This document shows, piece by piece, positions 1 through 64,000 of a stretch of 64,000 nucleotides of DNA; the first letter of the stretch is position 1, and every line of letters begins with the position of its first letter. Made by a program: the position numbers and the translations under genes. This DNA comes from Actinomadura rupiterrae. Lineage in GTDB: Bacteria > Actinomycetota > Actinomycetes > Streptosporangiales > Streptosporangiaceae. The stretch is taken from contig NZ_JAMZEA010000002.1 in the NCBI RefSeq assembly GCF_024172125.1, positions 372,001 to 436,000 of the forward strand. The letters run 5' to 3'. The notes under the pieces are model-generated. The model had not been told where the DNA came from, made no database searches, and saw only the letters and a program-made list of their open reading frames with translations.

Positions 1-84
1 TCAGCTGGGGGTTGTCGTGCCGGTGCGCGCTCAGCCCGCCGCCCGGCCCCAGCGCCCGGATCCCGGTCGTCGCCTCCGGCAGAT

Positions 85-196
85 GGCGGGTCGGCGGGCG
101 GTCTGACGGCATCACGGGCTCCGAAGGGCGGCGTGGCGGGTTGGCGGACGGTCTGACGGCATCACGGGCTCCGAAGGGTGGCGTGGCGGGTTGGCG
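85..196. repeat. 50-bp tandem repeat, two full copies and a partial third
   Basis: A 50-base unit beginning GGCGGGTCGGCGG and containing GGTCTGACGGCATCAC occurs at about 85-134 and 135-184 with few mismatches, and restarts at 185-196. It lies in the gap before the MFS gene. Each copy contains TGA, like the other short reiterations found at gene ends here, so it may mark the 3' end of a gene cut off by the left edge. Bases 1-84 show no gene I can support. Confidence 0.8.
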
Positions 197-255
197 ATAC
201 ATGATGGCGTGATGTCGGAAGCGCGACAAGGCCCGGCGACGCCACGCTGGACGAC

Positions 256-1455
256 ATGAGACGTTCGGTCCTGCTCCTGTCCACCGGGCACGCCTGCGTG
301 GACGTCTACCAGGGCGCGGTGCCCGCGCTCGTGCCGTTCCTGATCTCCGAGCGGCACTACAGCTACGCGGCCGCGTCGGCGGTGGTGCTCGCGGCGACGC
401 TGCTGTCGTCGGTCGTCCAGCCGGTGTTCGGGCTGCTGACCGACCGGTGGCGGATGCCGTGGCTGATCCCGGTCTCGATGCTGCTCGGCGGGACCGGCAT
501 CGCGGCGGCCGGGACGTCCGGGGACCACGCCGTGGTGTGGGCGCTCGTCGCGCTGTCCGGGCTGGGCGTCGCGGCGTACCATCCGGCGTCCGCGCGGCTC
601 GCGCGGGTCGTCACGCGCGGTGACCACGGCGGGATGAGCTGGTTCTCGCTCGGCGGCAACGTCGGGTTCGCCGCCGCGCCCCTGCTGGTCACGCCGCTGC
701 TGGCGGCGGGCGGACTGGGCGCGACGCCGTGGCTGGCGGTGCCCGCGGTGGCGGGCGCGCTGATGACCGTCCTGGTCGCGCGCGCTCCGGCTTCCGCGAG
801 CGCCGCGTCCGGGACGTCCGCCGGACGCCGGGACGACTGGCGCATGTTCGCGCGGCTGTCGCTGATGGTGACCTGCCGCTCGGTGGCGTTCTTCGGCGTG
901 AGCACGCTGCTCGCGGTCGTCGCGAAGCAGCGGATGCACGGCGGCTCGTCGGTCGGCGCGGCGGCGCTGTTCCTGCTGTTCGCGGGCGGCGCCGCCGGGA
1001 CCATCCTGGGCGGACGGCTCGCCGGGCGGTTCGGCCGCGTCCGCTGCACCCGCGCCGCGTACGCGCTGGCCGTGCCGTCCGTCGCCGGCGTCGCGTTCCT
1101 GCCCGGCCCGCTGGTGTTCCTCGGCATCGCGGCGACGGCGGCCACGCTGTACGTCCCGTTCTCGCTCCAGGTCACGCTCGGCCAGGACTACCTGCCCGGA
1201 CGCGTCGGAACCGCCGGCGGCGTCACGCTCGGCCTCGCGGTCAGCGTCGGCGGCGTCGCCAGCCCGGCGCTCGGCGCGCTCGCCGACCGGACCTCGCCGT
1301 CCGCCGCGCTCGTCCCGGTGATCGCCGTGCCCGCCCTGGCCTGGCTCCTCGCGCGGACGCTGCGCGAGCCCGAACCGATCGAGACCGCCTCCGGCCAACC
1401 TGACCCGGCCCGTGACCGAGAGTGCGGCGAGGCGTCCGCGCAGGCTCCGGCCTGA
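256..1455 (+). CDS. MFS transporter, fosmidomycin-resistance (Fsr) type
   Basis: A 399-aa integral membrane protein predicted to export small drugs or metabolites by proton antiport. The N-terminus runs straight into TM1 (STGHACVDVYQGAVPALVPF), and the region around residues 30-60 has the GLLTDRW loop typical of MFS. The GVAAYHPASARLARVV and SLGGNVGFA segments are characteristic of the Fsr subfamily. The length matches the family (about 400 aa). The ATG at 256 is the only start that keeps TM1 without a long soluble extension. The last 30 residues are polar and cytoplasmic. It lies 530 bp before the oxygenase operon on the same strand, so a role in self-resistance is possible but is inferred from position only. 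Confidence 0.85.
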   Translation: MRRSVLLLSTGHACVDVYQGAVPALVPFLISERHYSYAAASAVVLAATLLSSVVQPVFGLLTDRWRMPWLIPVSMLLGGTGIAAAGTSGDHAVVWALVALSGLGVAAYHPASARLARVVTRGDHGGMSWFSLGGNVGFAAAPLLVTPLLAAGGLGATPWLAVPAVAGALMTVLVARAPASASAASGTSAGRRDDWRMFARLSLMVTCRSVAFFGVSTLLAVVAKQRMHGGSSVGAAALFLLFAGGAAGTILGGRLAGRFGRVRCTRAAYALAVPSVAGVAFLPGPLVFLGIAATAATLYVPFSLQVTLGQDYLPGRVGTAGGVTLGLAVSVGGVASPALGALADRTSPSAALVPVIAVPALAWLLARTLREPEPIETASGQPDPARDRECGEASAQAPA

Positions 1456-1986
1456 GTCGCCGGAATGGCCGCGACCTGGGGATTCTCCGCCCGGTTTCGG
1501 ACCGCCTGGGAACCGTTGGCCGCGTTCGCGCGGTCCCGGCCGCCGTTCCGTACATGATCACGCTGCGTCAATTGTCGTAGACCGGCCGCCGGGCTTTCCT
1601 GGGAAGATCACCGAGCGTGACGGGAAGGTCGGGAAAACAATCTGGACCTCCCTCTCGAAATCCGCTTATCCTACGGTCGTCGTTCGCGGGACCGGCGGTA
1701 TCTGTCGCCCTTCCGTCCCCCGGGCGGACTCTCGACTTCAACGCGCAACGGATCAATGCCGATTCAGCTGCCCAGGGGGGGGACGTGTAGATGTTGGCCG
1801 CGTGCTGCACTCTTTCGGACGGAATCTCGGTCCCGACCTGAACGCTCGCTGAGCAAGGCCCCAGTTTTTCCTGAAAACACTTCCAGCCGCTTCGCCTAAA
1901 GGCGGATCCGGGTGTCTCGCCATGCCGCAAAACGGCTGAGAAGGAATCACGACCATCGCTCCACCCCACGGGATGGTTTGCCTTAC
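1456..1986 (+). other. 530-bp non-coding gap upstream of the oxygenase operon
   Basis: No convincing gene is visible. The stretch is less GC-rich than its surroundings and probably carries the promoter of the operon that starts at 1987. I see no clear ribosome site directly before ATG 1987. An in-frame GTG at 1912, preceded by AAAGGCGG, would add 25 basic residues and is the main alternative start. Confidence 0.4.
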
Positions 1987-3378
1987 ATGACAATCCAGGA
2001 ACAAAGCCTGCCCGTTTTCGCATCGGACGGGGAGGTCCTGCGCGACCGGGTTGCGTCTTTCGCGGCGAACCAGTTGTTCGGCGGCCGGCCGGACCTGCTG
2101 CACGGGCCCAACCCCTACCGGCGCACGCTGGTGCCGGAGGCGCTGGCGGAGGTCGACTTCGACCGGCCGCTCGGGGCGCGCGAGTTCGCGTCCTCCCGGG
2201 CGCTGACGGTCCACCGGATCCTCGGCACCTACTACGAGTCGGAGACCGTGCTGCTCCCCGAGCAGGGCCTCGCCGGCCTGCGGCCCGACTTCGAGGCCTT
2301 CTACGGCGAGGAGCTGCGCCGGATCAGGGAGTCGTCCCTGTCCGACCTGGAGCGCTTCGCCTTCGGCTTCCTCGACGGGGAGGTGGAGGTCAGCGGCGAC
2401 TGCACGCCGGAGGTGCTCGACACCTACCTGCGCCACCTGGTGGACGAGGCCGCGCGCGGCGACTCGCCCGCGCTGGACGCGATCGCGACCGCCGCCGACC
2501 GGCCCGCCGCCGCCGACACCTACCTCGTCCAGCTCGCCCTGGACGGCCTGACCGAGGCCTCGGCGATGTCGCGCAACCTCGGCGGCGCGTACGGGCCGGA
2601 GCAGTCGGCGCTGTTCAAGGTGTTCATCGACGAGTTCGGCTACGGCGTGCACGAGTCGAAGCACACCACGATCTTCACCAAGATGCTGGGCAGCCGGGGC
2701 ATGGCGTCGCACGTGCACGCCTACTGGAACTTCTACCTGCCCGGCCCGATCGCGATCAACAACCACTACTACCTGCTGTCCCGGGACCACGCGAAGTTCT
2801 TCCGGTACGCGGGCGCGGTCGCCTACGCCGAGGCCGTCTTCGCACCGGCCTTCGTCAAGATGATCAAGGTGTTCCGGGACGTCTTCGGCGACGACGTCGA
2901 CCTGCACTACTGCGACGAGCACGCGCACATCGACGAGCACCACGGCCGGATCACCCGGGAGGAGATCCTGCTCGCGCTCGCCGAGCGGCACGGGAACCAC
3001 GTCGTCCCCGAGCTGATGCGCGGCATCGCGGAGGCGCGGATGCTCGGCGGCTGGTTCGAGGACGACACCGCCGCGCAGATCACCTGGTCCGACACCATCC
3101 CCCGGCACCGGGAGCTGGCCGCGGACGCCACGCTCGACGGCCCGCCCGAGCGGGCCGAGCGGACCCGCGGAGCGGCGTTCCACACCCGCAACCACGACCA
3201 CGCCGTGGTCCTGGAGATCGAGGACGGCGAGGCCGAGCTCGTGACCAGCGCCACCGGCACTCCCACGCCCCTCGCCAAGGGCGACGCGGTGCTCGTCCCG
3301 GCCGGACGCGTGTACGGGGTCCGCGCGCTGTCGGACGCCTCGTCCCACCTCCTGCACCCCGTCCGGACGAGCGCATGA
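1987..3378 (+). CDS. SznF-like diiron (haem-oxygenase-fold) N-oxygenase with C-terminal cupin, copy 1
   Basis: A 463-aa protein with the architecture of SznF/StzF: an N-terminal arm, a haem-oxygenase-like diiron domain and a C-terminal cupin. The diiron ligand set recalled for SznF (E189, E215, H225, E281, H311, D315, H318) is found here at E190, E216, H226, E282, H312, D316 and H319, a constant offset of one. The last three form the motif HAHIDEHH. The cupin keeps H403 and H405 (NHDHAVV), but the third expected histidine is Y443 (VPAGRVYGV). Predicted role: O2-dependent N-hydroxylation of an arginine-type guanidine; the cupin rearrangement to an N-nitrosourea is doubtful. The stop overlaps the Rieske start (ATGA). 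The start is uncertain: GTG 1912 is possible. Confidence 0.85.
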   Translation: MTIQEQSLPVFASDGEVLRDRVASFAANQLFGGRPDLLHGPNPYRRTLVPEALAEVDFDRPLGAREFASSRALTVHRILGTYYESETVLLPEQGLAGLRPDFEAFYGEELRRIRESSLSDLERFAFGFLDGEVEVSGDCTPEVLDTYLRHLVDEAARGDSPALDAIATAADRPAAADTYLVQLALDGLTEASAMSRNLGGAYGPEQSALFKVFIDEFGYGVHESKHTTIFTKMLGSRGMASHVHAYWNFYLPGPIAINNHYYLLSRDHAKFFRYAGAVAYAEAVFAPAFVKMIKVFRDVFGDDVDLHYCDEHAHIDEHHGRITREEILLALAERHGNHVVPELMRGIAEARMLGGWFEDDTAAQITWSDTIPRHRELAADATLDGPPERAERTRGAAFHTRNHDHAVVLEIEDGEAELVTSATGTPTPLAKGDAVLVPAGRVYGVRALSDASSHLLHPVRTSA

Positions 3379-3830
3379 GCCGCATCGTGGTGATGGACCT
3401 GCGCGAGCACAACACCGTCCTCGCAGGTCACGACCGCTACTTCGTGCTCGTCGGCCCGGACGGCGACTCGCACCTCGTCCGCGACTGGTGCCCGCACCGC
3501 GGCGGGCCGCTCAGCCTGTCCCGGCTGACGCCGGACGGGCGCCGGCTGACCTGCCCGTGGCACGGCACCAAGGTCGGCGTCGCCGCCGTCCGCCGCACCG
3601 GCCTGCCCATGGTGCGCAGCGGCGACGAGGCGATCGTGCTGCTGCCGGACACCCCGGACGACGTGCCCGTGACGCTCGTCCACAAGCGGATCCTGGCCAA
3701 CCTCCCGCCCGAGGACCCCGACCGTCCCGGATCGGACGGCCCGGACGGTTCGGCCGGTCCGGCCGGTCCCGCCGGGACGGTCGAAGACTGCGCGGAACTC
3801 CCTGCCCTGCCCTGCGAGGAGCAACGATGA
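3375..3830 (+). CDS. Rieske [2Fe-2S] protein
   Basis: A 151-aa soluble protein with a canonical Rieske cluster motif: CPHRGG at residues 39-44 and CPWHG about 20 residues later, supplying two Cys and two His ligands. There is no oxygenase catalytic domain, so it is ferredoxin-sized and probably an electron donor. The last 40 residues are rich in Pro, Gly and Asp (GPDGSAGPAGPAG) and look disordered. Its ATG overlaps the stop of the first diiron oxygenase and its stop overlaps the methyltransferase start, so the three are translated together. The simplest reading is electron delivery to the diiron sites of the two oxygenases in this operon. That pairing is inferred from context. Confidence 0.9.
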   Translation: MSRIVVMDLREHNTVLAGHDRYFVLVGPDGDSHLVRDWCPHRGGPLSLSRLTPDGRRLTCPWHGTKVGVAAVRRTGLPMVRSGDEAIVLLPDTPDDVPVTLVHKRILANLPPEDPDRPGSDGPDGSAGPAGPAGTVEDCAELPALPCEEQR

Positions 3831-4915
3831 GCGAAGATCTGCACGAGGTCGTCCTCCCGGCGGACGCGAGCGGCGCCGTGGACCGGGTCGTGGCCGAGTT
3901 CATCCGGCGCGGCCATGCGCTGCACGAGTCCGGCATGTACGACAAGGCCATCGAGGAGTTCGAGCTCGCGCTGGCGCTGGACGGCGACAACCGCGAGGCC
4001 ATGCTCGGGCAGAACCGGGCGATCCGGCGGCACGTCCCGCGCTGGCACTGGGAGATGCTGCACGACCGGGAGCGCGCCGACCTGTACGACCGGGCCATCA
4101 GCCAGGTCGTCCGGCCGGACCGGCGGGTGCTGGACATCGGCACCGGCACCGGCCTGCTGTCGATGATGGCCGCCCGCGCCGGGGCCCGCGAGGTGACCGC
4201 CTGCGAGGGGCAGCCCGCCGTCGCGGCCGTCGCGAAGCAGATCATCCGGGCCGCGGGGCACGAGCAGGTGATCACCGTGGTGTCGAAGCGGTCGACCGCG
4301 ATGCGGGTGCCGGCCGACATGCCCGCCCGCGCGGACATCCTCATCACCGAGACGATCGACTGCGCGCTGCTGGGCGAGGGCATCCTCGGCACGATCGCGC
4401 ACGCCCGCGAGCACCTGCTGACCGACGACGCGCTGATCCTCCCGTCCGCCGGGCGGGTGTTCGCGCAGCTGGTGGAGAGCGACACGCTGTTCCAGAAGAA
4501 CCACGTCGGCAAGCTCTACGGGTTCGACCTGTCGGAGTTCAACAGCCTCGCCTCGCTGGAGTACTTCGACTCGCGGCTGCGCAACCACCAGTGGCGCCCG
4601 CTGTCGGAGCCGATGGAGATCTTCGCGTTCGACTTCTACAAGGACGGCCCGGACGAGCGCCGCGCCGAGTTCGTCGTCTCGCCGACGGCCGAGGGGCGCG
4701 CGCACGCGATCGTGTTCTGGTTCGAGCTCGACCTCGTCCCCGGGATCGGGCTGACGAACTCGCCGAGCAACCCGCAGTCGCACTGGAAGCAGGCCGTCCA
4801 GTGCCTGCCGGACCCGCTCCAGGTGCGGCCCGCCGAGCCCCTTCTCCTGGACGCCCGGCACGACGGCATCTCCATCCACTTCACCGCCGTCAGCATGGGG
4901 GAGACGACGCCATGA
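3827..4915 (+). CDS. SznE-like (PRMT-fold) L-arginine N-methyltransferase with N-terminal TPR
   Basis: A 362-aa S-adenosylmethionine methyltransferase of the protein arginine methyltransferase fold. Residues about 22-62 form a TPR-like helical hairpin. Motif I is VLDIGTGTGLLS (101-112). The PRMT double-E loop is present as E175 and E184 in TETIDCALLGEG, and the THW-type loop reads SHWKQ at 318-322. SznE of the streptozotocin pathway is a PRMT homologue that methylates free L-arginine to N-omega-methylarginine, the substrate of SznF. Lying between two SznF-like genes, this enzyme most likely does the same. Methylation of a protein or peptide arginine is the alternative. ATGA overlaps join it to both neighbours. 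Confidence 0.85.
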   Translation: MSEDLHEVVLPADASGAVDRVVAEFIRRGHALHESGMYDKAIEEFELALALDGDNREAMLGQNRAIRRHVPRWHWEMLHDRERADLYDRAISQVVRPDRRVLDIGTGTGLLSMMAARAGAREVTACEGQPAVAAVAKQIIRAAGHEQVITVVSKRSTAMRVPADMPARADILITETIDCALLGEGILGTIAHAREHLLTDDALILPSAGRVFAQLVESDTLFQKNHVGKLYGFDLSEFNSLASLEYFDSRLRNHQWRPLSEPMEIFAFDFYKDGPDERRAEFVVSPTAEGRAHAIVFWFELDLVPGIGLTNSPSNPQSHWKQAVQCLPDPLQVRPAEPLLLDARHDGISIHFTAVSMGETTP

Positions 4916-6300
4916 CCGACCCCACGACCCAGAGCGATCTCGACGAGTACGGCGCGCTGCCGATCTTCCGTCCCGGTCCCGAGCTGTACGTCGAGGCCAA
5001 CCCCTACCGGCGTCCCCTCGGAGAGACCGGGAAGGCCGAGTTCGCGGAGCCCGCGACCGAGGCGGAGTTCCTGAGCCACCGGCACCTCATCGCGAGCCGC
5101 ATCCTCTGCAACGTCTACGAGAGCGAGATGGTCCTGCTCCCGGAGGACGGGGTGGGGCCGGTCAAGGGCGACTTCGACCAGTTCTACGGGCCCGAGGTGC
5201 GGCGGCTGCACGACGCGATGCGCCCGTCCCTGGAGCGCTACTCCTTCGGCCTGCTGGAACGGCTCGAAGCGCCCCCGGTCCGGACGGTCGAGGAGCTGGA
5301 GGCGTACTTCCTCGGCGAGGTCGAGGGCGCCGGAGCCCCGCCGGACGCGTCGGGCAACAACCCGGCCGTGGACGCAGCCGCCCGGCTGACCGGATCGATG
5401 CGCGCCATCGTCGAGTGCCCCGAGCCCGAGGACGCGGCCCGGCTGAACCTGATCCAGCTCGCCCTGGACGGCCTGACCGAGGCGTCCGCGATGGCCGGCA
5501 ACCTCGCCGGCTTCTACGGCCCCGAGCAGTCGGAGCTGTTCAAGGTCTTCACCGACGAGTTCGGCTACGGCGTCTACCGCGCCAAGCACAGCACGCTGTT
5601 CCGGGGGATGGTCTCCAGCATCGGGCTGCGCACCGACGTGCACGCCTACTGGAACTTCTACCTGACCAGCTCGCTCGCGGGCGCGAACTACTTCAACTAC
5701 CTCACCAAGAACCACCGGGGCGTGTTCCGGTACATGGGCGCGGTGAGCTACCTGGAGTGGCTGTTCGCGCAGGGCTTCGCCGACATGGGCACGATGCTGC
5801 GGACGGTCTTCGGCGACCGGGCCGACACGAGGTACACCGACGAGCACGCGCACATCGACATCCACCACGGCCGGATGACGTTCGAGAACCTGCTGCTCGG
5901 GCTGGCCCGGCGGCACGGCGAGGCGGTCGTCCCCGAGCTGGTCCGCGGCATCGTGGAGACCAAGGAGCTGCTCCGGCTCGGCGACGCCGACTTCCAGGCG
6001 CAGATCGCCTGGGCCTCGTCGCTCGACGAGCACACCCGGCTCGGCACCAAGCTCGCGTCCTCGGCCGCCGATGACGGCACCGCGACCGTGCTCAAGCCCG
6101 GCGACCCGTTCAGCACGCGGGTGCACGACGGCGACCGGCTGGTCGAGGTGACCGGCGGCGAGGCCGAGGTGCACGCCTGGGCCACCGACACCCCGCACCG
6201 CCTCGGCGCGGGCGAGACGCTCCTGGTCCCGGCGGGCCGGCTGTACGGCCTGCGGGCCGCCGCGCCGCGCGCCGAGGTCGCCGTCCGCCCCGTCCGATGA
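4912..6300 (+). CDS. SznF-like diiron (haem-oxygenase-fold) N-oxygenase with degenerate cupin, copy 2
   Basis: A 462-aa paralogue of the protein at 1987-3378. All seven diiron ligands are conserved at the same numbering: E190, E216, H226, E282, H312, D316 and H319 (DEHAHIDIHHG). The cupin is more eroded than in copy 1: HxH has become H405-x-G407, and the third ligand is again Tyr (VPAGRLYGL, Y445). The cupin therefore probably no longer binds iron. Two oxygenases behind one methyltransferase suggest two successive or alternative N-oxidations, or a heterodimer, since SznF is dimeric through its N-terminal region. Its ATG overlaps the methyltransferase stop. A 57-bp gap separates it from the first ATP-grasp gene. 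Confidence 0.85.
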   Translation: MTDPTTQSDLDEYGALPIFRPGPELYVEANPYRRPLGETGKAEFAEPATEAEFLSHRHLIASRILCNVYESEMVLLPEDGVGPVKGDFDQFYGPEVRRLHDAMRPSLERYSFGLLERLEAPPVRTVEELEAYFLGEVEGAGAPPDASGNNPAVDAAARLTGSMRAIVECPEPEDAARLNLIQLALDGLTEASAMAGNLAGFYGPEQSELFKVFTDEFGYGVYRAKHSTLFRGMVSSIGLRTDVHAYWNFYLTSSLAGANYFNYLTKNHRGVFRYMGAVSYLEWLFAQGFADMGTMLRTVFGDRADTRYTDEHAHIDIHHGRMTFENLLLGLARRHGEAVVPELVRGIVETKELLRLGDADFQAQIAWASSLDEHTRLGTKLASSAADDGTATVLKPGDPFSTRVHDGDRLVEVTGGEAEVHAWATDTPHRLGAGETLLVPAGRLYGLRAAAPRAEVAVRPVR

Positions 6301-6357
6301 CGGCGCCGCACGCCGTCCCGAGGCGGCACCGCACGCCCCCCACCCGATGAAGGACCG

Positions 6358-7590
6358 ATGGAAAAGCCACTCCTGATCGTCGTCGCGAGCAGCTACGCGG
6401 CGTACCGCTCCTACATCTTCCGGACGGTGTCGTCCCGGTACCGGTTGTGGCTGCTCAACCCGGCCCCGCCCACGTGGGAACTGCCCTACATCGAGGGCTG
6501 CACCGTCGTGAACTGCCTCGACCAGGACGCGCTGACCGAGGCCGCCGCGGCGGTCGCCCGCGAGCACAAGGTGGCGGGCTTCTACTGCTACGACGAGGTG
6601 TACATCGAGACCGCGGCGTGGGCCGGCGCCGCGCTCGGCCTCCAGACGCTCGACCCGGCGGCGGTCGCCCGCTGCCGGGACAAGACCGCGACCCGGCAGG
6701 CGCTGGAGAAGGCCGGGATCCCGCAGCCGGCGTCCCGTCCGGTCGCGACGCTGGACGAGGCGCGCGAGTTCGCCGAGCGGACCGGCTACCCGGTCATCCT
6801 CAAGCCGCGCAACCTCGGCGGCAGCCTCGGCCTGCGCAAGGTCGAGCGTCCCGAGGACCTCGCGGCCGCCTTCGAGGTCACCAAGGGCGCGGTCGTCCCG
6901 GGCATCCAGCGGTTCGAGGACCAGGTGATCATCGAGGAGTTCCTGGACGGCCCCGAGGTCTCCATCGACTCGGTGGTCTTCGAGGGCGAGTGCACCCCGA
7001 TGATCGTCGGACGCAAGGTGCTCGGCGAGTCCGAGTCGATGGCGTTCGAGGAGATCGGCCACGACGTGGACGGCAACGACCCGCTACTGGACGACCCGGG
7101 CGCGGTCGACCTGGTCCGCCGCACGCACGAGGCGCTCGGCTTCGACAACGGCTTCACGCACGCCGAGTACAAGGTCACCCCGAAGGGCCTGTACGCGATC
7201 GAGGTCAACGCCCGGCTCGGCGGCGGCATGATCCCCTACCTCGGCATGCTGACCTCCGGCACGGACGCGGCGCTCGCCGCCGCCGACGTCGCCGCCGGAC
7301 GCCGTCCGACCGTCGCGTTCCCCGACCCGCGCCGCGCCGCCTCGGTCCGCTTCGCCTACCCGGCGTACGACATGCAGGTCGAGACCGCGCGGGCGCGCGA
7401 GGAGCTGCTCGTCCCGCCGATCCACGAGATGGGAATGAGCGCGGTGCCGGGCATGACGGTGAAGCTGCCGCCGCACGGCCTCGCCCGCTCCGGCTACGTC
7501 ATCGCGATCGGGGCGACCCTGGAGGAGTCCCGCGCGGCGGTGGCCGACCCCGCCCGGTTCTTCGAGATCACCGGGAAGCCCCTGTCGTGA
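6358..7590 (+). CDS. ATP-grasp carboxylate-amine ligase 1
   Basis: A 410-aa ligase of the ATP-grasp superfamily, close to L-amino-acid ligase and carbamoyl-phosphate-synthase-type enzymes. It has an N-terminal Rossmann-like pre-ATP-grasp domain (residues 1-100). The central ATP-grasp domain includes GYPVILKPRNLGGSLGL and the metal-binding segment AIEVNARLGGG. The C-terminal lid contains GYVIAIGATLEESRAAV. Such enzymes activate a carboxylate as acyl phosphate and couple it to an amine. ATG 6358 follows a GAAGGA ribosome site. The stop overlaps the MFS start (GTGA). It probably builds an amide on the oxidised arginine product; the substrate is unknown. Confidence 0.85.
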   Translation: MEKPLLIVVASSYAAYRSYIFRTVSSRYRLWLLNPAPPTWELPYIEGCTVVNCLDQDALTEAAAAVAREHKVAGFYCYDEVYIETAAWAGAALGLQTLDPAAVARCRDKTATRQALEKAGIPQPASRPVATLDEAREFAERTGYPVILKPRNLGGSLGLRKVERPEDLAAAFEVTKGAVVPGIQRFEDQVIIEEFLDGPEVSIDSVVFEGECTPMIVGRKVLGESESMAFEEIGHDVDGNDPLLDDPGAVDLVRRTHEALGFDNGFTHAEYKVTPKGLYAIEVNARLGGGMIPYLGMLTSGTDAALAAADVAAGRRPTVAFPDPRRAASVRFAYPAYDMQVETARAREELLVPPIHEMGMSAVPGMTVKLPPHGLARSGYVIAIGATLEESRAAVADPARFFEITGKPLS

Positions 7591-8894
7591 GCGCGAAGAC
7601 AGGGGGCGGCGCGCAGGCGGAGGGCGGCGCGAAGGCCGATGTGACCGTCCTGCGGACGCTCCGGGAGATGCCGAGCACGGTCCGCGTGCTCATGATCGGC
7701 AACCTGGTCAGCAACCTGGCGGCCTTCCTCAACGCGTTCCTGGTGCTGTACCTGCTGCACGAGGGCTTCACCGCGTGGGAGAGCGGGGTGGTGCTGACCG
7801 CGCTGATGGTCGGCCGCATCCTCGGCAGCGCCGCCGGCGGGACGGCCGCCGACCGGTTCGGCTACCGCTGGACGATCATCGGCTCGACCGCCGCCACGGC
7901 GGCGCTGACCGCCGCGATCGTGTACGTCCCGAACGTCTGGGTCGGCGTGCTGGTCGCGGGCGGCGCGGGCCTGACCGCGACCTCGTTCCGTCCGGCCGCG
8001 ATGGCCCGGGTCGTCGAGCTGACGCCGGACGAGCGCCAGGTCATGACGTTCTCGATCTGGCGCGCGACCTTCAACATCGGGTCCACGCTCGGCCCGCTCG
8101 GCGCGGCGCTGCTGCTGACCTGGTTCGGCTCCTACGTCCCGCTGTTCTTCGCGGACGCGGCGACCTCGCTGTGCTACGGCCTGGTCGCCCTGCTCGTCCT
8201 GCCCGCCGACGCCGCGCGCACCGGACGCAAGAAGGACGGCCAGCAGGCGGAAAAGGCCGCGAAGCAGCCCGCGCCCGGCTACCGGAAGGTCTTCGCGGAC
8301 GGCCGGTTCGTGCTGGTCGTCCTCGGCCTCTTCCTGACCTCGGTCGCCTACATCCAGATGAACTCGTCGCTGCCGCTGTTCGTCACCGACTCGGGCTTCG
8401 ACAGCCGGATCTACGCGGTGATGCTCGCGATCAACGGCGGCATGGTGATCGCGCTCGAACTCTGGCTGTCCAAGTGGACCCAGAAGGCGCCGATCGGCAT
8501 CCCGATGGCGGCGGGCATGGCGCTGCTCGGCCTCGGCTACCTGACCTACCTCGGCCCGTCCATGACCTGGGTCCTGATCGCCGGGACGATCGTCTGGACC
8601 TGCGGCGAGCTGGTCGCCGCCCCGTCGATGCTCGCCTACCCGGGCCTGGTGGCCCCCGCCGAGCTGCGCGGCCGCTACATCGGCCTCGCCACGCTCGCCA
8701 CCCAGATCGCCTACAGCGCTGGCCCGGTCGTCGGGGTCACCGCGTGGCACTGGTGGGGCACGAAGCTGTGGGTCCTCACCGGCGCCTGCGCCGGGGCCGC
8801 GGCGGTCTGCGTGGCCCTGGGCGCCGGGTTGCGGACCCGGCCCAAGCCGCGCGAGTTGCACGTCTCCAAAGAAAGAGAAAGTGAGCCAGCATGA
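7587..8894 (+). CDS. MFS transporter, probable product exporter
   Basis: A 435-aa major facilitator protein with 12 predicted membrane segments and a lysine-rich central cytoplasmic loop near residues 210-230 (RTGRKKDGQQAEKAAKQ). It has the MFS loop-2/3 motif GGTAADRFGYRW around residues 85-98. The GTG start overlaps the preceding ATP-grasp stop, and the stop overlaps the next ATP-grasp start. Being embedded between two ligase genes argues strongly that it exports the product of this operon and so may give self-protection. A less likely reading is substrate uptake. Confidence 0.88.
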   Translation: MSAKTGGGAQAEGGAKADVTVLRTLREMPSTVRVLMIGNLVSNLAAFLNAFLVLYLLHEGFTAWESGVVLTALMVGRILGSAAGGTAADRFGYRWTIIGSTAATAALTAAIVYVPNVWVGVLVAGGAGLTATSFRPAAMARVVELTPDERQVMTFSIWRATFNIGSTLGPLGAALLLTWFGSYVPLFFADAATSLCYGLVALLVLPADAARTGRKKDGQQAEKAAKQPAPGYRKVFADGRFVLVVLGLFLTSVAYIQMNSSLPLFVTDSGFDSRIYAVMLAINGGMVIALELWLSKWTQKAPIGIPMAAGMALLGLGYLTYLGPSMTWVLIAGTIVWTCGELVAAPSMLAYPGLVAPAELRGRYIGLATLATQIAYSAGPVVGVTAWHWWGTKLWVLTGACAGAAAVCVALGAGLRTRPKPRELHVSKERESEPA

Positions 8895-10156
8895 GCAAGC
8901 CAGTCGTCGCGGTCGTCCAGCCGTACAGCTCGGGGGCGATGCTCGCCCCGCTGCTGCGCGCGGCGGGGCTGAGCCCGGTGGCGGTCATGGACTGCGTCGG
9001 GCCGGCGCTGGAGCCGCTGCGGGCCGCGCACGTCCCGGAGAACTACGACGTGGTGGTCAACCACCACGGCGACACCGCGCAGACGATCGCCACCCTCGGG
9101 GCGCTGAACCCCACCGCCGTCTTCACCTCGGTGGACATGGCGCTGCACCTGACCCAGGAGCTCGCGGAGGCGCTCACCCCGGACGAGGCCAACGTCCCGG
9201 AGCTGATCGACGCCCGCCGGCACAAGTACCTGATGCACCAGGCGCTCGCCGCCGCCGGGCTGCCCATCGCCCGGCAGATCTGCACGACCGACCCGGCCGA
9301 GGTGGAGGACTGGATCGCGCGCGAGGGCCTCGCCGGGCGCGACCTGGTGATCAAGCCGTCGTCCAGCGCCGGGATCGTCAACGTCGGCCGCGCGCCCGGC
9401 GGCGAGGGCTGGCGCGAGCACTTCGACGCCATCCTCGGCCACTACGACAAGAACGGCGTCCTCGCCGAGGACGTGCTGGTCATGGAGCACCTGACCGGCA
9501 CCGAGTACGCGGTCGACACCGTCAGCCACCACGGCCGCCACTCCATCACCGACATCATCCGGTACGACCGGGCGCAGTACGGCGACGGCATCGCCGTCTA
9601 CAACGCCGTCGAGTGGATGCCGTACGCGCCGGACGACGCCGTCCTCGGGCCGCTGATGGAGTACGCGCTCGCCGCGCTGGACGCGGTCGGCCTGCGGCAG
9701 TGGGCCGCGCACACCGAGATCATGATGACCGAGGACGGCCCGCGGCTGCTGGAGGTCAACGCGCGGCTCGCCGGGATCGGCCACCCCACCCTGACCGAGA
9801 TCGGCACCGGGGAGAGCCAGCTCACCCGGACCGTGGACGTCTGCGCCGGCCGCGGCGACCAGATGCCGGACGGGTTCACGCTGAAGCGGAAGGTGCTGGC
9901 CGTGTTCGTCAAGGCTTACACCTCCGGTGTCGTCCGCAACGCCGAGATCCTGGACGAGGCGCGCTCGCTGCCGAGCTTCCACTCCACCTTCCGGCTGGTG
10001 TCCACGGGCGACCGGGTCGAGGCCAGCACCGACATCCACACGAGCATGACGATGGGCTACATCACGCTCGCCCACGAGAGCACCGAGCAGCTCTACGCGG
10101 ACCGGGACGTCATCCGCAAGCTGGAGCAGCAGCTCATCATCGACCCCGAAGGGTGA
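8891..10156 (+). CDS. ATP-grasp carboxylate-amine ligase 2
   Basis: A 421-aa ATP-grasp ligase, only distantly similar to ligase 1. Visible elements are an N-terminal Rossmann-like domain, the lysine-bearing strand LVIKPSSSAGIVNVG near residues 155-170, and the catalytic metal segment LLEVNARLAGIGHPT near 290-305. The family couples carboxylates to amines through acyl phosphates, as in dapdiamide, bacilysin and many dipeptide pathways. The ATG overlaps the stop of the exporter gene. With ligase 1 it suggests a peptide of at least two amide bonds made without an NRPS. Substrates cannot be read from sequence. Confidence 0.85.
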   Translation: MSKPVVAVVQPYSSGAMLAPLLRAAGLSPVAVMDCVGPALEPLRAAHVPENYDVVVNHHGDTAQTIATLGALNPTAVFTSVDMALHLTQELAEALTPDEANVPELIDARRHKYLMHQALAAAGLPIARQICTTDPAEVEDWIAREGLAGRDLVIKPSSSAGIVNVGRAPGGEGWREHFDAILGHYDKNGVLAEDVLVMEHLTGTEYAVDTVSHHGRHSITDIIRYDRAQYGDGIAVYNAVEWMPYAPDDAVLGPLMEYALAALDAVGLRQWAAHTEIMMTEDGPRLLEVNARLAGIGHPTLTEIGTGESQLTRTVDVCAGRGDQMPDGFTLKRKVLAVFVKAYTSGVVRNAEILDEARSLPSFHSTFRLVSTGDRVEASTDIHTSMTMGYITLAHESTEQLYADRDVIRKLEQQLIIDPEG

Positions 10157-10163
10157 ACCCGAA

Positions 10164-11534
10164 GTGACCCGTGAGTCCCTGACCGAGGCGTACCTCAAGG
10201 AGAGCGCCGGGCTGCCGCTGAGCGAGCTGATCGGCGACCTGCCGAAGTCGGAGTTCCTGAACTCGCTCTACCGCGAGCGCTACCTGTCCCGTCCGGTGTT
10301 CCTCGGGCGCGAGGAGCAGCAGCAGCTCGCCGCGGACCTGGAGAACTTCCGGTCCGCGCTGCTCAGCCTGCCGGACAAGCTGTACGGCGGCGACCTCGCG
10401 GCGTTCGCGCGGGCCGTCGGGATGTCCGAGGTGCAGGTCTCGGCCGTCCTGCGCAGCCGCGGGCCCGAGCCGACCCGCGTCGGACGGCTCGACATGTACG
10501 CCGACGCGACCGGCCTGAAGGTGCTGGAAGTGAACATGGGCGGCTCGCTCGGCGGGCTGGACAACCCCGACATGAGCCGTCCGCTGCTGGCGCACCCGGT
10601 CCTGTCCTCGTTCGCCGAGCGGCACGGCCTGACGTACGTGGACACGCTGCAGGAGCTGGTGGACAGCGTGTTCGCCGAGACCGGGTTCGAGCCGGGCTCG
10701 CGTCCGGTGGTCGCGATGTGCGACTGGCCCAAGAGCTTCGACAAGCTGCGCAACTACATGACGCACTACTGCGAGCGCTGGCAGGAGATGGGCCTCGACG
10801 CGCACCCCTGCCACATCGGGCACCTGGACGTCCGCGACGACGGCGTCTGGCTCGGCGAGCGCAAGGTGGACATCATCTACCGGATGTTCCTCATCGAGGA
10901 CCTCATGGAGTCCGACGAGGCGCCCGCGCTGATGAACCCCGTCCTGGACGCGGCGCACCGCGGCCAGGTGAAGATCTTCACCCCGATGGACGCCGAGGTC
11001 TTCGCCAGCAAGGGCGCCCTCGCGATGCTGTCGGACGAGCGGAACCGCGGGCTGTTCTCGGCCGCCGAGCTGGCCAGCCTGGACCGGATCCTGCCGTGGA
11101 CGCGGATGGTCCGCCAGGACAAGGTGACGCTGGAGACCGGCGAGAGCGTCGACCTGGTCGACTACGCGCTCGCCAACCAGGAGCACCTGGCGCTCAAGCC
11201 CACCCAGCTGCACGGCGGCACGGGCGTCGTGCTCGGCTGGCTCCCCGAGGTCTCGGCGGAGGAGTGGCGCGAGCAGATCACGGCCGCCGTGGACGGTCCC
11301 TACGTGCTGCAGCGGCGGGTCGTCCCGGTGCCGGAGATGTTCCACGACGAGAATGGCGACCTGCACCCGTGGATCGTCGCCTGGGGCATCTTCACGATGG
11401 TGAGCGGCTACGGCGGCGGATTCACCCGGGCCATCTCGGTGTCGTCCGGGTACGAGCTGATCAACCTGGCCAACGGCGCGAACATCGGCGGCGTGCTGCA
11501 CGTCGGCGCCGACGCCGCGCCCGCGGCCGGGTAG
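10164..11534 (+). CDS. Divergent ATP-grasp-like protein (circularly permuted / glutathionylspermidine-synthase-like)
   Basis: A 456-aa soluble protein starting at GTG 10164, seven bases after the previous stop. It has the acidic, metal-binding-like segment LKVLEVNMGGSLGG in its first third and a lysine-containing strand ALKPTQLHGGTGVVLGW near residues 345-360. This order is reversed from ordinary ATP-grasp enzymes and is typical of circularly permuted members. I infer a third amide- or ester-forming step, or an N-terminal capping reaction. The assignment rests on two motifs and context, so a different nucleotide-dependent function is possible. It is the last gene of the coupled operon; a TTAAC-containing stretch follows. 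Confidence 0.6.
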   Translation: MTRESLTEAYLKESAGLPLSELIGDLPKSEFLNSLYRERYLSRPVFLGREEQQQLAADLENFRSALLSLPDKLYGGDLAAFARAVGMSEVQVSAVLRSRGPEPTRVGRLDMYADATGLKVLEVNMGGSLGGLDNPDMSRPLLAHPVLSSFAERHGLTYVDTLQELVDSVFAETGFEPGSRPVVAMCDWPKSFDKLRNYMTHYCERWQEMGLDAHPCHIGHLDVRDDGVWLGERKVDIIYRMFLIEDLMESDEAPALMNPVLDAAHRGQVKIFTPMDAEVFASKGALAMLSDERNRGLFSAAELASLDRILPWTRMVRQDKVTLETGESVDLVDYALANQEHLALKPTQLHGGTGVVLGWLPEVSAEEWREQITAAVDGPYVLQRRVVPVPEMFHDENGDLHPWIVAWGIFTMVSGYGGGFTRAISVSSGYELINLANGANIGGVLHVGADAAPAAG

Positions 11535-11606
11535 GGGTGCTTAGCCAACGGTTAACAGCGGCATAAAGGGGTGCCGGGGGCCGCGAGTGGCTGCGAGGTT
11601 CGGAAC

Positions 11607-11840
11607 GTGGCCGTACGACGTGGCGAATTCCCCGGCGCCCCTTCGCCATCCGGGCGTCCGGGCGCCGTGGCGCGGGCGTTCCGGGCGCTGCCCGCGGCGC
11701 ACCGGGAGATTCTGACCGAGACCTGGTTCCGGCGGCGGACGGTCGACCAGGCCGCCGCCGTCCTGGGACTCCCTGTCGAGGACGTCAAGCTGCGCGTCTA
11801 CCAGGCGCTCCGCGCGCTCGCCGTCGCGCTCGACGGCTGA
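11607..11840 (+). CDS. Small sigma-70 region-4-like protein
   Basis: A short basic protein of about 77 aa whose C-terminal 55 residues form an ECF sigma region 4 helix-turn-helix (RALPAAHREILTETWF, then VDQAAAVLGLPVEDVKLRV). No region 2 is present, so it cannot bind the -10 element as a normal sigma factor does. It may act as a stand-alone DNA-binding regulator or be a remnant. GTG 11607 was chosen because GAGG lies eight bases upstream; GTG 11571 would add 12 residues. It follows the biosynthetic operon on the same strand, so local regulation is possible but unproved. Confidence 0.55.
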   Translation: MAVRRGEFPGAPSPSGRPGAVARAFRALPAAHREILTETWFRRRTVDQAAAVLGLPVEDVKLRVYQALRALAVALDG

Positions 11841-11897
11841 GGGCGGGCCGGGGTGGCTGAGGTCGGGCCGGGGCGTTGGGTCGGCTGAGGGTCGGCC
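11835..11897. repeat. 20-bp tandem repeat spanning the stop codon
   Basis: The unit GGCTGAGGGCGGGCCGGGGT begins at 11835, is repeated at 11855 with two changes, and restarts at 11883 after an 8-bp insert. The first TGA is the stop of the region-4 protein; each copy regenerates TGA. It ends just before the convergent LysR gene. Confidence 0.8.
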
Positions 11898-11904
11898 GTC
11901 CGGA

Positions 11905-12786
11905 TCAGTCGTCCTGGTGGACGAGGTCGCGGACGACCTGGACGAAGTCGTCGACCAGCGGGCCGGGCGCGGCCCAGGCGAGCGCGACGCGCAGCGGCTC
12001 GACGTCGGTCAGCGGGATCCAGGCCAGGTCGGGGCGCGTGTAGTAGTGGCCCATGCTGGCGGGCGCGAAGCAGATCGCGGCGCCTTCGGCGACCTGTTCG
12101 AGCATCTCCTCGACGTTGTCGTTGGTGGGTCCCCAGACCGGGGACGAGCCGTCCGGGCGGGGGTTCACCGCCCACCAGTCGACCCAGGCGCGGGGTGCGC
12201 GTTCGGTCCACATGAGCGGTTCGTCCGCGACGTCCATGATCGACAGGCCCGGACGGGACGCCAGCGGGTGCGCGATCGGCAGGCCGACCACGCGCGGCTC
12301 GGTGTGCACGATCTCGGAGTCCAGGCCGGACAGGTCGGCGGGCAGCCAGGCGAATGCGACGTCCACCCGGCCGTCGCGCAGTGCCGGGACCTCGCCGCCC
12401 CAGTCGAACCGCTTCGGCTCGACCCGGACGCCCGGATTGCGGCGGGCGAACTCGGCGCGGGCGCGGGTCGTCAGCTCGCCCGCTCCGGTCGCCTCGAACC
12501 CCACGCGCAGCACGCCCGAAACCGCGCGGCGGTGCCGTTCGGCCACGGCGAGCAGGCCGTCGGCAGCGGCGAGCGTCCGGCGCGCCTCGGCGACCACGTC
12601 CCGTCCGGCGGCGGTCGGGGCCATCCCGCCCGGACGCCGCTCGAACAGCCGCAGCCCGAGTTCGGTCTCCAGCCTGCGCAGCGCGTACGAAAGCGCGGGC
12701 TGGCTCACGTACAGGGACGCGGCCGCCCGTCCGACGTTGCCCGCGTCCGCGATCGCGACCAGGTACCGCAGCTCCCGGAGTTCCAC
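11905..12786 (-). CDS. LysR-family transcriptional regulator
   Basis: A 293-aa regulator. The N-terminal winged helix-turn-helix (residues 1-60) reads ELRELRYLVAIADAGNVGRAAASL followed by VSQPALSYALRRLE, a clear LysR signature. Residues 90-290 form the effector-binding periplasmic-binding-like domain. The GTG start at 12786 places the HTH at the expected N-terminal position. It is transcribed divergently from the SDR gene at 12869 with an 82-bp gap holding an inverted repeat, the usual arrangement for a LysR protein controlling its divergent neighbour and itself. The ligand is unknown. Confidence 0.92.
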   Translation of the reverse strand: MELRELRYLVAIADAGNVGRAAASLYVSQPALSYALRRLETELGLRLFERRPGGMAPTAAGRDVVAEARRTLAAADGLLAVAERHRRAVSGVLRVGFEATGAGELTTRARAEFARRNPGVRVEPKRFDWGGEVPALRDGRVDVAFAWLPADLSGLDSEIVHTEPRVVGLPIAHPLASRPGLSIMDVADEPLMWTERAPRAWVDWWAVNPRPDGSSPVWGPTNDNVEEMLEQVAEGAAICFAPASMGHYYTRPDLAWIPLTDVEPLRVALAWAAPGPLVDDFVQVVRDLVHQDD

Positions 12787-12796
12787 CCTGGGATGA

Positions 12797-12820
12797 TAAA
12801 CGCCCTTTATGGCGTGAGTT
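12797..12820. promoter_or_regulatory. Candidate LysR operator in divergent promoter
   Basis: ACGCC at 12800-12804 and GGCGT at 12811-12815 form an inverted repeat around CTTTAT, in an AT-richer patch between the LysR and SDR starts. Position and symmetry fit a LysR site; binding is inferred. Confidence 0.45.
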
Positions 12821-12868
12821 GATCTCTGTCTTGGACGTCCGGCCGCGCCAGGGTGGATAACTCTGGTC

Positions 12869-13708
12869 ATGAGCGAACAGCGAGTGTGGTTGATCACGGG
12901 TGCGACGTCGGGGTTCGGGCGGGCGATCGCGGAGGCGGCGCTCGGCGCGGGCGACGTCGTGGTGGCGGCGGCGCGCCGTCCCGAGGCCCTGGACGACCTG
13001 GTGGCCGCGCATCCCGACCGGGTGCGGGCGATCAGGCTGGACGTCACCGACCAGGCCGCCATCACGGCCGCGGTCGCCGAGGCGGTGCTGTGGCACGGCC
13101 GGATCGACGTCCTGGTGAACAACGCGGGACGCGGCATGCTCGGCGCGGTCGAGGAGACGACCGACCGGGAGCTGCGCGAGCAGATGGAGCTGCACTTCTT
13201 CGGGCCCGCGGCGCTGGTCCGGGCCGTCCTGCCGCACATGCGGCGGCAGGGGACGGGCGCGGTCGTGCAGATGAGCAGCATGGGCGGCCGGATGTCGTTC
13301 CCCGGCGCGGGCGCCTACTCGGCGAGCAAGCACGCGCTCGAAGGGCTGACCCTGGCGCTGGTCGGCGAGGTCGCCGGGTTCGGGATCAAGACGCTGATCG
13401 TGGAGCCGGGCGCTTTCCGCACCTCGTTCGCGGGGACGGGCGCGCTCGCGCAGACGGCCGAGATGCCCGAGTACGCCGACGTGGTCGGCCCGGTCCGCCG
13501 GAACCTGCCCGCGAGCGACGGCAACCAGCCGGGCGACCCGGCCAAGGCCGCCGCCGCGATCCTCGCCGCGCTGGACGCGGACGAGACGCCGCTCCGCCTC
13601 CCGCTCGGCGCCGACGCGCTGGACGCGATCGAGGCCGCCGCCGCCCGCGACCGCGCGGACGCCGCGGCCTGGGAGAAGGTCGCCCGCGGCACCGACTTCG
13701 ACGCCTGA
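12869..13708 (+). CDS. Short-chain dehydrogenase/reductase
   Basis: A 279-aa classical SDR. It shows the N-terminal nucleotide-binding motif TGATSGFG (residues 10-17), the NNAG motif (LVNNAGRG) near residue 88, and the catalytic S...Y-x-x-x-K set in SSMGGRM and YSASK (about residues 136-154). The length is at the upper end of the family. An Arg-rich AARRPE after beta-2 suggests NADP(H) preference. It is divergent from a LysR gene and likely to be its target. The substrate cannot be inferred. A perfect terminator hairpin follows the stop. Confidence 0.92.
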   Translation: MSEQRVWLITGATSGFGRAIAEAALGAGDVVVAAARRPEALDDLVAAHPDRVRAIRLDVTDQAAITAAVAEAVLWHGRIDVLVNNAGRGMLGAVEETTDRELREQMELHFFGPAALVRAVLPHMRRQGTGAVVQMSSMGGRMSFPGAGAYSASKHALEGLTLALVGEVAGFGIKTLIVEPGAFRTSFAGTGALAQTAEMPEYADVVGPVRRNLPASDGNQPGDPAKAAAAILAALDADETPLRLPLGADALDAIEAAAARDRADAAAWEKVARGTDFDA

Positions 13709-13723
13709 CCTGCATGGTCATTC

Positions 13724-13758
13724 CGGACGCCCCGGGGGTCCGTCCTCCGGGGCGTCCG
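13724..13758 (+). terminator. Intrinsic terminator-like hairpin after the SDR gene
   Basis: A perfect 12-bp stem, CGGACGCCCCGG paired with CCGGGGCGTCCG, with an 11-base loop begins 16 bases after the SDR stop. No T-tract is present, as is usual in high-GC actinobacteria. Confidence 0.75.
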
Positions 13759-13903
13759 CATGGCGTCGGCATCGCGTCCGCATGGCGTCCGGATGTGGAC
13801 GGGGTGGGAAGGGAGGGGTTGCCGGGGCGGGGTGGTCGGCTTACCGTGCGCTTGTCATGGACTTGTTGTCGGGGGCAACAAATCGAACCGCGCGGAGGTC
13901 TCT

Positions 13904-15784
13904 GTGCGCAGCTTCCCACCCCGGACCCTCGTCCTCGGCCTCGTGACGGCGCTCGGCGCTCTCGGGGCCGCCACCCTCCCGGCGCACGCCGCGCCGGTCA
14001 CCGGACGGCTCGCCGAGCGGGCCGCACCCTCGAACGCTCCATACCTGGACGCTCGACGACCTGTTCGAGAACGCGTCGAGGATCTGCTAAAGCGGATGAC
14101 CCTGGACGACAAGCTCGGCCAGATGACCCAGGCCGAGCGTGGCGGGGCCACCCCGCAGGACGTCACGACGTACCGGCTCGGCTCGATCCTGTCCGGTGGC
14201 GGCTCGGTCCCCGACCCGAACACCCCGCAGGCCTGGGCGGACATGGTCGACGGCTACGAGCGCGGCGCGCTGGCGACGCCGCTGAAGATCCCGATGGTGT
14301 ACGGCGCGGACGCCGTCCACGGGCACAACAACGTGTACGGCGCGACGGTCTTCCCGCACAACATCGGGCTTGGCGCGACCCGCGACCCCCGGCTCGTCCG
14401 GAAGATCGGGCGGGCGGTCGCCGAGGAGGTCGCGGGCACGGGCGTGCAGTGGACGTTCGCGCCGTGCCTGTGCGTCGCGCGCAACGACCGCTGGGGCCGG
14501 ACGTACGAGTCGTTCGGCGAGGTGCCGGACCTGCCGGCCGCGATGACGACCGAGATCGTCGGGTTCCAGGGCGAGCGGCTCGGCGCCGGGCCCGCGTCCA
14601 TCCTCGCGACCGCCAAGCACTACGTCGGCGACGGCGGGACGACCGGCGGCAAGGACCAGGGCGACACGCAGGTCTCCGAGGCCGAGCTGCGGCAGGTCCA
14701 CCTGCCGCCGTTCCGCGAGGCCGTCCGGCGCGGTGTCGGGTCGGTGATGGTCTCGTACAGCTCGTGGAACGGCGTCAAGATGCACGGCAACAAGTACCTG
14801 ATCACCGACGTCCTGAAGGGCGAGCTGGGGTTCCGGGGCTTCGTGGTCAGCGACTACAACGGCATCGACCAGATCGGCGGCGGGGAGCCCGGCCTCACGC
14901 CCGAGCGCGTCACGGCGGCGGTGAACGCGGGCATCGACATGTTCATGCAGCCGTGGGACTGGAAGCAGTTCATCGACACGCTGCGCGGTGAGATCGCCAA
15001 CGGGCACGTCCCGATGTCGCGGATCGACGACGCGAACCGCCGCATCCTCACGGTGAAGTTCCAGATGGGGCTGTTCGAGCACCCGTTCGCGGACCGCTCC
15101 TGGCAGCGCACCTTCGGGTCGGACGAGCACCGCGCGCTGGCGCGGAAGGCCGTCGCCGAGTCGCAGGTCGTGCTGAAGAACGCCGGGAACGTGCTGCCGC
15201 TGCCGCGCGGCGCCGGGAAGATCTTCGTCGCGGGCAGGAACGCCGACGACATCGGCAACCAGACCGGCGGCTGGACGCTCACCTGGCAGGGCCAGTCCGG
15301 GCCGGTCACCAAGGGCACCACGATCCTCCAGGGCATCCGGAACACCGTCCGGCCGGGGACGACCGTCACCTACAGCAAGGACGGCTCGGGCATCGACAAG
15401 TCCTACAAGGTCGCGGTCGCGGTCGTGGGGGAGACCCCGTACGCCGAGTTCATGGGCGACCGCCCGGACGGCATGGGCCTGGACGACCAGGACCTGAGCA
15501 CGCTCGCGACGCTGCGCGCGTCCGGCGTCCCGGTCGTGGTGGTGATGGTGTCGGGTCGTCCGCTGGACATCGCCTCGCAGCTGTCCGGATGGAACGGGTT
15601 CGTCGAGTCCTGGCTGCCGGGAACCGAGGGCCAGGGTGTTGCGGACGTGCTCTTCGGAACCGTCCGGCCGTCCGGAAGGCTGCCGGTCAGCTGGCCGCGC
15701 TCCGCGTCCCAGGAGCCCGTGAACAGGGGCGATGGCAAGTCGCCGCTGTTCCCTTACGGGTTCGGCCTCACGTACCGCCACTAA
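13904..15784 (+). CDS. Secreted glycoside hydrolase family 3 (beta-glucosidase type)
   Basis: A 626-aa exported enzyme. GTG 13904 gives a Sec signal peptide (MRSFPPRTLVLGLVTALGA, cleavage near AHAAP). The GH3 N-terminal barrel follows, with MTLDDKLGQMTQ, the substrate-binding KHYVGDG segment and the nucleophile segment VVSDYNGID (the Asp of SDYN). The C-terminal alpha/beta domain starts near residue 400 (ESQVVLKNAGNVLPL) and ends with the family motif LFPYGFGLTY. GH3 enzymes of this type cleave beta-glucosides and cello- or laminari-oligosaccharides outside the cell. It is a single gene; with the GH1, GH6 and CebR systems in this window it fits cellulose breakdown. Confidence 0.92.
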   Translation: MRSFPPRTLVLGLVTALGALGAATLPAHAAPVTGRLAERAAPSNAPYLDARRPVRERVEDLLKRMTLDDKLGQMTQAERGGATPQDVTTYRLGSILSGGGSVPDPNTPQAWADMVDGYERGALATPLKIPMVYGADAVHGHNNVYGATVFPHNIGLGATRDPRLVRKIGRAVAEEVAGTGVQWTFAPCLCVARNDRWGRTYESFGEVPDLPAAMTTEIVGFQGERLGAGPASILATAKHYVGDGGTTGGKDQGDTQVSEAELRQVHLPPFREAVRRGVGSVMVSYSSWNGVKMHGNKYLITDVLKGELGFRGFVVSDYNGIDQIGGGEPGLTPERVTAAVNAGIDMFMQPWDWKQFIDTLRGEIANGHVPMSRIDDANRRILTVKFQMGLFEHPFADRSWQRTFGSDEHRALARKAVAESQVVLKNAGNVLPLPRGAGKIFVAGRNADDIGNQTGGWTLTWQGQSGPVTKGTTILQGIRNTVRPGTTVTYSKDGSGIDKSYKVAVAVVGETPYAEFMGDRPDGMGLDDQDLSTLATLRASGVPVVVVMVSGRPLDIASQLSGWNGFVESWLPGTEGQGVADVLFGTVRPSGRLPVSWPRSASQEPVNRGDGKSPLFPYGFGLTYRH

Positions 15785-15808
15785 CTGGCCTATAAAGGTC
15801 ATATGTCG

Positions 15809-15860
15809 GCTTGACCGTGGCCGTGGGGAGAGGTCAACGGTATTAGTGGAACGGTCAAGC
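15809..15860. promoter_or_regulatory. Long inverted repeat upstream of the 24-aa ORF
   Basis: GCTTGACCGT at 15809-15818 is exactly complementary to ACGGTCAAGC at 15851-15860, 32 bases apart. A third GGTCAA half-site lies at 15832. It lies between the GH3 stop and the 24-aa ORF and could be an operator array or an RNA hairpin. Confidence 0.6.
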
Positions 15861-15887
15861 ACAAAAGTGACTGAAGGGGCGGGAACG

Positions 15888-15962
15888 ATGAAGAAGGTCG
15901 TCATCCACAAGTCCGGACCGGTCGCGCTGCGCGGCTCCGCCAGCGCCAAGCACGCGGGCTGA
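15888..15962 (+). CDS. 24-aa peptide, paralogue of the ORF at 22480
   Basis: A tiny ORF, not assignable to a known family. It starts with the basic stretch MKKVVIHKS, continues with GPVAL, and ends in KHAG. It is preceded by GGGGCGGG with good spacing. A second ORF 6.5 kb away (22480-22557) matches it at most positions in the pattern V-[IL]-x-H-[KR]-[ST]-GPVAL-x-G-x-AS-x-[KR]-HAG and has a nearly identical ribosome site. That makes chance unlikely. It is 167 bp upstream of an MFS gene on the same strand. It could be a RiPP-like precursor, a regulatory leader peptide or a small signalling peptide. There is no Cys, so it is not lanthionine-forming. Confidence 0.6.
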   Translation: MKKVVIHKSGPVALRGSASAKHAG

Positions 15963-16129
15963 CGCCGCTGAGCGGCACCGGCGACGGCGGCCCGGCGGAC
16001 GCGGAGGGCGTCCACCGGGCCGCCGCATGCCAGCCTCCCGAACAGTCGCCGTCCGACGCTCTGTCCGAGGCTCCGCCCGGCGCCACCCCGCCCGACGGGA
16101 CGCCGGTCGAGGAGGCGTCCGGGGGCGGG

Positions 16130-17377
16130 ATGGGCGCGCGGTACAACCTGCTGCTCGCCGCGTACCTGACCTCGTCGCTCGGCAACTGGATCTACAAGGT
16201 CGCGCTGCCGCTGCTGATCCTGCACCGGACCGGCTCGGCCGTGCAGACGGGCGCCGTCTACACACTGGAGTACGCGCCGTTCCTGCTGCTGTCGATCCCC
16301 GGCGGGGTGCTCGCCGACCGCTTCCCGCGCCGCCTGGTGCTGGTCGCGGGCGACCTCGGCGCGGGCGTCGTCGCGTCCGTGCTGGCGTTCATCGTGATCG
16401 CGCACGGCCCGATCTGGACGATCTACATCGCCGCGTTCGTGCTGGCCTGCGCCGAACCGGTCTACCACCCGGCGTTCCAGAGCATCATCCCCGAGATCGC
16501 GCCGCCCGGACGGCTCGGCGCCGCCAACGCGCGCCTCTACGGCGGCGACAACCTGCTGAACCTGCTCGGCCCAGTGGCGGCGGGCGGCATCGTCACGCTC
16601 ATCGGCCACGGCCCCACGATCTTCCTGGACGCGGCGACCTTCCTCATCTCGGCGGCGCTCATCGCCTCGATGTCCCGCTTCCGCGCCGCGTCCGCCGCCG
16701 TCCCCGAACCGCGGTCGGCCGCACGGACGCGCGTGCGGGACGAGATCCGGGAGGCGGCGCGGTACGCGGCGAAGTCGCCGACGCTGCGCGCCGGGGCGCT
16801 GATGTTCGCGATGAGCAACCTGCTCATCTGGTCCGTCCAGGCGAACTTCGTGTTCTACGTGTCGCACTACCACGGCTTCGGGCCGACGCTCGTCGGCGTG
16901 ATGATCGGCCTCCAGGGCGCGGGCGCGCTGCTCGGCGCGATGCTCACGCAGCGGCTGCTGTCGCGCGGGCGCGCGCCGGGGCGGCTGCTCGTCCTGCTGA
17001 CCGGCGTCCAGGGCGTCACGTTCCTGGCGCTGGTGCCGGCCCGGCACGTGGTCGACATCGGCGCGGCGTGGATGGCCGTATTCGTGTGCGGCGCGATCGT
17101 GAACGTCTCCTGGTTCACGCTGCGCCAGCAGATCACCCCGGCCCGGCTGCTCGGACGCGTCGTCGCGACGACGCGGATGGTCGCCTATTCCACGATCCCG
17201 GTGGGAACGCTCGCGGCGGGCCTGCTCGAATCGTCCTTCCACGATATGTACGCCGTTCTCGCGACCGTCGGATGCGCGGCCATCGCGATGGCATTGGTCG
17301 CGTCCCGGACGGCGCTGGCCCGTCCTGCCGAAACCGACGCGGGCCCGGTGGGAAAAGAAGTTGCGGACGCGGAATGA
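16130..17377 (+). CDS. MFS transporter (EntS/MacA-like efflux type)
   Basis: A 415-aa protein with 12 predicted membrane helices. The first is LLLAAYLTSSLGNWIYKVAL and the loop-2/3 motif is GGVLADRFPRR. The helix-4/5 region AEPVYHPAFQSIIPEI is typical of the siderophore/macrolide efflux branch of MFS. The start at ATG 16130 follows GGGGGCGGG. It is the next gene after the 24-aa ORF and stops 22 bp before a tRNA-like gene. Context suggests export of a product connected with the small peptide, but this is inference. Confidence 0.85.
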   Translation: MGARYNLLLAAYLTSSLGNWIYKVALPLLILHRTGSAVQTGAVYTLEYAPFLLLSIPGGVLADRFPRRLVLVAGDLGAGVVASVLAFIVIAHGPIWTIYIAAFVLACAEPVYHPAFQSIIPEIAPPGRLGAANARLYGGDNLLNLLGPVAAGGIVTLIGHGPTIFLDAATFLISAALIASMSRFRAASAAVPEPRSAARTRVRDEIREAARYAAKSPTLRAGALMFAMSNLLIWSVQANFVFYVSHYHGFGPTLVGVMIGLQGAGALLGAMLTQRLLSRGRAPGRLLVLLTGVQGVTFLALVPARHVVDIGAAWMAVFVCGAIVNVSWFTLRQQITPARLLGRVVATTRMVAYSTIPVGTLAAGLLESSFHDMYAVLATVGCAAIAMALVASRTALARPAETDAGPVGKEVADAE

Positions 17378-17399
17378 GAACGCCAGAGTAATCCCCGAT

Positions 17400-17472
17400 G
17401 GCGGATAGGAAAGCTGGCGCTTTCGACGGTCTCATAAGCCGTTCAAGGTGGGTTCGATTCCCGCATCCGCTA
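17400..17472 (+). tRNA. tRNA-Met-like (anticodon CAT), atypical core
   Basis: It folds into a cloverleaf. The acceptor is GGCGGAT/ATCCGCT with a G-U first pair, the D-stem GAAA/TTTC, the anticodon stem ACGGT/GCCGT with loop CTCATAA, and the T-stem GTGGG/CCCGC with loop TTCGATT. The variable loop has 5 nt. No CCA is encoded. Position 8 is A instead of the near-universal T, and the D-loop lacks A14 and A21, so the usual 8-14 tertiary pair is missing. It may be a divergent accessory elongator-Met (or Ile2) tRNA, or a decaying copy. Confidence 0.6.
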
Positions 17473-17498
17473 CGCGTTCGCACGCAATTGCATAACGA

Positions 17499-17571
17499 GT
17501 CTCCGTGGCGCAGGGGAAAGCGCGTCGGGTTGCGGACCCGAAGGCCGCAGGTTCGAATCCTGCCGGAGACA
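17499..17571 (+). tRNA. tRNA-Arg-like with rare GCG anticodon
   Basis: A well-formed cloverleaf: acceptor GTCTCCG/CGGAGAC, T8, D-stem GCGC/GCGC, anticodon stem TCGGG/CCCGA with loop TTGCGGA, T-stem GCAGG/CCTGC with loop TTCGAAT, and discriminator A. The anticodon GCG would read CGC (Arg). Bacteria normally read CGU/CGC/CGA with a single ACG tRNA, so a GCG isoacceptor is unusual. It lies 26 bp after the Met-like gene and is probably co-transcribed with it. Confidence 0.75.
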
Positions 17572-17665
17572 CCTCGACGGCCGGGCGGGGAGAGCAATCT
17601 GGGCGATGTCGCGCCCGTCCGCCGCGTGCTCCACTGACGGCTACACCGACGGTGGGGAGGACCCA

Positions 17666-18127
17666 GTGACCGTCTCGAACCCGAAGTCCGCGGACGGCGC
17701 GCGTGCGTCCGCCCTGCCGGACGTGACCGGGCTCCTCCGGGAGTACCGGGCCGTGGTCGTCCCGGCCGGGCGGCTGTTCCTGGAGCGGGAGATCTCCGCG
17801 GACGGCCTGCGCGCGCTCTGGCGGCCCTACTACTACGCGTCCTTCCACGCGTTCGACCTCGCGGTGGAGCGGGCCTGGCGGGAGGCCGCCGGGTCGAGCG
17901 GGCTGCTGGAGTCCGGGCACCCCGCCGCCGACCCCGCGCTGGAACCGCAGCTGCGGTTCTTCCCGGTGTCGATCGCGCACAACAACCTCGACCGGCTGAT
18001 CGAGGTGCTCGCCGTGGAACTCGGCGACGGCACCGCCGACCGGACCGGCACCCCCGAGCGCATCGTCGACTTCGCGCACGTCGTGGACGCCCTGGACGCC
18101 CTGATGGCGTCCCTCGCCGCCGCCTAG
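17666..18127 (+). CDS. Uncharacterised helical protein, first gene of a four-gene operon
   Basis: A 153-aa soluble, mostly helical protein that I do not recognise. GTG 17666 is preceded by GGTGGGGAGG, an excellent ribosome site. Conserved-looking stretches are LLREYRAVVVPAGRLF, a WRPYYYASFHAFDLAVERAW aromatic cluster near residues 53-72, and FFPVSIAHNNLDRLIEVLA. No signal peptide or membrane segment is seen. It leads into genes at 18263, 19009 and 19745 on the same strand, the last a membrane ABC1 kinase, so they may serve one pathway. It could be a small carrier or partner protein. Confidence 0.7.
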   Translation: MTVSNPKSADGARASALPDVTGLLREYRAVVVPAGRLFLEREISADGLRALWRPYYYASFHAFDLAVERAWREAAGSSGLLESGHPAADPALEPQLRFFPVSIAHNNLDRLIEVLAVELGDGTADRTGTPERIVDFAHVVDALDALMASLAAA

Positions 18128-18198
18128 CCGCGGCGTCCCTGGCCGCGGCCTAGCTGCGGCGTCCCTCGCCGCCTAGCTGCGGCGTCCCTCGCCGCCTG
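18113..18198. repeat. Imperfect 23-26-bp tandem repeat spanning the stop codon
   Basis: About four copies of a unit like GGCGTCCCTCGCCGCCTAGC run from the last codons of the 153-aa gene into the gap. The first three carry TAG. Only the first TAG is the actual stop. Confidence 0.8.
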
Positions 18199-18262
18199 GT
18201 CGTGGCTCCGGCCGCCCGGCGGCCGAACACCGGCTTCATCGCAAGCAGAGAAAGGCCCAGCA

Positions 18263-19003
18263 GTGGAACACCGCGACATCCTCACCGCCCTGGTAGACCG
18301 GGGGACCGCCCCCGGCGCCGCCGGGGCCGCGCTCTCGGCGGCCGGGGTCGTCAAGGGCCACGCGTCGGCGTGGGGCGGCGCCGGAAACCTCTACCCCATC
18401 CGCCCCTACACCCTCACCCCCGCCGCGCTGGAGGCGTTCACGGTGCGCGAGCGCATCCACGTGAGCGTGGACGGCCTCGGCGAGGACCTCGTCGACCTGC
18501 ACGGTATGGCCATCTACCGGCGGCACGACCCGGTCGCCGGCGACGGGCACGGCCTGGACTGGGCCGGGTCGGTCATCACCGCGCAGTTCCTGGCGCTCCA
18601 GGTCACCGGGCACAGCGAGGTGTTCGGCCAGGTCAGGGTGTCCAACACGCCGTCCCGCCCGGAGGGCGCCCGGGTCCGCCCGACGCCGCCGCCCGGCGGT
18701 CCGGACGTCGGCGTGATGCCGATCAAGGACTGCGTGACCATGATCTACCCGCGGTTCGAGATCGAGCGCCTCGGCCGGACCGTCGACACGGGCGCGCAGG
18801 TCGTCCGCCTGGAGTCGCGGGTCGCGATGGTGCCGCCGATCGGCGACGTGTCGCGCACGTCCCGCCGCTACCCGCTGTACGACGAGGACGGCCGCCGCGT
18901 CGGCGAGCTGGTCGGCGCCGACATCGAGATCGGCGCGCTGCTGCACCACGTCCCGGTCGACAGCGCCGTGATCCCGGAGGCGGTCGCGGCCGCCATCGCC
19001 TGA
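18263..19003 (+). CDS. Uncharacterised protein in ABC1-kinase operon
   Basis: A 246-aa soluble protein of unknown family. GTG 18263 follows AGAGAAAGG. The sequence is rich in beta-strand-forming stretches: an N-terminal helical region, then NLYPIRPYTLTPAALEAF, AGSVITAQFLALQVTG and SDRxSR-like SRTSRRYPLYDEDGRRVGELVG near the end. Nothing suggests secretion or membrane insertion. It ends five bases before the next gene, so translation is probably coupled. I can give no function. The stretch from 18128 to 18262 holds the repeat of the preceding gene and its own ribosome site. Confidence 0.7.
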   Translation: MEHRDILTALVDRGTAPGAAGAALSAAGVVKGHASAWGGAGNLYPIRPYTLTPAALEAFTVRERIHVSVDGLGEDLVDLHGMAIYRRHDPVAGDGHGLDWAGSVITAQFLALQVTGHSEVFGQVRVSNTPSRPEGARVRPTPPPGGPDVGVMPIKDCVTMIYPRFEIERLGRTVDTGAQVVRLESRVAMVPPIGDVSRTSRRYPLYDEDGRRVGELVGADIEIGALLHHVPVDSAVIPEAVAAAIA

Positions 19004-19008
19004 CCGTC

Positions 19009-19722
19009 ATGGACGACGTGCGCGTGCGCGGGCCGGCCCGGGCCCGGCTGGGAGCGGGCCGGCTCGCGTGCTACGGGTTCGCCGTCGAGGCGGTGATCGG
19101 GCACCGTCCCGCCCGCTACCTGCTGGCCCGCCGCTTCGGCCCGGACGGTGCGCTGACCGTCCTCTTCGTGACCCGCCCCGAGCCCCTCACCGGCACCTAC
19201 ATCCGGATCGCGGAGGCGGGTGGCGGGTGCGAGATCGAGACGTTCATTCCTACGATGCGGCGGCCCGTTGCGATTCGCGGACGGTTCGTCCTCGACACCT
19301 TGCCGCTCAGCGATGTCGGCTACCTCGACCTGATGGCCTGGCCGCATCCGTGGCTGGACGAGTGCGAGAGCCCGCCGGACGCGCTGCCCGGCCCGCTCGC
19401 GGGCGGTGATGCGTGGACGCGGACTTTTCGCGGTCCGGGCGAGTTCGGCGACCGTTACGTGACCGAGGCGGACGATGACGGCTGCGTGGTCGAACGCGCC
19501 GTCTGGATGGACGCCGTGCTGCCCGTCCGGCGCTGGAGGGTTGTGGAGGAGTCGGGGCCGGATCGGCTGCCGCTGCGGATTGAGGTGGCCCGTCCGCGAA
19601 CCGGGCATAGCACCGAGTTCGTCCGCACGGGCGAGCCGCGGCCTCTTGACCCGGCCGTGCTCGACCGGCCGCCGGGCGACCTCCGCGCTTATCTGGACGA
19701 CGTGCTGGCCGCGTCTGTGTGA
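19009..19722 (+). CDS. Uncharacterised protein, possible LolA-like fold
   Basis: A 237-aa protein starting at ATG 19009, five bases after the previous stop. The middle part (ETFIPTMRRPVAIRGRF followed by LPLSDVGYLDLM) resembles the strand-rich segment of LolA-like, outer-membrane-lipoprotein-sorting-type domains, in which a shell of beta-strands carries a hydrophobic ligand. That resemblance is weak and judged by eye. There is no signal peptide. Its position between an unknown gene and an ABC1 kinase could mean handling of a lipid or quinone-like molecule, but this is conjecture. Confidence 0.65.
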   Translation: MDDVRVRGPARARLGAGRLACYGFAVEAVIGHRPARYLLARRFGPDGALTVLFVTRPEPLTGTYIRIAEAGGGCEIETFIPTMRRPVAIRGRFVLDTLPLSDVGYLDLMAWPHPWLDECESPPDALPGPLAGGDAWTRTFRGPGEFGDRYVTEADDDGCVVERAVWMDAVLPVRRWRVVEESGPDRLPLRIEVARPRTGHSTEFVRTGEPRPLDPAVLDRPPGDLRAYLDDVLAASV

Positions 19723-19744
19723 GCGTCTAGTTGGGAGCGTCCGT

Positions 19745-21085
19745 ATGGGCGTCAGGTTGCGGAGCGCCGGTGTGAGCGTCCGGCGGCTCGTCGTGGTTCC
19801 GGCGCTTGTCGCGTTCGGGCTGGTGAGGATGGCGGTGCTCGTGCTCGTCGCGCGCCGTGGCCGTCGCAAGGCGGTGGCGGCGGACGAGACGGCGCGGCTG
19901 CTGGAACGGCTCGGCGGGACGTTCATCAAGGTCGGCCAGATCCTCGCGACGCGCGTCGATCTCGTCGGAGAGACGCTCGCGGACGGGTTGGCTCGGCTGC
20001 ATGACGATGTCCGTCCGATGCGTCCGGATGCTGCGGCGCGTGCTGTGCGAGCGGCGCCCGCCGAGCTGGCCCCGGGGTTGGCGCGGGCCATCGTGGATCC
20101 GCCGGTCGCGAGCGGTTCGATCGCGTGCGTCTACCGCGTTGAGACGCCGTTGGGTGTCGTGGCGGCGAAGGTTCGGCGGCCTGATGTCGGCTTGGCGATG
20201 GCGGCTGATCTGGCGTTCATGCGCCGCTGCGCGCGCCTTGCCGGAATGCTTCCGCCGCTGCGCCGCATCCCGCTCGCCGAGATGGTCGAGCAGGTCGGCG
20301 CGTGCGTGATGCGGCAGCAGGACTTCGCCGCCGAGGCGTCCAACCTGCGGTTCCTGCGCGAACGCCTCGCCGGGCGGGACGGTCTGCTCGTGCCTGGTGT
20401 GCTGGACGAAAGGTGTGGCCCCGGGATCATCGCCATGGAGTTCATCGACGGCCTGGACCGCGAGACACCGGACCGGCTGCCCGCGCCCGTTCGCGAGGCG
20501 GCCGTCGGACGGCTCGTCCACGCCGTCTACGAGCTGCTGTTCCTGCACGGCTTCGTCCATGTGGACCTGCACCAGGGCAACGCCTACTTCCTCGCGGACG
20601 GACGCGTCGTGCTGCTGGACGCGGGCCTGTGCTTCCAGCTCGGCGACGTCGCGCGGGACCGCTTCACCCGGTTCTTCGCCGGGATGGTCACCGGCGACGG
20701 CAACGGCTGCGCGGACGTGCTGCTCTCGACCGTCCGGAGCGCCGCCCCGGACGCCGACCTCGCCGCGTTCCGGGCCGCGGTCGCGGATCTGGTCGTCCGG
20801 AACGCCCGCCGCCTCGCGCGCGACTTCAACCTCTCCGCGTTTTGCATCGAGCTGTTCAATATCCAGCGGCGGCACCGGCTGGTCGCCGATCCGGAGTTCG
20901 TCTTCCCGATGCTGTCGCTGCTCACGCTCGAAGGGACCGTCCGGCGGCACCACCCGGACATGGACTTCCAGGTGGAGGCCGCTCCGTACGCGATGCAAGC
21001 GCTCCTGTTCAGCGGAGAGCTTGAGGATCAGCGCAGCGGGGAACCCGGAGGTCAGCGCAGTGCGGCGAAGGCGCGGACGGCCTGA
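19745..21085 (+). CDS. ABC1/AarF/UbiB-family atypical kinase
   Basis: A 446-aa protein of the ABC1 (ADCK/UbiB) family. A membrane segment (residues about 13-36) precedes the kinase-like core. Seen are the family motif KxGQ (FIKVGQILATR), an altered A-rich loop (VASGSIACVYR), the lysine strand VVAAKVRRP, QQDFAAEASNLRFL, the catalytic-loop equivalent VDLHQGNAYF and the metal-binding LLDAGLC. Family members support quinone or isoprenoid-lipid metabolism by ATPase activity. The catalytic-loop reading DLHQGN differs from the usual DPHPGN. Its last 34 bases overlap the end of the convergent aminotransferase gene. Confidence 0.85.
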   Translation: MGVRLRSAGVSVRRLVVVPALVAFGLVRMAVLVLVARRGRRKAVAADETARLLERLGGTFIKVGQILATRVDLVGETLADGLARLHDDVRPMRPDAAARAVRAAPAELAPGLARAIVDPPVASGSIACVYRVETPLGVVAAKVRRPDVGLAMAADLAFMRRCARLAGMLPPLRRIPLAEMVEQVGACVMRQQDFAAEASNLRFLRERLAGRDGLLVPGVLDERCGPGIIAMEFIDGLDRETPDRLPAPVREAAVGRLVHAVYELLFLHGFVHVDLHQGNAYFLADGRVVLLDAGLCFQLGDVARDRFTRFFAGMVTGDGNGCADVLLSTVRSAAPDADLAAFRAAVADLVVRNARRLARDFNLSAFCIELFNIQRRHRLVADPEFVFPMLSLLTLEGTVRRHHPDMDFQVEAAPYAMQALLFSGELEDQRSGEPGGQRSAAKARTA

Positions 21086-22263
21086 TCGACCTCGTCCGGC
21101 GTGGTCACGATGCTCGGCCCGACGCGGACGTAGGACTCCCGATACGGCGTGTCCCCGGTGGATACACCGTGCTCGTCCAGCAGCCGCGCGACCGCTTCGC
21201 GCGGTTCCATGCCGTCCACGGCGCAGCACACGATGCCGGACGACACCGCCGGGTCCCTCGGCGTGACGACCCGGACGTGCGGGATGCCGGCCAGCCCGTC
21301 CTTCAGCTGAGCGGCCTGCGACCTCGTCCGCTGCGCGACTCTGTCTCGTCCGATGGCGTGATGGAACGCGAACGCGGCCGGGAGCGCCCAGCGCGCGCTG
21401 TAGGAGTGGTAGCCGCCCGGGCTGTTGAGGTCGCCCGGAGGCCCGTCCGGCGGACGTCCGGAAAGCGAACCCCTGAGCGCGGGCATCGAGAAGCTCGGGA
21501 TCAGCGGGTCGAGCGCCGTCCACGCGTCCCGACGGCCCCACACGAACCCCGTTCCGCGCGGGCCGAAAAGCCACTTGTGCGTCGCCGTCATGAAGAAGTC
21601 GCAGCCGAGCGCGGCGACGTCGGCGTCCTCGACCGCGAACCCGTGCGCGCCGTCCACGCAGACCAGCAGCCGCTCACCCCGGCGCGCGCTCACCTCCGCG
21701 GCCATCGCGGCGATCTCGGGCAGCGGGATCATCACGCCGGTGCAGGAATGCACCCAGGTCAGCGCGAGCACCCGCGTCCGCGGGCCGATCGCCGCGCGGA
21801 GCCGTCCGACGATCTCGTCCCGCGACGCCAGCGCCGGATCGTCATAAAGCCGGACGGTCCGGACGCGCACCCCGTCCCGCACCGAACGCAGCCGCAGCGA
21901 CTCATGCGTCGAGTAGAACTCGTGCCCGGTGGTCAGCACCTCGTCGTCCGGGCCGAGCCGCAGCCCCGCGTAGACGAGCCCGATCCCCATCGTCGTGCTG
22001 TCGGTCAGCGCCACGTCCCCGGCCTCACCGCCGACGTACGCCGCGACCGCCTGCCGGGCCTCTTCGCCGCGCCGGAAGTCGTCCGCGCCGAGCCCGTACC
22101 GCTGCGGCTCGGCGTCCAGGCCCGCCTCGAACTCCGCGATCGCCTCCCGCACCGGACGCGGATGGGACGCCAGCATGAACGCCGAGAAATGCGCGTACCG
22201 CCGCGTCAGCGCGAACGCGTCCCGCACCTCGCCCCAGCCGAGCGGCTCGGATCCAGCAGCCAT
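21052..22263 (-). CDS. Class V aminotransferase (isopenicillin-N-epimerase / cysteine-desulfurase-like PLP enzyme)
   Basis: A 403-aa PLP enzyme of fold type I. The PLP-lysine segment is FFMTATHKWLFGPRGTG, the cofactor Asp/His segment is VDGAHGFAVEDADVAALGCD, and TDSTTMGIGLVYAG forms the phosphate cup. The N-terminus (YAHFSAFMLASHPRPVREAI) is like the CefD/isopenicillin N epimerase group. The ATG at 22263 is the natural start. It is transcribed away from the 25-aa ORF at 22480, sharing a 216-bp promoter region. It could process an amino acid for the neighbouring pathway; the reaction is not predictable. Confidence 0.88.
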   Translation of the reverse strand: MAAGSEPLGWGEVRDAFALTRRYAHFSAFMLASHPRPVREAIAEFEAGLDAEPQRYGLGADDFRRGEEARQAVAAYVGGEAGDVALTDSTTMGIGLVYAGLRLGPDDEVLTTGHEFYSTHESLRLRSVRDGVRVRTVRLYDDPALASRDEIVGRLRAAIGPRTRVLALTWVHSCTGVMIPLPEIAAMAAEVSARRGERLLVCVDGAHGFAVEDADVAALGCDFFMTATHKWLFGPRGTGFVWGRRDAWTALDPLIPSFSMPALRGSLSGRPPDGPPGDLNSPGGYHSYSARWALPAAFAFHHAIGRDRVAQRTRSQAAQLKDGLAGIPHVRVVTPRDPAVSSGIVCCAVDGMEPREAVARLLDEHGVSTGDTPYRESYVRVGPSIVTTPDEVDQAVRAFAALR

Positions 22264-22479
22264 CCCGCCCTCCAAGGCCAGACGGAACCCCGACTCCGTT
22301 GAACATGTACCAGCGCCGCGGCCCGCCGGTAAGACCTCCGGCCTCATTCCGCAAGAACGGACGAACCCGTCCGGACGCGGGTTGACCGCATCAGGACACG
22401 AAGCGTCCGGACATTGTGAACCACGGGCCCGCCCGTGTACCGATTGATGCGTTGGATAACTCCGGGTGAGGGCGGGACC

Positions 22480-22557
22480 ATGAAAACGATTCTCGTGCAT
22501 AGAACCGGGCCGGTCGCGCTGAGCGGCGTGGCCAGCACCAGGCACGCCGGCCTGTGA
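22480..22557 (+). CDS. 25-aa peptide, paralogue of the ORF at 15888
   Basis: A tiny ORF beginning MKTILVHRT, followed by GPVAL and ending RHAGL. It aligns with the 24-aa ORF at 15888 along its whole length with only conservative changes at most other sites. The ribosome site GAGGGCGGGACC matches GGGGCGGGAACG of the first copy. It is divergent from the class V aminotransferase and upstream of a TPR-protein gene, from which a GC-rich repeat tract separates it. Possible roles are a RiPP precursor, a signalling peptide or a translated leader. The function is unknown. Confidence 0.6.
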   Translation: MKTILVHRTGPVALSGVASTRHAGL

Positions 22558-22915
22558 GGCCGCGGACACGACGAACGGCAGCCAGCACCGCGACGCGACC
22601 CGATTGGGCGGCGACGACAGCCAAGCGCCCGGCAACGCGACACGAGCACGCGGTGGCGAGGGCCGGGCGCGCGGTGGCAAGCGGCGGGCGCGCGGCGATG
22701 CGGCGCGGGTGCGCGGCGACGCGACACGGGCACGCGGCGACGACAGCCGAGCGCGCGGCGACGCGACGCGAGCGCGCGGTGGCGAGGGCCGCTGGCGCGT
22801 CGATGCGGCGCGGGCGCGCGGTGGCGAGGGCCGCTGGCGCGTCGATGCGGCGCGGGCGCGCGGCGATGCGACGCGATTGGGCGGCGATGGCGGCCGAGTG
22901 CGCGGGGGGTGCTGG
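22558..22915. repeat. GC-rich degenerate repeat tract (minisatellite-like)
   Basis: About 350 bp of degenerate short repeats built on GCGCGCGG, GGCGAGGGC and GCGACGCGA. They include a 39-bp unit (GGCGAGGGCCGCTGGCGCG...) present twice in tandem near 22780-22858. Several frames are open throughout, but the translations are low-complexity Arg/Ala/Gly and I do not call a gene. It separates the 25-aa ORF from the TPR gene. Confidence 0.7.
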
Positions 22916-24766
22916 ATGAGCGACGTGGACGAAGTGCGCATTTCGGCGGATCGGCGGGTCGGTGGACCGTACACGGCTGGCGCCGCGCTGCTCGATGTGC
23001 TCGCGCGCGAGGCCGTTGCCGAACGGCCCGAGCTTCTGGCCGCCTATGACATCGAGCTCCGGGCGGTCGCGCCTGACCTGGGCGATCTGGTCCCGGCGCG
23101 GCGCGTTCCGCTGGTCGATCGCGTGGACCGGTCCGAACGCATTCTCGTCCCGGCCGCGCGCCGGACGCTGCGCATCGCGAACGGCGTGGCCGAGTTCGTC
23201 CGCGCCTGGCTTGAGGCGTCCGGCCGTCCGCGCACGGTCGTGCTGGACGGCTACGCGGAGGCCGATCCCGCCGATGCCGAACTCGTCGCCGTCCTGCGTC
23301 GCCGCGTTGACTCCGCGCTGCTCAACGTCCAGGTCGAGGACGCGCCATCGGCACTCCCCGGCGATGACCTCGATCCCGCCGGACATGCGGCGTGCGCCGA
23401 CGAGCTGGAGGCGTCCGGCCGGATCGGGCCGCGCCTCGGGCTCGTCCTGCACCACCGCGACCGCGCCGGGGACCCGGCCCGCGCCGCCGCGTCCTACGCG
23501 TACGCCGTCTCCTGGTGCCTGGACCACGGCTGCCACGACGCCGCCGCCGAACTCGGCCGCCGCGGCATCGAGCACGCCGAGTCCGCCGCCAAGGCCGGCG
23601 CCGGGAGCCGTGCGCCTTCGGGGGTGTGGTGGGAGCTCGTCCATGCGACCGCGATGGCGCTGTCGGCGCTGCGGCGCGAGGACGAGGCCGAGCACCTCCT
23701 GCACCACGCCCGCGCGACCACCGACTCGCCCGTGTGGCACTCCACGATCGCCTACTCGCTCGGCATGCTCGCCGTCCGCCACCACGACCCCGGGCGGCGC
23801 GACCTGTCCGCCGCGCTGGCCTGGACGAACACCGCGATCGCGATCTGCGGGCTGCTGCCCGACCCGGCCGAGCGCGCGATCAAGCTCGGCTTCGACCTGA
23901 ACGGCCGCGCCCTCGTCGAGTCCCGCCTCGGCCGGGACGGCGAGGCCCTCCGGCTCGTCCAGGACGCGATCGACCTCGCCGACCGCGACCTGCCGCCCGG
24001 CGCCCAGCCCGTCCACCGGATGGTGCTGCTCGCCAACCGCGCGATGGTGCTCGACCGCCTCGGCCGGACGACCGAGGCCCTCGCCGACTGGACGGCCGTG
24101 ATCGACGCCGACCCCGTCCACCCCGACTACTACATCGACCGCGGCAACCTGCTGCTGCGCCTGGGCCGCCCGGACGACGCCGTGGCCGACTACGAGACCG
24201 CGATGGCCGCAGGCCCGCCGTTCCCTGAGCCGTACTTCAACCGCTCGGAGATCCGGTTCGCCGAGGGCGACCACGAGGGCGCGCTCGCCGACCTGGACCA
24301 CGCGCTCGACCTCGACCCTGCCTTCGCCGAGGCGCGGACGAACCGCGCCGGCCTGCTCACCGCCCTCGGCCGCCACGCCGAGGCCCGCACGGACTGCGAG
24401 GCCGGCCTCGCCCACCACCCCGGCGACGCGCACCTGCTCAGCGTCCTCGGCCAGATCGAGGCAGCCGAGGGCCGCGCCGACCGCGCCCGCGCCGCCTTCG
24501 ACCAGGCCCTCGCCGGCGACCCGACCCTCGCCGCCGCCTGGGCGGCCCGTGGCGTCCTCGCCTACGAGACCGGCGACCCGGACATGGCCGTCGCCGACCT
24601 CACCCAATCCCTGGTCCTCGTCGAAGACCCGGCCGTCCTCTTCAACCGAGCCGTCGTCCTCCGCACGCTCAACCGCATTGACGAAGCCCGAACCGACCTG
24701 GAGCGCGCGCAAGCCCTGTCCCCGGACGACCCGGACATCGAAAAGGCCCTGGCCGACCTCGACTAA
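22916..24766 (+). CDS. Tetratricopeptide-repeat protein
   Basis: A 616-aa soluble protein. ATG 22916 follows GGGGGG; the frame is open further upstream, but only through the low-complexity tract. Residues 1-150 form an unrecognised alpha/beta domain. From about residue 170 to the end there are roughly a dozen TPR helical hairpins, clearest from residue 370 (ANRAMVLDRLGRTTEALADW, then YIDRGNLLLRLGRPDDAVADY, NRSEIRFAEGDHEGALADLD). TPR arrays bind peptides or proteins. Being next to the 25-aa ORF, it might recognise that peptide, which is an inference. Its stop overlaps the convergent gene by four bases. Confidence 0.85.
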   Translation: MSDVDEVRISADRRVGGPYTAGAALLDVLAREAVAERPELLAAYDIELRAVAPDLGDLVPARRVPLVDRVDRSERILVPAARRTLRIANGVAEFVRAWLEASGRPRTVVLDGYAEADPADAELVAVLRRRVDSALLNVQVEDAPSALPGDDLDPAGHAACADELEASGRIGPRLGLVLHHRDRAGDPARAAASYAYAVSWCLDHGCHDAAAELGRRGIEHAESAAKAGAGSRAPSGVWWELVHATAMALSALRREDEAEHLLHHARATTDSPVWHSTIAYSLGMLAVRHHDPGRRDLSAALAWTNTAIAICGLLPDPAERAIKLGFDLNGRALVESRLGRDGEALRLVQDAIDLADRDLPPGAQPVHRMVLLANRAMVLDRLGRTTEALADWTAVIDADPVHPDYYIDRGNLLLRLGRPDDAVADYETAMAAGPPFPEPYFNRSEIRFAEGDHEGALADLDHALDLDPAFAEARTNRAGLLTALGRHAEARTDCEAGLAHHPGDAHLLSVLGQIEAAEGRADRARAAFDQALAGDPTLAAAWAARGVLAYETGDPDMAVADLTQSLVLVEDPAVLFNRAVVLRTLNRIDEARTDLERAQALSPDDPDIEKALADLD

Positions 24767-25662
24767 GCGTCGGCGTTCTGGAGGGTGGTGAGGGCGCGGA
24801 CGGTTTCGTAGCCGCGCCAGTCGAGGGCGCCGGCGGGGGAGATCTTGGCGTACTCGACCGTCCAGCCGCCGTCGTCCTGCTGGGCGGCGGCCAGGCGGGC
24901 CAGGTCCGCGGCGACGACCTCGGGGGTGAAGAGGCCGCGGGGCGGACGGCCCGGGACGGCGGCGAAGTCGAGCGGACGCAGGTACTCGTTCTCGGTGCCG
25001 CCCTCGACGTGCACCCTGCCGTCCTTCGGGACGTAGGCCGCGAGGCGTTCGAGCAGGTCGGCGGCCTCGGGGCCGTCGTCGCGCAGGGCGTCCAGGACGC
25101 GGATCGAGAACGCCAGGATGTAGGCGTGCGGCTGCCCGTCCAGGGCGTCGATCGCGTTGAGGCAGTAGCGGGTGGCGCGCGGAAGCCAGGGGTGCGCGGC
25201 CACGGCGGGGTCGACCTTGGCGGTCTGGAGCGCGGCGACCAGGGTGAACGCGGTGATCTGGAGCGAGGACGCGGCCGTGTCGGCCCCGGCCCACCAGGGG
25301 GCGTTCCCCGCTTCGCTCGTCTGCGGCATCGCGAACGGGATGCCGCCGTCCGGCAGGGTCACCTCGTCGAGCCAGTCGCACACGCCGACCGCGTGCGGGT
25401 GGCCGCCGACCTCGGCGAACACCTCGAACGCGTGCCCGGCGGCGGCCGTCTGGCTCTCCGGGGAGCGCAGGTCGGGCTCCAGGCCCCAGCCGTACCCGCC
25501 GTCCGGGTTGCGGTAGCCGTCGAGCGCGGCGACGACGGCGTCCCGACCGGGGCGGCCGCCGAAGAGGTGGTCGAAGCGGCGGCGGTCCAGGACGCGCGCG
25601 TGAGTGGCCATGAAGGCGGCCGCCCGGTTCAGGTCGATGCCCGCGGTCTTGTCGATGTCCAT
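24763..25662 (-). CDS. Prenyltransferase/squalene-oxidase-repeat (alpha-toroid) protein
   Basis: A 299-aa protein with the repeat signature of alpha/alpha-toroid proteins: GYRNPDGGYGWGLEPDLRSP near residues 50-70, LPDGGIPFAMP near 105, and AAQQDDGGWTVEYAK near 265. Each is a G-G-W/Y-type QW-like motif. No DXDD or terpene-cyclase acidic motif is visible, so catalysis as a terpene cyclase is unlikely; such proteins occur widely in actinobacteria without a known role. The start at ATG 25662 is the only good one. It converges on the TPR gene with a 4-bp overlap of stop codons. Confidence 0.75.
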   Translation of the reverse strand: MDIDKTAGIDLNRAAAFMATHARVLDRRRFDHLFGGRPGRDAVVAALDGYRNPDGGYGWGLEPDLRSPESQTAAAGHAFEVFAEVGGHPHAVGVCDWLDEVTLPDGGIPFAMPQTSEAGNAPWWAGADTAASSLQITAFTLVAALQTAKVDPAVAAHPWLPRATRYCLNAIDALDGQPHAYILAFSIRVLDALRDDGPEAADLLERLAAYVPKDGRVHVEGGTENEYLRPLDFAAVPGRPPRGLFTPEVVAADLARLAAAQQDDGGWTVEYAKISPAGALDWRGYETVRALTTLQNADA

Positions 25663-25708
25663 GCGTTCATCCTGGTCGGCGCCGGTCCGGGTGTCTTGTA
25701 GGTTCCGG

Positions 25709-26128
25709 TCATGCCACGGTGAGGCGGCGGCCGGTGATCTCCTTCGGGTTGAGCCGGATGCGGGCCGGGCGGGCGTCCGCGGGCCACGGCTCGACCGGCG
25801 CGGAGTCCTCCTCGTCCCCCAGCTGGCGCGCGCCGCCGCGCAGCAGGACGCTCCAGCCCTCCCGCATCTCGGAGTCGAAGTCGTCCACCTCGAAGGCGAT
25901 CCGCACCTCCGCGCCGGACAGCAGGCCCGCGAGCTTCTGGTTCAGCCGCCCGGCGAGCGAGGTGCGGAACACGACCTCCTCGCCGTCCATGACGTAGTTC
26001 ACCGGCAGCACCGACGGGCCCTCGCCGTCGTCGAACGCCACGCGCCCCACGCCGCCCGGCGCGATCAGCGCCAGGCACGCCTCGCGGTCGAGCTCCGACA
26101 GCGTCGGACGTCCCTGCGGTTCGCTCAT
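25709..26128 (-). CDS. Pyridoxamine-5'-phosphate-oxidase-fold flavoprotein
   Basis: A 139-aa split-barrel protein of the PPOX family. It begins with RPTLSELDREACLALIAPGG, then VGRVAFDDGEGPSVLPVNYV, the typical first strands of the family, and VVFRTSLAGRLNQKLAG, where the phosphate of FMN or F420 is usually bound. It ends with IRLNPKEITGRRL. Members reduce or bind flavin- or F420-dependent substrates, and many are general stress proteins. The ATG 26128 start is well placed. It is divergent from the kinase gene at 26267. Confidence 0.88.
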   Translation of the reverse strand: MSEPQGRPTLSELDREACLALIAPGGVGRVAFDDGEGPSVLPVNYVMDGEEVVFRTSLAGRLNQKLAGLLSGAEVRIAFEVDDFDSEMREGWSVLLRGGARQLGDEEDSAPVEPWPADARPARIRLNPKEITGRRLTVA

Positions 26129-26266
26129 GGCGGGTGCCTTTCTGCTGGTAGGTCTCGGTTTTCCCCTTCCCCGATCTCGCCCGGGCCACCCCGTGACGTC
26201 GATCGCGTCCGGCCGGACGCCCCCGGTAGGGTCAAGGACGTCCCAAGGGAGAGGTGGGAGCGCCCG

Positions 26267-27622
26267 GTGGACGATCCGCTGCGCCCCGGACTGCTGCTCG
26301 GCGGCAGGTACCGGCTGGAGGCCCGCGTCGGCGACGGCGGCATGGCGTCGGTCTGGCGCGCGTTCGACGGCGTCCTGTCCCGCCCGGTCGCGGTGAAGGT
26401 CCCGCGCGCGGACGGCCTGCCCCTGGACGGCCCGGGACGGTCGGCGCGGCGGCTGCGCCGGGAGGCGACGGCCGCGGCCCGCCTCACCCATCCCGGCATC
26501 ACCGGCGTCTACGACTACGGCGAGGCCGAGATGCCTTCCGGCGGGCGCCTCCCGTACGTGGTCATGGAACTGCTCGACGGCGAGACCCTCGCCGCCCGGC
26601 TAGCCCGAGGCCCGCTGGAGCCCCGCGAGGCCGCGGCCGTGGGCGCGCAGATCGCCCGCGCGCTGGCTGCGGCGCATGCGGCCGGTGTCGTCCACCGGGA
26701 CGTCAAGCCCGCGAACGTCATGCTCACGCCGTCGGGTGTGAAGGTCGTTGATTTCGGCCTTGCCTTCGGGGCCCGTCCGGCCGATGCACCGGCGTCTCGC
26801 GCTCCCGGCGGCGCGGTGCTCGGCACGCCCGCGTATGTGGCGCCTGAGCTGCTCAGAGGCGACGATCCGACCCCCGCCGCCGATGTCTACGCGCTCGGCG
26901 TCCTGCTGGGGGAGGCTCTCCCGTCGCCCGTTCCGGACGGCCTGTCGGCGCTCGTGGACCGCTGCCTGGACGCCGATCCCGCGCGCCGTCCCTCCGCCGA
27001 GGAGGCGGGCGAGATCCTGGCAGCGGCCGGGGGCCTCGCTCCGCTCACGTCCGGCTTCGCCGCCTCACAGCCTCCGGCGGACGCGGAGACCGGCGTGATC
27101 GATCGTCCGCCCAACCCGACCCGGATCCTGGACGAGCCGCCGCCCGCCGGGGCGTCCCGCAGGCCGCTGATCATCGGCGCGGGAATCGCCGCCGTCGTGC
27201 TCGCCGTCACCGGCTTGATCGCCGCCCTTCCCGCCGAGAGGAAGCCCGCCGCATCGTCCAGTCCGGCGCCGCCGAGGACGTTCGCGCCCGCCGAGCCGTC
27301 CTGCGCGGTGGCGTACGCGGTGACCGGCCAGTGGCCCGGCGGGTTCCAGGCCCAGGTGCGGATCACCAACCTGGGCAAGCAAGCGCTCGCCGACTGGCGC
27401 CTCGCCTGGACGTTCTCCCGCGGCGAGCGCATCACCCAGATCTGGAACGGCACCCAGCAGCAGAGCGGCGCGGACGTCACCGTCACCCCGGCCGACTACG
27501 ACCGGAGCATCGCCCCGAACGGCAGCGTCGACTTCGGCTTCCTCGGGACGGCCCGGAGCAGCGCCCCCGAACCCCGCCCGGAGTCCTTCGCCATGAACGG
27601 ATCGCCCTGCCGCCAGGCGTGA
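26267..27622 (+). CDS. Membrane Ser/Thr protein kinase with extracellular CBM2 domain
   Basis: A 451-aa Hanks-type kinase. The Gly-rich loop is VGDGGMASVW (21-30), the catalytic Lys is K44 (VAVKVPR), the catalytic loop is HRDVKPAN (143-150) and the metal site is DFG (162-164). Residues 301-320 form one membrane helix. The outside part is a Pro-rich linker and a family-2 carbohydrate-binding module (about 345-448) bounded by Cys346 and Cys448, with W356, W378, W382 and W393. The GTG start follows GGGAGAGGTGGGAG. The layout suggests a receptor kinase sensing cellulose, chitin or another polysaccharide; PASTA-bearing PknB is the usual actinobacterial counterpart. Confidence 0.88.
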   Translation: MDDPLRPGLLLGGRYRLEARVGDGGMASVWRAFDGVLSRPVAVKVPRADGLPLDGPGRSARRLRREATAAARLTHPGITGVYDYGEAEMPSGGRLPYVVMELLDGETLAARLARGPLEPREAAAVGAQIARALAAAHAAGVVHRDVKPANVMLTPSGVKVVDFGLAFGARPADAPASRAPGGAVLGTPAYVAPELLRGDDPTPAADVYALGVLLGEALPSPVPDGLSALVDRCLDADPARRPSAEEAGEILAAAGGLAPLTSGFAASQPPADAETGVIDRPPNPTRILDEPPPAGASRRPLIIGAGIAAVVLAVTGLIAALPAERKPAASSSPAPPRTFAPAEPSCAVAYAVTGQWPGGFQAQVRITNLGKQALADWRLAWTFSRGERITQIWNGTQQQSGADVTVTPADYDRSIAPNGSVDFGFLGTARSSAPEPRPESFAMNGSPCRQA

Positions 27623-27694
27623 ACCCCTTGTCTCGCCCTGCCGCCAGGCGTGAACCCCTTGTCTCGCCCTGCCGCCAGGCGTGAACCCCTTGTC
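27602..27694. repeat. Three perfect 31-bp tandem copies across the kinase stop codon
   Basis: The unit starting TCGCCCTGCCGCCAGGCGTG occurs at 27602-27632, 27633-27663 and 27664-27694 without a mismatch. The first copy encodes the kinase C-terminus and its TGA, and the others repeat this outside the gene. Perfect identity implies recent expansion. Confidence 0.92.
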
Positions 27695-27725
27695 CAACGG
27701 GCCGTCCGAACTGCACGATGAGCCC

Positions 27726-27935
27726 ATGCGGATCTCCTCGATCGTGCTGGTCCTCTGGCTCGTCATCGGCGCCGTCGCCGCGGGCCAGCGCCACTACTAC
27801 GACCGTCCCGTCAAGGACAACCTCAAGGACTGCAGCCGGAGCGGCACGATCGCGGTAACGGTGATCGCCGGGCCGCTCAACTACATCGGCCTCAACCCCA
27901 AGATCTCCTGCACCATGCCCGAACCCAGCAAGTAA
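27726..27935 (+). CDS. Small single-span membrane or secreted protein
   Basis: A 69-aa protein of unknown function. An N-terminal hydrophobic segment (ISSIVLVLWLVIGAVAAGQR) would act as a membrane anchor or signal peptide. The rest is short and polar, with two cysteines (DCSRSG and ISCTMPEPSK) and the segment YYDRPVKDNLKD. Proteins like this are common beside unrelated genes in actinobacteria. It is followed by a strong terminator, so it ends a transcription unit, possibly the kinase operon. Confidence 0.7.
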   Translation: MRISSIVLVLWLVIGAVAAGQRHYYDRPVKDNLKDCSRSGTIAVTVIAGPLNYIGLNPKISCTMPEPSK

Positions 27936-27961
27936 CCCGGCCACCGGCAAAAATGACGCGA

Positions 27962-28000
27962 CCCCGCGTCCCGCCGGGATCACCGGACGGGAACGCGGGG
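27962..28000. terminator. Intrinsic terminator-like hairpin between convergent genes
   Basis: CCCCGCGTCCCG pairs with CGGGAACGCGGGG (12 bp with one bulged A). It lies between the 69-aa gene and the convergent dehydrogenase operon and may serve both. The remaining bases to 28214 hold no gene; they are GC-rich with further small inverted repeats. Confidence 0.65.
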
Positions 28001-28214
28001 CCGTACGCCGCCCCACGGGGTGCGCCATGGGCGGCGGCTCTGTTGATTGAGCCTCCGGCTCCGCGCCCTCGCCTAGCGGCTCGGGCGCGGCCCGGAAACT
28101 CGTGCGAGCGCGGCATTGCTTCGCGATCAACCGCGCGGGGCTCGCCTCCGGCGTCGCCCCGCACGGTTGGTAACGCGCTCGCGCGGGTTGAGGTCTGCGA
28201 ACGGCTCAGCCACG

Positions 28215-29534
28215 TTATGCGACGATCAGGAGTGGGTTCTCCAGGAGCTCGGCGAGGCGGGCCAGGAACTGGGCGGCGGTGGCACCGTCGGCGGCGCGGT
28301 GGTCGACCGAGAGGGTGATCGCCATGCGCTTGCCGGGGACGACCTGGCCGTCCTTGACCACCGGCTCGTCCCGGACCGCGCCGACCGCGAGGATCGCGGC
28401 CTCCGGCGGGTTGATCACCGCCGAGAACGAGTCGACGCCGAACATGCCCAGGTTGCTGACCGAGAACGTGCCGCCGGTCATCTCCGCGGGGGACAGCTTG
28501 CCGTCCCGGGCGCGGCCCGCCAGCTCGCGGGTCTCGGCGCCGATCTGGGAGACGGACTTGCGGTCCGCGTCCTTGATCACCGGGACGAGCAGGCCGTCCG
28601 GCACGGCGACGGCCACGCCGACGTGGACGCGCTTGTGCACGAGCAGCGCGTCCTCGGTGTAGGAGGTGTTGACCTGCGGGTGCTCGCGCAGCGCCCGCGC
28701 GGACGCCTTGACGATCAGGTCGTTCACGCTGACCTTGGCCGGGGCGAGCGCCTCGTTCAGGGTCTTGCGGAAGGCGACCAGCGCCTCGGCGTCCACGTCG
28801 CGGTTCAGGTAGAAGTGCGGCGCGTTCTGCTTGCTCTCGACCAGGCGGCGCGCCGCGACCTTGCGGAAGCGGTTCAGCGGGACGCGCTCGACGTCCTCGT
28901 CCGCGACCTGCGGGGCGGCGGCGGGCTTCGGCGCGGACGCGGCCGCCGGAGCGGGCTGCGCGGCGGCCGGAGCCGGAGCCGGGGCAGCGGGCGCCGGGGT
29001 GGCGCCGCCGCGGATCGCGGCCTCGATGTCCGCGCGGATGATCCGTCCGCCCGGGCCGCTGCCGGTGATCGTGTGCAGGTCGAGGCCGTGGTCGCGGGCC
29101 AGCCGCCGCGCCAGCGGGGACGACGGCGGGCGGGTGCCCGACACGCCGTTCGCCGACGGACGCTCGGCCACCGCACCTACCGCCGCCGGAACCAGCTCCG
29201 CCTCGGCGGCGGGCTCAGCCTCGACCGGAGCAGGAGCAGCGGCAGCGGCGGGCTCGGCCGGGGCCGAAGCCTTGGCCGGGGCCGCGGCCGGAGCGTCGCC
29301 CTTGCCGCCGATGACCGCGATCGGCGCGCCGATCGCGGCGGTCTCGCCCTCGCCGACGAGGATCTCGGTCAGCACGCCGGCCTCGTAGGCCTCGTACTCC
29401 ATGACCGCCTTGTCGGTCTCGATCTCGCAGAGCACGTCGCCGACGGCCACCTCGTCCCCCGGCTTCTTCTGCCAGGCGGCGATGACGCCCTCCTCCATGG
29501 TGTCGGAGAGGCGGGGCATCAGGATCTCGGTCAT
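28215..29534 (-). CDS. Dihydrolipoamide acyltransferase (E2) of a 2-oxoacid dehydrogenase complex
   Basis: A 439-aa E2. Residues 1-76 form the lipoyl domain with the lipoylated lysine K42 in EIETDKAVME. An Ala/Pro linker follows, then the E1/E3-binding peripheral domain (SSPLARRLARDHGLDLHTIT, GSGPGGRI), a second Ala/Pro linker and the catalytic acyltransferase domain, ending with the active-site HHRAADG-type motif (LSVDHRAADGATAAQFL). There is a single lipoyl domain. It transfers acyl groups to CoA. Its start overlaps the E1-beta stop (ATGA). Pyruvate, branched-chain or acetoin specificity cannot be decided; E3 is not in this operon. Confidence 0.93.
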   Translation of the reverse strand: MTEILMPRLSDTMEEGVIAAWQKKPGDEVAVGDVLCEIETDKAVMEYEAYEAGVLTEILVGEGETAAIGAPIAVIGGKGDAPAAAPAKASAPAEPAAAAAPAPVEAEPAAEAELVPAAVGAVAERPSANGVSGTRPPSSPLARRLARDHGLDLHTITGSGPGGRIIRADIEAAIRGGATPAPAAPAPAPAAAQPAPAAASAPKPAAAPQVADEDVERVPLNRFRKVAARRLVESKQNAPHFYLNRDVDAEALVAFRKTLNEALAPAKVSVNDLIVKASARALREHPQVNTSYTEDALLVHKRVHVGVAVAVPDGLLVPVIKDADRKSVSQIGAETRELAGRARDGKLSPAEMTGGTFSVSNLGMFGVDSFSAVINPPEAAILAVGAVRDEPVVKDGQVVPGKRMAITLSVDHRAADGATAAQFLARLAELLENPLLIVA

Positions 29535-30547
29535 CGGGCGGTCTCCAGGGTCGGGCGGCCGGTCGCGCGGAGGGTTTCGCGAACGGCGGTGAGCAGGGAG
29601 TCTGCGGACGGGAGCGCGGCCATCTCCAGCGGCTTGCTGTAGGGCAGCGGGACCTCGGCCATCGCGACCCGGCGGACCGGGGCGTCCAGCCAGTCGAACG
29701 CGCCCTCCTGGATCGTCGCGGCGATCTCCGCGCCGATGCCGTAGGTGAGCCAGTCGTCCTCGGCGACGACCGCCGAGCCGGTCTTGCGGACCGACCTCAC
29801 GATCGTCTCCCGGTCCAGCGGGCGGAGGCTGCGCAGGTCCACGACCTCGGCGGACACACCCTCGGCGGCCAGCTTGTCGGCCACCTCGGACGCCACGTGC
29901 GCCATCCGCGAGTAGCCGATGATCGTGATGTCGGTGCCCTCGCGGGTCACGGCCGCGCGGCCGATCTCCGCGGGCTGGACGTCGGCGATGTCGTCCGGCA
30001 CCTCGCCCTTGGTGTTGTAGAGCGCGAGGTTCTCCAGGAACAGCACCGGGTCGTCGTCCCGGATCGCGGCCTTGAGCAGCGCGGACGCCTCCAGCGGCGT
30101 GGACGGCGCGACGACCTTCAGGCCCGGCACGAACGAGTAGTACAGCTCGACGTTCTGCGAGTGCGTCGCGCCGAGCTGCTGCCCGCCGCCGCCGGGCGTG
30201 CGGATCACCAGCGGGACGGGCTTCTGCCCGCCGAACATGCCGTAGATCTTGGCGGCGTGGTTGACGATCTGGTCCAGCGCCAGCAGCGAGAAGTTGATCG
30301 TCATCAGCTCCACGACCGGGCGCAGGCCCAGCATGGCCGCGCCGATCGCGGCGCCGACGAAGCCCTCCTCGGCGATCGGGGTGTCGCGCACGCGGCGCTC
30401 CCCGAACTCCTTCAGCAGCCCCTCGGTGATCTTGTAGGAGCCCTCGAAGACGCCGATCTCCTCGCCCATCAGCAGGACGTTCTCGTCGCGGAGCATCTCG
30501 GCCCGCAGCGTGTCGCGCAGGGCCTGGCGGTAGGTGATGGTTGCCAT
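29531..30547 (-). CDS. 2-oxoacid dehydrogenase E1 component, beta subunit
   Basis: A 338-aa transketolase-fold subunit. It begins MATITYRQALRDTLRAEM and contains LMGEEIGVFEGSYKITEGL, RVRDTPIAEEGFVGAAIGAA and the TPP-site glutamate region. It also has TPGGGGQQLGATHSQ and the C-terminal domain with EVVDLRSLRPLDRETIV. It pairs with the alpha subunit upstream to decarboxylate a 2-oxoacid with thiamine diphosphate and load the lipoyl group of E2. It starts 16 bp after the alpha gene and overlaps E2. Confidence 0.94.
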   Translation of the reverse strand: MATITYRQALRDTLRAEMLRDENVLLMGEEIGVFEGSYKITEGLLKEFGERRVRDTPIAEEGFVGAAIGAAMLGLRPVVELMTINFSLLALDQIVNHAAKIYGMFGGQKPVPLVIRTPGGGGQQLGATHSQNVELYYSFVPGLKVVAPSTPLEASALLKAAIRDDDPVLFLENLALYNTKGEVPDDIADVQPAEIGRAAVTREGTDITIIGYSRMAHVASEVADKLAAEGVSAEVVDLRSLRPLDRETIVRSVRKTGSAVVAEDDWLTYGIGAEIAATIQEGAFDWLDAPVRRVAMAEVPLPYSKPLEMAALPSADSLLTAVRETLRATGRPTLETAR

Positions 30548-30563
30548 GGGATGTGGTGGTCTC

Positions 30564-31706
30564 TCAGACGGCGAAGAGCGGGTCGGCGGGCAGCCGGTGG
30601 GAGTCGTTCGGCACCGGGGTGGCGTAGGTGTAGTCGAACAGCGTCGACACCTCCGGGTGCGGCGACTCGTCGGCGAAGGACGCGGCGTCGGCGACGATCT
30701 CGGCGATCTCCGCCTCCAGCCGCTCGACGTCCTCGGCGGACAGCAGCCCGGCCTCCTGGAGGTCGAGCTGGGCCTTGGCGAGGGGGTCGGCGGCCTTCAG
30801 GGCCTCCTTCTCCTCCTTGCTGCGGTACTTGGCCGGGTCGACGACCGAGTGGCCGCGCAGCCGCGGGCTGGTGCACTCCAGCAGGTAGGGGCGGCTCTCC
30901 GCGCGGGCGCGCTCGACGGCCTCGCGGGCCGCGTCGCGGACGGCCACGACGTCCGTGCCGTCCACCCGGGCGCTCGCCATCCGGTACGCCGCGCCGCGCT
31001 TGTACAGCTCGGGCTCGGCGGCGGAGTGCTCGACCGTGGTGCCCATGCCGAGGCCGTTGTTGATGATCACGAAGACGACCGGCAGGTTCCACAGCGCGGC
31101 GATGTTCAGCGACTCGTGGAACGCGCCGATCGCGGCCGTCCCCTCGCCCATCTGGACCATGACCACGTCGTCCCCGCCCCGGTAGGAGACGGCCAGCGCG
31201 GCGCCGGTCGCGAGCGGCAGCTGCCCGCCGACGATCCCGTAGCCGCCCAGTAGGCGGGCCTCGGTGTCGAACATGTGCATCGACCCGCCCCAGCCCTTGG
31301 ACACGCCGGTGGAGCGGCCGTACAGCTCGGCCATCACGCGGCGCGGCTCGATGCCCTTGGCGATCGCGTAGCCGTGCTCGCGGTAGTTGGTGAACAGGTA
31401 GTCAGTGGGGCGCAGCGCCGCCATCAGGCCGACGACGGTCGCCTCCTCGCCGAGGTTCAGGTGGCAGTAGCCGCCGATCTTGGCCTCGGTGTAGGCCCGG
31501 GCGGTCCGCTCCTCGAACCGGCGCACCAGCAGCATCTGCCGGAAGTACTCCACCCGCGCCTCGTCGTCGGCCCTGCGGCGGGCGACGGCGCTGGCGCGGT
31601 TGTCGGCGGGCTTGGGGGTGCCCTTGCCCGCCGTGCCCCTGGTGTTCGCGGCGCGCGCGGTGGTGCGGCGAGCGCGGCCCGGGGCCGCCTTCGTGGTCTC
31701 AGCCAT
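30564..31706 (-). CDS. 2-oxoacid dehydrogenase E1 component, alpha subunit
   Basis: A 380-aa protein. The first 40 residues are Ala/Arg/Thr-rich and probably disordered. The E1-alpha core follows: RRFEERTARAYTEAKIGGY, HLNLGEEATVVG, YREHGYAIAKG and GWGGSMHMFD. The thiamine-diphosphate motif normally reading GDG...NN reads GEG (MGEGTAAIGAFHE) followed by IINN. It is closer to the pyruvate/acetoin type than to the branched-chain type by eye. ATG 31706 has a strong GGAGGAA ribosome site. First gene of the three-gene operon, divergent from the GntR gene with a perfect palindrome between. Confidence 0.93.
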   Translation of the reverse strand: MAETTKAAPGRARRTTARAANTRGTAGKGTPKPADNRASAVARRRADDEARVEYFRQMLLVRRFEERTARAYTEAKIGGYCHLNLGEEATVVGLMAALRPTDYLFTNYREHGYAIAKGIEPRRVMAELYGRSTGVSKGWGGSMHMFDTEARLLGGYGIVGGQLPLATGAALAVSYRGGDDVVMVQMGEGTAAIGAFHESLNIAALWNLPVVFVIINNGLGMGTTVEHSAAEPELYKRGAAYRMASARVDGTDVVAVRDAAREAVERARAESRPYLLECTSPRLRGHSVVDPAKYRSKEEKEALKAADPLAKAQLDLQEAGLLSAEDVERLEAEIAEIVADAASFADESPHPEVSTLFDYTYATPVPNDSHRLPADPLFAV

Positions 31707-31767
31707 CGGCGTTATTCCTCCGTACGTGGAGCGTGCCGCGGGGTCGCCGCGCCACTCATCACCGATC

Positions 31768-31783
31768 ATCATTGATCAATGAT
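31768..31783. promoter_or_regulatory. Perfect 16-bp palindrome, probable GntR operator
   Basis: ATCATTGATCAATGAT is fully self-complementary and lies in an unusually AT-rich patch between E1-alpha (start 31706) and the divergent GntR gene (start 31855). Flanking GATCAT motifs on both sides extend the symmetry. Regulation of both units by the adjacent GntR protein is the natural inference. Confidence 0.7.
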
Positions 31784-31854
31784 CGATCATATGCCCTCGG
31801 TCAAGAGGTCTGGACCAGTGCCGCACCGGTGTACATACCGGCACTCCCCGTACC

Positions 31855-32535
31855 ATGGGGGACGTGAACGCCCCGCCCGTCGCCCCGTCCGAGGACCGGC
31901 CCGCGCCCCTGCAGCGCACCGGTCTGGTCGAGCAGGTCCGCGAGTTCATCGTGGACGGCATCTCCAGCGGCCGCTGGCAGCCCGGTGAGCGCATCGTCGA
32001 GCGCCGCGTGGCGGTCGAGCTGGGCGTCAGCCAGGGCCCGGTCCGCGAGGCGTTGCGCCTGCTGGAGACATTGCGGCTGATCGAGTCGCTGCCGAACCGG
32101 GGCGCCCGCGTGCGGCCCTTCGGGGAGCGCGAGCTGGCCGAGATCTTCCCCGTCCGCGCGGGCCTGGAGCGCACCGCCGTGGAGCTGGCGCTGCCCCGCC
32201 TGGCCGGCCACCTGGACGAGCTGGAGGCGCAGAACGCCCGCCTCGCCGAGGCCGCCAGGGCCGGCGACCTGGACGAGCAGATCCGCGAAAGCATCCACTT
32301 TCACCGCCTCGTGGTCGGCCACAGCGGTAACCAACTACTTACCTCGGTCTGGGAGGGCCTCGGCATCGAGGTCTGGACGACCCTCTCCCTCCGCCTGCAC
32401 CGCACCGAGATCTACTCCAAGTCCGCCGAGCACGCCCGCATCATCGACGCCTTCCGCCGCCAGGACCCGTCCGCCGCCCAAATGCTCCACGACCACGTCA
32501 TGAACTACGCCCCCCTGACCTGCCGCCCGTCCTAG
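31855..32535 (+). CDS. GntR-family regulator, FCD (FadR-type) subfamily
   Basis: A 226-aa regulator. Residues about 20-85 form the winged helix-turn-helix (LVEQVREFIVDGISSGRWQPGERIVERR, then LGVSQGPVREALRLLE). Residues 95-225 form the all-helical FCD ligand domain, with the metal or ligand His residues around FHRLVVGHSGN and HDHVMNYAP. Such proteins bind small carboxylates, which would fit control of the divergent 2-oxoacid dehydrogenase operon. The start ATG 31855 is 70 bp from the palindrome; GTG 31864 is an alternative. Confidence 0.9.
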   Translation: MGDVNAPPVAPSEDRPAPLQRTGLVEQVREFIVDGISSGRWQPGERIVERRVAVELGVSQGPVREALRLLETLRLIESLPNRGARVRPFGERELAEIFPVRAGLERTAVELALPRLAGHLDELEAQNARLAEAARAGDLDEQIRESIHFHRLVVGHSGNQLLTSVWEGLGIEVWTTLSLRLHRTEIYSKSAEHARIIDAFRRQDPSAAQMLHDHVMNYAPLTCRPS

Positions 32536-32588
32536 CCGGCGCCCGTCCTAGCCGGCGCCCGCCCTAGGCAGCGCCCGCCCTGGACGGC
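32525..32588. repeat. Four 16-bp tandem copies across the GntR stop codon
   Basis: GCCCGTCCTAGCCGGC occurs at 32525-32540 and 32541-32556 exactly, then twice more with changes to 32588. The TAG in the first copy is the GntR stop; copies 2 and 3 keep a TAG. Confidence 0.88.
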
Positions 32589-32595
32589 GTCCCTC

Positions 32596-34428
32596 CTAGG
32601 CAGGCCGCCACAGCCGCACCGGCCACTCGGCGTCCCCCACGGCCAGCGAGCCCCCGCCCGGCGCGAACGCCACCCCCTTGGTCTGCCCGCTGAACGGCAT
32701 CGCCGACCCGATCTGCTCGAACCGGTGGAGATCCCACACCCGCAACGGCTCACCCGGCGACCAGACCGCCGCGGCCTGCCCCTCCGGACCCACGACCACG
32801 GACGTCGCCGTCGAGTTCATGGCGAGCGTCGGCTGTTCGGGAAACCCGTTGCCGGTGGCGTGCCACACCCAGCTCCAACCGGGGTCCACCGCGACGATGG
32901 TCCGCCCCTCCGGCGAGAACGCCGCCGACCTGATCCGGTGGAGCGAGCCGATCCTGGAGCGCGGCCCGTCGTGCCGGGACTCCCCGCCGTCGTCGAACCG
33001 GTAGGCCATCACCGCGTTGACCGAGTTCCTGTGCTGGAGGACCTGGAGCCGCCCGTCCGGCAGGAACACCAGGGCCTGGTCGTGGGGGTGGAGCCAGAGG
33101 GACGGGGTGTCGGCGGCCGGTTCGGGGTCTCCGAGGCGCTCGCCCGTCTCGGTGTTCCAGACGAAGCACCGGCCGGGATGGGACTCGTCCGCATGGCCGC
33201 CCGCGAGCAGCAGCCCGTCCGGGCTGAAGGCGAGCGAGACGACCCGGCGCTGCCGCAGGACCGAGAGGTCGGTGAGGATCCGGTGCCTCGGGACGGGCCC
33301 GTCGAGCCACCACAGCGCGACGTGGTCCTTGGGCACCGCGTACGCGATCCGCCGCCCGTCCGGCGCGACGGCGAGCGCGCTGACCGGGCCGCTTCCGGAG
33401 ACGCGGCCCGGGCTCGCCGCCAGTTCCTTGCGCGGGACGGGCGGGAGGGTCGTCGTGCAGCGCAGGTGCTCGTCCCACAGGCGGACGCTGCCGTCCGCGT
33501 GGCCGGTGGCGAGGAGGTCGCCGCGCGGGCTGAACGCGACGGCGGTGGCGCCCGCGCTCTCCTCGGGCAGCAGGCCGGGGACGCCCGCCTGGACCCACCA
33601 CGGTCCATGCCGTTCAGCCGGTGTGAAGCGGGGACGCGCCACGATGCCGGGCTGCGGCCGGAGCCGCGGGTACGGGTAGGGCGCCGCCCCTTGCCGGTGG
33701 GCGGGGTTGCGCGTGAAGGGGTGGCGGTCGGCGGTGTCGGTGCCGCGCTGGTTGGGGGACGGGAGGCCATGCGCGGTCAGGCGGCGGCGCAGGTGCAGGT
33801 AGAGGTCGCCCAGGGTCAGGGTTTCCGGGCCGTCCTGGACGCCTTCCCTGATCAGGGCGAGTAACTGGGCGGTGAAGGACGTCGCGACCTCGGCCTGCTC
33901 CGCCAGCGGGACGACGTGGGCGGTGTGGTCGCTGGCGGTGAGGGTGTAGACGCCGCGGACGTCGGTGGTGTCGGCGACCTCGTCCAGGGCGGAGAGGGAC
34001 TCGATCGCGCGACCGGAGTAGCAGCAGTCCAGGATGACGATCTTGGTGGCGGCGGGGCTGTCGCGCAGGAGGTCGCGGACGCGCCGGTACTCCAGGCCGG
34101 TGAGGTCCGGGTCGTCCAGGCCGGTGTCGGAGACGGCCAGGCACAGCTCGCCGTTCGGGAGCATGACGCCGTGGCCGACGAAGTACAGCAGCAGGACGTC
34201 CTCGGTCTCGCGCGCCAGGGCGCGCAGGCGGCGGGCCAGCGGGCGCCAGTCGGACGGGTCGGGCTCGACGGTCACGCGGTCGTCCGGCCAGCCGCACAGG
34301 GACGGGTCGGTGAGGACGTCCCGTAAGCCGGTGAGGCTGTTCGCGGCGGCCGGGAGCTGGGGGAAGGCCGGGTCCTCGTACTTCGCGGTGCCGATCAGGA
34401 TGGCGCGGGAGCGGGAGAAGTCAGGCAT
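32596..34428 (-). CDS. Caspase-like peptidase with WD40 repeats (EACC1-associated conflict effector)
   Basis: A 610-aa protein. Residues 1-240 are a caspase/metacaspase (peptidase C14) domain. It starts FSRSRAILIGTAKYEDP and has the catalytic His in FVGHGV (H86) and the catalytic Cys in LDCCYSG (C135 or C136). After a short linker, residues about 280-610 carry WD40 repeats (SVRLWDEH, VALWWLDG, RVWDLHRFEQ and LRVWDL-like units), probably a beta-propeller sensor. Actinobacterial proteins of this plan are predicted effectors of self-destruct defence systems. The start overlaps the end of the EACC1 gene by 8 bp, so both are made together. Confidence 0.88.
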   Translation of the reverse strand: MPDFSRSRAILIGTAKYEDPAFPQLPAAANSLTGLRDVLTDPSLCGWPDDRVTVEPDPSDWRPLARRLRALARETEDVLLLYFVGHGVMLPNGELCLAVSDTGLDDPDLTGLEYRRVRDLLRDSPAATKIVILDCCYSGRAIESLSALDEVADTTDVRGVYTLTASDHTAHVVPLAEQAEVATSFTAQLLALIREGVQDGPETLTLGDLYLHLRRRLTAHGLPSPNQRGTDTADRHPFTRNPAHRQGAAPYPYPRLRPQPGIVARPRFTPAERHGPWWVQAGVPGLLPEESAGATAVAFSPRGDLLATGHADGSVRLWDEHLRCTTTLPPVPRKELAASPGRVSGSGPVSALAVAPDGRRIAYAVPKDHVALWWLDGPVPRHRILTDLSVLRQRRVVSLAFSPDGLLLAGGHADESHPGRCFVWNTETGERLGDPEPAADTPSLWLHPHDQALVFLPDGRLQVLQHRNSVNAVMAYRFDDGGESRHDGPRSRIGSLHRIRSAAFSPEGRTIVAVDPGWSWVWHATGNGFPEQPTLAMNSTATSVVVGPEGQAAAVWSPGEPLRVWDLHRFEQIGSAMPFSGQTKGVAFAPGGGSLAVGDAEWPVRLWRPA

Positions 34429-34771
34429 CGTCGTTGTGCAGGGCCTCGCGGAGGAGGGGCAGGACGGCGTCGGCGGGGAGGTCCTTGGTGTCGATCTTGA
34501 CGCTGCCGCGCGGGGTGGTGACGGTGACGCTGACGTCGGGGCGGCGGGTCTTCACCCAGGCGACCAGGACGTTGGTCAGCGCGGCCGCCGCGCCGCCGGA
34601 GCCGAGCGCGACGACCAGCACGTCCGTCGCGCCGCCGAGCTCGCCCTCGCGGGGCGGCGCGGGCTCGGCGCGGACCCGGCCGGTGAGCGCGCGGTCGCCG
34701 CGCAGCAGCTCGAAGAGACCGGCCGTTTCCTGCACCGTGTCGCCGCCGTTGACCTTGATGCGTGCGTCCAT
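34421..34771 (-). CDS. EACC1 (effector-associated constant component 1) domain protein
   Basis: A 116-aa protein matching the EACC1 pattern. An N-terminal strand and helix are followed by the conserved DVLVVALGSGGAAAALTNVL amphipathic helix and VAWVKTRRPDVSVTVTTPRG. It ends in the strand VKIDTKDL and a final helix. EACC1 is the constant partner in actinobacterial conflict systems whose second gene is a variable effector, here the caspase-WD40 protein that overlaps it. Its molecular role is thought to be adaptor or sensor. The identification is from memory of the family and the gene pairing. Confidence 0.75.
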   Translation of the reverse strand: MDARIKVNGGDTVQETAGLFELLRGDRALTGRVRAEPAPPREGELGGATDVLVVALGSGGAAAALTNVLVAWVKTRRPDVSVTVTTPRGSVKIDTKDLPADAVLPLLREALHNDDA

Positions 34772-34852
34772 GGCCAATATGGGAGCACGGAAACGCTTGG
34801 CGGGCGAGGGTTTCGCGGGGCCCGGCCATCTTGAGCCACAAGGGCACGGCGT

Positions 34853-34899
34853 CTTGTCCCAGAGCGGCTGGGCGGGTTGTCCCGGGGCGGCCGGGCGGG
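34853..34899. repeat. 23-bp direct repeat just downstream of the exporter stop
   Basis: TTGTCCCAGAGCGGCTGGGC and TTGTCCCGGGGCGGCCGGGC head two adjacent 23-bp units ending beside the TGA of the ABC exporter gene. The rest of the 131-bp gap to the EACC1 start holds no gene. Confidence 0.75.
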
Positions 34900-34902
34900 T
34901 GA

Positions 34903-36603
34903 TCAGTCGGCGCGGGAGAAGCGGCGGGCCGACCAGACCAGCGGGACGGTCGCGAGCAGCGCGAGCAGGATCCACTCGGCGAGGATCGGCGGGTGCCACG
35001 GCCCGACCGCGAGGGGGCGGAACAGCTGCGGTGGCGCGTCCGGCAGCCGGGACGCGACCGTGCGGCGCAGCGCGTCCACCGCGTAGGTGAGCGGGTCGGC
35101 GAGCGCCAGCGTGGCGAGCCAGGCGGGCGCGGCGGCGAGCGGGAACATCGCGCCGGACAGGAACGTGAGCGGTGCCATCAGCACCGACACGGCCGTCCCG
35201 TAGGTCTGCGGCCGCCGGACGAACGTCGCGACCAGCACGCCGAGCGCGGTCATCGCCAGCGACGTCAGCGCGAGCTGCGCGCTGAGCTCCAGGACCAGCA
35301 CCGGTTCGGCCGGGACGCCGATCAGCGGCCCGGCGGCCAGCAGCAGCGTGCCCTGGACGGTCGCGATGGTCGCGCCGCCGAGGCACTTGCCGAGCATCAA
35401 AGACTCGCGCCGGACCGGCCCGGCGAGCAGCTCCCGCAGGAACCCGGCCTGCCGCTCCCACAGCAGGGACGCGCCGACCGAGACGGCGGGTCCCAGCGCG
35501 GCGGTGACCAGCGCGCCGGAGAACACGAACAGCTGGTACGACTCGCGCCCGACGCCCGGCATCAGCCCCGACAGCCCGACCCCGAGGACGAACAGGAACA
35601 GCAGCGGCTGCACCATCGACAGCGTCGCCCCGAGCCGGTCGCGCCGGAAGTGCAGCAGGTCGCGCCGCCACACCATCCGGACGGCCCGGGCCTCCGCCCC
35701 CACCGGCCGCGCCCGCCGTGCACACGCCTCGGCCGCCTCGCGCGGACGGGCCACGGGTGCGGACGCGGGCAGCGGAAGGGACGGGTTGTCGTGCAGCGGA
35801 CGGCCCGTGTAGTGCAGGAACACCTCGTCCAGCGTCGGCGCGGACGCGTCCGGCGAGGTCAGCTCGGCCTTGAGCGCGGCGGGGGAGCCCTCGGCGACGA
35901 TCCGCCCGGCGTCGATGATCGCGATCCGGTCGCACTGCTCGGCCTCGTCCAGGTAGTGCGTGGTGAGGAAGACGGTGACGGCCTCGCGCTCCCGGACGGC
36001 CCGCAGGTGCTCCCACACTCGTGCGCGCGCGTGGGGGTCGAGGCCGAGGGTCGGTTCGTCCAGGACGAGCAGCCGCGGCCGGTGCAGCAGCGCGCGGGCG
36101 ATCTCCAGCCGCCGCCGCATGCCGCCGGAGAACGTCCCGGTGATCCGGTCGCGCTGCCCGGTCAGGCCCACGAGATCGAGCGCGTGGCCGACCCGGTCGG
36201 CGACCAGCTCGGGCGGGATGTCGAACAGGTCGGCGTGGAAGCGGAGGTTCTCGGCGGCGGTCAGGCCCAGGTCGAGCGTGGTCTCCTGGAACACCAGCCC
36301 TATGTGCCGGCGCGCTTCGAGCGGGTCGTCCAGGGTGTCGTGCCCGGCGATCGCGACGCGCCCGGCGGTCGGCCGGGTCAGCGCGCACAGCATCGCGATC
36401 GTCGTGGACTTGCCCGCGCCGTTCGGGCCGAGGAACGCCAGGCACTCGCCCGCCGCGACGGCGAGGTCCACGCCGTCCACCGCGACGACGTCGCCGTAGC
36501 GCTTGCGCAGCCCGGACGCGGCGATCGCGAGCGGCGCCCCCGGAGCCGCCCCCGCCGGACCGGGGACGGTGCGGGGCGCGGTCACGCGGCGGGGCGCGGT
36601 CAC
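34903..36603 (-). CDS. Lanthipeptide ABC exporter, fused ATPase-permease (CinT+CinH equivalent)
   Basis: A 566-aa single chain. The N-terminal ABC ATPase has Walker A FLGPNGAGKST, signature FSGGMRRRLEIARALL, Walker B LLVLDEPTLGLDP and the His switch TTHY. The C-terminal part is an ABC-2 type permease with six membrane segments (first MVQPLLFLFVLGVGL). In cin-type clusters ATPase and permease are separate genes (cinT, cinH) directly after cinX; here they are joined. GTG 36603 overlaps the hydroxylase stop (GTGA). An 18-bp duplication repeats the first codons. It exports the lanthipeptide or provides immunity. Confidence 0.9.
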   Translation of the reverse strand: MTAPRRVTAPRTVPGPAGAAPGAPLAIAASGLRKRYGDVVAVDGVDLAVAAGECLAFLGPNGAGKSTTIAMLCALTRPTAGRVAIAGHDTLDDPLEARRHIGLVFQETTLDLGLTAAENLRFHADLFDIPPELVADRVGHALDLVGLTGQRDRITGTFSGGMRRRLEIARALLHRPRLLVLDEPTLGLDPHARARVWEHLRAVREREAVTVFLTTHYLDEAEQCDRIAIIDAGRIVAEGSPAALKAELTSPDASAPTLDEVFLHYTGRPLHDNPSLPLPASAPVARPREAAEACARRARPVGAEARAVRMVWRRDLLHFRRDRLGATLSMVQPLLFLFVLGVGLSGLMPGVGRESYQLFVFSGALVTAALGPAVSVGASLLWERQAGFLRELLAGPVRRESLMLGKCLGGATIATVQGTLLLAAGPLIGVPAEPVLVLELSAQLALTSLAMTALGVLVATFVRRPQTYGTAVSVLMAPLTFLSGAMFPLAAAPAWLATLALADPLTYAVDALRRTVASRLPDAPPQLFRPLAVGPWHPPILAEWILLALLATVPLVWSARRFSRAD

Positions 36604-36606
36604 GCG
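36571..36606. repeat. Perfect 18-bp tandem duplication over the hydroxylase stop / exporter start
   Basis: GCGGGGCGCGGTCACGCG occurs at 36571-36588 and 36589-36606. It contains the hydroxylase stop and exporter GTG start, so the exporter N-terminus reads VTAPRRVTAPRT and has two possible GTG starts (36603, 36585). Confidence 0.9.
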
Positions 36607-37568
36607 GCGGCCTCCAGCGCGGCGCGCCAGCCGTCCGGGACGACGAAGCCGAAGCTCCACCGGTGCCGCAGCGTCGGGTTCACGATGCAGTGCCAGAACA
36701 GCCGCGCCGGGTCCTGCTCGATCCGGAAGAACCGGGCCATGCGCGGCCGCTCCCGCAGCGTGACCAGCTCGTCCGAGCCGGGCCGCTGGTACCGGAAGAA
36801 CGAGGTCGCGGACGGGTCGTCGAACGGGCCGTCGAAGTCGATCAGGTACATCCGCCAGCCGGGCTGGTCCTCGTTGGTGTGCCAGAGCCGGTAGGAGGAC
36901 GGCGGGTACCACATGCTCCCCGAGAACCGGACCTCCGGCCCGAACACCTCCTCCAGCGCCCGGACGAGCCGGACCTTGGCGTCCAGGTAGTCGTCGTAGC
37001 CGGGGTGGACGACGTGGTCGTCCAGGTTGACCAGGTGGAAGTCGCGGCGGCCGCCGCCGGACGCGGACGGCAGCCCGGCCTGCCAGCTGCGGTAGCCGGG
37101 CCCGCTCGGCGCGAGGTCGGTGGACGCGAGGTCGACCGGGTCGAACGCGTCCGCGAACGCCGCCAGGTCCACGGTCGGCGGACGGACCTTGACGCGCGGC
37201 AGCAGGTCCAGGACGGCGCCGAAGCCGGGCAGCCGGTCCAGGTCGTACTCGGCGTGCAGCACGGTCGTCCCGGCAGGCGGCACCGCACCGCCAGGCCGCG
37301 GCGGCACCGCACCTCCAGGCCGCGGTGGCACCGCACCGCCGGGCCGCGGTGGCGCGGACGGCGGCGGCGCGGGCGGCCCGGCGGCGGTCTCGGCGGACGC
37401 CTGGGACACCGCGGCGAGGTCGAGCGCGGAGAACTCGTACCCGTGGCCGCGGGCGAGCCGGAGCAGCTCCCGCACCCCGGTCATGGCCCGCATCCGGATC
37501 CGCAGGTCGGGGTCGGCGTCGGCGACGTGCATGAACTCCGCGCAGGCGTCCACGGACATTCTCGTCAT
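36600..37568 (-). CDS. cinX: CinX-like aspartyl beta-hydroxylase with N-terminal Nif11-like domain
   Basis: A 322-aa protein. In cinnamycin biosynthesis CinX hydroxylates Asp15 of the peptide. Here residues 1-55 resemble a Nif11/NHLP leader-type domain (MSVDACAEFMHVADADPDL, then GVRELLRLARGHGYEFSALDL). Residues 70-98 are a Pro/Gly linker of three near-identical PRPGGAVP units. Residues 102-322 are the presumed Fe(II)/2-oxoglutarate oxygenase with WHTNEDQPGWRMYLIDFD (H230) and a distal FWHCIVNPTLRHRWSFGF (H293, R303). Metal ligands are my guess. The Nif11-like part may dock on LanM or on a leader. The start overlaps the LanM stop by one base. Confidence 0.78.
   Translation of the reverse strand: MTRMSVDACAEFMHVADADPDLRIRMRAMTGVRELLRLARGHGYEFSALDLAAVSQASAETAAGPPAPPPSAPPRPGGAVPPRPGGAVPPRPGGAVPPAGTTVLHAEYDLDRLPGFGAVLDLLPRVKVRPPTVDLAAFADAFDPVDLASTDLAPSGPGYRSWQAGLPSASGGGRRDFHLVNLDDHVVHPGYDDYLDAKVRLVRALEEVFGPEVRFSGSMWYPPSSYRLWHTNEDQPGWRMYLIDFDGPFDDPSATSFFRYQRPGSDELVTLRERPRMARFFRIEQDPARLFWHCIVNPTLRHRWSFGFVVPDGWRAALEAAA
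37275..37349. repeat. In-frame 24-bp minisatellite in the hydroxylase linker
   Basis: Three consecutive 24-bp units encode PRPGGAVP, joining the Nif11-like and oxygenase domains of the CinX-like protein. Synonymous differences among copies are few. Confidence 0.85.
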
Positions 37569-40500
37569 CACTCCTCGGGTCGGGACGGCGGGTCGAGCAG
37601 CAGGACGGACGGGACGCGCCCGGGATGGGCGAGCCGCAGGAAGTGCAGGCCGAACCCGGCCATGCCGAGCATCAGTCCCGGGAAGAACCCCGACTCCGGC
37701 CCGGGCCGGGCGTCGGCGAGGTTGCGCCACTGGTTCTGGGCGTGCAGGTTGGCCTCGACCCGGAACGCCGGCTCCTCGGCCAGCAGCGCGTGCCGCAGCA
37801 GCAGCTCGGCGTTCCCGGACCGGCCGTGGCAGAGCGTGTCGTTCATCAGCCGAGGGAAGTTGCGGACGGTCGCGGCGAGCGCGCAGCGGGCGTCGCGGAG
37901 CACGTCGTCGTCGGTGCGTCCGAGGACGTCCCAGGTGGCGAGGCGGCTCAGCCCGATCCCGGCGGCGCCGTTGCACCAGGCGTTGGCGAAGTGCCGTCCG
38001 CGCCAGATCGGGCCGCCGGGCGAGGACCGCAGGTCGTACCAGTCCTGGACGACCTCGTCGAAGTGCCGGGCCTCGTACGCGAACGCGCGGTACGCGGCGT
38101 CCGTGTAGGCGTCGCGTCCGATGCGGCGGCCGAGCGTGGCGAGGGCCCAGCCGATGCCGCCCGCGCCGTGCGCGAAGCCGGTCAGGTCGGCCATCGCCGC
38201 GCCGTCGTCGCCGCCGGACCAGGACAGCGCGTCCCCGTCGGCGTTGCCGTTGCGCATCAGGTGCTCGGCGCAGCGCAGCGCGAGGTCCGTGCCATGCCCG
38301 CCGGTCGCGTCGGCCAGCGCGAGCAGGACGGGGATGAGCCCGGCGACACCGTGGTAGACGTCCAGGTGCAGGTCCCGCTCGATGTCCGGCGCGAGGCCGT
38401 CGGCGAGGGCGGCGGCGTGGTCGAGCAGGTCCCGCTCGTCCCAGAGCCGGTGCAGGTGGACGAGCGTGTAGATCAGCCCGCCCCGGCCGGTGTAGGCGCC
38501 GATGCGCGCGGCGTCGGTGGACTCCAGCGCGTGCGCGAGGGCGAGCCGCGCGGTCCGCTCGAACTCGGGACGCGGGCTCAGGTCGTTCAGGTAGGCGAGG
38601 AACAGCGCGACGCCCGCCGACCCGTTGTAGAGGTCGGCCTCGATGCCCACGGCCTCGTGGCCCTCCATGCCGACGATGTAGGACGTCCAGGGCGCGCCGT
38701 GCGGGCGGGCCTCCGCGCACAGCCGCAGCGCGACGCCCTCGGCCTGCTCGACGCAGGTCGCCGCGAAGTCCTCGTTCGCGACGTCGCCGCCCGCGAGCCC
38801 GGCGGCGATGTACTGCCGCTGGCGGCGCCGGTCCTCCTCGGTCAGGCCGCGGATCCGCTCCGCCGCGACGTCCAGCGGCGACGCCGCGAGGCGCAGCTCC
38901 ACGTGCGCGCCGCGGTCGTGCGTCACCCGCACGCCCTCCGCGGGGACGTCGAACAGCGGGATGTCCATCCGCCACATCGACGCGGCCTCGCGGTCCGGGA
39001 ACGCCATGTCGTGGTCCCAGACGCGCGGGAAGTGCCGGACGGTGTCGATCAGCAGGTCCACCTCGACCGGGTCCATCAGGCAGCGCGGGTGCCGCGCGGC
39101 GCTCAGCAGCTGCCCGTAGATCTGCGTGCTCCAGTTCAGGAACCGGACGCGCGCCCCTGCGAACAGGTCGCGGACCAGCTCCGCCGCGCCCTCGCCCTGC
39201 CGGACGAACCACCGGTACACGGCGTCGAACCCGGCGGCGACGTCCGTGGCGAAGTCCTCGGCGTGGGTGAGCTCGCCGGCGGCGAACACCCGGTTGGCCG
39301 CGCCGGGATCGACCCGCACCCCCGCCACGTGCCGGACGGACGCGGCGAACGACGGGCCCCGCTCGTCCAGCCGGGGGACGCGGACGGGCAGTTCGTACGC
39401 GCCGCCGCCCGCGTAGCCGCTGAGCCGCATCGAGCCCTCGGCGCCGGCGCGCCCGGAAGGCCACTCGATCAGGCCCGTCCGGAACACCGAGTCCATCACC
39501 GTGCCGGACGCGTCCGGACGCTCGTCCGGGACGGCCCCGAGCACGGTCTCCCCATCGCACACGAACGCGTGCCCGTCGGCGACGAGGATGTTCTCGAAGT
39601 GCAGGTCGCCGCCGCCGAGCACGAAGAACAGCGCCAGGTACCCGCCCAGCTCGGCGTACACGGCCGCCGCGCCCGCGCGGTCCGGGACGTCGTTGCGGCC
39701 GGGCGGGATCAGCGCCTCGTACCCGTAGCCGTCCTTCGGCAGGACGTGCCGGGACGCGAAGCCGAGCACGCCGTCCCTGCGCAGCCGCTCCAGGAGCCGC
39801 TGGAGCGCGGCCTCGCCCTTGAGGCAGCGCGGCTTGTAGACCAGCTTCTCCGGGCGGTCCCCGGTGGCGACGTCGAGGACCACCACGCCGCGCGATCCGG
39901 CGTGGTCGTCGCCGCGTCCGAGGTCGGCCCCGAGAACGTTGGTGACCGGACGGCCGAAGAACACTTCGCCGACCTCGTCCGCGTCCGCGCGGAGCCGGGT
40001 GACCAGCTCGCGGCCGTGCTCGGCGAGCAGCGCGGTCACGTGCGCGAGCCAGCGCGCGAGGACGGGGAAGTCCAGGAAGAACCGGTGGTAGCCGTCCGCG
40101 TCCGCGAACGTCGCGTCCAGGTGCGCGGTGAAGTCGGCGGTGGACGCGGCCTCCGGGTCGATGCCGTGCTCCGCGCAGTACGCCTTGGCGTCGGTCTCGA
40201 CCGCCCAGGCCATGGCCAGCGCGAACCGGTCGAGCAGCCGGCCCTGGAAGTCGTCCGCGATCCGGGCGTCGAACTCCGGCCCGCCGCCCCCGTCCTCAGC
40301 CAGGACGGCGTCCATGCGCCGGCCCAGCTCGGCGAGGAACGGCGCGCAGACGATCGCGTACCGGCCGTGGAACACCTCGGGCGCGCGCCACCACGGCTCC
40401 GGGCCGGACTCGTCCTGCGGGTCGCCGGCCTTGTCGGGAAGGGCGTCGAGCGCGGCCCGGTAGGTGGGGAGCCATCCTGCGTGCTGCTCGTCCAGCAACC

Positions 40501-40783
40501 GGCCGAAGGACGAGTCGGGGCCGGTCAGCAGCAGCTCATGCCCGCGGTAGGCGGTGAGCAGGGCGGTCAGGGCCTCACGGTCGGATCCGCCGCGTCCGGC
40601 CCGCGTCCGCGCGCGCGGCCGGGCACCGCGTTCGGCGAGCTTCGCCGCCTGCCGCGCGATGAGCCAGGTGTCGAACTCGGTGAGGTCCGGAGGGTCCTGC
40701 GGGGGGCCGAGCGCGTGCACCGCGCGCCGCCGCTCCTCCAGGTTGGCGGCGCGGGCCGCGAGGTCGAGACGGTGCGGGTTCAC
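37568..40783 (-). CDS. cinM: LanM class II lanthipeptide synthetase
   Basis: A 1071-aa bifunctional enzyme. The N-terminal half is the kinase-like dehydratase that phosphorylates and eliminates Ser/Thr of the precursor (VFHGRYAIVCAPFL, LVYKPRCLKGEAALQRLLER, GGDLHFENILVADG, FVCDGETVLG). The C-terminal third is the LanC-like cyclase, with zinc ligands C937 (WCNGAAG), C985 and H986 (LCHGRSG). GTG 40783 follows GAGGAG. It lies directly after the precursor gene and just before the hydroxylase, the cin/dur order. It should form the three (methyl)lanthionine rings. Confidence 0.93.
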   Translation of the reverse strand: MNPHRLDLAARAANLEERRRAVHALGPPQDPPDLTEFDTWLIARQAAKLAERGARPRARTRAGRGGSDREALTALLTAYRGHELLLTGPDSSFGRLLDEQHAGWLPTYRAALDALPDKAGDPQDESGPEPWWRAPEVFHGRYAIVCAPFLAELGRRMDAVLAEDGGGGPEFDARIADDFQGRLLDRFALAMAWAVETDAKAYCAEHGIDPEAASTADFTAHLDATFADADGYHRFFLDFPVLARWLAHVTALLAEHGRELVTRLRADADEVGEVFFGRPVTNVLGADLGRGDDHAGSRGVVVLDVATGDRPEKLVYKPRCLKGEAALQRLLERLRRDGVLGFASRHVLPKDGYGYEALIPPGRNDVPDRAGAAAVYAELGGYLALFFVLGGGDLHFENILVADGHAFVCDGETVLGAVPDERPDASGTVMDSVFRTGLIEWPSGRAGAEGSMRLSGYAGGGAYELPVRVPRLDERGPSFAASVRHVAGVRVDPGAANRVFAAGELTHAEDFATDVAAGFDAVYRWFVRQGEGAAELVRDLFAGARVRFLNWSTQIYGQLLSAARHPRCLMDPVEVDLLIDTVRHFPRVWDHDMAFPDREAASMWRMDIPLFDVPAEGVRVTHDRGAHVELRLAASPLDVAAERIRGLTEEDRRRQRQYIAAGLAGGDVANEDFAATCVEQAEGVALRLCAEARPHGAPWTSYIVGMEGHEAVGIEADLYNGSAGVALFLAYLNDLSPRPEFERTARLALAHALESTDAARIGAYTGRGGLIYTLVHLHRLWDERDLLDHAAALADGLAPDIERDLHLDVYHGVAGLIPVLLALADATGGHGTDLALRCAEHLMRNGNADGDALSWSGGDDGAAMADLTGFAHGAGGIGWALATLGRRIGRDAYTDAAYRAFAYEARHFDEVVQDWYDLRSSPGGPIWRGRHFANAWCNGAAGIGLSRLATWDVLGRTDDDVLRDARCALAATVRNFPRLMNDTLCHGRSGNAELLLRHALLAEEPAFRVEANLHAQNQWRNLADARPGPESGFFPGLMLGMAGFGLHFLRLAHPGRVPSVLLLDPPSRPEE

Positions 40784-40931
40784 AAACGGACGCTCCTCGG
40801 CAGGGACGTGGCGGTGGGGGCGGTGGGCCGGACGGGCCGGCCCACCGCCGTCGTGCACGGCCCGCGGGTCGCCCGCGCGGGCCCCCGGCGGGCCCGCCCG
40901 GCACGTCACCGCGGGGCGCGCCGGGACGGCG

Positions 40932-41177
40932 TCAGTGGTGGTGGTGCTTGGTGGTGCCGTCGCACAGGAACGTGATCGGGCCGGCGCTGCAGGTCGAGGC
41001 GCAGGCGTAGACGTCCACGGCCGCGATGCCCTCGGTCCAGTAGCCCAGCGCCTCGGCGTCGGGCTGCTCGACGGACTCGGGGACGGCGGTCACGCCGAAG
41101 TCGGCGGGCCGCTCCAGCAGCTCGGCCCGGAAGCCGGCGTCGGCCGCGGCGTACCGCAGAATGGTCGTGGGGGGCAT
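40932..41177 (-). CDS. cinA: Cinnamycin/duramycin-type lanthipeptide precursor with C-terminal His4 tail
   Basis: An 81-aa precursor, ATG 41177 with a GGAGGA ribosome site. The leader matches the CinA leader pattern (ADAGFRAELLERPADFG and LGYWTEGIAAVDVYA). It ends in VYA where CinA has AFA, a signal-peptidase-like cut. The core is CASTCSAGPITFLCDGTTK followed by HHHH; cinnamycin is CRQSCSFGPFTFVCDGNTK. Every modified position is kept: Cys1, 5 and 14, Thr4 (Ser in cinnamycin), Ser6, Thr11, Asp15, Thr18 and Lys19. Differences are F7A, F10I, V13L and the four extra histidines after the lysine that forms lysinoalanine. Expected rings: 1-18, 4-14, 5-11 and 6-19. Confidence 0.95.
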   Translation of the reverse strand: MPPTTILRYAAADAGFRAELLERPADFGVTAVPESVEQPDAEALGYWTEGIAAVDVYACASTCSAGPITFLCDGTTKHHHH

Positions 41178-41220
41178 TTCTGTTCCTCCTTGCGAACTCA
41201 CGAACTCACGTTTGCGTGCC

Positions 41221-41610
41221 TCACGGAACGTCCGGCCGGTCGGACATCTCGGTGGCCAGCCGAATTCCGATGAGCCGTTCTATCGCGTGGATCTCCTCCA
41301 CGGCGGTCACCATTTCGGTGGCGTTGTTCTGCCAGGCGACGACCTCCACTTCGTCCGGGGTGAGGGCGGCCGGGGCCCACAGCGACTCCAGCCAGTGCTT
41401 GGTGACCTGCGGGTGCAGGCCGGGCGCCCGCGTCGCCCGCTCGGCGAGCGGCAGCGGGTCGAGCGCCAGCGCGTCCGCCAGCACCCTGGCCAGCGGTCCG
41501 TCCGGTCTGAGCAGCGAGCACAGCACCGCCAGGTGCTGGATCCGGCGGACCGTCTCGATGTTGCGGTGGGTGGTCAGATCGCTGGGCGGCTTCGGCCCGG
41601 TGCTCCACAT
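41221..41610 (-). CDS. cinorf7: DurN/Cinorf7-like lysinoalanine-forming protein
   Basis: A 129-aa, mostly helical protein. In the duramycin/cinnamycin pathways DurN/Cinorf7 (about 119 aa) catalyses addition of Lys19 to dehydroalanine 6, using the hydroxyl of Asp15. This gene has the right size and occupies the same place, immediately before the precursor gene on the same strand, with a GGGAGG ribosome site before ATG 41610. Segments of note are IETVRRIQHLAVLCSLLRPD and MVTAVEEIHAIERLIGIRLA. I assign it from position, size and helical character; I cannot confirm residue-level homology. Confidence 0.7.
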   Translation of the reverse strand: MWSTGPKPPSDLTTHRNIETVRRIQHLAVLCSLLRPDGPLARVLADALALDPLPLAERATRAPGLHPQVTKHWLESLWAPAALTPDEVEVVAWQNNATEMVTAVEEIHAIERLIGIRLATEMSDRPDVP

Positions 41611-41686
41611 CGCGCCTCCCGTGATCCACCGGCCGTGGTCCCGGCGGTCATTCCGGCCGGGCGTTCCCGGGCCGGGGCCGCCCAGA

Positions 41687-41700
41687 TTAACAACGGTTAA
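41687..41700. promoter_or_regulatory. TTAAC-N4-GTTAA inverted repeat upstream of the lanthipeptide operon
   Basis: TTAAC at 41687-41691 and GTTAA at 41696-41700 lie 77-90 bp upstream of the DurN-like start in an AT-rich patch of the 293-bp gap. It is a candidate operator or promoter element. No cin-type SARP or two-component regulator is found next to it. Confidence 0.45.
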
Positions 41701-41903
41701 TGACACCGGTGAAGTACTGAGTGGGGAATGCTTGTATCCCGCGCGACCACGTTTCGCGCTCGAATTGTCAAGCGGTATACCGAAAAGTTGGTCTGCGTCG
41801 TTGGATCCGCCTATTTCCAGACCCTTCGGGACACCCCGGCGCCCCTGGCGGCCGAGGCGCGCCAGTCCGCCGCACCGGCCTCGGGGACGGCGGGCGCGGG
41901 GGG

Positions 41904-42914
41904 TTAGCTGGAGGCGCGGACGACCAGGTGCGGCGGCAGGATGACGACCGGCTCGGCCAGCGGCTCGCCGTTGATTCGGGCGAGCAGGAGCCGGGTCATC
42001 TCTCGGCCCATCTCCTCGGCCGACTGGTGGACGGTGCTGAGCGGCGGGTCGGAGAGCGCCGCGGACGGCGAGTCCTCGAAGCCGACCACCGCGACGTCGC
42101 CCGGCACGTCCCGGCCGTGCCGCCGCAGCACCCGGACGGCGCCGAGCGCCATCGGGTCGTCCGCGGCGAAGATCGCGTCCAGCTCCGGGTCGAGCGCGAG
42201 CAGCTCCTCGGCCGCGGCGATCCCGCTGGCCTCGCTGAAGTCGCCGTAGGCGACCAGCTCCGGCAGCCCCGCCTCGGCGAGCGCGGTGCGGTAGCCGGTG
42301 AGCCGGTCGATGCCGACGCCCATGTCCTGCGGACCGGCGATGGTCGCGATGCGGCGGCGGCCCCGGCCGACCAGGTGCTCGACCGCCAGCCGCGCGCCGC
42401 TGCGGTTGTCCACGTCCACGTACGACACCGGCTCGACGCCGGGCGGACGGCCGCCGAGGACGGTCGGCACGCCGCTCGCCTCCAGCCGTCCGGGCAGCGG
42501 GTCCGCGGCGTGCAGGGAGGTGAGCAGCACGCCGTCCACGTGCTGCGCGGTCAGGTACCCCTCCAGCCGCGCGTACTCGGCGGGGGAGCGGGCGAGCGCG
42601 AGCAGCAGCTGCAGCCCGGTCTCGGCCAGCGCCGCGCTGACCCCGCGGATCATCCCGGCGAAGAACGGCTCGTCGAACAGCCGCAGCTCGGACTCGGCGA
42701 TGACCAGCGCGACCGTCTCGGTGCGCCGGGTGACCAGGGTGCGGGCGGCCCGGTTCGGCACGTAGCCGAGCTCGTCGATCGCGGCGAGCACCGCGTCCCG
42801 GGCGCGCGGGCTCACCCGCGGCGAGCCGTTGATCACCCGGGAGACCGTGCCGCGGCCGACCCCGGCCAGCGCGGCGACCTCCTCCAGGGTGGGGCGTGTT
42901 CCCCGTCCGGCCAT
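41904..42914 (-). CDS. cebR: CebR-like LacI-family repressor of cellobiose utilisation
   Basis: A 336-aa LacI regulator. The N-terminal HTH (TLEEVAALAGVGRGTVSRVI) and hinge (GYVPNRAARTLVTRRT) precede a sugar-binding domain (TVALVIAESELRLFDEPFF to residue 336). It is the last gene after bglC and the cebEFG-like genes, and a perfect CebR box TGGGAGCGCTCCCA lies before the binding-protein gene at 47739. CebR proteins release the box when cellobiose or cellotriose binds. ATG 42914 is the only sensible start. A hairpin (CCGAGGC/GCCTCGG, 41852-41884) may end the operon. Confidence 0.88.
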   Translation of the reverse strand: MAGRGTRPTLEEVAALAGVGRGTVSRVINGSPRVSPRARDAVLAAIDELGYVPNRAARTLVTRRTETVALVIAESELRLFDEPFFAGMIRGVSAALAETGLQLLLALARSPAEYARLEGYLTAQHVDGVLLTSLHAADPLPGRLEASGVPTVLGGRPPGVEPVSYVDVDNRSGARLAVEHLVGRGRRRIATIAGPQDMGVGIDRLTGYRTALAEAGLPELVAYGDFSEASGIAAAEELLALDPELDAIFAADDPMALGAVRVLRRHGRDVPGDVAVVGFEDSPSAALSDPPLSTVHQSAEEMGREMTRLLLARINGEPLAEPVVILPPHLVVRASS

Positions 42915-43071
42915 CCGCCCGCCTCCCGCTACCGCGCCGCCTGCACCCGCTGTCCCCGCGCGCCGTCCCGCCGAGGCGGCCACCCGCCGGGACGCCCCCG
43001 GCGAACGAGCCGCCCGCCGAGGCGGGCGCCCGCCCGGACGGTCCCGGCGGACGAGCCGCCCGCCGGGGCGG

Positions 43072-44445
43072 TCACTCGCCGGGGCCGCCGCGGCGGATCA
43101 CCTCCGCGTACCAGCGCGCGCTGTCCTTGGGCGCGCGGCGCAGCGTGGCGTAGTCCACGTGGACCAGCCCGAAGCGCCGTGAGTACCCCCACGCCCACTC
43201 GAAATTATCCAGCAGCGACCACGTGAAGTAGCCGCGAAGCGGCACGCCGGCCCCGATCGCGTCGTGGCAGGCGCGCAGGTGCCCGTCCAGGTAGCCGATC
43301 CGGCCCGCGTCGTGGACCGTTCCGTTCGCGGGTTCCTCCTGGTAGCCCGCGCCGTTCTCGGTGATGTACAGGTCCACGGCCGGGTACTCGCGGTGCAGCC
43401 TGACTAGCACCTCCGCGAGCCCGGACGGGTCGATCTCCCAGCCCATCCCGGTCGTCGGGCGCCCGGTGGACGGGAACCGGACGTGCTCGCTGCCCACCCA
43501 CGGCGAGTGCTCGGCGAACGGCGACGACGCGGCCTGCGGCGCCGAGTCCGGGTCGCCGCTGACGGTGTGCCGCGAGTAGTAGTTGATGCCGAGGTGGTCG
43601 ACCGGCTGGTTGATCAGCGCGAGATCGGCGTCCGGCGGCGCGAACCCGTACCGCTCCACGTCCGCGAGGACGTCGCCCGGATAGCGGCCGAGCAGCAGCG
43701 GGTCCAGGAAGAACCGGTTCTGCAGGCCGTCCACGCGGCGCGCCGCGTCCACGTCGGCCTCGGCGTCCGACGCGGGCGTCACCGCGTACAGGTTCACGGC
43801 CGCGCCGAACAGGTTGTCCGGACGCTGCGCCCGCATCGCCTGGACGGCCAGCCCGTGCGCCAGCATCAGGTGGTGCGCCGCGTGCAGCGCCGCGGCCGGT
43901 TCCCGCCGTCCCGGCGCGTGGTCGCCGGACGCGTACCCGAGGAACGCCGCACACCACGGCTCGTTCACCGTCAGCCAGTTCCGCACCCGGTCGCCCAGGA
44001 CGGCGTGCACCTCGGCCGCGTAGTCGGCGAACCGGTGCGCGGTGTCGCGGACGGGCCATCCGCCCGCGTCCTCCAGCGTTTGCGGCAGGTCCCAGTGGTA
44101 GAGCGTGGGCCAGGGCTCGATGCCCGCGTCGAGCAGCGCGTCCACGAGCCGGTCGTAGAACGCCAGGCCGCGGCCGCCGGGCGCCTGCGCGCGCGTCCAC
44201 GACACCGAGAACCGGTAGGACGTCAGCCCGAGGTCGCGCATGATCGCCACGTCCTCGCGGAACCGGTGGTAGTGGTCGACCGCCACGTCCCCGGTGTCGC
44301 CGCCCAGCACCGCGCCCGGCCGCCGGACGAAGGTGTCCCACACCGACGGCGCCCGGCCGTCCGCGCTGGTAGCCCCCTCCACCTGGTACGCGGCCGTCGC
44401 CGCGCCCCACCGGAACCCGTCCGGGAAGATCGCCGCGCCGCTCAT
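43072..44445 (-). CDS. bglC: Glycoside hydrolase family 1 beta-glucosidase
   Basis: A 457-aa cytoplasmic GH1 enzyme. It starts with the family signature FRWGAATAAYQVEGA. It has the acid/base in WLTVNEPWCAAFLGY and the nucleophile in YITENGAGY, and ends with WSLLDNFEWAWGYSRRFGLVHVD. It hydrolyses cellobiose and short cello-oligosaccharides after import to glucose, matching BglC of the ceb operons. The ATG overlaps the preceding permease stop by 4 bp. The 157-bp gap to cebR is filled with GC-rich imperfect repeats. Confidence 0.93.
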   Translation of the reverse strand: MSGAAIFPDGFRWGAATAAYQVEGATSADGRAPSVWDTFVRRPGAVLGGDTGDVAVDHYHRFREDVAIMRDLGLTSYRFSVSWTRAQAPGGRGLAFYDRLVDALLDAGIEPWPTLYHWDLPQTLEDAGGWPVRDTAHRFADYAAEVHAVLGDRVRNWLTVNEPWCAAFLGYASGDHAPGRREPAAALHAAHHLMLAHGLAVQAMRAQRPDNLFGAAVNLYAVTPASDAEADVDAARRVDGLQNRFFLDPLLLGRYPGDVLADVERYGFAPPDADLALINQPVDHLGINYYSRHTVSGDPDSAPQAASSPFAEHSPWVGSEHVRFPSTGRPTTGMGWEIDPSGLAEVLVRLHREYPAVDLYITENGAGYQEEPANGTVHDAGRIGYLDGHLRACHDAIGAGVPLRGYFTWSLLDNFEWAWGYSRRFGLVHVDYATLRRAPKDSARWYAEVIRRGGPGE

Positions 44446-45353
44446 GCCTTGACCGCGCCTTCCATGATCCCTCCGATGATCTGGCGGCCGAACACCACGA
44501 ACACGACCAGCAGCGGCAGCACCGCGACCGAGGTCCCGGCGAACATCAGCGTGTAGTCGTCGAAGTGGCCGTTGGCCAGGTTGTTGATGGACAGCTGGAC
44601 GGTCGGGTTCTCCGGGTTCAGCACCGCCAGCGGCCACATGAAGTCGTTCCAGGTCTGCATGAAGGTGAACAGGCCGAGCACGCCGGCGGCCGGGCGCAGC
44701 GCCGGCAGGACGACCCGCCAGTACACGCCGAACGTCGTGCAGCCGTCCACGCGCGCGGCCTCGACCAGCTCGTCCGGGACGGCCTGCGCGGCGTACTGCC
44801 GCATCATGAACACCCCGAACCCGGTCACCAGGAACGGCACGACCACCGCCTGCAGGTGGTTCTGCCAGCCCAGCCTCACCATGATCATGTAGAGCGGGAT
44901 GATGCCCATCTGGACCGGGATCATCATCGTCGCGACGATCGTCAGCAGCAGCGCGTTCCGGCCGCGGAACCGCAGCTTGGCGAACGCGAACCCGGCGAGC
45001 GAGGCGAAGAACACCGTCGAGACCGTCACGCAGGACGCCACGATCGCCGAGTTCAGCAGGCCCTTGGCGAAGTAGGCGTCCTGGTTGGCGAACAGCCGGT
45101 GCACGTTGGAGCCGAGGTGCCCGCCCGGCAGCACCGGCGGCGGGACGTCCGCGACCACGTCGTTGGTGCGCGTCGCCACCACGAACATCCAGTAGATCGG
45201 CGCGACCGACAGAGCCGCCGCCGCGAGCAGCGTCAGGTAGGTCAGCGGACTGGCCTCCCACAGCCCGTGCAGCTTCCGGGCAGGCCCCTGCAGCTTCCGG
45301 GCGGGCCCGTGCAGCTTGCGCGCGGGCCGGGTCAGGGGAGCGGGGATCGTCAT
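44442..45353 (-). CDS. cebG: Sugar ABC transporter permease (CebG-like)
   Basis: A 303-aa permease of the MalG/CUT1 family with six membrane segments. It carries the EAA motif EAARVDGCTTFGVYWRVVLP that contacts the ATPase. The N-terminus contains three repeats of seven residues, PARKLHG/PARKLQG, from a 21-bp tandem repeat; this cytoplasmic extension is unusual. No ATPase gene is in the operon, as in other ceb systems that share MsiK. It overlaps both neighbours by 4 bp. Confidence 0.9.
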   Translation of the reverse strand: MTIPAPLTRPARKLHGPARKLQGPARKLHGLWEASPLTYLTLLAAAALSVAPIYWMFVVATRTNDVVADVPPPVLPGGHLGSNVHRLFANQDAYFAKGLLNSAIVASCVTVSTVFFASLAGFAFAKLRFRGRNALLLTIVATMMIPVQMGIIPLYMIMVRLGWQNHLQAVVVPFLVTGFGVFMMRQYAAQAVPDELVEAARVDGCTTFGVYWRVVLPALRPAAGVLGLFTFMQTWNDFMWPLAVLNPENPTVQLSINNLANGHFDDYTLMFAGTSVAVLPLLVVFVVFGRQIIGGIMEGAVKA

Positions 45354-46318
45354 CGGGTGCCTCCCGCGCGCCGGACGAAGGCGAAGTTCAGCAGCGAGAA
45401 GGCGATGATGAGCAGGAACAGCGCCCAGGCGACCGCCGCGCCGTAGCCGTACCGGTCATGCCCGAACGCGCTGTCGTACATGTACATGGTCAGCGTCTGG
45501 AACTGGTGCGTCGCGCCGCCGTCCATCTTGTTGGACGTCCCGCTGCCGAACAGCACCGGCTCGGTGAACAGCTGCAGCCCGCCGATCGTGGAGATCACGA
45601 CCGTGAACAGGATCGTCGGGCGCAGCAGCGGGACGGTGATCTGCCAGAACTGCCGCGTCCGGGACGCGCCGTCGATCGCCGCCGCCTCGTACAGGTCCTT
45701 CGGGATCGCCTGCATCGCGGCGAGGAAGATCAGCGCGTTGTAGCCCGTCCAGCGCCAGTCGACCATCACCGAGATCGCCGTCCAGGACCAGGCGCGGTTC
45801 GCGTGCCAGTCGACGTGGCTGTGCAGCAGCCAGTTCACGAACCCGAAGTCGGTGTCGAAGAGCTGCCCGAACACGATCGCGACCGCCGCCATCGAGGTGA
45901 TCAGCGGCGCGACGACCGCGATCCGGAACACGGTCGCGCCGCGCATCCGCCGGTTGAGCGTGTTCGCGAGCAGCAGCGCCAGCAGCAGCTGCGGGACGGT
46001 CGAGAGCGCGAAGATCCCGACCGTGTTCACCAGCGCGTGCCAGAACTGGTCGTCCCCGAACAGGTAGCTGTAGTTGCCGAAACCGGCCCACTTGCGCGTC
46101 CCGGACGCCAGCCCCCAGTCGTGCAGCGACACCCACAGCGTGTAGACCAGCGGGTACGCGCCGAAGACGAGGAACACGACGAAGAACGGCGCGACGAACG
46201 CGTACGGGCTCGCCTTCAGGTCGAGCTTCGCGAGCCGCGACCGCCAGGCGCTCGGCTTCGGCGGCGCCCCGCCCGCCCGGGAGGCGGAACGGACGGGACG
46301 CGCGTCCAGTGCGGTCAC
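45350..46318 (-). CDS. cebF: Sugar ABC transporter permease (CebF-like)
   Basis: A 322-aa MalF/CUT1-type permease. An N-terminal cytoplasmic stretch of about 35 residues precedes TM1 (PYAFVAPFFVVFLVFGAYPL). Six membrane helices are visible, and the EAA loop reads EAAAIDGASRTRQFWQITVP. With CebG it forms the channel for cellobiose/cellotriose uptake. I chose GTG 46318, preceded by GAAGG; ATG 46396 would add 26 residues but lacks a clear ribosome site. Downstream it overlaps cebG. Confidence 0.87.
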   Translation of the reverse strand: MTALDARPVRSASRAGGAPPKPSAWRSRLAKLDLKASPYAFVAPFFVVFLVFGAYPLVYTLWVSLHDWGLASGTRKWAGFGNYSYLFGDDQFWHALVNTVGIFALSTVPQLLLALLLANTLNRRMRGATVFRIAVVAPLITSMAAVAIVFGQLFDTDFGFVNWLLHSHVDWHANRAWSWTAISVMVDWRWTGYNALIFLAAMQAIPKDLYEAAAIDGASRTRQFWQITVPLLRPTILFTVVISTIGGLQLFTEPVLFGSGTSNKMDGGATHQFQTLTMYMYDSAFGHDRYGYGAAVAWALFLLIIAFSLLNFAFVRRAGGTR

Positions 46319-46406
46319 CGAAGCACCTTCGCGCCGGCCGTCGCCGCCCGGCACCGCTTCGCGGCGGGCCGGGCGCCCTTCAGGACGGGATGCCATGGGA
46401 CGGCGC

Positions 46407-47699
46407 TCACCGGGCGGCCTTCTTGGCGGCGTCGACGGCCTTGCCCCAGGCGTCCTCGGGCTTGACCTTGCCCTGCCCGACCGCGATCAGGACGTTCTCG
46501 ACGGCCTGCCGGACGTCCTCGTTCTTCGGGCCGAGGTACACCGGCTTCACCGACGCGACCAGCTGCCCGAAGATCTTCCCGGTGGGCGCGTTGCCGAAGT
46601 AGTCGTTCAGCGCGCCGGATACGGCCGGGTCCTGCTCGGCCTTCACGTTGGACGGGAAGGTGTCCTTGGCCTTGAACGCGCCGACCTGCCCCTGCGCGCC
46701 GGTCAGGAACTTCGCCAGCTCGGCGGCGTCCTTGGCGTGCTTGCTCTGCTTCGGCACCGCCAGCCACGAGCCGCCCCAGTAGCCGGACCCGCCGGGCGTG
46801 GTCGCGACGTCCCAGCGGTCCTTGCCGAAGTCGCCGGAGAACTGCTTGATCCCGCCGAGCATCCAGGACGGGCAGGGCACGGTCGCGAACGTGTCGCGCT
46901 TCAGCGCCGTCTGCCACGGCGGCGTGAAGATCGACATGTCGGCCGTCATCTTGTTCTGCTCGAACTTCAGCGCCGTGTCGAACGCCTGCTTCACGGCCGG
47001 GTTCGTGTCGAAGACCAGGTTGTTGCTCTTGTCGAAGTAGCTGTAGCCGGGCCCCGCGCCCGCGTTCTGCAGGACGGTGGCGCGCAGGACGGCGGTCGGA
47101 CCGTCCAGCCACTTCGTCCCGGACACCTTGCCCTGGAACCTCTGGCCGGTCGCGAAGAACTGGTCCCACGTCGGCCAGAGCTTGCCCACCTGGTCGCGGT
47201 CGGTGGGCAGCCCGGCCTTCTTGAACAGGTCCTTGCGGTAGCACATGGCGAGCGGCCCGACGTCCGTGCCGAGCCCGACGAGCTGGCTCCCGTCCGGGCT
47301 GAGCCCGAGCTGCCACTTCCACGGCAGGAAGTCGCCCTGCATGCTCCGCGCGCCGTAGTCGAAGAGGTTCACGAACTTCGTCCGCTGCTGCATGTAGGTG
47401 GGGAGGATGCCCTCCTCCAGCGCGACGACGTCGCCCGCGCCGCTGCCGGTCGCGATCCACTGCTGGAGGCGCGGCTTGTAGTCGTCCAGGGACGAGACCT
47501 TGCGCTGCCGGACCGTGACGCCGGGGTGCGACTGCTCGAACTGCTGGTACAGCCCCTCGTAGCCGAACTCGCCGAACACGTCGACGGTCAGCTGGATCTT
47601 CTTGTCGGACTTGGAGTCGCCTCCGCCGCCGCATGCCGCCGCGAGCACGCCGGCCGCCGCGAGTACGGCGACGGCCCTCAGCCGGTTACCCCTCATCAT
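46407..47699 (-). CDS. cebE: Sugar-binding lipoprotein (CebE-like)
   Basis: A 430-aa extracellular solute-binding protein. The signal peptide ends in a lipobox (AAAC, residues about 20-23) followed by GGGGDSKSDKK. The rest is a CUT1 binding protein with aromatic-rich ligand clefts (LPWKWQLG, KLWPTWDQFF, YWGGSWLAVP). ATG 47699 follows GAGAGGGACCC. It captures cello-oligosaccharides outside the membrane for the CebFG permease. First gene of the operon, 40 bp from the CebR box. Confidence 0.9.
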   Translation of the reverse strand: MMRGNRLRAVAVLAAAGVLAAACGGGGDSKSDKKIQLTVDVFGEFGYEGLYQQFEQSHPGVTVRQRKVSSLDDYKPRLQQWIATGSGAGDVVALEEGILPTYMQQRTKFVNLFDYGARSMQGDFLPWKWQLGLSPDGSQLVGLGTDVGPLAMCYRKDLFKKAGLPTDRDQVGKLWPTWDQFFATGQRFQGKVSGTKWLDGPTAVLRATVLQNAGAGPGYSYFDKSNNLVFDTNPAVKQAFDTALKFEQNKMTADMSIFTPPWQTALKRDTFATVPCPSWMLGGIKQFSGDFGKDRWDVATTPGGSGYWGGSWLAVPKQSKHAKDAAELAKFLTGAQGQVGAFKAKDTFPSNVKAEQDPAVSGALNDYFGNAPTGKIFGQLVASVKPVYLGPKNEDVRQAVENVLIAVGQGKVKPEDAWGKAVDAAKKAAR

Positions 47700-47738
47700 G
47701 GGTCCCTCTCTAGACGATGCTTTCTGGACCGATATATG

Positions 47739-47752
47739 TGGGAGCGCTCCCA
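47739..47752. promoter_or_regulatory. Perfect CebR-type operator
   Basis: TGGGAGCGCTCCCA is exactly the 14-bp palindrome known as the CebR box in Streptomyces. It lies 40 bp upstream of the cebE-like start, in the right place to repress cebEFG-bglC. Confidence 0.93.
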
Positions 47753-47815
47753 CGAAGGAAAGAACGTGACCCGGCTCACTGTCAATCCCCGCAATCCAAC
47801 CGTTACCAAGCCAGA

Positions 47816-47842
47816 CGCCCCGACCTGCGAGAGGTCGGGGCG
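47816..47842 (-). terminator. Intrinsic terminator after the maltodextrin operon
   Basis: CGCCCCGACCT pairs perfectly with AGGTCGGGGCG (11 bp, 5-base loop), 41 bp beyond the stop of the second LacI gene. It should insulate the ceb promoter. Confidence 0.85.
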
Positions 47843-47882
47843 CGCACGCGAAGGGACGCTACGAAACGGCCGGTACCGCCGG

Positions 47883-48902
47883 TTACGGGACGGCGGGCAC
47901 CGCCACCGGGGCCGTGGACCGGCGGACGACCAGCTCGGGCCGGTAGAGCAGCTCGGTGCGCGGCGGCCGCCCGCCGCCGATCTCCTCCAGCACCGTGCTC
48001 ACGGCGGCGAGCGCCATCTCCCGCACCGACTGCCGGATCGTGGTGAGCGGCGGGTCCAGGTAGGCGGTCAGCGGCGAGTCGTCGAACCCGACGACCGACA
48101 CGTCCTCCGGCACCCGCAGTCCGCGCTGCCGGGCGGCCCGGATCGCGCCGAGCGCCATGATGTCGTTCCCGCAGCAGATCGCGGTGCAGCCCCGGTCGAG
48201 GAGCTTCTGCGCCGCGGCCTGCCCGCCCTCGACCGTGTACATCGTGTTCACGACGAGCTCCTCGGGCGCCTCGCCGAGCAGCGTCTTCAGCCCGCGCAGG
48301 AAGCCCTCGGTCTTGCGCCGCGTCGGGACGTACACGTCCTGCCCGATCGCGAGCCCGATCCGGCGGTGCCCGAGCGAGCCGAGGTGCGCGACCGCCGCTT
48401 CCAGCGACGCGACGTCGTCGTTGGAGATGAACGGCGCGTCGATGTCCGGGCGGTGCCCGTTGACCAGCACGATCGGCAGGCCCTGCTCGGTCAGCCGCGC
48501 GTACCGGGCGCGGTCGGAGTTGGCGTTGGCGTGCAGGCCGTTGACGAAGATGATCCCGGCGACACCGCGTTCGAGCAGCATCTCCAGGTAGTCGTCCTCG
48601 GCCACGCCGCCGGGTGTCTGCGAGCACAGCACGGCCATGTAGCCGTGCCGGGCGAGGGCGCTCTCGATCACCTCGGCGAACGCCGGGAAGATCGGGTTGG
48701 TCAGCTCGGGGATGATCAGCCCGATCAGCCCGGCGCGCTGCTGCCGGAGCCGCGCGGGCCGCTCGTACCCGAGCACGTCCAGCGCGGCGAGCACCGCCTG
48801 CCGGGTCGCCGCCGACACCCCGGGCCGCCCGTTCAGCACCCGGCTGACCGTCGCCTCGCTGACCCCGGCGTGCCCAGCGATATCGGCCAGACGCGTCGTC
48901 AT
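47883..48902 (-). CDS. malR: MalR/AglR-like LacI-family repressor
   Basis: A 339-aa LacI regulator. The HTH is RLADIAGHAGVSEATVSRVL and the hinge region GYERPARLRQQRAGLIGLI; the sugar-binding domain extends to the end. It is the last gene of an operon of binding protein, two permeases and alpha-glucosidase, so it probably senses maltose or malto-oligosaccharides. The presumed site is the CTTGCAGAAA palindrome at 53722, matching the CTTGCAG core known for Streptomyces MalR. Its ATG overlaps the alpha-glucosidase stop. Confidence 0.87.
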   Translation of the reverse strand: MTTRLADIAGHAGVSEATVSRVLNGRPGVSAATRQAVLAALDVLGYERPARLRQQRAGLIGLIIPELTNPIFPAFAEVIESALARHGYMAVLCSQTPGGVAEDDYLEMLLERGVAGIIFVNGLHANANSDRARYARLTEQGLPIVLVNGHRPDIDAPFISNDDVASLEAAVAHLGSLGHRRIGLAIGQDVYVPTRRKTEGFLRGLKTLLGEAPEELVVNTMYTVEGGQAAAQKLLDRGCTAICCGNDIMALGAIRAARQRGLRVPEDVSVVGFDDSPLTAYLDPPLTTIRQSVREMALAAVSTVLEEIGGGRPPRTELLYRPELVVRRSTAPVAVPAVP

Positions 48903-50497
48903 GACCCTGAACTTACCTTCCACCAGGCCGCGGTGTCGGGCGGGAGGACGAGGCCGGCGCCGTCCTCCCACGCCACCGGGCCGCTGGTCAGGATCGGTTC
49001 GCCGGCCGCGGGGACGACCACGGGCGCGTCCCCGGTGTTGACCGCGCAGCCGACGGCCGTCCCGTCCGGCGCCGGACGGACGAACGCGAGCGCGCCGTCC
49101 GGGGCGTCCAGCCAGGTCAGCGGCCCGTCGCCGAGCGCGGGCTCGGCATGCCGGATACGCAAAGCCGCCTTGTAGAGCGCGAGCATCGACTCCGGGTCGG
49201 CCTCCTCGGCGGCGACGGTCAGCGCGCGCCAGGCGGCCGGAACCGGCAACCACGAGGACGGCCCGTCCGAGAACCCGAACGGCGGCTCGTCGCCCTCCCA
49301 CGGGATCGGGACGCGGCAGCCGTCGCGGCCCGCGTCCTCGCCGCGTCCGGCCTGCGGGTCCTTGCGGAACTCGGCGGGCAGGTCGAGAACCTCGGGCAGG
49401 CCGAGCTCCTCGCCCTGGTAGACGTAGGCGGAGCCGGGCAGCGCGAGGGTCAGCAGGGCCGCGGCGCGGGCGCGGCGCAGCCCGGTCTCGCCGCCGCCGA
49501 AGCGGGTGGCATGCCGCTTGACGTCGTGGTTCGACAGCACCCACGTCGCCGGCGCGGACCGGGCCGTGCGCAGGGTCTCCTCGATGACGGCGCGCAGCTT
49601 TGCCGCGTTCCAAGGCGTCCCGAGGTAGTGGAAGTTGAACGCCTGGTGCAGCTCGTCCGGGCGGGTGTAGGCGGCGAGGCGCGCGGTGCTCGGCGCCCAC
49701 GCCTCGGCGACGCCGACGCGGTCGCCCGGGTAGGAGTCGAGCAGCTTGCGCCAGGCGCGGTGGATCTCGTGCACGCCGTCCTGGTCGAAATAGGGCAGTT
49801 CGGCGTGGCCGAGCATCTCGGCCTGGCCCGCGCGGCCGACGTCGGGGAGCCCGGCGGCCTTGACCATGCCGTGCGCGACGTCGATCCGGAAGCCGTCCAC
49901 GCCGAGGTCGAGCCAGAACCGCAGGATGTCGTCGAACTCCGCGCGGACCTCGGGGTTCTCCCAGTTCAGGTCGGGCTGCTCGGGCGCGAACAGGTGCAGG
50001 TACCACTGGCCGTCCGGGACGCGCGTCCAGGCCGGCCCGCCGAACACCGACTCCCAGTCGTTCGGCGGCAGCGCTCCGTCCGCGCCGCGTCCCTCGCGGA
50101 ACATGTACCGCTCGCGCTCGGACGACCCGGGCGCGGCGGCCAGCGCGTCCCGGAACCACGGGTGCCGGTCGGACGTGTGGTTCGGGACGATGTCGACGAT
50201 GACGCGCAGCTCGTGCGCGTGCGCGTCCGCGATGAGGGCGCGCGCGTCGTCCAGCGTCCCGAACAGCGGGTCCACGTCCCGGTACCCGGCCACGTCGTAG
50301 CCGAAGTCGGCCATCGGCGAGACGTAGAACGGGGTGACCCACAGGGCGTCCACGCCGAGGCGCGCCAGGTACGGCAGGCGGGACCGGATGCCCGCCAGGT
50401 CGCCCACGCCGTCGCCGTTCGCGTCGGCGAAGCTGCGCACGTACACCTGGTAGATCACCGCGTCCCGCCACCAGCCGGTGGTCGGCGATTCGGTCAT
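48899..50497 (-). CDS. Glycoside hydrolase family 13 alpha-glucosidase
   Basis: A 532-aa cytoplasmic GH13 enzyme. Conserved regions are present in order: DIVPNHTSD, the nucleophile in DGFRIDVAHG, the acid/base region VGVAEAWAP, and the transition-state Asp in VLSNHDVKRH. The start WWRDAVIYQVYVRSFAD is typical of oligo-1,6-glucosidase/alpha-glucosidase. It hydrolyses imported malto-oligosaccharides or trehalose-like sugars. ATG 50497 is preceded by GAAAGGA. It lies between the permease genes and the repressor gene. Confidence 0.93.
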   Translation of the reverse strand: MTESPTTGWWRDAVIYQVYVRSFADANGDGVGDLAGIRSRLPYLARLGVDALWVTPFYVSPMADFGYDVAGYRDVDPLFGTLDDARALIADAHAHELRVIVDIVPNHTSDRHPWFRDALAAAPGSSERERYMFREGRGADGALPPNDWESVFGGPAWTRVPDGQWYLHLFAPEQPDLNWENPEVRAEFDDILRFWLDLGVDGFRIDVAHGMVKAAGLPDVGRAGQAEMLGHAELPYFDQDGVHEIHRAWRKLLDSYPGDRVGVAEAWAPSTARLAAYTRPDELHQAFNFHYLGTPWNAAKLRAVIEETLRTARSAPATWVLSNHDVKRHATRFGGGETGLRRARAAALLTLALPGSAYVYQGEELGLPEVLDLPAEFRKDPQAGRGEDAGRDGCRVPIPWEGDEPPFGFSDGPSSWLPVPAAWRALTVAAEEADPESMLALYKAALRIRHAEPALGDGPLTWLDAPDGALAFVRPAPDGTAVGCAVNTGDAPVVVPAAGEPILTSGPVAWEDGAGLVLPPDTAAWWKVSSGS

Positions 50498-50538
50498 GGT
50501 TTCCTTTCGGGTCGGAGAACCGGTCACTGGGCCGGGGG

Positions 50539-51354
50539 TCACTTCACGCCGCCGGCCGTGAGGCCCGCGACGATCCGGCGCTGGAAGACGAGCACGACGG
50601 CGATCAGCGGGACGGTCACCACCGCGCCCGCCGCCATCTGCGTGCCGAACGGCTGGTCGAAGCCGGACACGCCGGTGAACTTGGAGATCGCGACCGTCGC
50701 GGTCTGCATCTCCTTGCGGTTGACCATCGACAGCGCGATCAGGAACTCGTTCCATGCCGCGATGAACGTCAGGATCGCGGTGGTGAACACGCCGGGCGCG
50801 GCCAGCGGAACGATGATCTTCCGGAACGCCTGGCCGCGGGTGCAGCCGTCCACCATCGCCGCCTGCTCCAGCTCGAACGGCAGCTGCCGGAAGAACGCGG
50901 TGAGCAGCCACACCGACAGCGGCAGCGCGAAGCCGAGGCTCGGCACCACCATCGCCTGGTAGGTGTTGATCCAGCCGATGTCGGTGAACAGCTTCAGCAG
51001 CGGGACGAGCTGGGAGACGCCCGGGAACATCGTCGTCGCGATAACCAGGCCGAGCACCGCGTTCTTGAACCGGAACTCCAGCCGGGCCAGCGCGTACGCG
51101 GTGAACACGCCGACGACCAGCGTGAGGACCGTGGTCGTCCCGGCGACGATGACGCTGTTCAGCAGCGCCCGTCCGAAGCCGTTGTGCCCGCCGAACACCG
51201 CGCGGAAGTTCTCGGTCGAGACCGGCGACGGGACGGGCGAGTTGTCGAACTGGTCCTGCGGGCGGCGCAGCGCCGACGCGACCATCCAGTAGAACGGCGC
51301 GAGGCAGTACACGGCGACGGCCGCGAGCCCGAGGTAGGAGAGCGCGCGCTTCAC
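50539..51354 (-). CDS. malG: Maltodextrin-type ABC permease (MalG-like)
   Basis: A 271-aa CUT1 permease with six membrane helices. Its EAA loop reads EQAAMVDGCTRGQAFRKIIVP. The start is GTG 51354 overlapping the MalF-like stop (GTGA). It ends 41 bp before the alpha-glucosidase start. It works with the MalF-like and binding proteins; the ATPase is presumably encoded elsewhere (MsiK). Confidence 0.9.
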   Translation of the reverse strand: MKRALSYLGLAAVAVYCLAPFYWMVASALRRPQDQFDNSPVPSPVSTENFRAVFGGHNGFGRALLNSVIVAGTTTVLTLVVGVFTAYALARLEFRFKNAVLGLVIATTMFPGVSQLVPLLKLFTDIGWINTYQAMVVPSLGFALPLSVWLLTAFFRQLPFELEQAAMVDGCTRGQAFRKIIVPLAAPGVFTTAILTFIAAWNEFLIALSMVNRKEMQTATVAISKFTGVSGFDQPFGTQMAAGAVVTVPLIAVVLVFQRRIVAGLTAGGVK

Positions 51355-52322
51355 CGCTTAGCCCCCTTCGCCGAACGCCGTGCTTCGCCGATGATGTCGG
51401 CGCCGAGCAGCTTGACGAACAGGTAGGCGATCAGCGCGATGTAGCCGAACAGGATCGTCGCGTACGCCGCGGCCGAGCCGTACCGCAGGTTCGTCGCCTC
51501 GAACCAGGCGAGCATGGTCAGGGTCTCCACCGACTTCTGGTTGACGCCGACGAGGACGGCAGGCAGGTCGAACATGCGCAGCACGTCCAGCATCCGGAAC
51601 AGCACGGCGACCAGCAGCGCGGGCTTGATCAGCGGCAGCGTGACGTAGCCGAACCGCTGGAGCGCGCTCGCGCCGTCCACCTTCGCGGCCTCGTGCACCT
51701 CGCGCGGGACCATCTGCAGCCCGGCGAGCACGAGCAGCCCGATGAACGGGGACGTCTTCCAGACCTCGGCGATGACCACCGCGATCTTCGCGGCGAACCC
51801 GTCGGCCGTCCAGAGCACCTGGTGGCCGAGGACGGCGTTGGCCGCGCCGTCCGCCTGGAAGATCCAGCGCCAGAGCAGCCCGGAGATCGCGGTCGGGATC
51901 GCCCACGGCACCAGGATGCTCGCCCGCACGACCGCCCGGCCGCGGAACGCCTGGTGCATGATCAGCGCCATCCCGACGCCGATCACCGTCTCCAGCGCGA
52001 CCGTGGTCACGGTGAAGAACGTGGTGTTGGTGAACGCGTTCCAGAACGCGTCCGCGCGGTCGCCGTGGAAGATCGAGGTGTAGTTGTCCAGGCCGACGAA
52101 CTTGTCGCCCTGGACGACGAAGCCGTCCGCGTCGAGGCCGTTGCCGCGCGCGTACAGCGACTCGCGCAGCCCGGCGAGCACCGGGTAGCCGACGACCAGC
52201 GCCAGGACGAGCAGCGTGGGGGAGAGCAGCAGCGCCGCCATCCGCCGCTCACCGCGCCTGCCGCCGCTCGGGCGGGGCTTGCGGGCGGTGCGGACGGCGG
52301 CGCTTCGCGAAACCGTGCTCAT
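51351..52322 (-). CDS. malF: Maltodextrin-type ABC permease (MalF-like)
   Basis: A 323-aa CUT1 permease. After a basic N-terminal segment of 27 residues, TM1 is LLLSPTLLVLALVVGYPVLA. The EAA loop reads EAAKVDGASALQRFGYVTLP. Its ATG overlaps the binding-protein stop and its stop overlaps the MalG-like start, so the transport genes are translationally coupled. Confidence 0.9.
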   Translation of the reverse strand: MSTVSRSAAVRTARKPRPSGGRRGERRMAALLLSPTLLVLALVVGYPVLAGLRESLYARGNGLDADGFVVQGDKFVGLDNYTSIFHGDRADAFWNAFTNTTFFTVTTVALETVIGVGMALIMHQAFRGRAVVRASILVPWAIPTAISGLLWRWIFQADGAANAVLGHQVLWTADGFAAKIAVVIAEVWKTSPFIGLLVLAGLQMVPREVHEAAKVDGASALQRFGYVTLPLIKPALLVAVLFRMLDVLRMFDLPAVLVGVNQKSVETLTMLAWFEATNLRYGSAAAYATILFGYIALIAYLFVKLLGADIIGEARRSAKGAKR

Positions 52323-53611
52323 TGCGCGGCGGTCAGCGTGGTCAGCTTGCCCTGGAGGTCGGTGACGGCCTGGTCGACGGACGTCCGGCCGTTGACCGCG
52401 TCGTACACCGAGCCCTGGATGGCGGCCGTCACGTCGCCGTACTTCACCACGACCGGACGCGGCTTCGCCGTCGTGATCGCCTGCTTCAGCACCGGCAGGT
52501 ACGGGAACTGCTTGGCGAGCGCCGGGTCGTCGTACAGGGACGCGACGGTCGGCGCCTGCGAGGTCGCGAGGAGGTTCGCGCGCTGCGCCTGCTCGCCGGT
52601 GAGGTACTTGATGAAGTCGAACGCGGTCGCCTTGTTCTTGGCGAACGCCGAGATCGCGAGGTTGTGCCCGCCGAGGTTCGCGACGCCCGGGCCGTTCGGT
52701 CCGGGCAGCGGCGCGACGGCGAACTTGCCCGCCACCTTGGACGACCCGTCCGACTTGCCGGCCAGCGCGTACTGGTACGGCCACTGCCGCTGGAACAGCA
52801 GCTTGCCGCCCTGGAAGTAGCGCCGCCCGCCCTCGGTGTCGAGGGTGACGGCCTCCTTGGGCATGTGGTCCTTGCGCGCGTCGGCAAGGAACTGGATCCC
52901 GGCCTTGACCTGCGGGGTGTTCACGGCCGGCTTGCCGCTCGCGTCGAGCAGCGAGCCGCCCTGCGCCGCGACCGCCTCGACCGCGCTGATCGTCAGGCTC
53001 TCGGTCTTGTTGACCTCGGTGAAGTAGCAGTCCACGCCCTTGCCCTCGGGCAGCGCCTTCACTTTGTCGCAGTCGGCCCACATCTCGGCGTAGGTCTTCG
53101 GCGCTGCGGAGATCCCCGCCTTGTCGAGCAGGTCCTTGCGGTAGTAGAGCATCCCGGCGTCGGAGGTGGACGGGACGGCGTACAGCTTCTCCCGGTACTC
53201 GCCGGTCGTGACCGTCGCGGGGAGCATCTTCGACAGGTCGATCTGGTCCTTGGGCAGCGGTGTCAGCCAGCGGTTCGCGGCGAACTCGGCCGTCCAGACG
53301 ACGTCCAGGTTGAGCACGCCGTACGCGTCCGACTTCGTCTGCGCGTTCTGGATCATCTGCTGGCGCTGGTCGTTCGGCTCGTCCGGCAGCTCGACGACCC
53401 GGACCTGCTCCTTCGGGTGCGCGGAGTTCCAGCCGTCGATCTGCTTCTGCAGGTTCCCGGACCGGTCCTTGCCCGTGACGAAGGTGATCGGGCCGCGTCC
53501 GTCCAGGGCGCCGGACGGTGCCTTGGCCTTGCCGTCGCCGCCTCCGCCGCAGGCGGTCAGCGCCGCGAGCGCCAGGCAGGTCACCGCGCCGGCCGTGATG
53601 GTACGCCGCAT
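52319..53611 (-). CDS. malE: Maltodextrin-type solute-binding lipoprotein (MalE-like)
   Basis: A 430-aa lipoprotein. The signal peptide MRRTITAGAVTCLALAALT ends in lipobox LTAC, then GGGGDGKAK. The two-lobed CUT1 binding domain contains LPDEPNDQRQQMIQN, SDAGMLYYRKDLLDK and FQRQWPYQYALAG, with aromatic residues suited to sugar stacking. ATG 53611 follows a strong GGAGGA. First gene of the operon; a palindromic operator lies 111 bp upstream. Confidence 0.9.
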   Translation of the reverse strand: MRRTITAGAVTCLALAALTACGGGGDGKAKAPSGALDGRGPITFVTGKDRSGNLQKQIDGWNSAHPKEQVRVVELPDEPNDQRQQMIQNAQTKSDAYGVLNLDVVWTAEFAANRWLTPLPKDQIDLSKMLPATVTTGEYREKLYAVPSTSDAGMLYYRKDLLDKAGISAAPKTYAEMWADCDKVKALPEGKGVDCYFTEVNKTESLTISAVEAVAAQGGSLLDASGKPAVNTPQVKAGIQFLADARKDHMPKEAVTLDTEGGRRYFQGGKLLFQRQWPYQYALAGKSDGSSKVAGKFAVAPLPGPNGPGVANLGGHNLAISAFAKNKATAFDFIKYLTGEQAQRANLLATSQAPTVASLYDDPALAKQFPYLPVLKQAITTAKPRPVVVKYGDVTAAIQGSVYDAVNGRTSVDQAVTDLQGKLTTLTAAQ

Positions 53612-53721
53612 GGGGGGTCCTCCTCCGCGAAACGGGATGACGTGGAGAGCAGCCCGTTTCACCTGTTCCTCGTGGGGGTGGTGCGGTGACGCTAGCAACG
53701 CGCCGCAAGCGACGTAAAGAG

Positions 53722-53742
53722 CTTGCAGAAACTTTCTGCAAG
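53722..53742. promoter_or_regulatory. Perfect 21-bp palindrome, probable MalR operator
   Basis: CTTGCAGAAA (53722-53731) and TTTCTGCAAG (53733-53742) are exact inverted repeats around one C. The CTTGCAG core is that reported for Streptomyces MalR/AglR sites. It lies between the MalE-like gene and the divergent nucleotidyltransferase at 53792. Confidence 0.8.
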
Positions 53743-53791
53743 CCGACAAAGCGCTCGACTCGGCCGTTCCGGGTGCGGCACGCTGCTCGAC

Positions 53792-54466
53792 GTGACCGCA
53801 TTCGACCGGCTCGTCCCCGACCACACCGTCCTGGCCGTGGTCGTCGGCTCGCGCGCCTACGGCCTGGACACCGCCGCCAGCGACACCGACCGCCGCGGCG
53901 TCTTCGTCGCGCCCACCGAGCTGTTCTGGCACTTCGACAAGCCGCCGACGCACCTCACCGGCCCGCTGGACGAGCAGTTCTCGTGGGAGTTCGAGCGCTT
54001 CTGCGAACTGGCGCTGGCCGCGAACCCGACCGTCCTCGAATGCCTCTGGTCACCCCTGGTCGAGACGGCCACCCCGATCGGCGAGGAGCTCCTGGATGCC
54101 CGCGGCGCGTTCCTCTCGCGCCACGCGCACCGGACGTTCCTCCGCTACGCCGACGGCCAGTTCCGCAAGATGGAGAACCACGGCGCCCGCAACCCCAAGC
54201 ACGTCATGCACATGCTGCGCCTCCTGCTTAGCGGCCTCCACCTGCTGGAACACGGCGAACCGATGGTCTCGGTCGGGGCGCACCGCGACCGCCTGATGTC
54301 CGTCCGGCACGGCGAGATGCCCCTGGACGAGGTGGACGCCTGGCGCCGATCCCTCTCCGCCCGCATGGACTCGGCGCTCTCGTCCTCGCCCCTCCCCGCC
54401 GAGCCTGACCGCGCGCGCATCGACGCGCTGCTCCACTCCGTCCGCCGAAGGAGCCTGAGCGGATGA
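53792..54466 (+). CDS. RlaP-like nucleotidyltransferase (pol-beta superfamily), copy 1
   Basis: A 224-aa protein. The nucleotidyltransferase motif is VVGSRAYGLDTAASDTDRRG, with the GS...DxD metal triad. A helical C-terminal half contains RKMENHGARNPKHVMHMLRL. It resembles the RlaP (DUF/PF10127) branch, found with RNA-repair systems in some bacteria; the substrate is unknown. GTG 53792 is 49 bp from the MalR palindrome, so it shares a divergent promoter with the maltodextrin operon. Its stop overlaps the next nucleotidyltransferase (ATGA). Confidence 0.8.
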   Translation: MTAFDRLVPDHTVLAVVVGSRAYGLDTAASDTDRRGVFVAPTELFWHFDKPPTHLTGPLDEQFSWEFERFCELALAANPTVLECLWSPLVETATPIGEELLDARGAFLSRHAHRTFLRYADGQFRKMENHGARNPKHVMHMLRLLLSGLHLLEHGEPMVSVGAHRDRLMSVRHGEMPLDEVDAWRRSLSARMDSALSSSPLPAEPDRARIDALLHSVRRRSLSG

Positions 54467-55221
54467 ACCTGCCCGACGGCCTCATCGCCGACGTGGACGC
54501 CTGGCACCCCCACCCGCGCGCGTTCCTCACGATCTCGGGCGCGCACCTGTACGGCTTCCCGTCCCGCGACTCCGACATCGACCTGCGCGGCCTGCACGTC
54601 CAGCCGCTGCGCGAGGCGATCTCCCTCGAACCCGGCCGCGACACCCACTCCCGCATGTGGTTCCGCGACGGCATCGAGGTGGACGTCGTCACCCACGACG
54701 TCGCCAAGTACTGCCGCCTACTGCTGCGCTGCAGCGGCGAGATCCTGGAACAACTCACGTCGCCGCTGGTAGTCGAGACGTCCCCGTTGCACGCCGAACT
54801 CCTGTCGCTCCTGCCTTCGCTGGTGTGCACCGGCTACGCCCGCCACTACTTCGGCTTCAGCCGAGGCCAATGGAACGAGTTCGGTAAGGAAGACCGCCTC
54901 AAGCCCCTGCTCTACACGTTCCGAACCCTGCTCACAGGCATCCACCTCATGCGCGCGGGCGAGGTCGAGACCAACCTGACGCGTTTGGCCGCCGAGTACG
55001 GCCCGTCCTACCTGCCATCCCTGATCGAGGCCAAGCTGAACTCCGAACACGGCGGCACCCCCGCAGACCTCCTGGACCGCGCCCGCTTCACCTCTGACTT
55101 CGAGGCCCTGACCGCACGCCTCGAATCCGAACGCGACGCGTCATCCCTGCCGGACGCTCCGTCATGCAAGGACGCCCTGAATGCCCTGGTCGTCCGAACC
55201 CGCCTCGCCGCGAATCAGTAA
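54463..55221 (+). CDS. RlaP-like nucleotidyltransferase (pol-beta superfamily), copy 2
   Basis: A 252-aa relative of the preceding protein. The motif reads ISGAHLYGFPSRDSDIDLRG: the GS pair has become SG, but the DxD metal Asp residues are kept. The C-terminal helical part contains FSRGQWNEFGKEDRLKPLLY and TFRTLLTGIHLMRAGEVETN, close to RKMENHG...RLLLSGLHLLEHGE of copy 1, so the two share the whole architecture. The 4-bp overlap suggests they act together, perhaps as a heterodimer. Confidence 0.8.
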   Translation: MNLPDGLIADVDAWHPHPRAFLTISGAHLYGFPSRDSDIDLRGLHVQPLREAISLEPGRDTHSRMWFRDGIEVDVVTHDVAKYCRLLLRCSGEILEQLTSPLVVETSPLHAELLSLLPSLVCTGYARHYFGFSRGQWNEFGKEDRLKPLLYTFRTLLTGIHLMRAGEVETNLTRLAAEYGPSYLPSLIEAKLNSEHGGTPADLLDRARFTSDFEALTARLESERDASSLPDAPSCKDALNALVVRTRLAANQ

Positions 55222-55227
55222 AGCCTT

Positions 55228-56034
55228 ATGCTCAGCGGCATGGCGGACGGATGGGCTCCCGGCGGGATCGACACGAGCGTTCCCAGCCCGGCCCGGATCT
55301 ACGACTACCTCCTCGGCGGCAAGGACAACTTCGCCGTCGACCGCGCGGCGGCCGACAAGATCCTTGAGGCCCTGCCGGACGTGCTGACCGTCGCGACCGA
55401 GAACCGCGCGTTCCTCGGACGGGCCGTCCGGCACGTGGCCGAACAAGGAGTGCGGCAGTTCATCGACCTCGGCGCCGGCCTCCCGACGAACGGCAACGTC
55501 CACCAGGTCGCGCACGAGGTCCACCCGGACGCCCGCGTCGTCTACGTCGACAACGACGCCATGGCCGCCGCCCACGCCCGAGCCCTGCTCCGCGACGACA
55601 AGGTGGCGGTCGTCCACGCCGACATAAGGGAACCGTCTGCGATCCTCGCCGACGAGGCCGTGACCCGCCTGATCGACTTCGACGAGCCGTTCGCCCTGGT
55701 CGCCACCGCCGTCCTGCACTTCATCTCGGACGCCGACGACCCGCACGCCATCCTCGCCGCCTTCACCGCGAAGATGGCGCCCGGCAGCCACCTCATCCTC
55801 ACCCACGGCTCGGTACCCGACCCGTCCCACGAGGACGAGCTGGTCAACGACGCCTACAAGGGCTCGGGCACCGACCCGTCCGGCCGCACACCCGCAAGCA
55901 TCCGCGCCTTCTTCAATGGCCTGGACTTCCTCGCACCAGGCGACCTCGTCCAACCCCGAGACTGGCCAACCCCCACAGGCGCCCCGGCCCCGAAAACCCT
56001 GACCGTCCTGGCCGGCGTAGCCCGCAAGCCCTGA
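55228..56034 (+). CDS. DUF574-type SAM-dependent methyltransferase
   Basis: A 268-aa protein of a large actinobacterial methyltransferase family (Methyltransf_19). Family hallmarks are SPARIYDYLLGGKDNFAVDR at the N-terminus, the SAM motif FIDLGAGLPTNGNVH, VVYVDNDAMAAAH, and ending LTVLAGVARKP. The substrate is unknown in the family. ATG 55228 or 55240 could start it. It follows the nucleotidyltransferases by 6 bp and may be co-transcribed with them. Confidence 0.9.
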   Translation: MLSGMADGWAPGGIDTSVPSPARIYDYLLGGKDNFAVDRAAADKILEALPDVLTVATENRAFLGRAVRHVAEQGVRQFIDLGAGLPTNGNVHQVAHEVHPDARVVYVDNDAMAAAHARALLRDDKVAVVHADIREPSAILADEAVTRLIDFDEPFALVATAVLHFISDADDPHAILAAFTAKMAPGSHLILTHGSVPDPSHEDELVNDAYKGSGTDPSGRTPASIRAFFNGLDFLAPGDLVQPRDWPTPTGAPAPKTLTVLAGVARKP

Positions 56035-56098
56035 GAAACGTCGGCGGCCTCCCGTACCGTGGGTCCACGTCCGTCCCACGCGTCCCGGAAGGCTCCGC

Positions 56099-56374
56099 AT
56101 GGCCGCGCCAGACCGCCCGCTCCTGCCCGGCCAAACCCGCGCCATAGAGCGCACGGTCACCGCGATAGCCGAAGCCCTGCCCCCGGCCAAACGCGACCGC
56201 TTCCTAGCCGAAACGAGCCAGGCCGAAGACGGCGCGCTCGACGCCGTCCTGGACCACTGGTGGCCGGACGCCATGCTCGACCAGGTCCCCGGCCGCGAGC
56301 GCCGGGTGGACGACGCACTAGCCGGACGCGGGCTGGTCTCCCTGGACGACCTGGCCGAACGCCGCCGCCGGTGA
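56099..56374 (+). CDS. Small helical protein, candidate antitoxin-like partner
   Basis: A 91-aa acidic, helical protein (RAIERTVTAIAEALPPAKRDRF, AEDGALDAVLDHWW). No DNA-binding motif is evident. It overlaps the following gene by GTGA, giving a two-gene operon of the size and order of toxin-antitoxin modules. I do not recognise the family; the TA reading rests on the neighbour. Confidence 0.6.
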   Translation: MAAPDRPLLPGQTRAIERTVTAIAEALPPAKRDRFLAETSQAEDGALDAVLDHWWPDAMLDQVPGRERRVDDALAGRGLVSLDDLAERRRR

Positions 56375-56658
56375 CCGACCCCGACCGCGGCTGGACCGTC
56401 TTCTGCCAGGAAGAAGCCGCCGCCGACCTGCACGCCATGCCCAGCCCCCTCTTCGAAGCCGTCCTGACCTACTTGGTCCACTTCGCCACCCAAGCCGGCG
56501 CCGCCATAAACGCAGGCGCACAACCACCCGGCACCCCCAGAGACAACGCAGGCCACCGCTACGACCTCTGCATCCCAGGCCACCCGGTCATCATCGAGTA
56601 CTTGGTGGTCCAGGACATCAAAGAATTCCGAATAACCACCGTCCTCTGGCTCGGCTGA
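56371..56658 (+). CDS. Small RelE/ParE-like protein, candidate toxin
   Basis: A 95-aa protein starting at GTG 56371. It begins GWTVFCQEEAAADLHAMP, has one long helix and ends in strands around YDLCIPGHPVIIEYLVVQD and FRITTVLWLG. This helix-then-strand order with a final beta sheet is reminiscent of the RelE/ParE fold, though catalytic residues cannot be assigned. Its stop abuts the convergent Uma2 gene. The low-confidence alternative is an unrelated housekeeping pair. Confidence 0.55.
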   Translation: MTDPDRGWTVFCQEEAAADLHAMPSPLFEAVLTYLVHFATQAGAAINAGAQPPGTPRDNAGHRYDLCIPGHPVIIEYLVVQDIKEFRITTVLWLG

Positions 56659-57267
56659 CTACATCTCTTCGAGCTCGGCGAACGACACGTCCAACTTGAC
56701 GCCCTCGGGCAGCTCGGCGGTCAGCGCCCCCCGGTGGACGGTGAGCAGCCGATAAGAGCGCCCTGCCCAGTCAAGCCGGTACTCCTCGACCGAGTGGATA
56801 CGCGTGTCCTCCATCACGACGATGAGGAACACCGGAATCCGCTGGAAGGCGTACTCCGCCTTCTTGTCCACGAAGTCGGTGTCCTCGTTGGTGCTGGTGA
56901 TCTCGATCGCCACCAGCACATCGGCCGAGGTCAACCTGCTGCCGCGCTCAATGCAGCGCAGCACGCTGACATCCGGCCGCCGCACCGTAAAACGCCTACG
57001 CTCGTCAGTGATGTGCAGATTGACGTACGCGTACTTCATATCGGTGTCCTGGAACACCTGAATGCAAGGCTGTGCGGGCCTCGCCGCAATCAAGGCGCTC
57101 TGAAGGCGGAAGGCGACCATCTGGTGCTCTGGAGTCGGCGAGGCGCAGAAGATGACATTGCCGGCGACGACTTCGATGCTATGCGCCACGTCTTCGGGCA
57201 GCGCGTCGTATTGCTGCTCGGAGATGAGCAGGCTGGACGGGTCCGTGGCCCAGACCGGCTGTGTCAT
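56659..57267 (-). CDS. Uma2-family endonuclease-like protein
   Basis: A 202-aa protein of the Uma2 (DUF820) restriction-endonuclease-like fold. Core elements are EVVAGNVIFCASPTPEHQM, RRPDVSVLRC with the PD metal Asp, and VAIEITSTNEDTDFVDKKAEY with the E-x-K-like Glu and later Lys. It ends with the usual strand-rich tail. The family is abundant in actinobacteria and cyanobacteria; its biological role is unknown. Its stop directly abuts the small toxin-like gene on the other strand. Confidence 0.88.
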   Translation of the reverse strand: MTQPVWATDPSSLLISEQQYDALPEDVAHSIEVVAGNVIFCASPTPEHQMVAFRLQSALIAARPAQPCIQVFQDTDMKYAYVNLHITDERRRFTVRRPDVSVLRCIERGSRLTSADVLVAIEITSTNEDTDFVDKKAEYAFQRIPVFLIVVMEDTRIHSVEEYRLDWAGRSYRLLTVHRGALTAELPEGVKLDVSFAELEEM

Positions 57268-57364
57268 GCGCTCCCCTTGGCGAGTGCTGTCGAATGCGCC
57301 GAGGTCAGCCTATGCGTCAGCGGTGACTGGAGTTGGTTCTCCGCGCGAGTCGCGGGCCGTCCGG

Positions 57365-57784
57365 TCAAGGGTGTGCGGGCATGAGGGCCCAGACGACCTT
57401 GCCCTTGCCGTTGGCGGACGGCCGGACGCCGGTGTCCTTGGCGTAGGCGGCGACGATCAGCAGACCCCGGCCCGACTCGGCGTCCGGACTGGCATTCCGC
57501 TGCTCGGGAAGCGTCGGGGACGGATCCCAGCATTCGAGCAGGGGAGCACTCTCGTAGATCGCCACCCGGACGCGGACCTCGTCGCCGGCCGCGACGTTGA
57601 GCGCGTTGGTGACGATCTCGCTCATGACGAGCGTCGCGTCCTCGATCGCCGCCTTGCCGAAGCCCCAACTGACGAGCGCGTAGCGGACGAGTTCCCGCGC
57701 GAGGACGACCGAGCCCGGCGTCGCGAGCAGCGTCATGCGGATCTCCGGGTGCCCCGGAGCCATCGTCTGAACATTCATCGCCAT
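57365..57784 (-). CDS. Anti-sigma-like ATP-binding (HATPase_c_2) protein
   Basis: A 139-aa GHKL ATPase domain of the SpoIIAB/RsbW type. The N-box is EIVTNALNVAAGDEVRVRV, and the G1 region is CWDPSPTLP...SGRGLLIVAAYA. These proteins occur next to XRE-DUF397 genes in actinobacteria and are thought to modulate regulators by kinase or anti-sigma activity. The start is ambiguous: GTG 57787, ATG 57784 or ATG 57778. It is divergent from the XRE gene at 57881. Confidence 0.88.
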   Translation of the reverse strand: MAMNVQTMAPGHPEIRMTLLATPGSVVLARELVRYALVSWGFGKAAIEDATLVMSEIVTNALNVAAGDEVRVRVAIYESAPLLECWDPSPTLPEQRNASPDAESGRGLLIVAAYAKDTGVRPSANGKGKVVWALMPAHP

Positions 57785-57880
57785 CACCGTCCATGAGTTC
57801 TGTGAACTGGCTCACAGCCTCACGTTCGGTGAGTTAGCGTGCACGCATTGACAGACCTGCAATACACCTGTGGGTGAGCG

Positions 57881-58708
57881 ATGAGTGTCAGGGAGTCGAT
57901 CGATCCGAAGTCCTCGATGTGGGGCTGGCTGGCCTTTGACCTGTGGTTCTGGCGGACGCAGCGGGAGTTGTCACTCGCCCAGGTCGGACTGATCGCGAAG
58001 GTGACGCGCGGCAGCGTATGCAACTGGGAAGCGGCCCGGGCCCGTCCCACCAAGGAGCACATGCAGCGGCTCGACGCCGCCTGGAAGACCGGCGGCCACT
58101 TCGAACGGCTGCTCCATTACGCCAAGACCGGCCACGACCCCGACTGGTTCAAGCAGTACCTCCAGTACGAGGCCGCCGCCAAGGTCATCAAGCTCTTCCA
58201 TGGGAAGACCATCCCCGCGTTGTTCCAGACCGAGGCGTACATGCGCGAGGTGCTCACACGCGCCGGGAGGACCGAAGACCTGGAAGAGACCATCAAGGCT
58301 CGCCTCAAGCGGCAGGCGCGGTTGCTCGCCGTGGACTGCCCCTACGTCTGGATGCTGCTCGACGAAGAGGCTCTGGAGTGCCCGGTGGGCCTGCCGGAGG
58401 TCATGAGCGAGCAGCTCGGCAAGCTGCTCGAACTGGCCGCGCTGCCGCGTGTCAGCGTCCGGATCATTCCGAGGGCGGCGGGGTGGCATCCGGGCCATGA
58501 CGGGCACTTCCAGGTGCTCAAGGTGGGATCGGAGCGTCTTGGTTCTCGCGAGGTCGCCTATGTCGGTGCCCAGATCGGAGGGCGGCTGATCGAAGGCGGG
58601 GAGGAGACCGGAACCCTGGCGATATGGTTCGACCAGATGGCTGATATCGCCCTATCGAAGGGCGATTCCCGGTTGCGGATCGAACAGGCCAAGAGGTGTT
58701 TCGAGTGA
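57881..58708 (+). CDS. XRE-family regulator, Scr1/DUF5753 type
   Basis: A 275-aa regulator. The N-terminal HTH (RTQRELSLAQVGLIAKVTRG, SVCNWEAARARPT) is followed by the DUF5753 domain (FHGKTIPALFQTEAYMREVL, then RLKRQARLL, HPGHDGHFQVLKV, ending RIEQAKRCFE). Such proteins pair with a small DUF397 partner and regulate development or antibiotic genes. The stop overlaps the GTG of the first DUF397 gene, which confirms the pairing. Confidence 0.92.
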   Translation: MSVRESIDPKSSMWGWLAFDLWFWRTQRELSLAQVGLIAKVTRGSVCNWEAARARPTKEHMQRLDAAWKTGGHFERLLHYAKTGHDPDWFKQYLQYEAAAKVIKLFHGKTIPALFQTEAYMREVLTRAGRTEDLEETIKARLKRQARLLAVDCPYVWMLLDEEALECPVGLPEVMSEQLGKLLELAALPRVSVRIIPRAAGWHPGHDGHFQVLKVGSERLGSREVAYVGAQIGGRLIEGGEETGTLAIWFDQMADIALSKGDSRLRIEQAKRCFE

Positions 58709-58893
58709 TCCGGTGGCGCAAGAGCTCTCATAGCGGGGGTGGAAGCGATGAGGCGTGCGTGGAGGTCGCGCATCTGGCCGAGGGGATCGGGCTGCGGGAC
58801 TCCCGGGATCCGGACGGGCCGGAACTGGCGGTGACTCAAGGGGTGTTCGCGGGCCTGCTGGCCGAGGTCCGACACCGGACGCCTGACCGATAA
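58705..58893 (+). CDS. DUF397 protein 1
   Basis: A 62-aa DUF397 domain: RWRKSSHSGGGSDEACVEVA, then GLRDSRDPDGPELAV. The small partner of the XRE protein, read from GTG 58705 inside its stop codon. Proposed to form a regulator-antiregulator pair with it. Confidence 0.92.
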   Translation: MIRWRKSSHSGGGSDEACVEVAHLAEGIGLRDSRDPDGPELAVTQGVFAGLLAEVRHRTPDR

Positions 58894-58973
58894 CGGTCGG
58901 ATTTTCCGAGTTCGGATTCGACGGTCGGTGCCCCTCGTAGCCTCATGCCGGATGACTCGTCACGGAGGTTCGA

Positions 58974-59222
58974 GTGACTCGCTGGCACAAGAGCAAGTTC
59001 TCAGGCGGTGGGAACGACGACGCCTGCGTGGAGATCGCGCATCTGGCCGAGGGGATCGGGCTGCGAGACTCTCGGGACCCGGACGGGCCCTGCCTGGCAG
59101 TGAGTCCTGCGATGTTCGGCGAGTTCTTGGCAGTGGTGCGACACGCGTCAGCGGCGAGGCCGAGTCGCCCCGCTGTCCCTGTGCCGACTTCCGGGCGTCC
59201 GGCTGGGAGGAGCCTCGCGTGA
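58974..59222 (+). CDS. DUF397 protein 2, with C-terminal extension
   Basis: An 82-aa protein: a DUF397 domain (WHKSKFSGGGNDDACVEIA, GLRDSRDPDGPCLAV) plus about 25 extra residues rich in Ala, Arg and Pro. Start GTG 58974. The stop overlaps the third copy. The extension looks like read-through of former non-coding sequence. Confidence 0.88.
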   Translation: MTRWHKSKFSGGGNDDACVEIAHLAEGIGLRDSRDPDGPCLAVSPAMFGEFLAVVRHASAARPSRPAVPVPTSGRPAGRSLA

Positions 59223-59413
59223 TCCGGTGGAGGAAGAGCTCTTACAGCGGGGGATCGAGCGACGAGGCGTGCGTGGAGGTTGCGCGGCTGGGCGGGGTGG
59301 TCTTGGTGCGCGACTCCCGGAATCCGGACGGGCCCTGGCTGGCGGTGGGCTCCGCAGAGTTCGGCGGACTGGTGATGCGGGGACAGCGCGGAGAGTTCGA
59401 CGTCAGGCGATGA
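59219..59413 (+). CDS. DUF397 protein 3
   Basis: A 64-aa DUF397 domain (RWRKSSYSGGSSDEACVEVA, VLVRDSRNPDGPWLAV) from GTG 59219 overlapping the stop of copy 2. Three consecutive paralogues after one XRE gene point to local duplication. The gap from 59414 to 59606 shows nothing. Confidence 0.9.
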   Translation: MIRWRKSSYSGGSSDEACVEVARLGGVVLVRDSRNPDGPWLAVGSAEFGGLVMRGQRGEFDVRR

Positions 59414-59606
59414 ACCTCCCGTTCGGATGGACGGCCGGATGCGGCTCGGGTTGTTGAGGGACTTCGGCTACGCGGGTGCCTCCTCGCGCCTTGATCATGC
59501 GTCTGGCTCATGCCCGGCGAGCGTCCGCCGGGGGCCATCACCGCTGGGAGGGTTGGTGGTGATGTTGCCGGCACTGCTCCGTGCCAGCGGTGATGGGTGT
59601 CCGGGG

Positions 59607-60023
59607 CTATTGCTCTACTACGAAGACCGGTTTGACGTTCAGGGTGGTGATTCGCCAGCCGGCGGGGGTTCGGGCGGCTTTGGCGCGGAGCAGGCCGTAG
59701 CCGCGGTGGGTCGGGACGAAGGTTTCGGCGTGGCCGGATAGGGCGGTGATGTAGGCGCGGATCGTCGCGGTGTCGCCGTCGATCTCGATCAGGACGCTGC
59801 TGAAGCGGTGGAGTAGGCGGGCGTAGTCCTTGTTGCCGGCCTCGATCTGGGCGATCAGGACGTCGCGGCCGGAGCCGGTTCCGTTGCGGGTGACGCCGGT
59901 GGCGTCCTCTGTCAGGACGTCCTTCAAGTCGTTGAAGCGGTGCTCGTCCAGGGCCCGGCCCAGGTGCAGGAGCAGGTCGTTCAGCTCGGCGCGGTCGGAC
60001 AGGGTTCGCAGGTCGTAGTTCAT
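59607..60023 (-). CDS. SnoaL/NTF2-like protein
   Basis: A 138-aa cone-shaped alpha+beta-barrel domain. The first helix ends DRAELNDLLLHLGRALDEHR, followed by VLTEDATGVTRNG, and the second half has DGDTATIRAYITAL, GYGLLRAKAART and GWRITTLNVKPVFV. SnoaL_4-like members act as hydroxylases, cyclases or ligand-binding proteins, or simply bind small molecules. No catalytic assignment is possible. It is divergent from the LuxR-type gene at 60156, which may control it. Confidence 0.85.
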   Translation of the reverse strand: MNYDLRTLSDRAELNDLLLHLGRALDEHRFNDLKDVLTEDATGVTRNGTGSGRDVLIAQIEAGNKDYARLLHRFSSVLIEIDGDTATIRAYITALSGHAETFVPTHRGYGLLRAKAARTPAGWRITTLNVKPVFVVEQ

Positions 60024-60155
60024 GACAGGGACGATGCGGGGTGGAGGGGACGGGGCGCACTGGTCCTGGGCTGTTCTTGCGCAAAGTCGCAAGGGTGTCC
60101 GCGGAGCGTTGTCGGCGCGCGGGTTGTGGGACAGGATGCGGGGTCAGGGGGTGCG

Positions 60156-60800
60156 ATGTCTGAGGCGGCGTGGCTGAAGTCGCTGCGGGCCGGGCGCGGT
60201 GTTTGCCCGCTGTTCGGGGCGGACGCCGTGGTGGCCCGGTTCGCCGAGATCGTGTCCGTCGAGCGCAGCGAGCGGCTGGTCATGATGCCCGCGTCGTCCC
60301 AGCGTCCGGTGCTGGGGACGCTCCCGATGCCGCCGGACGTGCGGACGCGCTGGCTGGGGTCGGCCTCTGCGAGCCATGACGCGCGCCTGATCGCGGCGGG
60401 CGCCGAGCATCGGATCCTGCCGGGACTGCCGGCCAAGATGGTCATCATCGACCGGGCGGTGGTCATGACGCCCATCGATCCGGAAGATCCGATGAAGGGC
60501 GTCTGGCAGATCACCGCCGAGCCGCTCGTGCGCGCCCTGGTCGGGATGTACCAGCGGCTTTGGGGGCAGGCGGCCGAGCCGGTGCGGTGGCCGGCGGGCC
60601 TGTCCGCCCGGGAGCGTGCGGTGGTGACGCTGCTCGCCGAGGGCTGCACCGACCAGACGGTGGCCGAGCAGCTGGGTCTGAGCCGGCGCACTATCGCCTA
60701 CACGGTCGCGAACCTGATGGCGAGGTACGGCGCACGCAGCCGGTTTCACCTGGCGCTCCTGCTGGCCACGTCCGACGTCCCAGGCGGACGGGGTGCCTGA
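60156..60800 (+). CDS. LuxR-type HTH transcriptional regulator
   Basis: A 214-aa protein. The C-terminal 60 residues form a GerE/LuxR helix-turn-helix: GLSARERAVVTLLAEGCTDQ, TVAEQLGLSRRTIAYTVANL, MARYGARSR. The N-terminal 140 residues resemble a phospholipase-D-like or sensor-like remnant region seen in other small actinobacterial LuxR regulators (VMMPASSQRPVLG, RTRWLGSASASHDARLIAAG). No receiver domain is present. Its target may be the divergent SnoaL-like gene. Confidence 0.87.
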   Translation: MSEAAWLKSLRAGRGVCPLFGADAVVARFAEIVSVERSERLVMMPASSQRPVLGTLPMPPDVRTRWLGSASASHDARLIAAGAEHRILPGLPAKMVIIDRAVVMTPIDPEDPMKGVWQITAEPLVRALVGMYQRLWGQAAEPVRWPAGLSARERAVVTLLAEGCTDQTVAEQLGLSRRTIAYTVANLMARYGARSRFHLALLLATSDVPGGRGA

Positions 60801-60811
60801 CGGGTAGCGGG

Positions 60812-61096
60812 TCAGGAGTCGAAGCCGAGGTTCCTTTCGCCGTTCCAGGTCAGCGAGGCTCCGGGACGGTCGAAGGCGTCGAGGACGGTGCCCGCGGTCT
60901 TCAAGGCGAGCTGCAACGCCTGGATGCCGTCCACCCCGTGCGCGGCGTATCGGTGCTTCTCGCCGAGCCCGGTGATCTCGACCAGGCAGGCGAAGTCGCC
61001 GTGCTCGTCCTGTTGCGGGGGCCCGAGGGTGACGTTCACGTCACTGCGTTCTCCATGTTCCTCAAGGAGGAGCTTCCGTGCGGCCATCGGTTCCAT
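60812..61096 (-). CDS. Small hypothetical protein (DUF6968-like)
   Basis: A 94-aa (or 91-aa from ATG 61087) soluble protein. Strands around VNVTLGPPQQDEHGDFACLV and a helix GVDGIQALQLALKTAGTVLD fit the pattern of small DUF6968-type proteins with an N-terminal sheet and C-terminal helix. No catalytic motif. It converges on the LuxR-type gene. Confidence 0.65.
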   Translation of the reverse strand: MEPMAARKLLLEEHGERSDVNVTLGPPQQDEHGDFACLVEITGLGEKHRYAAHGVDGIQALQLALKTAGTVLDAFDRPGASLTWNGERNLGFDS

Positions 61097-61267
61097 GAAG
61101 CGTCATTTTCATGGGTGGGTGGTGCGGGTGGGCCGTGGACGCGCCGGGGTTTCCGTGGTGTTCGCCGGGCCGCTGGGCTGTGAGATGTCGTGGTTTGGGG
61201 GACAGGGGTGGGGGATTTGCGCCAGAATGTCGGCCGTTCGAGTCGATCATGAGGGGCGAGGAGAGCG

Positions 61268-62257
61268 ATGATGCGCGGCACGATGGTGGCGATGGCGGTG
61301 ACCGCGGTCGCGGTGGGTGCGGCGGGGTGCTCCTCGGGCGGGGCGGACGCGGCCAAGGTCAGTGCGGATCAGGTGGACGCGGCGGCGACCAGCCCGTTCT
61401 ACGTGGATCCCGGGACGAACGCGGCCAAGTGGGTGAAGGCTCATCCGGGCGATGCGCGGGCGTCGAAGATCAAGGCTTCGATCGTGGCGCGGCCTGGGGC
61501 GCGGTGGTTCGGGAACTGGAGTGGGGACATCTCTCGCGCCGTTTCCGGGTATGTCGGCGCGGCCAAGGCCAAGGGGAAGACGCCCATTCTGGTCGCCTAC
61601 AACATCACCGATCGGGACTGCGGTGGCGCGTCGCATGGCGGGGCCGGGTCGTCGGCCGCGTACAGGACGTGGATTTCCAAGTTCGCGGGTGCGATCGGGA
61701 ATCGGCCTGCGATCGTGGTCATTGAGCCCGATGCCGTGGCGCAGCTTGACTGCCTGCCTGCGGCGGCGCAGAAGACCCGGACCGGCCTGCTGAAGTACGC
61801 GACGGAGCAGTTCAAGGCCAAGGCGCCGAAGACGCGGGCTTACCTGGACGGCGGGAACTCGCACTGGGTCGCCCCGGCGACGATGGCGAGCCGGTTGAAC
61901 GCGGCCGGAATCAAGAATGTCCGCGGGTTCTCCGTGAACGTCTCCAACTTCTTTGCGACGGCTGAGTCGGCGACCTATGCGAAGAAGGTCAATGCGGCGC
62001 TTTCGTCCAAGTACCACTACACGCGCGGGTTCGTCATCGACACGAGCCGGAACGGGCATGGCGGGACGCCCGGCAAGTGGTGCAACCCGGCGGGCGCGAA
62101 GCTCGGGACCGTCCCGCAGGTGGGCGGTTCGGGGGCGGACTACCTGCTCTGGGTGAAGACGCCCGGCGAGTCGGACGGTCCGTGCGGTGTCGGTCCCGGC
62201 GTCCCGGCGGGGACGTTCAGCCCGGACCTCGCCATGCGGCTGATCAGCGGGCGCTAG
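61268..62257 (+). CDS. Lipoprotein glycoside hydrolase family 6 (cellulase)
   Basis: A 329-aa enzyme. The signal peptide ends in lipobox GAAGC (Cys21), so it is probably lipid-anchored on the cell surface. The GH6 signatures follow: YNITDRDCGGASHGG with the catalytic Asp of RDC, VVIEPDAVAQLDC with the catalytic acid Asp, GFSVNVSNF, and IDTSRNGHGG. It cleaves beta-1,4-glucan chains. No carbohydrate-binding module is present, as in other short GH6 endoglucanases. ATG 61268 follows GAGGAGAG. It ends 6 bp before the two-component genes. Confidence 0.92.
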   Translation: MMRGTMVAMAVTAVAVGAAGCSSGGADAAKVSADQVDAAATSPFYVDPGTNAAKWVKAHPGDARASKIKASIVARPGARWFGNWSGDISRAVSGYVGAAKAKGKTPILVAYNITDRDCGGASHGGAGSSAAYRTWISKFAGAIGNRPAIVVIEPDAVAQLDCLPAAAQKTRTGLLKYATEQFKAKAPKTRAYLDGGNSHWVAPATMASRLNAAGIKNVRGFSVNVSNFFATAESATYAKKVNAALSSKYHYTRGFVIDTSRNGHGGTPGKWCNPAGAKLGTVPQVGGSGADYLLWVKTPGESDGPCGVGPGVPAGTFSPDLAMRLISGR

Positions 62258-62262
62258 GCCGG

Positions 62263-62979
62263 ATGCCGAGGGCGCTGCTGGTCGAGGACGACCGCCGGTT
62301 CGCGGCGGCGCTGGTCAAGGCGCTGGGCCGGTGCGGGTACGAGGTCGAGCACGCGGCGGACGCCGCCGCGGCGCTCGCCGCGCCGCCGTGCGACATCGTC
62401 CTGCTGGACCTCGGGCTGCCCGACGCGGACGGCCTGGAGGTCTGCCGCCGGCTGCGCGAGCGCGGCGAGGTCGGGATCATCGTGCTGACCGCGCGCAGCA
62501 CCGAGCGCGACCGCGTCACGGGGCTGCGCGCGGGCGCGGACGACTACCTGGTCAAGCCGTTCGGCATGGCCGAGCTCCAGGCGCGGATGGAGGCGGTGCT
62601 GCGGCGGGCGCGTCCCAGGCAGGACGGCGTGCTCGTCCTCGGCCGCCTCACCGTCGACCTCGCCGCCCGCACGCTCACCCTGGACGGCTCGCCCGTCAAG
62701 CTGACGCCCAAGGAGTTCACGCTGCTCGCGCGGCTGATCCGCGAGCCGGGCGCGGTGGTGGAGCGCGAGACGCTGCTGCGCGAGGTGTGGGGGACGTCCT
62801 GGCAGGGCCGGTCCCGCACGCTCGACGTGCACGTCTCGACCCTGCGCGCCAAGCTCGGCGGCGCGGCGCGGATCGAGACCGCCCACGCCGTCGGCTACCG
62901 GCTCGCGACCACCGACACCACCTCCGGCGGAAGCGGGGACACCACCTCCGGTGGTGGCACCGCAGGTGGCGGGGGTTAG
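62263..62979 (+). CDS. OmpR-type response regulator
   Basis: A 238-aa regulator. The receiver domain has the acidic pair E8/D9-D10, the phosphorylation Asp D49 in VLLDLGLPDADG, and the LVKPFG lysine. The winged-helix output domain spans about residues 125-217 (LTPKEFTLLARLIREPGA, RTLDVHVSTLRAKLG, VGYRL). The last 20 residues carry a repeat TTSGGSGD-TTSGGG from a short DNA duplication at the gene end. Pairs with the kinase 3 bp downstream. Confidence 0.93.
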   Translation: MPRALLVEDDRRFAAALVKALGRCGYEVEHAADAAAALAAPPCDIVLLDLGLPDADGLEVCRRLRERGEVGIIVLTARSTERDRVTGLRAGADDYLVKPFGMAELQARMEAVLRRARPRQDGVLVLGRLTVDLAARTLTLDGSPVKLTPKEFTLLARLIREPGAVVERETLLREVWGTSWQGRSRTLDVHVSTLRAKLGGAARIETAHAVGYRLATTDTTSGGSGDTTSGGGTAGGGG

Positions 62980-62982
62980 CGG

Positions 62983-64000
62983 GTGCGGCGGCGGCTGTAT
63001 CTGACGTATTTGCCGCTGCTCGCGGCGGCGCTGATCGCGCTGGCGGTGCCGCTCGCGATCGGGACGGCCGCGCGCGACTCGCAGGACATGTACATCGACC
63101 GGGCCGGGGACACCGCGCGGTTCGCGTCGCTCGCCGAGACCGCGCTGCGCACCGGGCACACGTCGGCGCTGCACTACGAGCTGGAGCAGTACGACGCGCT
63201 GTTCGGCATCCCGGCGGCGGTCGTGGACCGGGACGGGACGGTCGCGATCAGTTCCCGGACGAACCTGGACCTCGGTTCCGGACAGGTCCAGGAACGCGTC
63301 AAGGAGGCGCTGTCCGGCGAGGCGTCCCGCAGCAGCCCGACCGTGTGGCCGTGGCGGACGGGCCCGATGGTGGTGGTCGAGCCGGTCGGCAGCAGCGGCG
63401 AGGTGATCGGCGTCGCGGTGACGGTGTCGCCGACCGGGCGGCTGCGGCAGGGCCTGGTGGACGCCTGGACGCGGCTGCTCGCGGGCATGCTGCTGGTCGT
63501 CCTCGTCGGGGTCGTGGTGGTGGCGCTGGTCGCGCGGTGGGTGCTGCGGCCCGTCGCGGAGCTGGACCTCGCCGCGCACGCGCTGAGCGAGGGCCGGTTC
63601 GACGAGCGCGTGGCGAGCCGCGCCGGGCCGTCCGAGCTGCGCAGCCTCGCCGAGTCGTTCAACGCGATGGCCGGCCAGATCGCGGTGCTGCTGGAGCGGC
63701 AGCGGTCGTTCGTCTCGTACGCGAGCCACCAGATGCGGACGCCGCTCGCCGCGCTCCGGCTGTGGCTGGAGAACCTCGAACCCGAGGTCGGCCCCGACGG
63801 GCGCTCCGACCACGCGATGGCGCTCGAAGAGGTCGACCGGATGGCGCACCTGTACGACGCGCTGCTCGCCTACGCGTCCGCCGAGGCCAGCGCGGTCAAG
63901 GCGGTGGACGTCGACCTGGTCGCGCTCGCCCGGGCCCGCGCGGACGGCTGGCGGGACGTCGCGGCGCGCCGGGGCGTGGAGCTGACCGGCCCGGACGCCG
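62983..64000 (+). CDS. Sensor histidine kinase, cut by the window end
   Basis: A partial gene, 339 codons visible. GTG 62983. TM1 (PLLAAALIALAVPLAIG) and TM2 (LLAGMLLVVLVGVVVVALVA) flank an extracytoplasmic sensor of about 120 residues. A HAMP linker (RWVLRPVAELDLAAHALSEG) and the dimerisation/phosphoacceptor region with H249 in SYASHQMRTPLAALRLW follow. The ATPase domain lies beyond the edge. Partner of the response regulator upstream. The signal is unknown; proximity to the GH6 gene may be coincidence. Confidence 0.92.
   Translation, partial: MRRRLYLTYLPLLAAALIALAVPLAIGTAARDSQDMYIDRAGDTARFASLAETALRTGHTSALHYELEQYDALFGIPAAVVDRDGTVAISSRTNLDLGSGQVQERVKEALSGEASRSSPTVWPWRTGPMVVVEPVGSSGEVIGVAVTVSPTGRLRQGLVDAWTRLLAGMLLVVLVGVVVVALVARWVLRPVAELDLAAHALSEGRFDERVASRAGPSELRSLAESFNAMAGQIAVLLERQRSFVSYASHQMRTPLAALRLWLENLEPEVGPDGRSDHAMALEEVDRMAHLYDALLAYASAEASAVKAVDVDLVALARARADGWRDVAARRGVELTGPDA

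What the first reader, a model, noticed from the sequence alone, without database searches (positions are those of the whole stretch)
1987..11534. New SznE/SznF-type operon with two N-oxygenases and a peptide-ligase tail
Seen: two proteins with the complete diiron ligand set of SznF at constant spacing, a PRMT-fold methyltransferase with intact double-E and HW loops, a Rieske protein, three ATP-grasp-type proteins and an exporter, mostly with overlapping start/stop codons. Known: SznE and SznF turn L-arginine into the N-nitrosourea of streptozotocin. Inferred: this operon makes an N-methyl, N-hydroxylated or otherwise N-oxidised arginine unit (possibly with an N-O or N-N bond) and couples it by ligases into a small peptide-like product. 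I know of no described pathway with this set of genes.
Basis: partly seen in the sequence, partly recalled or inferred. Interest (0 to 1): 0.95.

Follow-up and report, generated by a model that had tools for sequence, protein, structure and literature searches.

The report
Twin SznF oxygenases, cupin ligands lost
An Actinomadura-like bacterium carries an operon with two relatives of SznF, the enzyme that builds the nitroso group of the drug streptozotocin; both copies keep the iron ligands for adding oxygen to nitrogen but lack two of the three iron ligands used for making the nitrogen-nitrogen bond, so the operon is predicted to make an N-methylated, N-hydroxylated arginine-like unit that ligases likely join into a small peptide.

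Summary
The genes are intact at 1987-11534: HDO1, Rieske, PRMT-type methyltransferase, HDO2, ATP-grasp, MFS, ATP-grasp, glutathionylspermidine-synthase-fold ligase (AG3, by predicted fold). Both oxygenases are full-length SznF homologues with 7 of 7 diiron ligands. Substitutions of those histidines in SznF are reported to stop at the dihydroxy intermediate, so an SznF-type N-N bond is not expected. 0 of 120 listed homologues keep the triad. In working SznF the cupin is the more conserved domain; here the oxygenase domain is (cupin more alike in 20 of 21 SznF pairs, 0 of 190 HDO1, 0 of 252 HDO2). PRMT, HDO and Rieske stand together in 31 of 35 loci, intact-SznF loci included, which suggests that the Rieske protein is the electron donor. 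In 23 of 25 two-HDO genomes an arginine:glycine-amidinotransferase-type gene sits beside HDO2; the window's genome and A. harenae lack it. Substrate and product are untested. A new variant of a known kind.

The parts
1987..3378 (+). HDO1: SznF-type protein, 463 aa; diiron ligands E190 E216 H226 E282 H312 D316 H319
3139..3375 (+). HDO1 C-terminal cupin domain (approximate limits); SznF triad H407/H409/H448 reads R401/H403/Y443, Y459 reads H454
3375..3830 (+). Rieske [2Fe-2S] protein, 151 aa, CPH-x18-CPWH; likely electron donor to the oxygenases
   Evidence: PF00355 E 6.5e-9; motif in 31 of 31 Rieske homologues found in the loci; role inferred
3827..4915 (+). TPR + PRMT-fold methyltransferase (SznE-like), 362 aa
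   Evidence: double-E and HW residues here and in 33 of 33 locus homologues
4912..6300 (+). HDO2: second SznF-type protein, 462 aa; diiron ligands E190 E216 H226 E282 H312 D316 H319
6064..6297 (+). HDO2 C-terminal cupin domain (approximate limits); SznF triad reads R403/H405/Y445, Y459 reads V456
6301..6357 (+). 57-base gap where 23 of 25 two-HDO genomes carry an AGAT-type amidinotransferase gene
6358..7590 (+). AG1: ATP-grasp amino-acid ligase (PRK02186-like), 410 aa
   Evidence: PF13535 55.0 bits over cut-off 27; NF002563 169 bits, under its cut-off of 625
7587..8894 (+). MFS transporter, likely exporter
   Evidence: PF07690 E 9.3e-45; direction inferred
8891..10156 (+). AG2: ATP-grasp ligase, PRK07206 family, distant kin of dapdiamide synthase DdaF
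   Evidence: NF005543 370.6 bits over cut-off 302; DdaF model NF041595 110 bits, under cut-off 840
10164..11534 (+). AG3: protein of predicted glutathionylspermidine-synthase fold, 456 aa
   Evidence: model and fold matches; source names of some homologues

Best explanation
The operon encodes two SznF-type diiron N-oxygenases whose cupin domains lack two of SznF's three N-N-forming iron ligands, together with a Rieske protein, a PRMT-type methyltransferase, two ATP-grasp proteins, a third protein predicted to have the glutathionylspermidine-synthase fold, and an MFS transporter; it is predicted to methylate and then N-hydroxylate the guanidine of arginine or a close analogue, to stop before any N-N bond, and likely to join that unit into a small peptide that would be exported. 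Shown by sequence: gene set, intact diiron ligands, broken cupin triad in both copies, PRMT catalytic loops, Rieske cluster motif, conserved neighbourhood. Inferred: the methyltransferase makes N-omega-methylarginine first, as SznE does. The Rieske protein would pass electrons to the diiron sites. The twin oxygenases, which differ beside ligand E282 (A281/A283 in HDO1, L281/W283 in HDO2), would divide the work, either one guanidine nitrogen each or two different guanidines. The cupins would serve as binding or structural domains; Arg at SznF position 407 is invariant in the HDO1 clade, which fits a grip on a carboxylate. AG1, AG2 and AG3 would form up to three amide bonds. In relatives an amidinotransferase would supply a second guanidine; this lineage has likely lost it and carries a different AG3.
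For: SznF homology with 7/7 HDO ligands and fold. Cupin HHH in 0 of 120 listed homologues, of which one is the window's own HDO1 and 3 are gapped there; the 7 HDO ligands in 120 of 120. Literature: substitutions of SznF H407, H409 and H448 accumulate the dihydroxy intermediate with no product (PMC11705231, passages). Conservation flips: mean pairwise identity HDO/cupin is 0.75/0.84 in 7 intact SznF-type proteins and 0.77/0.98 in 5 homologues without the HDO ligands, but 0.88/0.64 in 20 HDO1, 0.89/0.72 in 23 HDO2 and 0.77/0.47 in 9 of a third cupin-lost clade. Trees: HDO1 (27 rows) and HDO2 (26 rows) are each one group at 100*, also with the cupin columns left out. Neighbourhood: PRMT in 33 and Rieske in 31 of 35 loci; misses L008, L024 and L099 reach contig ends and L097 is a broken remnant; 6 of 6 distant-homologue loci L100-L105 lack PRMT, Rieske and ATP-grasp hits. 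In L090 and L091 HDO, Rieske and PRMT stand in a row with an amino-acid permease and without an ATP-grasp hit, which fits a modified free amino acid as the core product. dN/dS of all eight genes against A. harenae is 0.23-0.42. Precedent: the argolaphos cluster has a PRK02186 ATP-grasp protein and its product holds N5-hydroxy-L-arginine (PMC8976061, passages).
Against: No product, substrate or electron transfer was measured. R/H/Y could bind another metal. HDO2 of relatives keeps H448 (21 of 22 locus copies), so complete loss of cupin function is clearer for HDO1 and for the window's pair than for HDO2 at large. The amidinotransferase in most relatives suggests that the guanidine need not be arginine. 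dN/dS rests on one species pair, and the HDO2 cupin stands at 0.58. The HDOs studied to date are reported not to need a protein effector or redox partner for O2 activation (PMC13108848, passages). A single loss of the triad is not shown: with the cupin columns left out, one clade of all cupin-lost rows was merely not rejected (p-AU 0.50).
Confidence: 0.68

Rival explanations
1. The pathway still makes an N-N bond: a metal-binding cupin with altered ligands, or another protein of the operon, rearranges the dihydroxyguanidine into a nitrosourea or diazeniumdiolate.
For: The cupin fold is kept with high confidence in the HDO1 model. Arg at SznF position 407 is kept in all 82 HDO1-clade sequences with a residue there. 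21 of 22 HDO2 locus copies keep H448.
Against: Two of three ligands and Tyr459 are replaced in both window copies, and neither has H448, so no composite triad can form between them. Substitutions of these histidines in SznF stop product formation. The cupin is less conserved than the HDO domain in every HDO1 and HDO2 pair compared. No stand-alone cupin is among the eight proteins.
Confidence: 0.12
2. The oxygenases act on a guanidine or amine other than arginine, for example a product of the amidinotransferase in relatives, and the methyltransferase methylates that instead.
For: An AGAT-type gene lies beside HDO2 in 23 of 25 two-HDO genomes and in none of the intact-SznF loci. HDO1 and HDO2 differ from SznF and from each other at fixed positions of the HDO domain, some of them beside a ligand.
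Against: The window's genome has no AGAT homologue at E 1e-20 yet keeps both oxygenases with dN/dS well below 1. The PRMT-HDO-Rieske trio occurs without AGAT in SznF-type loci.
Confidence: 0.2
3. The enzymes modify a ribosomal peptide or a protein (PRMT as a protein methyltransferase, ATP-grasps as peptide maturases).
For: PRMT7 and PRMT9, protein enzymes, are the nearest solved structures by sequence.
Against: The window's cassette leaves gaps of only 57 and 7 bases for a precursor gene; short ORFs upstream and downstream of it were not searched. AG1 and AG2 match amino-acid ligase models, some below cut-off. The same PRMT family stands beside SznF orthologues.
Confidence: 0.05

Closest known systems
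SznF/SznE of streptozotocin (Streptomyces achromogenes)
   Same: Whole-length homology and, for HDO1, the same fold; all diiron ligands; PRMT-type partner.
   Different: Two oxygenase copies instead of one; cupin iron triad broken in both; extra ligases; 40% identity for HDO1. SznE's own sequence was not compared.
szn-type loci L092-L096 and L098 (SznF 64-80% identical, HHH intact)
   Same: PRMT, HDO, Rieske and AG2 together in 6 of 6; AG1 and MFS too in L094 and L095.
   Different: Single HDO with an intact cupin triad; no AG3 and no amidinotransferase hit.
ChmM of chalkophomycin
   Same: SznF homologue with one of its two metal sites lost (PMC11177257, passages and section 5).
   Different: The mirror image: ChmM keeps the cupin histidines and lacks the HDO iron ligands, and works with an NRPS/PKS line.
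Argolaphos cluster (alp)
   Same: N5-hydroxy-L-arginine in a short peptide; ATP-grasp protein AlpC of the PRK02186 type (PMC8976061, passages).
   Different: A YqcI/YcgG-family protein (AlpD) in place of an HDO; no PRMT, Rieske protein or HDO in the part of the gene table seen.

Membership tests
Nitrosourea synthase (SznF) | Seven diiron ligands of the HDO domain | tested here: met
   7 of 7 in HDO1 and HDO2
Nitrosourea synthase (SznF) | Three cupin histidines H407, H409, H448 | tested here: not met
   R/H/Y in both
Nitrosourea synthase (SznF) | Tyr459 (proton transfer by computation, PMC11705231) | tested here: not met
   H454 in HDO1, V456 in HDO2
Nitrosourea synthase (SznF) | N-N bond formation on dihydroxy-methylarginine | not testable with these tools
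   needs enzyme assay
SznF-type HDO N-oxygenase (3H/4C) | Ligand set with the extra Glu (E215) | tested here: met
   E216 present in both
SznF-type HDO N-oxygenase (3H/4C) | Whole-length SznF fold | tested here: met
PRMT-fold arginine N-methyltransferase (SznE-like) | SAM motif, double-E loop, HW loop | tested here: met
PRMT-fold arginine N-methyltransferase (SznE-like) | Acts on free arginine, monomethyl product | not testable with these tools
   inferred from co-location with SznF orthologues
Rieske ferredoxin | CxH...CxxH cluster motif without an oxygenase catalytic domain | tested here: met
   151 aa, PF00355 the only family over cut-off
Rieske ferredoxin | Electron donor to the HDO | not testable with these tools
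   co-location only
ATP-grasp amide ligase | ATP-grasp domain in AG1 and AG2 | tested here: met
   PF13535 over cut-off
Glutathionylspermidine-synthase-type ATP-grasp (AG3) | Pfam or NCBIfam match over cut-off | tested here: not met
   none; likened by predicted fold only
Two-HDO cluster type with amidinotransferase | AGAT-type gene beside HDO2 | tested here: not met
   absent from the window and, at E 1e-20, from the whole assembly

The most novel reading that the evidence does not exclude
A class of NRPS-independent hydroxyguanidine metallophores: an SznF ancestor lost its nitrosating cupin, then doubled, and the two oxygenases, fed by a dedicated Rieske protein, each hydroxylate a different guanidine (methylarginine and, in relatives, an amidinotransferase product) that ATP-grasp ligases join into a small metal-binding peptide.
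Probability: 0.2. Interest if true: 0.82.

Novelty: new variant of a known kind. Interest (0 to 1): 0.64.

Why it matters
The SznF family is seen to lose either of its two metal sites: ChmM keeps the N-N-forming cupin, this clade keeps the N-oxygenase and doubles it. If the prediction holds, that separates N-hydroxylation from N-nitrosation in nature and gives enzymes to study each step alone. The Rieske gene that stands with PRMT and HDO in 31 of 35 loci, intact-SznF loci included, makes the question of what reduces these diiron enzymes in the cell directly testable. It also flags likely mis-annotation: some members of this clade are named nitrosourea synthase in public sources (P0023, P0059, P0090, P0110), which the broken triad does not support.

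Tried and rejected
Rejected: an N-N bond by the SznF cupin (triad and Tyr459 changed in both copies); a composite triad shared between HDO1 and HDO2 (neither window copy has H448); HrmI- or RohS-type enzymes as the nearest kin (far weaker matches than SznF); a further HDO elsewhere in the genome (PF14518 finds only these two); an amidinotransferase elsewhere in the genome (PF02274 finds two strong and one weak match, but the AGAT query finds only a 56-residue match at E 8.6e-4).

Led nowhere: sigma-70 promoter scan, 0 sites. Paper searches for the gene combination: searches found 0 papers; others (8 papers; 5; 2; 1) listed none on it by title and abstract start; others (396 papers, 10 listed; 639 papers, 8 listed) were too broad to tell; (SznE) listed 20 unrelated papers of 367; (SznF) found 37 papers, 33 listed. 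They cover only CC-licensed PubMed Central papers, so absence from print is not shown. AG3's wider family sits in other neighbourhoods, some with ATP-grasp proteins, and did not reveal its substrate. A link between the amidinotransferase and AG3 was considered and is not firm: four amidinotransferase-bearing loci (L005, L007, L009, L013) have no AG3 hit, and L018 has no amidinotransferase but an AG3 only 34% identical. The GC-frame gene picking missed some cassette genes, so gene presence was counted from tblastn instead.
Full report
What is there. Eight genes on the + strand span 1987-11534: HDO1 (1987-3378), Rieske (3375-3830), TPR-PRMT (3827-4915), HDO2 (4912-6300), AG1 (6358-7590), MFS (7587-8894), AG2 (8891-10156), AG3 (10164-11534). 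Five of seven junctions overlap by four bases. The window is part of a 10.2 Mb assembly. The nearest HDO1 homologues with an organism name come from Actinomadura gamaensis and Actinomadura harenae (87% identity).

The clade. The HDO1 search scored 7996 candidates, 233 passed and the best 120 are listed, one of them the window's own. None of the 120 has HHH, 3 are gapped in that part, and all 120 keep the diiron set. In fetched loci, 12 of 62 extracted HDO frames have HHH: L027, the SznF orthologues of L092-L096 and L098, and L100-L104, which lack most diiron ligands instead and are called ChmM-like here by that pattern only. In trees, HDO1 (27 rows) and HDO2 (26 rows) are each one group at 100*, with or without the cupin columns. 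In the first tree all 73 cupin-lost rows form one clade (98*), with L027 a long branch outside it; without cupin columns and L027 that single clade is neither shown nor rejected (p-AU 0.50), the Acidobacteria pair being a long branch. So loss before duplication is likely but not proven.

Which domain works. Mean pairwise identity, HDO against cupin: SznF type 0.75/0.84 (cupin more alike in 20 of 21 pairs), ChmM-like 0.77/0.98 (10 of 10), HDO1 0.88/0.64 (0 of 190), HDO2 0.89/0.72 (0 of 252), third cupin-lost clade 0.77/0.47 (0 of 36). The more conserved domain is in each case the one that still has its metal ligands; where both are kept (SznF type) it is the cupin. The cupin fold is kept in the HDO1 model, and Arg at SznF position 407 is found in all 82 HDO1-clade sequences with a residue there, so the domain may have a new role such as binding. 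In HDO2, 21 of 22 locus copies keep H448 (all but A. harenae); the window's copy does not.

The neighbourhood. Of 35 loci searched (L003-L027, L090-L099), 33 have the PRMT and 31 a Rieske protein with its motif. The misses L008, L024 and L099 reach contig ends, and L097 is a broken remnant. Gene order differs between groups (HDO-Rieske-PRMT or PRMT-HDO-Rieske) and the trio reaches Acidobacteria MAG contigs (L025, L026) and Pseudomonas salomonii (L027). L024 and L099 appear to be one organism, and L008 and L022 are one species, so the loci are not all independent. Six loci of distant homologues (L100-L105) have no PRMT, Rieske or ATP-grasp hit. In the intact-SznF loci L092-L096 and L098 the trio stands beside AG2 in 6 of 6. 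The operon is therefore a branch of the szn type. That the Rieske protein feeds electrons to the oxygenase is inferred from this linkage; a 2026 review says that the HDOs studied to date need no protein effector or redox partner of the kind known from other diiron oxygenases, and its mentions of Rieske proteins concern other enzymes (PMC13108848, passages).

The family search found HDO matches in 34 of 341 genomes, 25 of them of the two-HDO type (G235 counted although no HDO1 was found; its contig ends shortly after HDO2). In 23 of these 25 an amidinotransferase gene lies directly beside HDO2. Its best solved relative is human L-arginine:glycine amidinotransferase (E 1.6e-109). The two without it are the window's genome and G242, which is A. 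harenae by identical contig coordinates; the same genome reached through L003 as G694 also lacks it. The Dactylosporangium locus L018 lacks it as well. In the window lineage AG3 is also of another kind: 80-86% identical to four close kin, 57-69% to 28 further aligned homologues and 51% to one, but 30-32% to the AG3 of five amidinotransferase-bearing loci. Against a simple link of the two, L005, L007, L009 and L013 have the amidinotransferase without an AG3 hit, and L018 has neither the amidinotransferase nor the window's kind of AG3 (34%).

Most likely working. PRMT methylates the guanidine; HDO1 and HDO2, likely reduced through the Rieske protein, add hydroxyl groups to guanidine nitrogens; no N-N bond follows; AG1-AG3 build a short peptide; the MFS protein exports it. 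Only the gene set, ligands, motifs, conservation and neighbourhoods are shown. Substrate, order, number of hydroxylations, product and export are inferred. Fixed differences beside ligand E282 (A281/A283 in HDO1, L281/W283 in HDO2) point to different pockets. Against A. harenae dN/dS is 0.23-0.42 for the eight genes and 0.58 for the HDO2 cupin alone (one species pair).

Known or new. PMC11177257 (passages and section 5) mined 426 SznF homologues, noted diversity in ligand conservation, and described a class with a lost HDO site and intact cupin; section 5 does not describe the reverse class or a doubled oxygenase. The rest of the paper was seen in passages only and its supplement not at all, so the reverse class may be listed there. 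Hence a new variant of a known kind.

Noticed in passing
L090 6033-10187, L091 5745-9873: HDO (cupin triad lost), Rieske, PRMT and an amino-acid permease in a row with no ATP-grasp hit: perhaps a free modified amino acid as product.
   Followed up: partly
L117 2922-13904: Two AG3-like proteins, two ATP-grasps, MFS, Lys/Orn N-monooxygenase, a stand-alone Cupin_2 protein and a DAO-type oxidoreductase: looks like a separate small-peptide cluster with N-hydroxy (possibly N-N) chemistry.
   Followed up: partly
L025, L026: Acidobacteria MAG copies have Asp in place of the SznF E215 ligand and a changed cupin triad (RCQ, RCH), beside Rieske and PRMT.
   Followed up: no
L019 10001-11375: HDO1 of this locus is split into two frames near the cupin, so the HDO part may stand alone there.
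   Followed up: no
L097: A broken HDO1-like remnant without a PRMT or Rieske hit nearby.
   Followed up: no
window 11571-11840: An 89-aa protein with only sigma-70 region 4 directly after the operon; no match in the loci.
   Followed up: partly
window 256-1455: A second MFS transporter upstream of HDO1, on the same strand; apart from the window's own copy, no match in the loci.
   Followed up: partly
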